DNA of 30,746 nt from a virus. The stretch is taken from positions 1 to 30,746 of the IMG/VR virus record IMGVR_UViG_3300037493_002446. One strand, written 5' to 3'. Both the position numbers and the translations under genes were made by a program. Below are positions 1-30,746 of the stretch, in pieces. How positions within the stretch are numbered: position 1 is the stretch's first letter; every line of letters starts with the position of its first letter. The notes under the pieces are model-generated. The model saw nothing but the letters and a program-made list of their open reading frames with translations, was not told the DNA's origin and ran no database searches.

Positions 1-1181
1 TAATCTTTTTAATCTGTTATTTGTTTAATAATGTTTATGATTTCATCTAATAAATACTCATCAGTTTTTAGACGCGAAAAGTTCATTAAGAAATTACCTT
101 CTACACTGAACCCTTTTACCCTACCTGTCTTGATATAGTTATTCCAGATGTTATCTCCTTCTGGTGTATCTAATACCTTAAATCCACCCATCCAAGTCCC
201 ATCAGGTATATCACCCCTGCTGAAACCTAATTGATATGCTTTGTCTGATTCACCAGATACTAACCAACTTTCCACCATCACAACCGAATCTATCTTTTCT
301 TCAGTGTGTTCATAGTTTGTTTGGTCTAATCTTTTTTCAATCATATAAAGGTTTTGTATTTTTTCTATAACAGATGGGGTGAACTTAACAAAGTATTTCT
401 CATTTGTATCTTCATCCAATCTTGGTATAAGAATATTTGGTATCATCAATGGTGAGTATACCATCCTTTTTTCATCATCAACAGAGAAATCCTGTTTGGA
501 CATATTCTGTTGAGATATGATATAAGCCACCTCACTCTTTCTTTTTGTTTCTTCTGAATAATAACCTTGTAAGGGTCTTGATTTCATTGGGGTGCCAGGT
601 TCACCAGGTTCAGGTCCTAAATCCTGAACATTTCTACCTATTGCTATGGCTCTATACCATGCGTGAACACAATTTGGACCCCCCAAAAATCTCCATTTAG
701 AATATGGTTGTTGTTTGTGTCCAAACTCTCTATTCAATGGGTATAACAAGTCAATCTCAAATCTACGGAAATATCTATCTTCAATAGATGTACAGAAATC
801 CCTATCAGGTGAACCACTCAATACTCTTTTGTACTGGTAATATGGTGTTGCTGTTTTATGATTTCTTCTTTTAACTTGTTCCAAAGTTGCTCCCCTTAAT
901 TCTCCAACAACTGCTTCAAATTGTTCGTAGTCAGTGTCCTTCAAGAACTTTAACAATTTAACAACCTCTTTTTCTTCTTCACTATAATCTTCAACACTAA
1001 AGTTAAAGTCCTCTTTTGGATGAACCTCACAACCCATATAAACAACATTTCCATCTTCATCAGTATGACTATGGTGTCCTGAACATCCGTGTTTTTCTTG
1101 TCCATAAAGTTCTGCTTCTTCAGGTGATGTAAACACTGGTTCTCCATCAATAAATCCTATCATTGTAAAACCTTGTCTTCT
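1..1181. repeat. Imperfect terminal direct repeat, left copy
   Basis: This segment aligns with 29518-30746. The first 60 bases are identical, and by hand count about 12 of the first 240 differ. The copies differ in length by 48 bases because of an in-frame insertion in the right copy. The last bases of the window match the left copy up to base 1181. The simplest reading is a circular genome whose two contig ends come from slightly different strains. A true gene duplication is the alternative. Confidence 0.85.
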
Positions 1182-2267
1182 GTTGAATACTGCGTTTTCA
1201 GGTGTGTAAGTTGTTACTTGTAATGGTTCAATTATGGCAACATACTCATCTAAACAAGGACAATTAAAATCAACCCCTATTCTACCAAGTTGGTTTATAA
1301 CATCATTGTTATTATCATAATGTTTTGTAATCTGTAAATCTTTAATCTTTTGTATTTTGGCTTTGTTTGAACCAGTCGCGTAAACTCTACTATGTGGTAT
1401 TCCAAGTTCATCCGCAATTGGATACATACCTTCTTTATTCCCCCTTGCTGATATGATATAAACCTCACTACCTGATTGTAATTCATGTAATGCAAGTCCC
1501 CTACCTCTTGGAGTATTCAATGTATCATCATAATCAAAACTGACTTTTTGTCCTATAGCGAAATCTTCATCTGCTGTTGAATTACAGATTGCGTATGCTT
1601 GGTCTGGTTCTTTACCTTCATTTTTAATAAGGTATTCAGTACATCTGTTAATGTAATCACCCCTGTCTTCACCAGGATTTCTTTTAACAAATAATACAGG
1701 TTCAACTAACATATCAGGATTACTACAATCAACACCACCATTTCTTGCTGGGTCTTTACACTTTGTCTTATCACCAGTTGGATAGTTTACATAAGGAGGT
1801 AATGATGGTTCATATTCCATATTCTCCTCAAGTGTTCCAATTTTAGATTCCAACCATTTTTCCACTCTACCTGTTTCATCTAATCCCCAAGAAAACCATG
1901 CGAGATATCCACATCCATCGTCAAATGACTTTGAAGATTGTAAATCTACCTTATGTCTATCTGCGTATGCCTTCATACGCTTCATTGTTTCTAATGAAAT
2001 AGGTTCACCTTTGGCAAGTTGGTTTAATCTTGCTTTACCAACAGGGGTCATACAACTACCATATCCATTTTCATCAACCCACGCTTTTGCTTCTTTGGCA
2101 TTATCGGTGATATATTGTGGATAATCTTTTATTGTATCAACAAATTGTTCTTTTGTGAAATAGATAAAGTTCTGTTCTATTGCTGGCATCTCTACCAACG
2201 CAATTTCAGTAACCTTTGTATCCCCTGTGATTGTTCCTTCTATATCAAGGTCTATTATTCTAATCAT
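9..2267 (-). CDS. Multi-domain capsid maturation protease (XkdF-like) with HAD-like and MuF-like domains
   Basis: This 752-aa protein probably cleaves capsid and scaffold proteins during head assembly. The start has the 'IALVEMPAI' type of motif seen in phage prohead proteases (residues 22-30). Residues 55-145 form a domain containing SCMTP and CGYLAW motifs. Residues 195-230 hold an RC...QAYAIC motif. Residues 243-335 look like a HAD phosphatase, with FDYDDTL at 244-250, ISAR at 272-275 and HYDNN at 316-320. Residues 390-416 are Cys/His-rich (GCSGHH, MGCEVHP). Residues 450-540 resemble the MuF head-morphogenesis region, ending in GPNCVHAW. Residues 600-726 match the XkdF-like protease, with VMVESW, TWMGGF and GFSVEGNF. 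The gene lies 20 bases after the tape-measure gene. In the circular reading it directly precedes the scaffold and capsid genes, the usual place for a protease. The family call is firm for the C-terminus and moderate for the other domains. Confidence 0.8.
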   Translation of the reverse strand: MIRIIDLDIEGTITGDTKVTEIALVEMPAIEQNFIYFTKEQFVDTIKDYPQYITDNAKEAKAWVDENGYGSCMTPVGKARLNQLAKGEPISLETMKRMKAYADRHKVDLQSSKSFDDGCGYLAWFSWGLDETGRVEKWLESKIGTLEENMEYEPSLPPYVNYPTGDKTKCKDPARNGGVDCSNPDMLVEPVLFVKRNPGEDRGDYINRCTEYLIKNEGKEPDQAYAICNSTADEDFAIGQKVSFDYDDTLNTPRGRGLALHELQSGSEVYIISARGNKEGMYPIADELGIPHSRVYATGSNKAKIQKIKDLQITKHYDNNNDVINQLGRIGVDFNCPCLDEYVAIIEPLQVTTYTPENAVFNRRQGFTMIGFIDGEPVFTSPEEAELYGQEKHGCSGHHSHTDEDGNVVYMGCEVHPKEDFNFSVEDYSEEEKEVVKLLKFLKDTDYEQFEAVVGELRGATLEQVKRRNHKTATPYYQYKRVLSGSPDRDFCTSIEDRYFRRFEIDLLYPLNREFGHKQQPYSKWRFLGGPNCVHAWYRAIAIGRNVQDLGPEPGEPGTPMKSRPLQGYYSEETKRKSEVAYIISQQNMSKQDFSVDDEKRMVYSPLMIPNILIPRLDEDTNEKYFVKFTPSVIEKIQNLYMIEKRLDQTNYEHTEEKIDSVVMVESWLVSGESDKAYQLGFSRGDIPDGTWMGGFKVLDTPEGDNIWNNYIKTGRVKGFSVEGNFLMNFSRLKTDEYLLDEIINIIKQITD

Positions 2268-2287
2268 TTTCTATAAATAGTTTTAAG

Positions 2288-5200
2288 TTATAAGGTGGCA
2301 AGTTCATTTAACCTTCTGTTGATTGCTTGACCACTTGTTATTTCAGAGTTTAATACATACGCTCTAATAGGTTCTTGGTTTGCTTTTGATATTGCCTGAA
2401 CCAATCTTTCTTCCATCAATGAGTTTGATGCGTTGTTTACAATCGGTTGTCCCCCACCTGATTGGTTAATTTGTGATAATAAACCTGCGTAGTTCAACGA
2501 ACTCTGTCTATTGATAACAGATTCCCCACCTTCCAAGTTAACTCCACCAGCGTAAGATACACCACCCATTTCATGTGATGGACCTACAACCATACCACCA
2601 GCACCCATCCTGATTTTACCACCACCCGCAAGTGATTGTGCGTATGCTAATTGTTGTGCGATTAAACCAACTTGAACTGCTCCTAATATACCAACAGCAA
2701 TAGCCAATGGGGGTATATCCAAGTTTGATACAACAGCCTGTGCTGTATCTACAATAGCCTGAACTAATTGGAATTGTAATGACTTAATCAATGCTCTTTT
2801 TTCAATTTCAGCCTTCTGTAGTTGATATTGTTTTTCAAGTTCAATTCTCTTTTGGTTTGCTTGTTCTGTATCACCAACAACTTGTGATAATGCCGCTTTA
2901 CTTGAATCCTCAAGTTGTTTTAATTGAAACTGATATGATTGTGATACTAATGATGCTGTTTGTGAAACTAACTGACTAAATTGTTGTAATGTTTTTGAAA
3001 TATCTTCAGCGGTTATCTTTCCCCTTTTCTTATCACCTTCTGCCACATCATCTTTTTCCTGTTTCTGTTTATCAAGATACACTTTTAATATCTTAAGTTT
3101 TTCTTCTTCAGTAAGTTTTGTAATATCAATTCCTTTAAGTGCTAATTGTTCTTCTAATGATATAAGTTGGTCTATCTGTTGTTTCTTTTCATCAATAACA
3201 ATTTTGTTTTGTCTTTGTGTAAACTCAACAACCAAGTTCAAGTTATTCAGTAATGTTTGTTTTACTGCTTCTGTAGATAAAGTAGCCCCTTCTTTTTGTG
3301 CTTCTTGAACTCTAAATAAGAACTCCCTGATTTGGTTTTCTTCTTGAACAATGGTGATGGTTATTTTCTTTAACGCATTTAATCTTGTTTCAACCAGTTG
3401 ATTGATTAAGTCGTCAAGTTTCTTTTGTTCTGCTTCAACTCCTTTAACTGATAACAAATCTTGTGCTTGTTCTTTGGTAATCTTACCTTGAGCAAGTAAT
3501 GATTTTATATTGTTTTCTCTTGCTTTACCAGTCAACTTTAACCCTTCAAGTTCTTTATTGTAAGTAACTTTTAATTCATTACCATAATCTTTTAATAGGT
3601 TATTTTGTTTCTCTTGTAATCCAGTATAATCTCTAACTTTAACAGCAACCTTTTCAATCTGTCCTGTTTGTTTGTTTAACTCTAATGTATATTCACCAGT
3701 TCCAATCAAGATTTGTTTTTCTAAATCCAAAAATGTAGATAAGTTTTGTGTTGAGAATAATGGGTTATCCTTAACAACTTTATTGAAACCAAGATATTGG
3801 TCTGTAAGTGTCTTAAATGCGTCAAACGCACCCTTTGTTATCTTACCACTTTGTAATAAATCAGAAGCATCATTTAACGCAACCTTGATGGTTTCAGCAA
3901 ACTCTGTAACACTTTCAGTTTGTGCTGCTGTTGATATAATCTTTCTAACAGATTCATAGTATCTTCCAAAGTCATCAGTAGATTTTTGTAGTATATCTTT
4001 TTGTATACTGAACTGATTATTGACTGTTGAAATCTCAATACCAATTTTCTTAAACTCACTTTCTAATGTTGGTAATTGTAATGCTTTACGGGCTTCATTG
4101 ATTGCCTCAATATTCTTAACAATAGCAGGTTCTTGAATATCAATCTTTGTAAGTTCCCCAATCTTCTTGTAGGCATCTATTGTAGATTGTAATTCACCAA
4201 TCTGTTTTTCATACGCAATTGTTAACTTGGAAACATTATCAATTTGTTCTTGTGTCGCTTGATTAACATCCTTTTGGTTCTTTTTCTCATCTTTAAGACC
4301 CTTATTGTAATCATCAACAATAACATTTGTTCTTGCTTTGTTAGCGTTTAACTTAACAACAATACCATCATATTCATTTTCAAGTTGGTTTCTATCCTTG
4401 TTAAGTTTCTTTGCTTCAATCTCTAACTTGGCGTTAGCATCTTTTAATTCTTTTTGGTCTTTCTGTAATAAGAATATTCTTTCCTGTCTTGAGTAATCCA
4501 CAGGAGCATCTTTCCTGTTCTCAAAATCAATCTTCTTTTGTAGTTCAGCAACCTTAAGATTGTTCTTATCCTGTTCCCCTTTTAATTCTCTTAAACGGAT
4601 TTCCTTTTCAATACCAACAGCGACAATTGCCTGTGATTGTATTTCCAATTTACCTAATGATAAACCATTTTCAATTTCAGCGTTGATAAGTTTTAATGAG
4701 TTGGCTCTACTTAATTCCAAACCAGTTAAACCAGGCAATTCCTTCTTTAAGTCATTAAGTGCTTGGTTTCTTTCCAATTCACTTTTCTTGGTATCATTAA
4801 CAATAAGTTGTAATGCTCTTAACCTGATTGATTGTTCTGTTGTCTTTCTTATTAAATCTTCTTGTGATTTAACCCTTAACTCATCAATCTTCTTTTGTGA
4901 TTCTGCCGCCTTGTTTACCTTTTCTGTTTCATCAGTTAAAGATATGTAAGCCGCAACCAATGCTCCAACCGCAGCAATGATTAGTCCATAAGGGTTCTTG
5001 GATAGGGTTGTGTATAAAGCCTTGGTGGCTGAATTAGTTGCATTGGTTGCAAGTGTAGACGCCTTTTCAGCGATGGTTCTTGCTACAATATCAGCCCCTA
5101 CTTTTATTTCAGCAATACCCCTAATGGATAAAGCGATTGTTAATAAGTTTTGTGCTGTAATTGCTGCCTTTTGGACAGATTCACTTTCTTTACCAAACAA

Positions 5201-5494
5201 AGATACAGCGGCTGTAGCAGCAGCAAATGATGATGAAATACCCGCACCAAGTTTACCAAAACCTTCAAGTGATTTTTCTTTTGATATACCTCTTGCTGTA
5301 TCTTGTAATCCTTGTAGTTTTGTTTCAGCCTGACTTATCTCTTTTGCTAATTTATTGAATATTGGACCACCAATCTCAACCTCCTTTAAGTCCTCTTTAG
5401 CCTTTCTTATTTCATTTTCTAATGTCTTGATATCAGTTATTACTGTATCTAATCCATTAAGTTGTATTCTTAATCCTATTACTTTTTCAGCCAT
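2288..5494 (-). CDS. Tail tape measure protein
   Basis: This 1068-aa protein should set tail length and be threaded inside the tail tube. It has long coiled-coil stretches rich in K, E, Q and L. Hydrophobic segments lie near residues 75-100 and 165-190, the latter containing NPYGLIIAAVGALVAAY. A second hydrophobic region near residues 910-960 leads into a glycine-rich stretch (AGGGKIRMGAGGMVVGP) and a conserved-looking C-terminus. This length and architecture are typical of tape measure proteins. At the usual ~0.15 nm per residue it predicts a tail of about 160 nm, so a siphovirus. No sheath gene was seen. The gene starts 4 bases after the stop of the large tail-tip gene (8120-5499). Confidence 0.88.
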   Translation of the reverse strand: MAEKVIGLRIQLNGLDTVITDIKTLENEIRKAKEDLKEVEIGGPIFNKLAKEISQAETKLQGLQDTARGISKEKSLEGFGKLGAGISSSFAAATAAVSLFGKESESVQKAAITAQNLLTIALSIRGIAEIKVGADIVARTIAEKASTLATNATNSATKALYTTLSKNPYGLIIAAVGALVAAYISLTDETEKVNKAAESQKKIDELRVKSQEDLIRKTTEQSIRLRALQLIVNDTKKSELERNQALNDLKKELPGLTGLELSRANSLKLINAEIENGLSLGKLEIQSQAIVAVGIEKEIRLRELKGEQDKNNLKVAELQKKIDFENRKDAPVDYSRQERIFLLQKDQKELKDANAKLEIEAKKLNKDRNQLENEYDGIVVKLNANKARTNVIVDDYNKGLKDEKKNQKDVNQATQEQIDNVSKLTIAYEKQIGELQSTIDAYKKIGELTKIDIQEPAIVKNIEAINEARKALQLPTLESEFKKIGIEISTVNNQFSIQKDILQKSTDDFGRYYESVRKIISTAAQTESVTEFAETIKVALNDASDLLQSGKITKGAFDAFKTLTDQYLGFNKVVKDNPLFSTQNLSTFLDLEKQILIGTGEYTLELNKQTGQIEKVAVKVRDYTGLQEKQNNLLKDYGNELKVTYNKELEGLKLTGKARENNIKSLLAQGKITKEQAQDLLSVKGVEAEQKKLDDLINQLVETRLNALKKITITIVQEENQIREFLFRVQEAQKEGATLSTEAVKQTLLNNLNLVVEFTQRQNKIVIDEKKQQIDQLISLEEQLALKGIDITKLTEEEKLKILKVYLDKQKQEKDDVAEGDKKRGKITAEDISKTLQQFSQLVSQTASLVSQSYQFQLKQLEDSSKAALSQVVGDTEQANQKRIELEKQYQLQKAEIEKRALIKSLQFQLVQAIVDTAQAVVSNLDIPPLAIAVGILGAVQVGLIAQQLAYAQSLAGGGKIRMGAGGMVVGPSHEMGGVSYAGGVNLEGGESVINRQSSLNYAGLLSQINQSGGGQPIVNNASNSLMEERLVQAISKANQEPIRAYVLNSEITSGQAINRRLNELATL

Positions 5495-5498
5495 CTTG

Positions 5499-8120
5499 TT
5501 AACAATTTTGTTGTAGGATTTCTCCTTTATTATTTATAACTACAAAGGTTGTACTATCACCAGTATATCTGATGTATGTTCCTGTGTTTACAGGTCTGTA
5601 TTCAGTTCCTGTATCAAAGTAAACCTGTTGTAGATTTGTAAGTCCTGATACACCAAATGTAGTTAAACTAACTGGTGATGTTGGGGTTGTTCCATTACAT
5701 ACAGGAGTTATTGTTGTTCCTGTCCAACAATCTAAATTATAGGCTGTTGAAATCCCTTGATAAGGGGTATTCCCTGAAATCGCGTAATAAGGTGCTGGTG
5801 GTATAACTTTATAGTAACCCCCACGCTCTTTAATCAAAGAACACTCGGTTAGTTTATAGTCAGTTAAATCGGCCTCATTTAATATCTCAATTCTATAGAA
5901 ACTATCTTTAACATAAATCTTGTCTGTTAAACTGGTTTCATAGATGTCTAATGGTTTTAAGAAGAACCTACCTGTTAATCTTCTTGTTTCATTGGAGTAG
6001 TTGTTATCAACATAATCTTCCCAAAATGTATTCCATAAGTTGAATTGTGTAAATTGAACTGGAAATGGATTATAGTTTCCAAAGAAATCAAATGTAGAAC
6101 CAAAGTTTAAGTCAGATACCAAACTTGGTATTTGTATGTCTAATGAACTCAAGTGTGATACACAAGGGTATGTTGTGATTTCCACTGGTGTTGCTCCTGA
6201 AGATAAGTACCAAGTTCCTTGAACCTGTCTAAACTCATCTTTGTAAGCAAATCTATTACCAACCCAAAAGAACAAGTGTGGTTTGTTTGAGTATGGTTGT
6301 AGTGTTGTATATGTAAATCCTGATGATGTTGTTGTTGTATTTAACTCCCTATAAACAGCAGGTATAATAAAATTGTCTGCTCCATTAACAACTGTAGTTG
6401 GGGTTGCGGCAAATGGTATTTCATAAGTTTGTTCTCCTGATAATAGATTATTTGTTGAAATGTATTTGTATCTTCCATACTGGTATTTGTTTGTATCTTC
6501 AAATATCTTATTCAAGTATTCTTCTGAACCTTGTGTATAAGTTAAGTTGATTTCTTTTGGTAAATCAAATGATAGGGGTTCTATCCTGTATGATGAGTTC
6601 AAATCAAGTTTCTGTGTCCAATCCCTTTCAACCCTATCTGCTTCATTGTAATACCAATTAAATGGTTCTATGATGATTGATTGTGATACCTCATCTTGTA
6701 CTACTACCAAGTTAAATAATGTTATAATTGATTTTAAGAACTCAATACAATTTATCTGTTGTAACCCCAATCTAATATCAACAAGTTGTGTTCCTGCTAA
6801 TGTTGGTGATGAATACAAATCCCACATCGGTGCTGGACTTGTTATGGTGTATTCATTGTAAGGTAGTATTCTTAATTGATTTCCTGGTGTTGATGAACTC
6901 TTTAAGTCAACATACAATCTAACATACTCACCTGTTCCACAATTTCCTGTAAAGAAATAGTTCGCTGATGCTTCTGAACCACAAGTAGGTAGTTGATATA
7001 ACTGACTAACAGCAAATGGTGGTTGTGAATCTAATGTTGCTAAATCAGTACTTTTTCTTGCGTATATTTGGAAATCAATATCACCACCACATAAATTATT
7101 ATCATCATAATTAAATCTAAAGTTCCAAGAATAGTTCCCCGCAAATGGAACTCTAAAGTAGTTTGTGTTAAATGGAGATGCTGGTGGGTCTATTGAACTT
7201 GATACACCTGTTCCTAACTTAAAGTTTCCAAGTGGGTCATAACCATCACCTCTTAATGTTTGGAAATTAAGGGGTCTTGCACCCGCAGTACCAAAGGTAA
7301 TGACTGTAGATGGTCTCATGTATGTCTTGAAGATGTTTTGGTTTGTAACACCTGATGCTACATCAACCCCAAGTTTTCCATTTTGGAAAGTATCCATATA
7401 CATCGCCTTAAAGTAATCTGTATCAAAGAAATCACTTATAACCTGATATCCTGTTCGGGCAAATATTCTATCAATTACCTCTCTTAATCTAATTGATGGT
7501 TTCCAAACATATTCAGGTACAGAGTGAGTTGACTGGTCAAATGAATATGGTTCATCAAAAGTATAGGTGTATGCTGGAACTGATGATGTACCATCTGACT
7601 GATAAGGTAATCCGTAGTTAATCATCGGGTATAATACTTTACCCCCAAATAAACCATCTACATCATTGTTCTTGGCTTCCCAAGATTGAGTAATCGCTGA
7701 ATAAGATAACTCATGTTGTAAGTCATCCCATTGTAAATCTTGTAATGTTAAGTTTCTTATTTCAGAAGCGAAATCACCAACCTGTCCCATAATGAATACC
7801 TCAAAGTCCACATAGTTTGGATTGTTGATAACTGCTGATAATCTTAATACCCCTGTGAATATATCTGTTCCCCTGTATTGAACTACACATTGTATTTTGG
7901 TAAGTGGGTTAAACTCAATACCATTAACCTCAAAGTAATGTTCAAATACAATTGCGTTATTACTGGTGTTTGGAACAACAAATTGTTTTGAGTAAGGTGA
8001 TTTCCTTGAATCTAATGCGTTTATATCTAACTCCTGTATTACAACAGAAATTGGAATATCTTCATACAAGTCAACTCTTTTCCAAATACCATCAAGGTAT
8101 AATATCAGGGTAGTATCCAT
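5499..8120 (-). CDS. Large tail-tip / baseplate-like structural protein
   Basis: This 873-aa protein lies directly upstream of the tape measure on the same strand, the usual place for tail-tip and baseplate hub proteins. The N-terminus (residues 1-130) reads as a beta-rich domain with 'LDGIWKRVDLYEDIPISVV' and a SKQFVVPNTSNN motif. Similar openings occur in large tail proteins of Bacteroidota phages. The middle is rich in aromatic residues, Asn, Thr and Ser. The C-terminal ~90 residues are Thr/Gly-rich and could be surface exposed. No enzymatic motif was seen. Its start shares one base with the stop of the previous gene (stop/start overlap at 8120), so translational coupling is likely. The structural role is inferred from size, composition and position. 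Confidence 0.62.
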   Translation of the reverse strand: MDTTLILYLDGIWKRVDLYEDIPISVVIQELDINALDSRKSPYSKQFVVPNTSNNAIVFEHYFEVNGIEFNPLTKIQCVVQYRGTDIFTGVLRLSAVINNPNYVDFEVFIMGQVGDFASEIRNLTLQDLQWDDLQHELSYSAITQSWEAKNNDVDGLFGGKVLYPMINYGLPYQSDGTSSVPAYTYTFDEPYSFDQSTHSVPEYVWKPSIRLREVIDRIFARTGYQVISDFFDTDYFKAMYMDTFQNGKLGVDVASGVTNQNIFKTYMRPSTVITFGTAGARPLNFQTLRGDGYDPLGNFKLGTGVSSSIDPPASPFNTNYFRVPFAGNYSWNFRFNYDDNNLCGGDIDFQIYARKSTDLATLDSQPPFAVSQLYQLPTCGSEASANYFFTGNCGTGEYVRLYVDLKSSSTPGNQLRILPYNEYTITSPAPMWDLYSSPTLAGTQLVDIRLGLQQINCIEFLKSIITLFNLVVVQDEVSQSIIIEPFNWYYNEADRVERDWTQKLDLNSSYRIEPLSFDLPKEINLTYTQGSEEYLNKIFEDTNKYQYGRYKYISTNNLLSGEQTYEIPFAATPTTVVNGADNFIIPAVYRELNTTTTSSGFTYTTLQPYSNKPHLFFWVGNRFAYKDEFRQVQGTWYLSSGATPVEITTYPCVSHLSSLDIQIPSLVSDLNFGSTFDFFGNYNPFPVQFTQFNLWNTFWEDYVDNNYSNETRRLTGRFFLKPLDIYETSLTDKIYVKDSFYRIEILNEADLTDYKLTECSLIKERGGYYKVIPPAPYYAISGNTPYQGISTAYNLDCWTGTTITPVCNGTTPTSPVSLTTFGVSGLTNLQQVYFDTGTEYRPVNTGTYIRYTGDSTTFVVINNKGEILQQNC

Positions 8121-8650
8121 TATTTACTAATCAATGTAATATTGTTTGAGTAAATGTAAGTCAGTTCAAGATTTGTAATAGTTCTATTACCTTTATTCTT
8201 TCTAATGAAATCAGCATTTACAACATTTATAGGTCTTAAACCACCATCACTTGTTATTTCATACACATCATTTGATGTCCATAATTCTTCCAAGAACATA
8301 AAGTCAGGTTGATTTAAGAAACCAGTGTTAATAACATGGGTTTCAGTCATACTAACTTGGAAATCAGTTGTTCCCCTTGCGTATTGACTAACACCAGGAT
8401 TTGGACTACCCCAATCATTTTGCCAAGATTTATAGGTTTGTCTGTTGATATCTAAACCTTCAGTTTTTCCTGCTGTAAATCTGTAGTAATCATAGTGTCC
8501 ATACCTGTTTAACCACATTATCTGTAGTTGGGGGTTTCCACTCCTATTACAAATAGGTCCTACATTTATGGTGAATATTTCAGATACAGGTGTAAATCCT
8601 GAACAATTTCCAAGTGAATAAGTTGTTGGTACTGGTTGAGGTGTAATCAT
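8120..8650 (-). CDS. Tail structural protein; possible C-terminal half of a split gene
   Basis: This 176-aa protein has a 'LQIMWLNRYGHYDYYRF' core (about residues 43-60). In my recollection this Trp-Leu-Asn...Gly...Asp pattern belongs to tail proteins of Bacteroidota phages, where it sits in the C-terminal part of a longer protein. Its start overlaps the stop of the HNH gene (ATGA at 8650-8647). The N-terminus (TPQPVPTTYSLG) resembles the Pro/Thr linkers that end the neighbouring 461-aa gene. One reading is therefore that the 461-aa gene and this one were a single gene opened by the HNH gene. A separate tail-tip protein is equally possible. Confidence 0.55.
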   Translation of the reverse strand: MITPQPVPTTYSLGNCSGFTPVSEIFTINVGPICNRSGNPQLQIMWLNRYGHYDYYRFTAGKTEGLDINRQTYKSWQNDWGSPNPGVSQYARGTTDFQVSMTETHVINTGFLNQPDFMFLEELWTSNDVYEITSDGGLRPINVVNADFIRKNKGNRTITNLELTYIYSNNITLISK

Positions 8651-8988
8651 AGTTTTTTATTTTTAGTGTGTTGATTTCTCCACATTTTTTGTCTACCAAA
8701 ATCAAGAGACCTCTTAACATTTTCTTCACCGCTAACCCACTCAAGATTATAAATTGAATTATTTAATTTATTAAAATCTTTATGGTCTATCTGTGGTAAA
8801 TTATTTGGATTTGGTAAATTGCATTCAGCAACTATTCTATGAACTAAAAATGTTTTTGGTTTTTTATTTATACTTAATGAAACCTCTTGATATCCATATT
8901 TGTTAATATGTAATTTTCTTTGTTTTCCATTTCTAAAAATATTACCATTTTCATCAGCAAAATAATTGGTATCTCTAAATCTTTTCAT
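8647..8988 (-). CDS. HNH homing-type endonuclease with its own promoter
   Basis: This 113-aa protein has the layout of small phage HNH endonucleases with a NUMOD4-like N-terminus. It reads YFADENGNIFRNGK, then a beta stretch (KYGYQEVSLSINKK), then the HNH core: LVHRIVAECNLP, followed by QIDHKDFNKLNNSIYNLEWV. I placed the start at 8988 rather than the in-frame ATG at 9006. A Bacteroidota-type promoter (TTG-N19-TATATTTG) ends 4 bases upstream of 8988, and the upstream ATG would lie inside that promoter. The gene sits between two structural genes of the tail operon, as mobile homing genes often do. Confidence 0.85.
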   Translation of the reverse strand: MKRFRDTNYFADENGNIFRNGKQRKLHINKYGYQEVSLSINKKPKTFLVHRIVAECNLPNPNNLPQIDHKDFNKLNNSIYNLEWVSGEENVKRSLDFGRQKMWRNQHTKNKKL

Positions 8989-8992
8989 ACTA

Positions 8993-9022
8993 CAAATATA
9001 AAACATTTTTAGTTATCAACAA
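8993..9022 (-). promoter_or_regulatory. Bacteroidota-type promoter for the HNH gene
   Basis: On the minus strand, TTG (9022-9020; CTTG in context) is followed by 19 bases and then TATATTTG (9000-8993). Only four bases separate the -7 box from the ATG at 8988, so the transcript would be leaderless or nearly so. It is the only such promoter I found inside the tail operon. Confidence 0.6.
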
Positions 9023-10401
9023 GGTCCTGCGTAAGTTATTACTACTGCTGGGTCAGAAGCATCAAATGTTCCAACACAACCACAAAGTAGATATATTTGG
9101 TTTAATTGTAAGTCAATTGTAACGGGTGTTCCATCACAGAAGGTATAAAGTAATACTGGTGCTCCAACAAATACATTTGTTGTATCAACCTCATATTCCC
9201 CACATACACAAGGTGTTGATGATGGAGTAGGAGTAGGAGTTGGTGTTGGTTGAACACACATACTATTATATGTTATAACAAGGTTTCCTTCAAAGGTATA
9301 AGATGTTGAATTACAAAAACAAACAAGAAAACTTTCTTGTGGGTCAATTACAAGTGTCTGTTCTATGTTATTACAATCATAATAATATAACACCCCTTGT
9401 GATTCCAAAGATGCGTTAAATACATCATACGCTAAACAAGGACAAGTTTGTGGTGTTGATGAAGGAGTGGGAGTGGGTGTTGGAGTTGGTTGAACAGGTG
9501 ATGTTGTACCTGTAAAGTTTCCAAATAACTGAACTGTATATTGTGCTGTATTTGGTGGTATAATGTCTTGTAGATTTACAGGACCTGCTCCAACATATAA
9601 AGTGTTGTAGGTTGTATTACCTGTTGATAATAAACCTGTATAAGATTGATAAACATAAGAACAATCAGGTAATGGACCACCACCATTGGTTAGTACATTA
9701 TCTATTGTTACACCTGTGATTAGTATTCCTGAATCATCATAAAACTTATACTGAACATAGTAAGGTTGTGATAATGTATCATCACTCAAATACCAGTTTG
9801 TAAATGCAAGTGTGTAATATTCATCTTCTTCTAAATCACGGGTTCTTGGTGAGTTGGTTAAGAATAATCCTGATGTTGTTGGATTTGATGTTGTTGGTGT
9901 TCCTGATAATACAAATGGGTCAATATCAAAGTTCTGTTGTGTTGCTCTACCATTAACCCCCATTGTTGATTGAAATGTCTTTAATAGGGTAGATGGAACT
10001 GATGGTGGACCTTGTGTATTACCTGAACCTGTAAAACCAGTTACAGAACCTAATTCTGTTGATGAATACTCATAACCAAACTTAACTTGGTAGTTGATTG
10101 TTTCATCACTATAAGGTCTTGAAAATGGAAATGTCTGGTGTGTGTAAATATTTGTTGTGTTCCATACCGATATTGGCATATTGGAACAATAGGTTTGTAA
10201 TATTCTTGTTAAATCTATAACACCAAGTCCAAAAGGGTTTGGTGTGGCTTTACCCTGAAATACATTATTACCATTAACAAATAAATCATAGGTATATCTA
10301 AATCTATAGTTATTGGTTGTATCTGCGGATATTGTAAAAAACAACCCATTTGTTAATACAGGTTGAAATATTGGTGGTTCATTTAATATTGCTATACTCA
10401 T
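9016..10401 (-). CDS. Tail/adhesin-like structural protein with two PT linkers and two tandem Cys-rich domains
   Basis: This 461-aa protein has a beta-rich N-terminal part (residues 1-300, opening with NEPPIFQPVLTNGLFF). Two copies of a Pro-Thr linker follow ([13 protein letters not shown], near residues 305-318 and 384-397). Each linker precedes a ~65-residue domain of the form C-x-C...Y...DC...LVCFC or LLCGC...VVITY. The copies align by eye but are clearly diverged, which points to an old domain duplication. The layout suggests a virion protein displaying small binding domains on extended stalks, perhaps for attachment to the host or a surface polymer. It lies in the tail module, with the HNH gene directly downstream. 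Function is inferred only. Confidence 0.6.
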   Translation of the reverse strand: MSIAILNEPPIFQPVLTNGLFFTISADTTNNYRFRYTYDLFVNGNNVFQGKATPNPFGLGVIDLTRILQTYCSNMPISVWNTTNIYTHQTFPFSRPYSDETINYQVKFGYEYSSTELGSVTGFTGSGNTQGPPSVPSTLLKTFQSTMGVNGRATQQNFDIDPFVLSGTPTTSNPTTSGLFLTNSPRTRDLEEDEYYTLAFTNWYLSDDTLSQPYYVQYKFYDDSGILITGVTIDNVLTNGGGPLPDCSYVYQSYTGLLSTGNTTYNTLYVGAGPVNLQDIIPPNTAQYTVQLFGNFTGTTSPVQPTPTPTPTPSSTPQTCPCLAYDVFNASLESQGVLYYYDCNNIEQTLVIDPQESFLVCFCNSTSYTFEGNLVITYNSMCVQPTPTPTPTPSSTPCVCGEYEVDTTNVFVGAPVLLYTFCDGTPVTIDLQLNQIYLLCGCVGTFDASDPAVVITYAGPC

Positions 10402-10961
10402 GTTGTTCTTAATTTATCTATAAAATTATCTATTTGGAATTGTAAATATCCTGCAACATAATCCCCGTATTGTTCAAGGATTTGTTGTTGTATGTTATTA
10501 TAGGCTTTGTTGATAAAGTCATTTCCACCATAACCATATCTTCCAATAGACCTTCTAATCAAATATACTAATGTCTTTCTTGGAATAAATCTACCTTTGG
10601 CATCTCTTATTCCTTTAACTGATTGTTTTTGTCTAACCCATTTATCAATAGGTCCTGTTGGTGGATATCTACCAGGTCTTCTACCTTCATTAACAAAGTA
10701 TCCTTCAATAGGCATCTCCATTACAAGTTCAGGTATTCCTGTTTGTGAGTTTTCGGTAAACTTAACATCAATGTTTCTAATAAGATTTCCTGATGCTATT
10801 GGGGGTGATATTGGTGTTGGATATCTACCTGATACTGGTTTTGGTAATCCAGGTCTACCTGGTCCACCATAAGTTGTTGAGCGTCTTGGTATCTCAAGTT
10901 GTTTTACCAATGAACCCTTTAACAGAGCAGCAATATCATTTAGTATACCCTGTTCAATCAT
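10398..10961 (-). CDS. HK97 gp10-like tail completion / neck protein
   Basis: This 187-aa basic protein has the motif YFVNEGRRPGRYPPTGPIDKWV near residues 88-109. That is the hallmark 'x-EfGr-Pg-x-PP-i-xW' region of HK97 gp10-like head-tail or tail-completion proteins. A Pro/Gly-rich segment lies at residues 25-57. Its stop overlaps the start of the 461-aa gene by 4 bases, and its start shares one base with the stop of the 158-aa gene, so the three are probably translated in a coupled way. Location next to the predicted tail terminator fits a role in joining head and tail. Confidence 0.65.
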   Translation of the reverse strand: MIEQGILNDIAALLKGSLVKQLEIPRRSTTYGGPGRPGLPKPVSGRYPTPISPPIASGNLIRNIDVKFTENSQTGIPELVMEMPIEGYFVNEGRRPGRYPPTGPIDKWVRQKQSVKGIRDAKGRFIPRKTLVYLIRRSIGRYGYGGNDFINKAYNNIQQQILEQYGDYVAGYLQFQIDNFIDKLRTT

Positions 10962-11437
10962 TATCCGTAATAATCACATGCGTTAATATCGGTGAATATA
11001 ATGAAACTACAATCAAGTGCTACACCTCCTACGAAATCATTAAATCTTTCTTGGAACGGAACTGCGTTGGTTGGTAGTATCATATCCATCTTGTTATACA
11101 AGTCTGGTGTTTGATTCATACCCCTTTTGATAAAGGACATAAACCTTCTGGCTTGAATATCCATATCACTTATTACATCTACCTCATTTGATAAGTCATC
11201 ATTGATTCTATCAGCAAAGATTAAAGACATATTGTAGGTTACAATATTTTCTTCATAAGATACATTTTGTGGGGTTACAAATACAAATGGATATGTTGGG
11301 GTCATACCTGTGTTGTCTGTATTACCAAACTCCACGATATTACCAAAACCAAATGAGTTCAAACCAATACCCACTTGTGATTCTTGATATTGTTTTATAA
11401 GTGATACAATCTTGTGAATAGTTACATACTCTTCCAT
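10961..11437 (-). CDS. Putative tail terminator / tail completion protein
   Basis: This 158-aa acidic protein has no catalytic motif. It sits between the frameshifted chaperone-like gene and the gp10-like gene, where siphoviruses usually carry a tail terminator. Segments such as TYPFVFVTPQNVSY and ALDCSFIIFTDINACDYY are beta-strand-like, and an internal helix runs near residues 85-105. These features match the general look of small tail terminators. I do not recognise a specific family; the call comes from context and size. Confidence 0.45.
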   Translation of the reverse strand: MEEYVTIHKIVSLIKQYQESQVGIGLNSFGFGNIVEFGNTDNTGMTPTYPFVFVTPQNVSYEENIVTYNMSLIFADRINDDLSNEVDVISDMDIQARRFMSFIKRGMNQTPDLYNKMDMILPTNAVPFQERFNDFVGGVALDCSFIIFTDINACDYYG

Positions 11438-11458
11438 AGTTATTAAATAGTGTTTTTA

Positions 11459-12261
11459 TTATTTGAACTGCTTCTCCATTTTCTTCATTTCTTCATTTTG
11501 TTTTTGTACTCTTTCTTTCATAAGTGATGCTGTATTCAAACAAAGTAATAAAGGTAGTTCATCAATTTGATTTATTTTTGTAATGTCTTCTCCTGCAAGA
11601 TTGAGTGTGATACTAAAATAGTATCTAAAGGCAGCCTCTTTTTTACCCATTTTGGTAGTATCTCCCACCCCTTCACTATCTTCTGGTTGATGTTGTTCGT
11701 CCACATCAAAGAACTCTTTATATTGCTGGTATATATTGTTGCGGTTAGAAAAAAAAAAGTGCTTGCCCCAAACCAATACTTAACTGGTAGTTGTCTAAAC
11801 TCATATCCCCTATCTTCTATTTCATCTGCCTTGTATGGTTTAATCTTATACTTACCATTTTTCTTTTCAGTGATGGGTCTGTATAATATCGCCATAATCA
11901 AATGAATATTTTCTTCAATGTTTTCAGCAGAGAATACCTCCATGTCCATCCAAGCACCCCACGCAAGTTTGCTCCAATCATTTTCCAATCCATACTCAAT
12001 CCCATCATAGGTGAAAACATTATACAATTCATCTTTAAGGGATGTTTCAGTGATTTGGGACATCAGGTATGTTTGGACAAACTCCATTTGATTTAAGGGT
12101 AAATCCTTCAGTTCATTAACAGGTACTGCTAATAACATACTTAACAAATCTGCTGGTGATGATTTGTAGATGTCCTCTTTGGCTTTTAATCTTTGGAATT
12201 GTTCTATTGTGATTTCAGGTTGTACTTTTACAACCCTATCATTTAATTGTATATCTATCAT
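11459..12261 (-). CDS. Tail assembly chaperone-like protein with -1 frameshift (G/GT-type)
   Basis: Two overlapping frames form one gene. The first starts at 12261 and, read straight, gives 229 aa ending at 11572, but its last ~58 residues look like out-of-frame sequence. The second frame, ending at 11459, reads as real protein after the run of ten T (11758-11749, coding strand). A -1 shift there joins residues 1-171 (ending in FFF) to 96 more residues starting SNRNNIYQQYKEFF, giving 267 aa. The N-terminus (EITIEQFQRLKAKED) resembles tail assembly chaperones, which use exactly this kind of -1 slippage to make a short and a long product. A missing T in the assembly would look the same, because 11 T would restore one frame. 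Confidence 0.65.
11749..11758 (-). promoter_or_regulatory. Poly-U slippery site (ten T on coding strand)
   Basis: The coding strand reads CAC followed by ten T and then CTAACC. This contains U UUU UUU, a strong -1 slippery heptamer. A shift here moves translation from the chaperone N-terminal frame into the C-terminal frame. A homopolymer sequencing error is the alternative explanation. Confidence 0.55.
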
Positions 12262-13403
12262 ATTATTGTTATTTTATTTTTTGGTTTATTTATTTTCATT
12301 TGAAGCACATAACGGATTGGGTCAATACAATGGTTAAAGTCATCTATTGGTTCATCCAAGTTTTTTAAGTTCTTATCCTGTTTCCATACATATTGGTTAA
12401 GTTCATCCAACAGATTAGTTGAGGTTGATGTAACCAATAGATTATGTCTTTTAATCAAATCAATCCCATGTAATATAGTACCTTTGGCAACAGGTTTTAT
12501 ATTGATGGCATTTCTTCTCATCTCTTCTATTGCTTGGGGATTAGCGGAATCAGCAATAAAATCATCTTTTAAGTTTATATTCAAATCTTTTATCTTGTAG
12601 ATGAAATCAGGTATTGTTGTTCTTTTTAGATACAATAATTCATCAACATAAATGTTATCCTCAAACTTATACACACCAATCAGTGTTTGAGCATCGTGAT
12701 AACCATAGTCAATTCCATATCCAAGTAGTTTTGCCTCTTGTGGTATTTCACCAATGATTTGTTGGTGATTAAATACAACTCTTGTTGGAACACCCTTTTG
12801 TCCTAATCCAAATACTCTCCATAGGTTTTGGTCTCTGTATTGTAATTTTTCAATTTCCTTAACTTGAATATCAGATAGAAATGGATTGTCTTTATAAGTT
12901 ACTACTGTATAAAAAACATCTTCTTGTCCTTCCAAATCATATATCCAAGAGTTCCACAATGATGGGTTTAAGTCAATTACACATCTATCTGATGTACGCA
13001 ATATCAATTGGGTATATTCATCTTCACTAACCTCTGTTGCTTCATTTATAAACAAGTAATCTCTTTTTCTACCCCTTAACTTTGTTTCATCATCTACAGA
13101 GAACCACTCAATAATATTTGTTCCAAGTTGGAAATATCCATCAACTGAATGCCATTTATCTGATTCATATACCCCAAAGTTAATTAGTATCTCTTTTAAG
13201 TCCCTTAAGATTGAACCCTTTAATGCTGGTAATGTTTTTCTAACCAGTGATAAAGTTTTACCATCTTCTTGTAATAGTTTGTAAATCCAATAGATAAGAA
13301 TATTGTAAGTTTTAGAAGCACGAGAACTCCCTTGAAATACACAAACCCTTTTGTCTGTTTTAATCAAGTCCTCAAATACTCTTGTTGTTTGGATTTTAGG
13401 CAT
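12258..13403 (-). CDS. terL: Terminase large subunit (PBSX/Terminase_3 type)
   Basis: This 381-aa protein is the ATP-driven DNA packaging motor and nuclease. The Walker A variant GSSRASKT is at residues 25-32, Walker B (YLFINE) at 116-121, and the coupling region at 140-170. The RNase H-like nuclease domain follows, with GIDYGYHDAQT (D232), DDFIADSANP (D281/D285) and DDFNHCIDPIRY (D354/D355, D361) as likely metal ligands. The length is typical of compact PBSX-type terminases. Its start overlaps the upstream 160-aa gene by 8 bases and its stop overlaps the chaperone-like gene by 4, so it is embedded in a coupled operon. A TerS-like gene lies two genes upstream. Confidence 0.93.
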   Translation of the reverse strand: MPKIQTTRVFEDLIKTDKRVCVFQGSSRASKTYNILIYWIYKLLQEDGKTLSLVRKTLPALKGSILRDLKEILINFGVYESDKWHSVDGYFQLGTNIIEWFSVDDETKLRGRKRDYLFINEATEVSEDEYTQLILRTSDRCVIDLNPSLWNSWIYDLEGQEDVFYTVVTYKDNPFLSDIQVKEIEKLQYRDQNLWRVFGLGQKGVPTRVVFNHQQIIGEIPQEAKLLGYGIDYGYHDAQTLIGVYKFEDNIYVDELLYLKRTTIPDFIYKIKDLNINLKDDFIADSANPQAIEEMRRNAINIKPVAKGTILHGIDLIKRHNLLVTSTSTNLLDELNQYVWKQDKNLKNLDEPIDDFNHCIDPIRYVLQMKINKPKNKITII

Positions 13404-13878
13404 CTAATCTTTGTTCTAATTTACTCCTAAACTCCACTCTTGTTTTATAACAATTAAAATCTATTGGTTCTTTGAAATAGTCATTGTAGATTACACCAAT
13501 TAAATCATTAAGAACCATTGTTATTTCTTGTTTGTTAAACTTAACCCCCTTGTTTACAAACATAGTGTATTCAAAACTCACATAACCTGTCTTCTGTTCA
13601 TCAAAGGTAAATGGTATTTCTGCAACATCTATTATCATCCCATTGAAATAATGTTTATTCATATTCAGGTTGATTGTGTTCTTAATCTGTTCCAATAACT
13701 TTTCAATCTTCCTTTTTGGTTTATAGTCAGTATCTACTATAAACCAAGTCCCCATAAACAATATAACTGACTTGAAATTGACTTTATCTATTGTTTCACA
13801 TGAAACACTGATATTATCAAAGTTGTTTTTTACATTAAAGGTACAACCTTTTTTTGGTAAACTATAATTCCCTTTCAT
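13396..13878 (-). CDS. Hypothetical protein between TerS-like and TerL genes
   Basis: I do not recognise this 160-aa protein. It is mixed alpha/beta, moderately charged, and has no signal peptide, membrane segment or metal-binding pattern. It starts one base after the 88-aa TerS-like gene stops and overlaps TerL by 8 bases, so it is very likely co-translated with the packaging genes. A packaging or regulatory role is possible from position only. Confidence 0.7.
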   Translation of the reverse strand: MKGNYSLPKKGCTFNVKNNFDNISVSCETIDKVNFKSVILFMGTWFIVDTDYKPKRKIEKLLEQIKNTINLNMNKHYFNGMIIDVAEIPFTFDEQKTGYVSFEYTMFVNKGVKFNKQEITMVLNDLIGVIYNDYFKEPIDFNCYKTRVEFRSKLEQRLDA

Positions 13879-13879
13879 C

Positions 13880-14146
13880 TTAATATCCTCTCTTTTTTCC
13901 TTTTGTTTTTAGATAGAATTGAATTGCTGCCAAGTCCCCATCTTTTATTTGTTTTAGTAATTGGTTTTCCACAAAGTCCAATGATGCTTCATTGATTATT
14001 TCTACTCTGTTTTTGAACTCAATATTTTTCAACCAATTATTATATTCTATTCTATCTATATCCATCTTTTTCAACGCACTATTCACCACTCCCATACTCT
14101 TTTCAAGTGTGGATAAAAACTCTTCTTGTAAATCACTTAACATCAT
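13880..14146 (-). CDS. Terminase small subunit-like protein (phBC6A51-type helix-turn-helix)
   Basis: This 88-aa helical protein resembles the small TerS homeodomain type (phBC6A51-like). It has VNSALKKMDIDRIEYNNWLK (about residues 21-40) as a helix-turn-helix, then helices with INEASLDFVENQLLKQIKDGD and the closing AIQFYLKTKGKKRGY. The last pattern, in which the protein 'acts on many small units' and ends in a LKTKGKKRGY-like tail, is common in TerS proteins that bind the packaging site. Its start overlaps the glycosyltransferase stop by 4 bases. A second TerS-like gene lies at 16163-15702, so which one serves TerL is open; this one is closer. Confidence 0.65.
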   Translation of the reverse strand: MMLSDLQEEFLSTLEKSMGVVNSALKKMDIDRIEYNNWLKNIEFKNRVEIINEASLDFVENQLLKQIKDGDLAAIQFYLKTKGKKRGY

Positions 14147-14997
14147 TTCTTATATTTCTCATTTAATATACAAGGGACTGTATTGTTCCAACTTATATGA
14201 TGGTGTATCCTTCTATTCTTTTCACCCATTTCAGATATCCTAACAGATGATGGATTAAACATAATTGTATAAAATGATTTAATATATGTTCCATTGTCCA
14301 AATATAATTCAGTCATACCTCCCTTGTTCTTTTGTGTTGTCTGTTGTGCAATCTTAACATTTGGAATTGTAAAAAACAAATCACCCCTACTACCTAAACT
14401 GGTGTAGGTATTAACATCTTCATTTATTCTACCAACAAACTTAAATGGTTTGAGTGTATCACAGAAAAATGTATTCATACACTTTCTCATTAGATGTAAT
14501 GAGTTCTTGAATCTACCTTTATCTCCACCCAAGAAATCACCACCTTGAGCCATTGCTATTGTAAGTGCTGGTATTGTCTTGTAGTACTCTAAGAACGCAT
14601 CAAACACCCTATCAAGTTGTTTTATGTATCTTTCCTTCTGTATCAAGTTATTATCAAACTTATAACTGAATGCTGAATAATCATCATCAAGTTGAATAAA
14701 GTATCTTATACCCAATTCTTTTGCAATCTCAAATGATGCGTTCCTTGCATAGACAATACTCCTTGTATCTGTAAAATTATCTGCTTGGTCAAATTTATGT
14801 CTAATCTCATTTTTTGAGAATACCTTAACTTGTTCCCCAAACTTTTTTTTGTAGTCATTTAAGGTTGTGTCTTCATCATCTACCAACAAATAGATAGGTC
14901 CTGTATAACCCATCTTTTTCAAACTATGATAAGTTTTAACATTATCAGGTCTACCATGCGTTAAGATAAATGCTGCAAAGTTTGTATTATTCATCAT
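14143..14997 (-). CDS. TET-associated-type glycosyltransferase (putative DNA base glycosyltransferase)
   Basis: This 284-aa protein is a nucleotide-sugar glycosyltransferase (GT-A-like). From the chosen start, the N-terminus reads AAFILTHGRPDNVKTYHSL (residues 8-26), followed by IYLLVDDEDTT. Next come IVYARNASFEIAKELGIRYF and the metal-binding LDDDY (DDD at 104-106). The C-terminus has MFNPSSVRISEMG and RIHHHISWNNTVP. This set matches, in my recognition, the TET-associated glycosyltransferase (TAGT) group described in phages, which is thought to add sugars to modified DNA bases. I chose 14997 rather than an in-frame ATG at 15018, because it overlaps the ParB-like gene by only 11 bases. No TET/JBP dioxygenase was found in the window. 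The substrate is unknown. Confidence 0.75.
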   Translation of the reverse strand: MMNNTNFAAFILTHGRPDNVKTYHSLKKMGYTGPIYLLVDDEDTTLNDYKKKFGEQVKVFSKNEIRHKFDQADNFTDTRSIVYARNASFEIAKELGIRYFIQLDDDYSAFSYKFDNNLIQKERYIKQLDRVFDAFLEYYKTIPALTIAMAQGGDFLGGDKGRFKNSLHLMRKCMNTFFCDTLKPFKFVGRINEDVNTYTSLGSRGDLFFTIPNVKIAQQTTQKNKGGMTELYLDNGTYIKSFYTIMFNPSSVRISEMGEKNRRIHHHISWNNTVPCILNEKYKK

Positions 14998-15718
14998 GGT
15001 CTTCACTATACAAATCACTCAAGGTTTTGGATAATCTAACATAACCTTCTTCAATCGCTTTATTATAATCAATAATAACCAAGGCTGATTTCTCCATCAA
15101 ATCTTGCATCTCTTTATTTGAGTGTGAATAAAAATCAGCAATCTTTGAATAGTCAAATACAATATGTCTACAACTTGCCAGTCTTAAGAACTCTTTTTCC
15201 TCATCAGTAATGTTTGAGTTTTCAATATTATCTATGAGCGTATTGTATTTGGTTGTATCTACTAAATTCTTAATATTTGGTTTTACATTAACTGGTTCAT
15301 AAGTTGGTGCCAAAATCTTTCTTGTGTATTTTTCATCTTCTGTTTCCTCATCAACCAACAATACATCTAAACCCCAATCCTCCAATAAGTCCATATCAAA
15401 TTCAGTTTCCATAATATCCCAATCCCACTCACCAAAAGAAACATTATCTTTAATGATAAATTCTTTCTTCTGTTGTTCTGTTAAATCCTCTGCCATAATA
15501 ACAGGTACTGATTCCATCTTTAAGTCAATACAAGCCTTTAATCTCATATTACCACCCAACACCACATAGTTCTCATCTACAACTATTGGTCTTAATTCCA
15601 ACATTTCAGGAAACTCCAATAATGACTTTTTTAATTGAGTGATTTTTTTATCATCAATCTTTCTTGGGTTTATTGGATTAAATGTTAACTCATCAATACT
15701 CTTATACTGTATTCTCAT
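14987..15718 (-). CDS. ParB-like nuclease-domain protein
   Basis: This 243-aa protein has a ParB/Srx N-terminal domain: LTFNPINPRK (residues 11-20), RPIVVDENYVVLGGNMRLKA (43-62, including the GGNMRLKA core) and VPVIMAEDLT. An acidic stretch (residues 92-135, EWDWD...DEETEDEKYTRK) follows, then a C-terminal helical part with ASCRHIVFDYSKIADFY. Phage proteins of this design often accompany DNA-modification enzymes or the terminase. Here it sits between a TerS-like gene and the glycosyltransferase, which it overlaps. It may bring the modification or packaging enzymes to DNA. It is not a partition protein in the plasmid sense, since no ParA is present. Confidence 0.82.
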   Translation of the reverse strand: MRIQYKSIDELTFNPINPRKIDDKKITQLKKSLLEFPEMLELRPIVVDENYVVLGGNMRLKACIDLKMESVPVIMAEDLTEQQKKEFIIKDNVSFGEWDWDIMETEFDMDLLEDWGLDVLLVDEETEDEKYTRKILAPTYEPVNVKPNIKNLVDTTKYNTLIDNIENSNITDEEKEFLRLASCRHIVFDYSKIADFYSHSNKEMQDLMEKSALVIIDYNKAIEEGYVRLSKTLSDLYSEDHDE

Positions 15719-16163
15719 CTTGTCCCATTTGTGTTCTTATAATCTCAATTTGTAGTGGACTGGTTGAATTATCTATCTTCTCCCCTTGTGTGGTTACATC
15801 AATATGTTTTTCACTCTTCCAGTTGTTCTTAAACTTGTTGGTCATAATAACCTGCCATAACCTTGTATTAAACCCTGCTCCATTGTTCTCACTCATAGAT
15901 TCATATGCTCTATTGAACCACCACTCTTCACATAACTTTTGATACTGGTTGAACGCTTCGGAATATTTCCTATTTGTCTTTAATAATCTGTAATGTCCAT
16001 CCCAACTTATTCCCAATTCAATCAAGAATTGTGTTATGTGTTTTCCTTGAATACCAGCCTCAATGATAATCTTGTACCACTCTGGGTTCATTGTTTCTTC
16101 AAGTCTGGGTCTACCTTTACCTCTCTTTGGAGTGTTATCTTCTCCTTGTATATTTTGTTCCAT
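15702..16163 (-). CDS. TerS-like DNA-binding protein
   Basis: This 153-aa protein begins with a disordered basic segment (TPKRGKGRPRLEE), then a helical region (PEWYKIIIEAGIQGKHITQFLIELGIS) that reads as a helix-turn-helix. It ends with the conserved-looking RLWQVIMTNKFKNNWKSEKHIDVTTQGEKI. That ending ('kdvtt.Ge') is typical of phage small terminase proteins and other packaging-site binders. It overlaps the ParB-like gene by 17 bases. It could be the real TerS, with the 88-aa protein an accessory, or the reverse. Confidence 0.6.
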   Translation of the reverse strand: MEQNIQGEDNTPKRGKGRPRLEETMNPEWYKIIIEAGIQGKHITQFLIELGISWDGHYRLLKTNRKYSEAFNQYQKLCEEWWFNRAYESMSENNGAGFNTRLWQVIMTNKFKNNWKSEKHIDVTTQGEKIDNSTSPLQIEIIRTQMGQDENTV

Positions 16164-16398
16164 ATATTTCTATTCCTATTTTAATTTGATTTATTGCATC
16201 TTCCACTGTTGGTTTGATACTTGAAGATGGATACAGAGCGTAGTAAGTGTCCATAATTTCAATCTTATCCAAGTCAGTGAGGTCTTCTATTGTTTTTACA
16301 TTTATAATTGATTCTACAACCTGTTTAGCGTTCTGAATATTATCAGGACTGTCTAAATTGTTGTGAACAACTTTCCTACCTGATTTACAATTACACAA
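16135..16398 (-). CDS. Hypothetical protein, probable TTG start after an HNH gene
   Basis: I do not recognise this 87-aa protein ([12 protein letters not shown]..., later [17 protein letters not shown] and [11 protein letters not shown]). The reading frame stays open upstream to an ATG at 16494, but that stretch is the out-of-frame end of the HNH gene. I therefore placed the start at the TTG at 16398, six bases after a strong purine run (GGGGGAGG). The start overlaps the HNH stop by 8 bases. The gene may originally have had an ATG that was replaced when the HNH gene entered. Confidence 0.5.
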
Positions 16399-16912
16399 GA
16401 TTATCCTCCCCCTTTCTAACCCTTCTGTTTTTTGCTTGTTCTTTAGATGTTGACCAACGACAATTATTGGGTTCATAATTACCATTATTATCAATCCTAT
16501 CTAAAGTATAATCTATATTTTTTCTATATCCCATATCATTTATAAAGTTATCAAATGAGTTTATCCACTCATCACAGATTTTAATTCCCCTACCACCATA
16601 GTTTTTGTATGCATCGTGATTAGGATTAAGACATCTTGATTTCATTGCTCTCCAAGAAACATATTCAGGACTTTTCCACAATCCATGTGTTCTATGAGCA
16701 TCACCAATTAAAGTGTTTTTCATACAACCACAACTTTTAGTTGAAATAAAGTTTGGTAATGTTATTTGTTTTATATTTCCACAAACACACTCACAATTAA
16801 ACTTTCTCACTTTTTGATTTGATGCTGGATTTATGTATGGTTCTATTTCACCAAGTATTGTAAAATAATTAAAAACCTCACCAACATTTATTTCTCTTTT
16901 TTTATTCCCCAT
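16391..16912 (-). CDS. HNH endonuclease with N-terminal zinc-finger-like region
   Basis: This 173-aa protein has a Cys-rich N-terminal part (residues 40-58 CECVCGN, then SCGC near 75-78). A phage HNH-type domain follows: [22 protein letters not shown], then [18 protein letters not shown] and [17 protein letters not shown], ending in EQAKNRR. These are the usual landmarks of small homing-type HNH nucleases in phages. It overlaps the 85-aa gene upstream by 11 bases and the 87-aa gene downstream by 8. Unlike the HNH at 8988-8647, it has no clear promoter of its own. Confidence 0.85.
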
Positions 16913-17159
16913 CTTTCATCCTTTCTAATAATACTATTTCAATAGCACCCTTAATGTCCTTAAATGCTTGTGCTACCTCAAAGTCATCATTTTTAATTGC
17001 TTCATCAATTAAGGGTTGAAAACAATTCAATATCTCTATTGATGATAAACCCAATTCAATTCCTTCCCTAAAGTAGTGTTCTGATAGTTGAACCAATAAA
17101 TCATCTTTCTGTAATGGAGTCAACTTAAAGTAATCTGCCAATATATCTTTTATATTCAT
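16902..17159 (-). CDS. Small helical protein, first gene of the late operon
   Basis: I do not recognise this 85-aa acidic helical protein ([23 protein letters not shown]..., ending ERMKDGE). It opens the long leftward operon. A promoter-like TATATTTA box lies six bases before its ATG, and terminators of the preceding transcript lie upstream. The position suggests a small regulatory or accessory protein made at the onset of late transcription. Confidence 0.7.
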
Positions 17160-17165
17160 TTATTA

Positions 17166-17173
17166 TAAATATA
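17166..17173 (-). promoter_or_regulatory. Probable late-operon promoter (-7 box)
   Basis: On the minus strand, TATATTTA lies six bases before the ATG at 17159. The -33 element is weak: only a T-rich ATTT about 20 bases upstream. It sits just past two terminators, where the late operon needs a new start. Confidence 0.4.
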
Positions 17174-17196
17174 ATCAATTTTAATCAATATGGAAA

Positions 17197-17225
17197 TAAA
17201 AAACCCCCAACATTTAATTGGGGGT
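17197..17225 (-). terminator. Rho-independent terminator (leftward), second of two
   Basis: The stem is ACCCCCAA (17203-17210) paired with TTGGGGGT (17218-17225), with a 7-base loop. It is followed on the minus strand by a run of six T (17202-17197). It would stop transcripts from the DUF6291/membrane-protein unit that pass the first terminator. Confidence 0.75.
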
Positions 17226-17239
17226 CAAGTTATGAATAG

Positions 17240-17296
17240 GTGGTTGAACTACTTGAAGAATAAATGGACAGTATATTAGAACTTGTGTCCAACCAC
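17240..17296. other. Nested inverted repeats between the two terminators
   Basis: GTGGTTG (17240-17246) pairs with CAACCAC (17290-17296). Inside it, TGGACA (17265-17270) pairs with TGTCCA (17286-17291). The right arms share two bases, so the two stems would stack with a one-sided bulge. A structured RNA or a protein-binding site is possible on either strand. The rest of 17226-17335 shows only a possible short reading frame. Confidence 0.35.
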
Positions 17297-17428
17297 GATG
17301 AGTACTATAAATATAAGAAATATTTGGCAATAAAAAAACCCTTGAAATGGGACTTGCAAGGGTTTCTTAAATCTAATATGGGTACATTAGAGTTGTATAA
17401 GTATAATCAACTTATTTCTCATCTGTAG
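17264..17428 (+). CDS. Possible 54-aa protein running against the membrane-protein gene
   Basis: This open frame starts MDSILELVSNHDEYYKYKKY and ends YKYNQLISHL. Its composition looks protein-like. It runs through the second-listed terminator hairpin (17336-17365) and overlaps the end of the opposite 63-aa gene by 17 bases. No promoter or good ribosome site was seen upstream. In AT-rich DNA a chance frame of this length is not rare. The call is weak. Confidence 0.22.
   Translation: MDSILELVSNHDEYYKYKKYLAIKKPLKWDLQGFLKSNMGTLELYKYNQLISHL
17329..17365 (-). terminator. Rho-independent terminator (leftward), first of two
   Basis: The stem is AAACCCTTG (17336-17344) paired with CAAGGGTTT (17357-17365), with a 12-base loop. 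On the minus strand the stem runs straight into seven T. It lies 47 bases after the 63-aa membrane-protein gene, ending that transcription unit. Confidence 0.75.
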
Positions 17429-17603
17429 TATCCTGGTAATTTTTCTTGTTGAGATTTTTGTATATCAATACTCCATTTAAGATAATTGATGTTAAGATTG
17501 AAACTATTGTTAATATAGTTACTGGATTCATTAAAGTTATTCCTACTGCTACTGGTGTTACTATATTTGCTGTAGCAATTCCTATTGTATCTTTATCTAT
17601 CAT
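17412..17603 (-). CDS. Small membrane protein, holin candidate
   Basis: This 63-aa protein is largely hydrophobic from residue 8 to 49 (IATANIVTPVAVGITLMN, then PVTILTIVSILTSIILNGVLIY). The stretch is long enough for one or two membrane segments. It ends in a charged tail (KNLNKKNYQDTTDEK). Size and layout fit small phage holins, which make holes in the inner membrane at lysis. No endolysin was found beside it, and it is transcribed with the DUF6291 gene, so another membrane role is possible. Confidence 0.5.
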   Translation of the reverse strand: MIDKDTIGIATANIVTPVAVGITLMNPVTILTIVSILTSIILNGVLIYKNLNKKNYQDTTDEK

Positions 17604-17639
17604 ATTAGTTAAATATCAGGTTTTTTGTTGAATAGTAAT

Positions 17640-18128
17640 TTACAACACCTGTTTTGTTTTTAACCAGTCTTCAAACAAATTATCATTAACACCTTCAGTA
17701 ATATCAATTTCAACAAAATCCTTATTAACATCCTTATAAGAATATAAATCTTTATCCTTATCCTTATCCTTATCCTTATAAAGGTTGATTGTAGGTTGTT
17801 CTATTAAACTACCTTTAAGGTTGATTGTAGGTTGTTCTTGGGTTGTTTGTAGGTTGTTTTCAGGTTGTTTTTTAGCATTATTATTTCCTTTTGGTGCCCC
17901 ACCTTTTTTACCATTTTCAACAGATGTCTTATATCTTTTCATTGATGAATCAATAGTAGGTTTAATTGATATCCAAATTGATTTTGTTAAACCAGTTAAT
18001 TCTGGTTCAATATCATTAAAGGAATAATCAAAAATACAATTCCATAATATTAGTTGTTGTTCATCAGGAAACTCTTTGATTGATTCCCAATATGTTTTTA
18101 AGATTATAACAGAGTTTATATTGCTCAT
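17640..18128 (-). CDS. DUF6291-like protein, possible replication-linked
   Basis: This 162-aa protein has the conserved DUF6291 outline in residues 1-90: FPDEQQLILWNCIFDYSFNDIEPELTG, then SIWISIKPTIDSSMKRYK and GKKGGAPKGN. Such proteins are common in phages and mobile elements, often next to replication genes. The linker after residue 90 is repetitive: QPTINL occurs twice, followed by a (KD)n run from TCCTTA hexamers (17751-17778). The DNA of this linker forms an iteron-like array. Its ATG overlaps the stop of the 44-aa gene (TAATG), so the pair is coupled. A role in replication initiation is inferred. Confidence 0.65.
   Translation of the reverse strand: MSNINSVIILKTYWESIKEFPDEQQLILWNCIFDYSFNDIEPELTGLTKSIWISIKPTIDSSMKRYKTSVENGKKGGAPKGNNNAKKQPENNLQTTQEQPTINLKGSLIEQPTINLYKDKDKDKDKDLYSYKDVNKDFVEIDITEGVNDNLFEDWLKTKQVL
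17751..17778. repeat. TCCTTA hexanucleotide tandem repeat
   Basis: About four and a half tandem TCCTTA units encode the alternating Lys-Asp run in the DUF6291-like protein. Such a short repeat is prone to gain or loss of units without breaking the frame. Confidence 0.8.
17781..17869. repeat. Iteron-like array inside the DUF6291-like gene
   Basis: The 22-base unit AAGGTTGATTGTAGGTTGTT(CT) occurs at 17781-17802 and 17817-17838, spaced 36 bases apart. The octamer (A/G)GGTTGTT occurs at 17793, 17829, 17840, 17851 and 17862. An AT-rich tract follows (17869-17890). Repeats inside a replication-linked gene recall the lambdoid origin within gene O. The array could also be only an expanded protein linker. 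Confidence 0.45.
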
Positions 18129-18262
18129 TATTTTTTAGCGTTTTGTTTGTTGATTTCATTTATGATTAACCTTTCAACCAGAACTTTCATTACAAGTCCA
18201 TTTTCAGCACAATATGATTTCAACATAGTGTGTATTTTTTCGTCCATTAACATACTTTTCAT
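18128..18262 (-). CDS. 44-aa ribbon-helix-helix-like protein
   Basis: This short gene reads MKSMLMDEKIHTMLKSYCAE, then NGLVMKVLVERLIINEINKQ and a short NAKK tail. The pattern (basic strand, 'KsycaeNGl' turn, long amphipathic helix 'vlverLI.neI') matches small Arc/CopG-type ribbon-helix-helix DNA binders. The stop TAA (18130-18128) overlaps the ATG of the DUF6291 gene (TAATG). Upstream is an excellent promoter whose -7 box ends five bases before this ATG, so the mRNA may be leaderless. It could repress the divergent control region it sits beside. Confidence 0.7.
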   Translation of the reverse strand: MKSMLMDEKIHTMLKSYCAENGLVMKVLVERLIINEINKQNAKK

Positions 18263-18267
18263 ATAAA

Positions 18268-18298
18268 CAAATATAGTATAGTTTCTTATAAAGTCAAA
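18268..18298 (-). promoter_or_regulatory. Leftward Bacteroidota promoter of the divergent control region
   Basis: On the minus strand, TTTG (18298-18295) is followed by 19 bases and TATATTTG (18275-18268). This is a perfect match to the family consensus. The ATG of the 44-aa gene is only five bases downstream. Confidence 0.8.
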
Positions 18299-18303
18299 TA
18301 AAA

Positions 18304-18334
18304 TTGATTATTAAATAGTTTTTTCTTATTTTTG
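18304..18334 (+). promoter_or_regulatory. Rightward promoter of the divergent control region
   Basis: TTG (18304-18306), a 20-base spacer and TATTTTTG (18327-18334) lie 15 bases before the ATG at 18350. It is back to back with the leftward promoter, so one regulator could control both. Confidence 0.55.
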
Positions 18335-18349
18335 TTGATATTTATAGAT

Positions 18350-18682
18350 ATGGGAAAAGAACAAATCAATTTTAATCTCCGTAGAAGGATGATGACTGAA
18401 GATGGTTGGATTTATTTCTGCCGTAACTGTGGAACATATCTATCTGAAAATAACTTTTACAAATCAAAGACAGGTCCATTTAAGATTTCTACACAATGTA
18501 AATTACATTATTCCAAGAAAACCAAAGATGAATCAGATGAAATGGATTATCTTAAGTTAGACCCACTACAAGATGAGGACTTTCAAGGGGTACAGAGGTT
18601 ATTAGAGACACTTGGATATAAGTTTGGAGTAGATACACCACCCGTTCATATTCAATTCAATACAAGACATAATATAAAATAA
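18350..18682 (+). CDS. Small zinc-finger protein, first early gene
   Basis: This 110-aa protein has Cys24, Cys27, Cys50 and His53 (FCRNCG ... QCKLHYSKK), a likely treble-clef or zinc-ribbon knuckle. The context is basic at the N-terminus and acidic after residue 58. Similar Cys motifs occur in small phage proteins that sit beside HNH or HTH genes. I chose the ATG at 18350 rather than 18332 because the promoter's -7 box overlaps the earlier ATG. It is followed two bases later by the HTH gene. A nucleic-acid-binding early regulator is the likely role. Confidence 0.7.
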   Translation: MGKEQINFNLRRRMMTEDGWIYFCRNCGTYLSENNFYKSKTGPFKISTQCKLHYSKKTKDESDEMDYLKLDPLQDEDFQGVQRLLETLGYKFGVDTPPVHIQFNTRHNIK

Positions 18683-18683
18683 T

Positions 18684-18893
18684 ATGGGAGCAATAAAATT
18701 ATCAGTTGAAAAAGTAAGAAACATCCGTAAGTTGTTAGCAACAGGGAATTACACACATTTATCCTTATCCATCAGGTACAAGGTTAGTAGGGGACACATA
18801 ACCAAAATAGCCAACCAAATGAGATGGGATGAAAGAAATTATCCACAATTAAGAAATGCCATACCACAAAAGAAGGAAAGTAATATTCATTGA
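18684..18893 (+). CDS. Small helix-turn-helix protein
   Basis: This 69-aa basic protein reads LSVEKVRNIRKLLATGNYTH, then LSLSIRYKVSRGHITKIANQ and MRWDERNY. This is the usual 'search for start, step over, anchor' helix-turn-helix pattern of phage DNA binders in which the second helix contains VSRGHITKI. It starts two bases after the zinc-finger gene ends and overlaps the next gene by 38 bases. A DNA-binding regulator is likely, with the control region 350 bases away as a natural target. Confidence 0.68.
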   Translation: MGAIKLSVEKVRNIRKLLATGNYTHLSLSIRYKVSRGHITKIANQMRWDERNYPQLRNAIPQKKESNIH

Positions 18894-19164
18894 TGATGAA
18901 GAATATGTTTGGTGTTCTAAAGAACAGGACTATGTTATCTACACAGAGTTTGAGATTAACAAAAAAGGTGAATACAAATTATTCTGTGAGAATTGTAAAC
19001 AAATTGTTTATGATGAAAGGGTAATCAATTACACACAGGGTGCTGAAGATAGAAACCAGTATGTTCAAGAACAATCAAAACTTATGTTGGAGAATATTGG
19101 ATATGACTACAATAGTCAATATACGATACACGAACAATTCTTAATGAAACACAAACTAATATGA
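18856..19164 (+). CDS. Small Cys-containing early protein
   Basis: This 102-aa protein has Cys20 and a CENC pair near residues 44-47 (EYKLFCENCKQIVYDE), a half zinc ribbon. Acidic and aromatic residues are common. The ATG lies 38 bases inside the HTH gene. No later in-frame ATG would keep the Cys pair. I do not recognise a family. It overlaps the following gene by four bases (ATGA). Confidence 0.6.
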   Translation: MPYHKRRKVIFIDDEEYVWCSKEQDYVIYTEFEINKKGEYKLFCENCKQIVYDERVINYTQGAEDRNQYVQEQSKLMLENIGYDYNSQYTIHEQFLMKHKLI

Positions 19165-19370
19165 AGACACATACAATTATAGGTGGTGTAAATTACTCCA
19201 CAGAACAGGTAGAAATAAAGTTCTTTGATGGAGTGAAGGTAACACTCATCCATTGTGTAGAAACTCAATTAGACAAGGACTGTGAGTGTTCTGGTGATAT
19301 CTTTGATTCCAAGTTGGATTATGATATTTTCAAGGACTACCACAATTCTTTTATAAAAAATCCAAAATAG
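19161..19370 (+). CDS. Small early protein of unknown function
   Basis: This 69-aa acidic protein (HTIIGGVNYSTEQVEIKFFD..., CECSG at residues 42-46) is coupled to the gene before it by an ATGA overlap. The C-terminus is aromatic and charged (YDIFKDYHNSFIK). No family recognised. Confidence 0.6.
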   Translation: MKTHTIIGGVNYSTEQVEIKFFDGVKVTLIHCVETQLDKDCECSGDIFDSKLDYDIFKDYHNSFIKNPK

Positions 19371-19402
19371 TTTGGTGGTTTCAGTTTTTTGTTGTTTCTT
19401 TG
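19371..19402 (+). promoter_or_regulatory. Promoter for the 94-aa gene, leaderless type
   Basis: TTTG (19371-19374), 20 bases, then TTTCTTTG (19395-19402), a one-base variant of TAnnTTTG. The ATG at 19407 follows after four bases. Confidence 0.6.
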
Positions 19403-19406
19403 TAGT

Positions 19407-19691
19407 ATGGAAAACGGACAAACAATCAAACAAATGAAAAACTCTCAATCTTACATTGGTAATGGTTACACCAACCTTTCTTTCATCTTAAAGATGTACA
19501 AAGAATCTACACTACCCCGTATGTTCTATGATATGAAATTGACTGTAGAACAGATTGATAATAACAAATCAATTACCAAATATCTTAAGAGTGCCAAAGC
19601 CATTAAAGATGGTTTCTCACAAGATGAGTTGTTTGATGTAATTGTAAAAAGTATGACTAACGAAAAGTTTTTTGAATTTATTCATAACTAA
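19407..19691 (+). CDS. Small early protein of unknown function
   Basis: This 94-aa helical protein (MENGQTIKQMKNSQSYIGNG..., ending SMTNEKFFEFIHN) has no recognised family. I chose 19407 rather than 19389, because the promoter -7 box ends four bases before this ATG and covers the earlier one. It is the first of a series of early genes with private promoters. Confidence 0.65.
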   Translation: MENGQTIKQMKNSQSYIGNGYTNLSFILKMYKESTLPRMFYDMKLTVEQIDNNKSITKYLKSAKAIKDGFSQDELFDVIVKSMTNEKFFEFIHN

Positions 19692-19692
19692 T

Positions 19693-19723
19693 TTTGGTAG
19701 TATCAAAATAATCAGTATCTTTG
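19693..19723 (+). promoter_or_regulatory. Promoter for the 173-aa early gene
   Basis: TTTG (19693-19696), 19 bases, then TATCTTTG (19716-19723). A 34-base A-rich leader leads to the ATG at 19758. Perfect consensus match. Confidence 0.8.
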
Positions 19724-19757
19724 TAAGACACAATCACACTATAAAAAAATAAACAAG

Positions 19758-20279
19758 ATGAAAAAAGAAACTCTAATCCAAAAAATCAACAACAGGTTCT
19801 CTAACCTTCCCCAAGATGTAGCAGTTGTAGTTATCTACAAAGGACAAAAACACTCTATGTGTCCACAAGTATTTTCTTATGAGAGATTTCTTGTATCAAT
19901 GACTGTAGAACAAATCAAACCATTTTACTATGGTGAGATTGTAGAACAACAACAAGAGTTGTGTGGTAATCCAGCATACCAGTTCTTAACCTTCCGTGCT
20001 GAAGCCCCTTGTGATTTCTTTAGATTTGCTTTCCATTGTAGTGAAAACGATGAAATTGTTATGTTTGATAGTTTCCAACAAGCACACTCTTGGGATTACA
20101 CACACAAAGGTAGAGTATGTGTACCATCACACTTATCTCTTATCCAAGTAAAAGAGTTGATGTGGGAACTTGCGGACAAATACAACATCCCTGATGTCCA
20201 TGTCCTTATCCAATCTTTGGATTACCCAATATTTGAAGGACACAGAGATAGAGATTCCCCACAACCAGTGGGGAAATAA
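19758..20279 (+). CDS. Largest early protein, unknown function
   Basis: This 173-aa protein is the largest of the early block. It has aromatic and Cys-containing stretches (PCDFFRFAFHCSENDE, FDSFQQAHSWDYTHKGRVCV) and a helical C-terminal part (SLIQVKELMWELADKYNI). I do not recognise a family and see no Walker, metal or signal motif. It has its own strong promoter and the longest leader in the block, so it may be translated more efficiently than its neighbours. A host-takeover protein is a reasonable guess only. Confidence 0.65.
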   Translation: MKKETLIQKINNRFSNLPQDVAVVVIYKGQKHSMCPQVFSYERFLVSMTVEQIKPFYYGEIVEQQQELCGNPAYQFLTFRAEAPCDFFRFAFHCSENDEIVMFDSFQQAHSWDYTHKGRVCVPSHLSLIQVKELMWELADKYNIPDVHVLIQSLDYPIFEGHRDRDSPQPVGK

Positions 20280-20280
20280 T

Positions 20281-20311
20281 TTTGTAATGTAATAAATAAG
20301 TTGTATCTTTG
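20281..20311 (+). promoter_or_regulatory. Promoter for the 65-aa early gene
   Basis: TTTG (20281-20284), 19 bases, then TATCTTTG (20304-20311). The ATG at 20329 follows a 17-base A-rich leader. Perfect consensus match. Confidence 0.8.
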
Positions 20312-20328
20312 ATAAACAATATAAGAAT

Positions 20329-20526
20329 ATGAGAAACGAAACATTTTATAATGAAGGAAAAACACAAGGACTTAACTTTCTTTACACAGGTGAAAGTAAA
20401 GAAAAAGAGTTGGCTGAAAGGATTTACAATGATTTCTGTAAACAACCAGACTTTGATGAAGATGGTGAATACAATGAAAGTAAATCATCTTTCATTTCAG
20501 GTTGGGTTGATGCTATGTTAGATTAA
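20329..20526 (+). CDS. Small early protein, unknown function
   Basis: This 65-aa acidic protein (YNEGKTQGLNFLYTGESKEK..., SSFISGWVDAMLD) has no recognised family. The pattern of a small acidic protein after its own consensus promoter is shared with its neighbours. Confidence 0.65.
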   Translation: MRNETFYNEGKTQGLNFLYTGESKEKELAERIYNDFCKQPDFDEDGEYNESKSSFISGWVDAMLD

Positions 20527-20533
20527 AAATAAT

Positions 20534-20564
20534 TTTGTAGAACTAAATTGAATCATTATCTTTA
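20534..20564 (+). promoter_or_regulatory. Promoter for the 103-aa early gene, leaderless type
   Basis: TTTG (20534-20537), 19 bases, then TATCTTTA (20557-20564). The ATG at 20569 lies four bases further. Confidence 0.75.
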
Positions 20565-20568
20565 CTAT

Positions 20569-20880
20569 ATGACCCTTAAAGAAACTGCTGAAGAACTTGG
20601 AATTGGAATAAACTTATTTAGAGAGTTTTCTGTTTGTATGGAAGGACTTTGGAATCTAGCACATGATTTGGATAAATTAACAATAATCCAAATGATTATT
20701 AAACAAAATCAGTTTTCTCGTGAAGATGTTTATAACAGATGTGAGGATGACTTATACTCTATGAAAGAAATGTTTGTAGAAATTTACTTTGTACAAACAA
20801 TGGAAATGAGAGGTACTTGTGATACAAAATCAAGTAATGATAAAATGTGGAGATTTATTGAATATTGGAGAGAATTATAA
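20569..20880 (+). CDS. Small early protein, unknown function
   Basis: This 103-aa acidic helical protein starts MTLKETAEELGIGINLFREF, which is compatible with a helix-turn-helix-like fold but not diagnostic. I chose the ATG at 20569 over 20548 because the -7 box (20557-20564) lies between them, so the earlier ATG would not be transcribed. It is followed five bases later by the next gene and probably shares its transcript. Confidence 0.62.
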   Translation: MTLKETAEELGIGINLFREFSVCMEGLWNLAHDLDKLTIIQMIIKQNQFSREDVYNRCEDDLYSMKEMFVEIYFVQTMEMRGTCDTKSSNDKMWRFIEYWREL

Positions 20881-20885
20881 ATAAT

Positions 20886-21095
20886 ATGGAATATAGAAAA
20901 CTTAACACTGAAACCAATTTAACACCTGTAGATATGACTTTGTATCTACAAGATGTGAAAGTCCTTTACAACGCTTGTGTGGACATCAACAAACAATTTC
21001 CTGAAATGATTGGATACACCAAAATTGCGGAAAAACTACAACTCATCATTGATGAAAAAGAACCAAATTATATTGATACAGATTTGATTGATTAA
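20886..21095 (+). CDS. Small early protein, unknown function
   Basis: This 69-aa protein (MEYRKLNTETNLTPVDMTLY..., KLQLIIDEKEPNYID) is helical and acidic, with no known family. I chose 20886 rather than 20865, which lies inside the previous gene. The spacing of five bases suggests one transcript with the 103-aa gene. Confidence 0.6.
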   Translation: MEYRKLNTETNLTPVDMTLYLQDVKVLYNACVDINKQFPEMIGYTKIAEKLQLIIDEKEPNYIDTDLID

Positions 21096-21114
21096 AAACT
21101 TTTTACTATATTTG
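21083..21114 (+). promoter_or_regulatory. Promoter for the last early unit
   Basis: TTTG (21083-21086), 20 bases, then TATATTTG (21107-21114). The ATG at 21122 lies seven bases downstream. The -33 element lies inside the end of the previous gene. Confidence 0.7.
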
Positions 21115-21121
21115 TAAGACA

Positions 21122-21307
21122 ATGGGACACACAAAAAAATTATACGAAGAAATGAATGCGTATGAACTCTGTAATGAGTTCTTTAACCAATCAAATGGTG
21201 ATGAAGATTATGACTATGAGTTATACAAACAAAAAAAGATGGATGACTATAACCAAGAGTTAATGGAAAGAGAAGCATACGAACAACACTTAGCAGACAA
21301 ATACTAA
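21122..21307 (+). CDS. Small acidic early protein
   Basis: This 61-aa protein is strongly charged and rich in Tyr, Glu and Asp (DEDYDYELYKQKKMDDYNQE). It is probably one long helix. No family recognised. The high negative charge is of the kind seen in DNA-mimic or inhibitor proteins, but that is only a guess. Confidence 0.6.
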   Translation: MGHTKKLYEEMNAYELCNEFFNQSNGDEDYDYELYKQKKMDDYNQELMEREAYEQHLADKY

Positions 21308-21308
21308 T

Positions 21309-21560
21309 ATGGCAGACAAAGAAACACTTATTGTAAGACAATCTCAAATGGAAAGAGCCATTGAGTATTATGAATTGATGGGGCTTAAACCAACATCTAT
21401 ACAACTTTTAGCAACAGCAGACCACTTTTCTCAATATGTGCAAAATGGATTAACTAAAGACATTATTGAAAAATCAAAAAGGATGGATATAATGATTGAA
21501 GAAATGAATAATATTAAAAAACTAACTCATATAGTTGAAAACCACAATGATATTTATTGA
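21309..21560 (+). CDS. Small helical early protein
   Basis: This 83-aa protein (ADKETLIVRQSQMERAIEYY..., KSKRMDIMIEEMNNIKK) is predicted helical throughout and could form a coiled coil. It starts two bases after the previous gene ends. No family recognised. Confidence 0.6.
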   Translation: MADKETLIVRQSQMERAIEYYELMGLKPTSIQLLATADHFSQYVQNGLTKDIIEKSKRMDIMIEEMNNIKKLTHIVENHNDIY

Positions 21561-21561
21561 T

Positions 21562-21717
21562 ATGAAAGATGAAAAAATTGAATATTTTACAAAGAAATTA
21601 AACTCTTTGAGAATTAAACAGGCAAACTTTACATCATCAGGTTATAAGACCCCTATGTATCTTGAAAGGGATATTAGATTGGTAGAAATTGCCTTAAAGA
21701 AACTTAACGAAAGTTAA
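21562..21717 (+). CDS. Last early gene, small protein
   Basis: This 51-aa basic helical protein (MKDEKIEYFTKKLNSLRIKQ..., ERDIRLVEIALKKLNES) has no known family. I chose 21562, two bases after the previous stop, over 21535 inside the previous gene. Its stop TAA overlaps the stop of the opposite late operon by two bases. Confidence 0.55.
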   Translation: MKDEKIEYFTKKLNSLRIKQANFTSSGYKTPMYLERDIRLVEIALKKLNES

Positions 21718-22355
21718 GAGTTGTTTGAGTGTCCATACCAAGTTGGAAACCCTGAGCCAGCACATAATGGCCCCATCATATTAAAGTTGTTGTTCCAACT
21801 ACCTCTACTGTAAGCATAACCTCCACCAGGTAAAGTCATTGCTGACTTAAATGGAGCATCAGTTTCAGGAGGTAGTTGGCCATTATTTAAGTTACCACTG
21901 AAATATTCAGGATACCAACCTGACCTAAAAACCAAATGTCTTCTTAATAAATTGTCCTGGAATTCAGCCTGATTTTTTGCGTTGTTCTTAAGATATTGTA
22001 ATGTCTTTAAGTCAACCGCAGACCCTTGTTCGTTTCTGTTCTGAACGAGACCCGTATTCATAAACTTAACCCAAAAGTTATCTAAACAGATTGTATAGGC
22101 ATAAGCAATCAAAGTTGGTTGAACAAATGTATTCATCAACTCTTTGTATCTAATCAAAGAGATATCAGTATTGATTGTATTATCATCAATAATCTTTAAT
22201 AGATATTCATAAAGATTTGTCCCGAGTGACTCCTGAATTTGTATGGTTTGAGCCATATAAATCCCGAAGCGTAATTCTGACGAATCCACGTTATCGGTTA
22301 TCGGCGTATTGTCCTTTAATTTCTGTTCTGATATGAAAAGTACATTGTATAACAT
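21714..22355 (-). CDS. Head-tail connector / adaptor protein, end of the late operon
   Basis: This 213-aa protein follows the portal gene directly, sharing one base (TAATG). It is helical in the first 160 residues (SELRFGIYMAQTIQIQESLG, LKTLQYLKNNAKNQAEFQDN), which fits DUF6712-like head-tail adaptors of Bacteroidota phages. The last ~50 residues are Gly/Asn-rich (PGGGYAYSRGSWNNNFNMMG) and look disordered. It ends the late operon, stop-to-stop with the early block. The adaptor call is based on position after the portal and on fold-like features. Confidence 0.55.
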   Translation of the reverse strand: MLYNVLFISEQKLKDNTPITDNVDSSELRFGIYMAQTIQIQESLGTNLYEYLLKIIDDNTINTDISLIRYKELMNTFVQPTLIAYAYTICLDNFWVKFMNTGLVQNRNEQGSAVDLKTLQYLKNNAKNQAEFQDNLLRRHLVFRSGWYPEYFSGNLNNGQLPPETDAPFKSAMTLPGGGYAYSRGSWNNNFNMMGPLCAGSGFPTWYGHSNNS

Positions 22356-23428
22356 TAGATGATGTTGTTTTGTGTTATTGTTAAGTCAATTTCTTTACCT
22401 GGATAAATAAGTTCTAAAATGGGGGTTAATTCACGATTTAGAAACTTTTGTAATGGGTAAATACTCGTTGATAGAAACAACTTAAATCCTGTTTCTAATT
22501 GTTCTGCTGAACTTGAAAATCCAGTTCTCTGTGGTAAACCGATGATACTCGCATCAGGGATGTTATGACCACATAAGATTTGGTGTTGGCATAATTCAAA
22601 TATACTTGAAAAATAACCATCTTCTACATTTGTCTGTATCTGTGTAATATCAGGTTTTTGTCCCTCTTCTCCGTATGATATAATCACTCTATTAGCATTA
22701 TCTGCCCCCATATAACGGCTCTCAATTTTCCTTAAGATATCAGTTTGTTCATATTCTGAATCAGGAGGAGGCTGATTAAAATGCACCCACATCCCCATAC
22801 TGCACCCGTTTATAATATTTGCAAGATTGTAGACAGTTATCTCATGGTTTAACTTAATATCATTGATACAAGCAAGATATGATGGAACACCATAATACTC
22901 ACTTTGAGGTCCATAAGTTCTAATGTGGATAATTTGTCTATTGGTATAGTTCATTGGGTCAAACTCACTGAACTCAATAATGGCAGCACCTTTTCTCCAA
23001 TTAGCCCAATCCCTTGAATAAAGGTACTTGGTTGCTGGTTCACCTGGATGTTCAGGTTTATGAACTCTCATATATTTTGTTGGAATAACATGGAAACCTG
23101 CCACACCATCAGCCCTAGATTTTCGCCACACGATTTCCAAAAATAAATTTCCCGTCACAATCAGTTCAAAGAACATCTGTTTAGCAACATCATTGATGTA
23201 CTGCTTTGAGTTAATCTTATAATCGTTAATATAGCCAGAACCAACAGAATTATCTACTCTTGCTCTAACGGCTGAGTTATGGATTGGGCTTGCGTCCAAA
23301 AGCATATACAACTCATTTGGAAATAAGTTATCCACACCAAAAGATACAAAAGGTGTATTCTTTGATACAACCTCCGTAAATGATGTGATGGTGTTTACAC
23401 CAAAGTTTAGTTTTTCAATATTTATCAT
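22355..23428 (-). CDS. Portal protein
   Basis: This 357-aa protein forms the ring at one capsid vertex through which DNA enters. It has the usual portal layout. The N-terminal core contains NSAVRARVDNSVG, MFFELIVTGNLFLEIV and FHVIPTKYMRVHKPE. A wing contains RDWANWRKGAAIIEFSEFDP, IIHIRTYGPQSEYYGVPSYL and LNHEITVYNLANIINGC. The C-terminus contains QHQILCGHNIPDASIIGL and GFSSSAEQLETGFKLF. It fits PBSX-type portals. It lies at the distal end of the late operon, far from the terminase, which is unusual. It is coupled to the gene before it by an ATGA overlap. Confidence 0.88.
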   Translation of the reverse strand: MINIEKLNFGVNTITSFTEVVSKNTPFVSFGVDNLFPNELYMLLDASPIHNSAVRARVDNSVGSGYINDYKINSKQYINDVAKQMFFELIVTGNLFLEIVWRKSRADGVAGFHVIPTKYMRVHKPEHPGEPATKYLYSRDWANWRKGAAIIEFSEFDPMNYTNRQIIHIRTYGPQSEYYGVPSYLACINDIKLNHEITVYNLANIINGCSMGMWVHFNQPPPDSEYEQTDILRKIESRYMGADNANRVIISYGEEGQKPDITQIQTNVEDGYFSSIFELCQHQILCGHNIPDASIIGLPQRTGFSSSAEQLETGFKLFLSTSIYPLQKFLNRELTPILELIYPGKEIDLTITQNNII

Positions 23429-23862
23429 CCTTCGTATATTTTATAAATATCACTAGTACCGGAGTATGTGATAGGTTGAGTGCTGGCTGAATAGTTTACT
23501 TGAGCAATGGTCTCATAAACTACATCATAGGCAAGATTGGGGTTGGTATTCCCTGATAAGGCTGTAGATTGTTCCCACACCTTAACAAAATACTCTCCTT
23601 CAATCAAGTGAACATTTGTTTGACCCGTTGTTGTTGCTCCCGTTAAGTATGCTTCAGCAATATTCGGGTTTATTGTAATACTAAACAAATCATAACCAGG
23701 TGCGTATCCCACACTTGGTGGTATTCTATATGGTACAAACCTCCAAACCTCTTGTGAAAGTTTGTGTTTGAATCCAAACAAATAACAAACAGAACCAGTC
23801 AAGTTTTTATTCCTTGAACAAGTTGCGTTTGCGTTGTTGTATCCTTCTTGTAGTATTATCAT
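23425..23862 (-). CDS. Structural protein of unknown role, upstream of portal
   Basis: This 145-aa protein is beta-rich (CYLFGFKHKLSQEVWRFVPY, SITINPNIAEAYLTGATTTG, EYFVKVWEQSTALSGNTNPN) with few charges. It lies between the beta-roll adhesin and the portal. It could be a fibre, collar or decoration protein. No family recognised. Confidence 0.55.
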   Translation of the reverse strand: MIILQEGYNNANATCSRNKNLTGSVCYLFGFKHKLSQEVWRFVPYRIPPSVGYAPGYDLFSITINPNIAEAYLTGATTTGQTNVHLIEGEYFVKVWEQSTALSGNTNPNLAYDVVYETIAQVNYSASTQPITYSGTSDIYKIYEG

Positions 23863-23873
23863 TTATATTTTGT

Positions 23874-25184
23874 TTAAGTATGTCTAATTCTTAATGCTCC
23901 GTTGTTGTGGTATACTTGTCCTAATACAACTCCACCTGCTGCTGCGGCACCATCATTAGCATAATCAAGATTTGCGTAGTTGAATATAACCAAGTTTTCA
24001 ACAAATGTAGCACTATCTACTGTAGCAGTCCTACCACTTGTTCCCAACATAACTGCTCTATCAATACCATTTGGTATAACACTATCAATAGAGTTGATTA
24101 TTGTATTATCAGTTGTTGTTCCTGTTATGATACAATTTCTGGAACCAATAATTTCTGCCTGTGATGAACCAGCAGCGATTATGTTATATTGTCCCCCAAC
24201 TATTACTGCTTCTTGGTTAAATATTTGATTATACAAACCACCAAAAATATGTGAATTATCACCTTCTGTTTGTGATGAATAAGAACCAATAATGGTTGAG
24301 TGTTCTGTCGCAGGGTTATTGATTTTGTTTAATGTTCCGTTGAATATACCAGAGTAATTACCATAATTTTCATTACTAACACCACCAATAATAGATGAAA
24401 AGTTTGTTCCACCTGATAATATGTTAAATTGTCCTCCACCAATAAATCCAAATCCAGCGGTGTTTATGGTATTTTGTTCTCCACCAATAATTGTAGAACT
24501 GACTGATGTTGATATTGTTGAACTGCGTGATGAAATAATTGAGTTAAACCACTCACCAACATCAGTACCAGCATTATTTGTAATACTTGAATTATATGAA
24601 TTGGCAATCCAGTTATGTTTTCCATAACCACTTTGACTACAATTTCTTGAGCCAGCAAACCAGTTGTTAGATGAACCAATAACAGAACCATCATTTATTG
24701 TATTATCAGTACAGAAATAAGAAGAATACATCGCATTACCCGCAGATGCGTTTGTTGCGTTTACAGTGTTATATCCACCACCAACAAGAACAAAAGTATA
24801 TCCTGCTGATGTTACTGTATTGTCTTGTGTTCCACCAATAAATCCTAAAATGGTTGCTTGAATATTGTTATTAAATCCAGCAGTTAAAGTAGTTTGTGTT
24901 GTATTTGGACCTAATGTATTACTTTGTCCTCCACCTATAAAATTATGTGAACCAGTTGATGATATGGTGTTACTCTGTCCCCCAACAATAGAACCAAATG
25001 TTCCACCCATAGCGCTTCCATCATATATGTTATTACTATTAGTACCTCCAACTGATTTATATGGACTTGTATATCCACTAAACTTGAAGGTTTCAGTTTC
25101 ACCGCTGTTATTCATAACAAACCATCTTAAGTCCGCAGCGGAGCCAGTATAAGAAGGTAAAGCACTTATTTTTACGTTTGCCAT
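23874..25184 (-). CDS. Beta-roll adhesin / tail fibre (YadA-head-like repeats)
   Basis: This 436-aa protein is made of ~14-residue repeats in which 'IIGGgqNtI' recurs, for example FGSIVGGQSNTI, NFIGGGQSNTL, STIIGGEQNTI and GFIGGGQFNI. Such repeats build left-handed beta-rolls like the head of trimeric YadA-type adhesins. The first ~55 residues (MANVKISALPSYTGSAADLRWFVMN) look like a phage attachment module. The last 45 residues (LDYANDGAAAAGGVVLGQVY) look like a trimerisation or chaperone tip. It is probably a host-binding fibre. It lies among the PT-rich fibre genes. Confidence 0.72.
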   Translation of the reverse strand: MANVKISALPSYTGSAADLRWFVMNNSGETETFKFSGYTSPYKSVGGTNSNNIYDGSAMGGTFGSIVGGQSNTISSTGSHNFIGGGQSNTLGPNTTQTTLTAGFNNNIQATILGFIGGTQDNTVTSAGYTFVLVGGGYNTVNATNASAGNAMYSSYFCTDNTINDGSVIGSSNNWFAGSRNCSQSGYGKHNWIANSYNSSITNNAGTDVGEWFNSIISSRSSTISTSVSSTIIGGEQNTINTAGFGFIGGGQFNILSGGTNFSSIIGGVSNENYGNYSGIFNGTLNKINNPATEHSTIIGSYSSQTEGDNSHIFGGLYNQIFNQEAVIVGGQYNIIAAGSSQAEIIGSRNCIITGTTTDNTIINSIDSVIPNGIDRAVMLGTSGRTATVDSATFVENLVIFNYANLDYANDGAAAAGGVVLGQVYHNNGALRIRHT

Positions 25185-25202
25185 CGTTTTTTATTTTTTT
25201 TT

Positions 25203-25673
25203 TTAATGTTCTATGTTTATGTTGTCTCCGTTTTCTGCTTGTAAGAAATCAGCGTTTTCGGCTTGTAATTTATACCCACCAGGTTCCGTTGGTGTTGGAG
25301 TAGGAGTGGGTGATGGAATAGGACTACTACTTGGAGTAATAGACGGAGTAGGTGTAGGTGTTACAGGAGTTCCTGTAGGTGTAGGAGTGGGTGTAACAGG
25401 TGTATTTGTCGGTGTAGGATTTGGACTTATAGCGGGTGTATTAGTCGGGGTGATACTTGGAGTAGGCGTAAGAGGTATTGGACTACTTGTTGGGGTAATT
25501 GAAGGTGTAGGCGTTGGTGTTGGAGTGATAGGTGTAGGTGTAGGTGTTACAGGTACAGGTGTAGGTGATGGAGTAGGTCCAATATCTTGTGTATAAAAAG
25601 TAACAATATCATCTATGGCTCTTTGTTCACCAAGATAATCACTAAACTTTTTTCTGTAAAAAACCTTGCTCAT
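25203..25673 (-). CDS. PT-rich stalk protein of the tail fibre module
   Basis: This 156-aa protein has a short folded N-terminus ([20 protein letters not shown]). About 95 residues of Pro-Thr/Ser repeats follow (residues 32-130, PTPTPTP with S, N, V and I variants). It ends with [17 protein letters not shown], where the LQAEN unit is repeated. The repeats should form an extended, flexible rod. It may be an assembly adaptor or a linker between the virion and a tip. The DNA on the opposite strand shows a long Gly/Val open frame, which is a shadow. Confidence 0.6.
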
Positions 25674-25676
25674 CTA

Positions 25677-25925
25677 TTATCCAAAGAATTGACTAAAATG
25701 ATTAGTTGTTGTATCTCCTGATGGTGATGGTATTGGTTCACACCAATCAATTAAAGGCATTGACTTTATCCAATAGTGTTGTGGATAAATAGAATTATCT
25801 ACCTCTTCTGTAGATATAATCCAATTTCCATTACAATCTTGAACTGGATAAAAGTACCAATCTTGTTGGACTAATTCACCAAGCAAACTATTTTTTTCTG
25901 GTTCTGTTAATAATACTACTTTCAT
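25677..25925 (-). CDS. Small protein of the fibre module
   Basis: This 82-aa protein (MKVVLLTEPEKNSLLGELVQ..., QDWYFYPVQDCNGNWIIS) has no recognised family. The closing PSPSGDTTTNHFSQFFG is low in complexity. It sits between two PT-rich genes, one base from the preceding stop, so it may be a fibre chaperone or attachment protein. Confidence 0.55.
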   Translation of the reverse strand: MKVVLLTEPEKNSLLGELVQQDWYFYPVQDCNGNWIISTEEVDNSIYPQHYWIKSMPLIDWCEPIPSPSGDTTTNHFSQFFG

Positions 25926-25926
25926 C

Positions 25927-27045
25927 TTAATATTCGTTTCTACCCAATGAGCTTTGATATGTGTTTATTATTGTTGATAATGTAGTTTGTTCTGATGGAG
26001 TTAACACACTTGAAATAAAGGCAAATGATTCAGTTCCATTGTAGTAGAAACCATCATCTCTCTTAAACAATAACATACTACCTGAAACACCATTTACTGG
26101 TTTTGTAACAGGAGTTGTAGAATATGCTGTTGAACCATTAACCAATACTCTGTTTAATGATGTTCCTGTTGATGAACAAACATATAATCCTTTTGGTGTT
26201 GAAGATATACTAACTCTACCATAATCAGCAGATACACCATAATCCATATTGAAACCATTATTGGCTCCATAAATCATTACCCTACCAGTTCCACCAAAGA
26301 AACCATAAGGTCCTGAACCCATAGGACATCTTGTATTACTATCAAATGCGGTATTACAATACACACCAAATGAACCATTTGTAAAGTATGATAAATTACT
26401 ACCTGAATAGATAAATCCTGTATCACCAAATCCATTTGTTCCATTACTTGTAGCCCCTGTTACAGTGAAACTCATACCACCGTTCCAAGTAATATCGTAA
26501 GTTCCAAGATTAACAGCGTTTAATTTAGCAGAATTAGCAACACCACCAATCAATGGATACATAGCAGCCATTTTACTATAAAGTCCATTACTAACAAGTG
26601 ATGTAAATAATGTTCTTGTTGCTGCTGATATTGTAGATGTAATTCCTGTTCCACCAGCAGCAACAACAGCAGATAAGTAAGCGTTGGCTTCAGTTGTTCC
26701 ACTTGCTGGTAATGATGTAGTAGGAGTTGGAGTAATTGTGTTTGTAGGGGTCAAGGTTGGACTTAAACTAATAGTTGGGGTATTTGTAGGTGTAATTGTT
26801 AAAGTAGGTGTAATACTCGGTGTTAAACTAATAGTAGGCGTTGGTGTATTAGTTGGTGTTGAACTAATAGTAGGTGTGATACTTGGAGTTAAAGTAATTG
26901 TAGGTGTTGGAGTGGGTGTAACATTTGAAGGTGGTGCTTTATACACGTTCATCACAGCCCCCCATACCTGTCTTGGCTGATTGTGTCCCTTTGGATACAT
27001 CATATCATTGATGTTTGGTTGTCTTCTAAATGGATTTGGTGGCAT
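25927..27045 (-). CDS. Tail fibre with PT stalk and C-terminal lectin-like domain
   Basis: This 372-aa protein has a basic N-terminal tip (MPPNPFRRQPNINDMMYPKG), a PT-rich stalk (about residues 43-112) and a folded C-terminal part of ~255 residues. That part begins TTEANAYLSAVVAAGGTGIT and contains YSKMAAMYPLIGG, SAKLNAVNLGTYDITWNG and a late LFKRDDGFYYNGTESFAFIS. It resembles concanavalin/LamG-like binding domains seen on phage fibres. Sugar binding at the host surface is a plausible role. It follows a weak terminator after the tail-tube gene. Confidence 0.6.
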   Translation of the reverse strand: MPPNPFRRQPNINDMMYPKGHNQPRQVWGAVMNVYKAPPSNVTPTPTPTITLTPSITPTISSTPTNTPTPTISLTPSITPTLTITPTNTPTISLSPTLTPTNTITPTPTTSLPASGTTEANAYLSAVVAAGGTGITSTISAATRTLFTSLVSNGLYSKMAAMYPLIGGVANSAKLNAVNLGTYDITWNGGMSFTVTGATSNGTNGFGDTGFIYSGSNLSYFTNGSFGVYCNTAFDSNTRCPMGSGPYGFFGGTGRVMIYGANNGFNMDYGVSADYGRVSISSTPKGLYVCSSTGTSLNRVLVNGSTAYSTTPVTKPVNGVSGSMLLFKRDDGFYYNGTESFAFISSVLTPSEQTTLSTIINTYQSSLGRNEY

Positions 27046-27070
27046 CTTTAATAAATATATTCGGCTTTAA

Positions 27071-27106
27071 GATAAAAGGGGAGTGTTTAACCCCCCTATA
27101 ATTATC
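27071..27106 (-). terminator. Weak leftward terminator after the tail tube gene
   Basis: GGGG (27078-27081) pairs with CCCC (27091-27094), and GATAA (27071-27075) can pair with TTATC (27102-27106). On the minus strand the GC stem is followed by TTTTAT. It would cut expression of fibre genes relative to the capsid and tail tube. Confidence 0.5.
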
Positions 27107-27116
27107 TTGTGTTTTT

Positions 27117-27668
27117 TTATGATTGGAAAGTAAAACCACCCGCAGTGAATACTGCTGCGATAGTTGTAGTAACATCAACCTCACGGATAGATGTTGGTTC
27201 ACCACCAGTCATTGTAAGAGCAGTTGCTCCGTTAAGGTCCGTATAAGCCTGACCTGAGTTCAATGAACCTGCTGTAACTAAAAGTCCATTGTCCAAACCT
27301 ACTAACCAATATCTTCCGTTGTTGTCCTCAATCAATGCATAGATTGAATTTTGAGATACCAAGTCAACAAAAGTGTCTCGTAATGTAGTATTTAGTTTCG
27401 GTAGATTTATAACCACCTCTGGTTGGAAAGTTACTGATTGCGATACAGTGTTGATTCCAAGTGTTTCACTTAAAGAACCTGACTGTTTTGGGAGTTGGAA
27501 CAAGAACCAAGTTCCGGTTCCGCCAATTGCAGTAACTTGTGAGTTTGTAACTGTATAACCTGTGATTGTATTACCTGAACCTCCAAGTATCCATAAATTT
27601 TTGATACCTCCGGTAGATGATGTTCTACAATCCAACGTATATCCAGTACTGATATAACATGATGCCAT
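27117..27668 (-). CDS. Major tail tube protein
   Basis: This 183-aa protein has a beta-rich composition and few charges, with repeated IxGG and VT segments (NLWILGGSGNTITGYTVTNS, IREVDVTTTIAAVFTAGGF). It follows the major capsid gene on the same strand, separated by a large hairpin, and precedes the fibre genes. Size, position and composition match phage tail tube proteins, the hexameric rings forming the tail's inner tube. Its codon use is closer to that of the capsid gene (more C-ending codons) than to the early genes, consistent with high expression. Confidence 0.72.
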   Translation of the reverse strand: MASCYISTGYTLDCRTSSTGGIKNLWILGGSGNTITGYTVTNSQVTAIGGTGTWFLFQLPKQSGSLSETLGINTVSQSVTFQPEVVINLPKLNTTLRDTFVDLVSQNSIYALIEDNNGRYWLVGLDNGLLVTAGSLNSGQAYTDLNGATALTMTGGEPTSIREVDVTTTIAAVFTAGGFTFQS

Positions 27669-27701
27669 AGTTTTCTATTTTATTATTTTAATTTATTTTA
27701 T

Positions 27702-27778
27702 GTGTTTGTTTGGTTGTTCCAATTACTTTCCTTAACTTTGTATGGTAATAGAAAGGAGAAACAACCAAACAGAAACAC
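27702..27778. other. Large imperfect hairpin between major capsid and tail tube genes
   Basis: GTGTTTGTTTGGTTGTTCC (27702-27720) pairs imperfectly with GGAGAAACAACCAAACAGAAACAC (27755-27778); eleven bases pair perfectly (GTTTGGTTGTT with AACAACCAAAC). CTTTC (27726-27730) and GAAAG (27751-27755) can extend it inward. It starts right after the capsid stop. There is no T run, so an RNA processing or stability element, or an attenuator, is more likely than a simple terminator. Confidence 0.6.
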
Positions 27779-27781
27779 TAA

Positions 27782-28732
27782 TTAGTTTTTACACAAGCAG
27801 AAAGACGCTACATCAAAGATACCTAATCCGTAAGTCACGTGTGCGTTAATTTTCACGATATCCTCGAACGGGTCGTATATCGCTTTAATTGTTTGCATTT
27901 CGGCATTCATACCAACCATGTAGTACGATGCAGGTCCTGCGTAATAAGCGTTAACGCCATCAAGTCCAACCGTTGGGATAATTTTTACATTAGAACCCGG
28001 TAACATCAATGCCCAGTCAGCACCTTCAGTAGAACCAGCAGTGTCCATTGTGAATAAATTCACGAAACTGTTGTTTCTCATCGAAGCTACGAGACCTCTG
28101 TAGTTACTGTAATTTGTAAAAATTACTAGGTCATCCATATGTAATACATTACTTGGGATGTTTTGGTAGATGGTAGTAAATACGTCTAAACCCGTACTTG
28201 GAGTTGCTGCTGAATAAGCGATTTGAGTTGCTCCGTTTCCGCTAGTAACTAGTTGACCAACACCAGCAAAACATGCAGAACCATAAGTTCCACCAGTTGT
28301 TGTAGTATTCTGCCAAAGTTGTTTTTCTACTTGGTTAGCGATACGGTTTGAAATATCTGTTAAGATAACCTCCTCGAAAGGAACGGTTTCGTGAAAGTTT
28401 GCATTTGATAAAGATTGAGACAAATACGTATCATACAACGAGTATGGGCAAAGAGTTTGATTCAATTTCTTATTGCAAAGGTCCACAGTTACTAATGATT
28501 GAGTTGTTGTACCTGATGGTTCGAACCCACACGAAAGGTCCTGCAAATATATTTCGTTTGTTACGAAACCTACTTTTTCAGTAGTACCCTTCAAGTTTGC
28601 TCTAATAGAAGCATACTTTGGTAAGGTTAAACCTAAAATTGCTTTGATGAGCATATCTGACCCATATGAATTATAAGTCGGTAGAGCACTCAAATCATAA
28701 GCAAATGATAATTTTTTCTTATTGTTTTCCAT
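27782..28732 (-). CDS. Major capsid protein
   Basis: This 316-aa protein is the probable HK97-fold shell protein. It has the extended N-terminus (AYDLSALPTYNSYG), a helical spine (EVILTDISNRIANQVEKQLW), a Gly/Ser/Thr-rich loop and a C-terminal beta part (LPGSNVKIIPTVGLDG, YDPFEDIVKINAHVTYGLGI). The gene follows the scaffold-like gene, which follows the protease across the circle junction, the standard order. Its codon use is less AT-biased than the early block. A large hairpin follows it directly. Confidence 0.8.
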   Translation of the reverse strand: MENNKKKLSFAYDLSALPTYNSYGSDMLIKAILGLTLPKYASIRANLKGTTEKVGFVTNEIYLQDLSCGFEPSGTTTQSLVTVDLCNKKLNQTLCPYSLYDTYLSQSLSNANFHETVPFEEVILTDISNRIANQVEKQLWQNTTTTGGTYGSACFAGVGQLVTSGNGATQIAYSAATPSTGLDVFTTIYQNIPSNVLHMDDLVIFTNYSNYRGLVASMRNNSFVNLFTMDTAGSTEGADWALMLPGSNVKIIPTVGLDGVNAYYAGPASYYMVGMNAEMQTIKAIYDPFEDIVKINAHVTYGLGIFDVASFCLCKN

Positions 28733-28741
28733 TGTTTTAAT

Positions 28742-29518
28742 TTATTTTTTTAATTGATTTTTAATCAAGTTTAATCTGTAATCCGCAAAAGATTCAGTGT
28801 AGGTTTTTACCTCTTCTACTGACTTTCTTTCAGGTGATTTCTTAAATGATTCAAAATCTGTTTTTAATGAGTTAAACTCGGTCTTGAATTTTCCGTTCAT
28901 AGAACCAACCAAATCAAGGAGGTTGTTTAATGATAATTTAATATCTTCAATGTCTTTAGAGAAATCAGCGTTCATCATTTCTGGTTTCATCATACCTTCA
29001 ACATTTTCACGCTGAATAATTTTACCATCTAATACTTGTATTCTGATTTTGTTTTCATTTCCACTTGTATCTTTCAATACCACTTGGTGTTCGCCGTTTG
29101 GTGCTGGTACTTTACTACCATCATCCTTAACCAAAAATACATCTTCACCAACATCAAAAGTACTTGATTCAAGGAGTTGTCCTTGAGCGTCTCTTGCTTC
29201 GGTGTAGTCCATATCTCTACTTGCTTCCTGTTCTACCTCTGCGTCTGTTGATTTGTCTTCTGATACAATAGCGATGATGGTAGATTCAGTATCAACTGAA
29301 ACAACCAAACCATCTCTTGTAGTATGACTACCTTCAGGTGCTGGTACAAGTGTGGATTCTTTAACTACATAAAGAGTTTGACCTACTTGAAAATCTTCTT
29401 CCATGTTGTTCGTAACCTCCGTGGCTCCGTCAACAAGAAAAGTAGATGTAAAGGTCTCTTTCTTAAATTGTAGTCCTAACATTTTGCGGATATTATTGAT
29501 TGCTGTTGTTGCATCCAT
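28742..29518 (-). CDS. Scaffold / head decoration-like protein with two tandem domains
   Basis: This 258-aa protein lies between protease and capsid genes, where phages carry the scaffold. Residues 42-160 hold two related segments: VGQTLYVVKESTLVPAPEGSH with GLVVSVD, and VGEDVFLVKDDGSKVPAPNGEH with VVLKD. The shared VPAPxGxH core shows a tandem duplication. The C-terminal ~85 residues are coiled-coil (DIEDIKLSLNNLLDLVGSMN, FKTEFNSLKTDFESFKK), as in scaffolds. It could therefore be a scaffold fused to decoration-type domains. Its ATG starts seven bases after the protease stop. Confidence 0.6.
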   Translation of the reverse strand: MDATTAINNIRKMLGLQFKKETFTSTFLVDGATEVTNNMEEDFQVGQTLYVVKESTLVPAPEGSHTTRDGLVVSVDTESTIIAIVSEDKSTDAEVEQEASRDMDYTEARDAQGQLLESSTFDVGEDVFLVKDDGSKVPAPNGEHQVVLKDTSGNENKIRIQVLDGKIIQRENVEGMMKPEMMNADFSKDIEDIKLSLNNLLDLVGSMNGKFKTEFNSLKTDFESFKKSPERKSVEEVKTYTESFADYRLNLIKNQLKK

Positions 29519-30746
29519 AATCTTTTTAATCTGTTATTTGTTTAATAATGTTTATGATTTCATCTAATAAATACTCATCAGTTTTTAAGCGTGAAAAGTT
29601 CATTAAGAAATTACCTTCTACGGAGAACCCTTTTACCCTGCCTGTCTTGATGTAGTTATTCCAGATGTTATCCCCTTCTGGTGTATCTAATACCTTAAAT
29701 CCACCCATCCAAGTCCCATCAGGTATATCACTCCTGTTGAAACCTAATTGATATGCCTTATCTGATTCACCAGATACTAACCAACTTTCAACCATAACAA
29801 CTGATTCTATTTTTTTATCAGTATGTTCATAGTTTGTTTGGTCTAATCTTTTTTCAATCATATAAAGGTTTTGTATTTTTTCTATAACCTGTGGGGTGAA
29901 CCTAACAAAGTATTTCTCATTTGTATCTTCATCCAATCTTGGTATAAGAATATTCGGTATAATAAGTGGTGAATATACCATCCTTTTTTCATTATCAACA
30001 GAGAACTCCTGTTTGGACATATTCTGTTGTGATATGATATAAGCCACCTCACTCTTTCTTTTTGTTTCTGGTGAGTAATAACCATTATTCGGCAATTGTT
30101 TTGGTGGAATACCTGCTGTACCATCAGCCATGCCTTGGTCTGCTACAACATTTCCTTGTGCCAAATACCTTCTCCAAGCATGAACACAATTCGGTCCACC
30201 CTTGTATAACCACTTTGAGTATGGTTGTCTTTCATGTCCAAACTCTGTATTTGTATCCCTTAATAAATCTATTTCTAATCTACGGAAATATCTGTTCTCA
30301 ATAGAACTACAGAAATCTCTATCGGGGAAACCAGATAGTATTCTTTCATACTTGAAATAGATTGTAGGTGTTTTGTGGTTTCTTCTTTTTATTTCGGCTT
30401 CTGTTGCTCCCCTCATAGAACCAACTACTGCTTCAAATTGTTCATAGTCAGTGTCCTTTAAGAACTTTAACAATTTAACAACCTCTTTTTCTTCTTCACT
30501 ATAATGTGAGAACGCTTCAATATTTTCTTGTCCTACTGATAAGATATCCACATTATCAGCAATAACATCTAACATCTTTTCAGGGTGAACCTCACAACCC
30601 ATATAAACAACATTTCCATCTTCATCTTCATGTGTATGGTGTCCTAAACAACCATGTTGTTCTTGTCCATAAAGTTCTGCTTCTTCAGGTGATGTAAACA
30701 CTGGTTCTCCATCAATAAATCCTATCATTGTAAAACCTTGTCTTCT
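29518..30746. repeat. Imperfect terminal direct repeat, right copy
   Basis: This repeats 1-1181 with scattered, mostly third-position changes, one 48-base net insertion and one recoded stretch. Its first base is the last base of the scaffold-like gene's start codon. It runs to the window edge without any break in similarity. Confidence 0.85.
29526..30746 (-). CDS. Capsid protease, second copy, cut by the window edge
   Basis: This open frame runs to the window's right edge and holds the C-terminal ~400 residues of the protease. Its sequence is close to that of the left copy (VMVESW, TWMGGFKV and GFSVEGNF all kept). Two parts differ. After MGCEVHP it has 26 residues (EKMLDVIADNVDILSVGQEN...) where the left copy has 10. 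After CVHAW a 27-residue linker is fully different (LAQGNVVADQGMADGTAGIP...). The rest of the gene, including the HAD-like domain, is beyond the window. It is either the same gene in another strain (circular genome) or a paralogue. Confidence 0.8.
   Translation of the reverse strand, partial: RRQGFTMIGFIDGEPVFTSPEEAELYGQEQHGCLGHHTHEDEDGNVVYMGCEVHPEKMLDVIADNVDILSVGQENIEAFSHYSEEEKEVVKLLKFLKDTDYEQFEAVVGSMRGATEAEIKRRNHKTPTIYFKYERILSGFPDRDFCSSIENRYFRRLEIDLLRDTNTEFGHERQPYSKWLYKGGPNCVHAWRRYLAQGNVVADQGMADGTAGIPPKQLPNNGYYSPETKRKSEVAYIISQQNMSKQEFSVDNEKRMVYSPLIIPNILIPRLDEDTNEKYFVRFTPQVIEKIQNLYMIEKRLDQTNYEHTDKKIESVVMVESWLVSGESDKAYQLGFNRSDIPDGTWMGGFKVLDTPEGDNIWNNYIKTGRVKGFSVEGNFLMNFSRLKTDEYLLDEIINIIKQITD

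Follow-up and report, generated by a model that had tools for sequence, protein, structure and literature searches.

The TET-associated glycosyltransferase (TAGT) family takes its name from the TET/JBP dioxygenase genes that neighbour its members. In the viral sequence analysed here (IMG/VR record IMGVR_UViG_3300037493_002446, 30,746 nucleotides, hereafter the window), a gene of this type lies instead between a ParB-like gene and terminase genes, which raises the questions of whether its product is indeed a TAGT, what it glycosylates, and what brings it together with these neighbours. An initial annotation, made from the sequence alone, had described adjoining TerS-like, ParB-like, glycosyltransferase and second TerS genes with TerL two genes further on, and we found all of them, on the minus strand. 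In the direction of transcription the cassette comprises a TerS-like gene (15702-16163; weak match to phrog_309, E 0.0014), the ParB-like gene (14987-15718; phrog_620, E 1.4e-38), the glycosyltransferase gene (14143-14997, read from an ATG at 14997, with an alternative GTG at 15018 also open), an 88-aa ORF of the conserved TerS type (13880-14146; weak match to phrog_24579, E 4.1e-5), an ORF of 160 aa (13396-13878) and TerL (12258-13403; PF04466, E 4.3e-19, and PF17288, E 1.4e-8). The TerS-like and ParB-like genes overlap by 17 nt, the ParB-like and glycosyltransferase genes by 11 nt, and the latter and TerS by 4 nt; a gap of 1 nt separates TerS from the 160-aa ORF, which overlaps TerL by 8 nt.

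Comparison with the fetched loci indicated which of these genes belong together. The ORF at 13880-14146 had 59 homologues at the TerS position of relatives. The upstream TerS-like gene had a single good homologue, at 58% identity in the locus L014, and on this comparison it falls outside the conserved module. The 160-aa protein had been proposed as an unrecognised partner of the glycosyltransferase; this proposal was abandoned, because the ORF had no homologue in any other locus fetched and matched no Pfam or PHROG family above cut-off, and the same slot between TerS and TerL of L014 is occupied by an N6/N4 DNA methyltransferase gene. L014 is the nearest relative of the window, and the identity between the two was highest for the glycosyltransferase (81%), followed by TerS (69%), TerL (56%) and the portal (49%). 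The dN/dS ratios (NG86) of about 0.10 for the ParB-like gene, for which dS is near saturation, and about 0.12 for the glycosyltransferase gene indicate at the sequence level that both have been under purifying selection since their divergence from L014.

The glycosyltransferase itself is a TAGT. Its protein scored 124.6 bits against Pfam PF20691 (cut-off 27.5; E 6.7e-36) and matched phrog_842 (E 4.7e-77), and its AF2 model (mean pLDDT 91.5, pTM 0.90) resembled GT-A enzymes in the PDB (Foldseek E about 1e-5, TM about 0.4-0.5) and viral TAGTs more closely (TM 0.86-0.87 for the top two), while a sequence search of the solved structures returned nothing meaningful. The LDDDY sequence constitutes a conserved DxD-type motif (D104-D106), and residues R16, Y49, D105, D194, G227, K240 and P249 were invariant among 72 aligned sequences, which included L010, a TAGT of the type shared with T4-like phages, and the TET-type TAGT of L171. 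The search of 14143-14997 against family profiles and folds that the initial annotation had called for thus gave a TAGT match above cut-off and a GT-A fold, bearing out its assignment of the gene. The T2/T6 beta-glucosyl-HMC-alpha-glucosyltransferase is an example of this Pfam family, whose GT-A fold and invariant residues the window enzyme shares; at 284 aa the window enzyme is shorter than TAGTs of the L010 type (387 aa), and it differs from the family examples in having a ParB_N/C-terminal domain partner and no TET/JBP neighbour. The lack of that neighbour leaves its TAGT membership standing, because the family is defined by sequence.

The association of this TAGT with a ParB-like gene was not confined to the window. 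Overlapping ParB-like/TAGT pairs precede the terminase genes in a lambda-like Escherichia phage, Lactobacillus gasseri phage jlb1, Porphyromonas phage 005a, Lactobacillus phage c5 and Nocardia phage NTR1, and in Haloarcula virus HHTV-2 about 3 kb separate the pair from the TerL gene downstream. IMG/VR scans seeded with the TAGT and the ParB-like protein yielded 155 loci, nearly all with both genes, which mostly overlapped by 4-59 nt, and a scan with the Porphyromonas TAGT, which is only 27% identical to that of the window, contributed a further 63, again with this partner; when the seed was a single C-terminal domain, a TET-type TAGT or the TAGT of the Nocardia phage, such scans returned between zero and three loci. 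Among bacterial genomes the module was found in Bacteroidota, Bacillota, Verrucomicrobiota/Kiritimatiellae, Cloacimonadota and enterobacteria, where the copies apparently sit in prophages, and a search of plasmids gave no match. Since most loci were ranked or chosen by similarity, the near-universal pairing applies to this clade of TAGTs. When about 1200 genomes were sampled evenly from three phyla, TAGTs were rare, and the clear new find (L293) was a divergent TAGT whose gene overlaps one for a ParB_N protein with a different tail and has a TerS-like gene after it; the divergent TAGT of L029 is likewise paired with ParB_N. The gene upstream of the TAGT in L285 resembled a ParB-like gene by eye but matched no profile, and was not counted. 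The linkage between TAGT, ParB-like and terminase genes reported in the initial annotation is therefore real and widespread across loci. A literature search, which did not cover Iyer et al. 2013, reportedly the paper that defined the TAGTs, found no report of ParB neighbours of TAGTs, and the coupling of these enzymes to a ParB-like adaptor is real and recurrent and, apparently, undescribed.

The ParB-like protein consists of a ParB_N domain (approximately residues 1-118) and a helical C-terminal domain (CTD; approximately residues 131-243, encoded at 14987-15328), whose roughly 110 residues include the conserved core RHxVFNYxKIADYYAHAxxEMQxLMExSALVIID. ParB_N is its sole Pfam domain, with PF02195 just below the cut-off in the window (E 2.8e-5) and over it in relatives, and no N6/N4 methyltransferase is fused to it. 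In the AF2 model (pLDDT 88.0), whose pTM of 0.59 leaves the arrangement of the domains uncertain, the N-domain matched the Noc/ParB CTPase structures 7ol9, 7bnr and 6sdk (Foldseek E about 1e-5, 24% identity), and no match attributable to the CTD was seen. The protein thus has the N-domain fold of the ParB/Noc CTPases, including the GxxR-type and DN motifs, but instead of their DNA-binding and dimerisation domains it carries the distinct helical CTD, according to the AF2 model and the sequence. In the gene list of the window, on which this comparison drew, no ParA gene or other partition context was noted.

Of the two domains, it is the CTD that stays with the TAGT. In Vibrio jumbo phages a CTD that is 55.7% identical to that of the window precedes the TAGT on its own, and the same was seen in L034, which has two tandem CTD-TAGT pairs, and in L247, L249, L252 and L256, while ParB_N and the CTD are separate ORFs in L251. 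On the TAGT tree, a quick one with long branches, these CTD-only loci are dispersed. Of the 25 loci taken from bacterial genomes, 24 had a detected CTD; the exception was L263, where ParB_N was present. In the phage sets, only two TAGT loci with enough upstream sequence were without a CTD, namely L010 and L173, the latter a relative of the TET-type TAGT of Nonlabens phage P12024L. Weak CTD matches in six Bacteroidota genomes (E about 1e-4) were dismissed as chance, the two that were examined being a peptidase and a PurH-like enzyme. As judged from these gene arrangements, the constant partner of this TAGT clade is the CTD of the ParB-like protein. No natural fusion of the ParB-like protein to a TAGT was found among the loci. 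Because the pairing is near-obligatory, the genes overlap, and ParB_N is repeatedly absent while the CTD stays, we consider it highly probable that the CTD and the TAGT form a complex.

The T6 TAGT transfers its sugar to DNA, adding a second glucose onto glucosyl-hmC (PMC13216743, PMC13390438), and we looked for enzymes that would form an acceptor. The initial annotation had noted the absence of a TET/JBP dioxygenase, and the window indeed encoded neither Tet_JBP (PF12851) nor a thymidylate-synthase/hydroxymethylase or other base-hydroxylating family. Tet_JBP was likewise found in none of the 69 records with the module, several of which are incomplete, nor in that of L010, which is not a module phage and completed the 70 non-P12024L records searched, whereas it was readily detected in both P12024L records used as a positive control (E 2.8e-29). 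The evidence that Tet_JBP is absent from the module is therefore strong but not absolute. Among 46 records the thymidylate-synthase family was present only in Vibrio phage pv27, and this enzyme was rejected as a hydroxymethylase, as it keeps the VPFN motif with the Asn of thymidylate synthases and lies beside DHFR; by its sequence it is probably an ordinary thymidylate synthase. With the enzyme that would make a hydroxylated base missing, the window does not belong to the TET-TAGT systems. Like the window, P12024L has its TAGT in an operon with DNA-modification genes, in this case a TET-TAGT-methyltransferase operon, but there Tet_JBP is present and a ParB neighbour is not, the reverse of the window, and the P12024L TAGT matches the window-type profile only at E 2e-4.

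One way to account for this absence is that the host or another phage provides the modified base on which the TAGT acts, the ParB-like protein serving only as a tether, and the lack of an acceptor-forming family in the tested module records, save the probable ordinary thymidylate synthase of pv27, is what this proposal would predict. Viruses that carry the module, however, infect Bacteroidota, Bacillota, enterobacteria, actinobacteria and haloarchaea; a hydroxylated base shared by hosts this diverse is not known to us, and a supplied base seems to us improbable.

The position of the module provides a second line of evidence on its function. In about 80 of 91 non-redundant loci with ParB_N-bearing modules, the next long ORF downstream was a terminase gene, belonging to several TerL families, and in the Lactobacillus delbrueckii phage c5 a distance of 90 nt separates the start of the ParB-like gene from the annotated cos site. 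The initial annotation had taken the linkage to the packaging genes as a hint that modification and packaging are coupled, and both observations would fit a pair that labels the pac/cos region or DNA that has just been packaged, the modification being mechanistically tied to packaging. The L. delbrueckii phages, all isolated phages with TerL DNA 94.6-98.1% identical to that of c5, argue against it, since the pair varies among them from intact to frameshifted, chimeric or deleted. It is intact in c5, the TAGT is split in phiLdb, and the ParB part has been lost in LL-Ku (deletion of 193 to 1039 in c5 coordinates) and in Ld17; most of both genes is gone from Ld25A (361 to 1561) and essentially the whole pair from Ld3 (154 to 1777), although these two phages keep the cos-proximal end and a TerL that is 94.9-98.1% identical to that of c5. 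These natural losses alongside a near-identical TerL indicate that the pair is dispensable with this terminase and is not required with it for packaging; that it has been damaged repeatedly agrees with an accessory role in counter-defence. Moreover, CTD-only modules often occur in replication regions and not beside the terminase, as in L249, where CTD-TAGT lies between DNA polymerase I and a clamp-like protein, in L247, where it follows a primase-helicase, and in L034, where it follows a DnaB-like helicase. The suggested coupling is thus weakened by the pair being broken or deleted next to TerL genes 94.6-98% identical and by the CTD-only versions in replication modules, and a mechanistic coupling to packaging seems to us distinctly unlikely.

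The terminase-side position is also shared by genes for another kind of DNA-modifying enzyme, which counts further against packaging. A single profile recognises the ParB_N of the module and that of phage ParB_N-methyltransferase fusions (E 1e-40 to 1e-47; phrog_498; compare Bce_0392, PMC5512222), and these fusions adjoin terminase genes in all three phages checked. The two systems have in common a closely related ParB_N, a DNA-modifying enzyme and their location, but the fusions join ParB_N to a methyltransferase in one polypeptide, whereas the window has the CTD and the TAGT in two overlapping genes. The site is therefore consistent with a general slot where accessory genes for DNA modification reside.

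As replication and terminase regions are both contexts of DNA transactions, they argue for DNA as the acceptor, in line with the T6 TAGT, and we consider DNA the probable substrate. The alternative is a protein substrate, such as the terminase, a capsid or tail protein or a host factor, with the ParB-like protein as regulator or co-substrate. Among the top solved-structure matches of the TAGT model in Foldseek are glycosyltransferases of proteins and RiPPs, genes for a base-hydroxylating enzyme are lacking, and a radical SAM gene adjoins the TAGT in some loci, all of which would be compatible with this; however, in both of the contexts seen the neighbouring genes serve DNA transactions, the ParB_N is of the methyltransferase-associated type, and the TAGTs of assigned function act on DNA (PMC13216743), and glycosylation of a protein therefore appears unlikely. 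Two observations speak against DNA glycosylation: no acceptor-forming enzyme was found, and no solved structure fits the model better than those of GT-A enzymes that glycosylate proteins.

Some relatives of the window cassette also encode enzymes that could provide or tailor the sugar. A cluster of ten loci (for example L120 and L151) has a His-phosphatase/TagD-like nucleotidyltransferase fusion between the ParB-like and TAGT genes, the L163 cassette contains a UDP-glucose dehydrogenase and a sugar-nucleotide SDR, and L239 contains an SDR. Radical SAM genes were present in L034, L163, L260 and L266, a methyltransferase-like gene separates the CTD from the TAGT in L256, the TAGT of L260 has an N-terminus that by eye resembles a P-loop kinase, and two or three TAGTs occur in tandem in L248, L258, L261 and L266. 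The window cassette has none of these donor or tailoring genes, and we thus infer that the sugar donor in this phage is likely a host nucleotide sugar. A more tentative possibility is that the ParB_N/CTD-TAGT system is self-sufficient, placing a sugar on an unhydroxylated base, for instance on an exocyclic amine or a ring atom, with NTP-dependent clamp loading of the ParB type and with the cassette enzymes tailoring the donor or the sugar. Such a reaction, with an unmodified base as acceptor, would be a chemistry new to the TAGTs.

The explanation that we favour, with some reservation, is that the ParB_N/CTD adaptor holds the TAGT on phage DNA and that glycosylation serves as counter-defence. 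The TAGT would be the catalyst, a GT-A transferase moving a sugar from a nucleotide-sugar donor, and the ParB-like protein its dedicated partner, with the helical CTD binding the TAGT and ParB_N, an NTP-binding fold of the DNA-clamp/nuclease kind, keeping the two proteins on phage DNA, much as related ParB_N domains presumably do for the methyltransferases they are fused to. ParB_N may be an NTP-regulated clamp or, instead, an NTPase or a nickase, nicking having been reported for the Bacillus cereus ParB-methylase (PMC5512222). The phage DNA would be glycosylated late in infection or during replication and so be shielded from host nucleases, and we lean towards such a counter-defence role. A functional analogy for the tethering is offered by the T4 alpha-glucosyltransferase, which glucosylates DNA and interacts with the gp45 sliding clamp (PMC13216743), but this enzyme has the unrelated GT-B fold and acts on hmC made at the nucleotide level, and the clamp interaction was not the main cause of the dominance of alpha-glucosylation in that system.

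A 2026 study reports that 288 of 753 phage genomes have solitary TAGT homologues whose function is not known and which occur without either of the T4-type DNA glucosyltransferases (PMC13216743). For at least one large clade of these solitary TAGTs, our data now offer a partner and a context, namely a ParB-like adaptor with a constant CTD and a terminase-side slot shared with the ParB_N-methyltransferases. The question of what a TAGT modifies where there is no TET or hydroxymethylase can thereby be addressed by simply comparing natural isolates. Should DNA be the substrate, the module would represent a widespread route to sugar-decorated phage genomes that has been overlooked under the names of 'ParB partition protein' and 'hypothetical protein'.

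In L014, the closest relative of the window, an N6/N4 DNA methyltransferase gene carrying a NUMOD1 domain lies between TerS and TerL (L014:7172-8179), where it occupies the position of the window's orphan 160-aa ORF (13396-13878, minus strand). The window itself encodes an HNH endonuclease immediately upstream of the cassette (16391-16912) and another amid the structural genes (8647-9006), as well as a 461-aa protein (9016-10401) with cysteine-bearing repeats separated by repeated 13-residue linkers. At the two ends of the contig, positions 1-1181 and 29518-30746 are 82% identical at the DNA level and encode paralogous proteins with a Peptidase_S78_2 domain; these repeated ends represent either a tandem paralogue spanning a circular junction or an end artefact.

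The TET-associated glycosyltransferase (TAGT) also occurs in variant forms among the related viral and prophage loci. At L260 (5443-6846), where a radical SAM gene comes after it, it bears an additional N-terminal domain resembling P-loop kinases, which was recognised by eye from its GPSCSGKST motif and had no match in Pfam. Besides a standard ParB-TAGT pair, the L029 phage has a second ParB_N gene, which overlaps a divergent TAGT (L029:3260-4610). In Lactobacillus phage Ld17, which has lost the ParB part, the N-terminus of the TAGT (L012:75-833) is unlike that of the phage c5 enzyme, as if recombination with another TAGT had followed loss of the ParB gene.

Other cassettes include additional enzyme genes. 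A fusion of a histidine phosphatase with a TagD-like nucleotidyltransferase is encoded between the ParB-like gene and the TAGT at loci such as L120:7743-8702, L151:1419-2387 and L160:867-1814, and is possibly a dedicated donor-synthesis enzyme. Immediately 3′ of the TAGT at L163, genes for an SDR and a UDP-glucose dehydrogenase (8157-10324) suggest that the phage encodes a route to a pentose or uronate donor.
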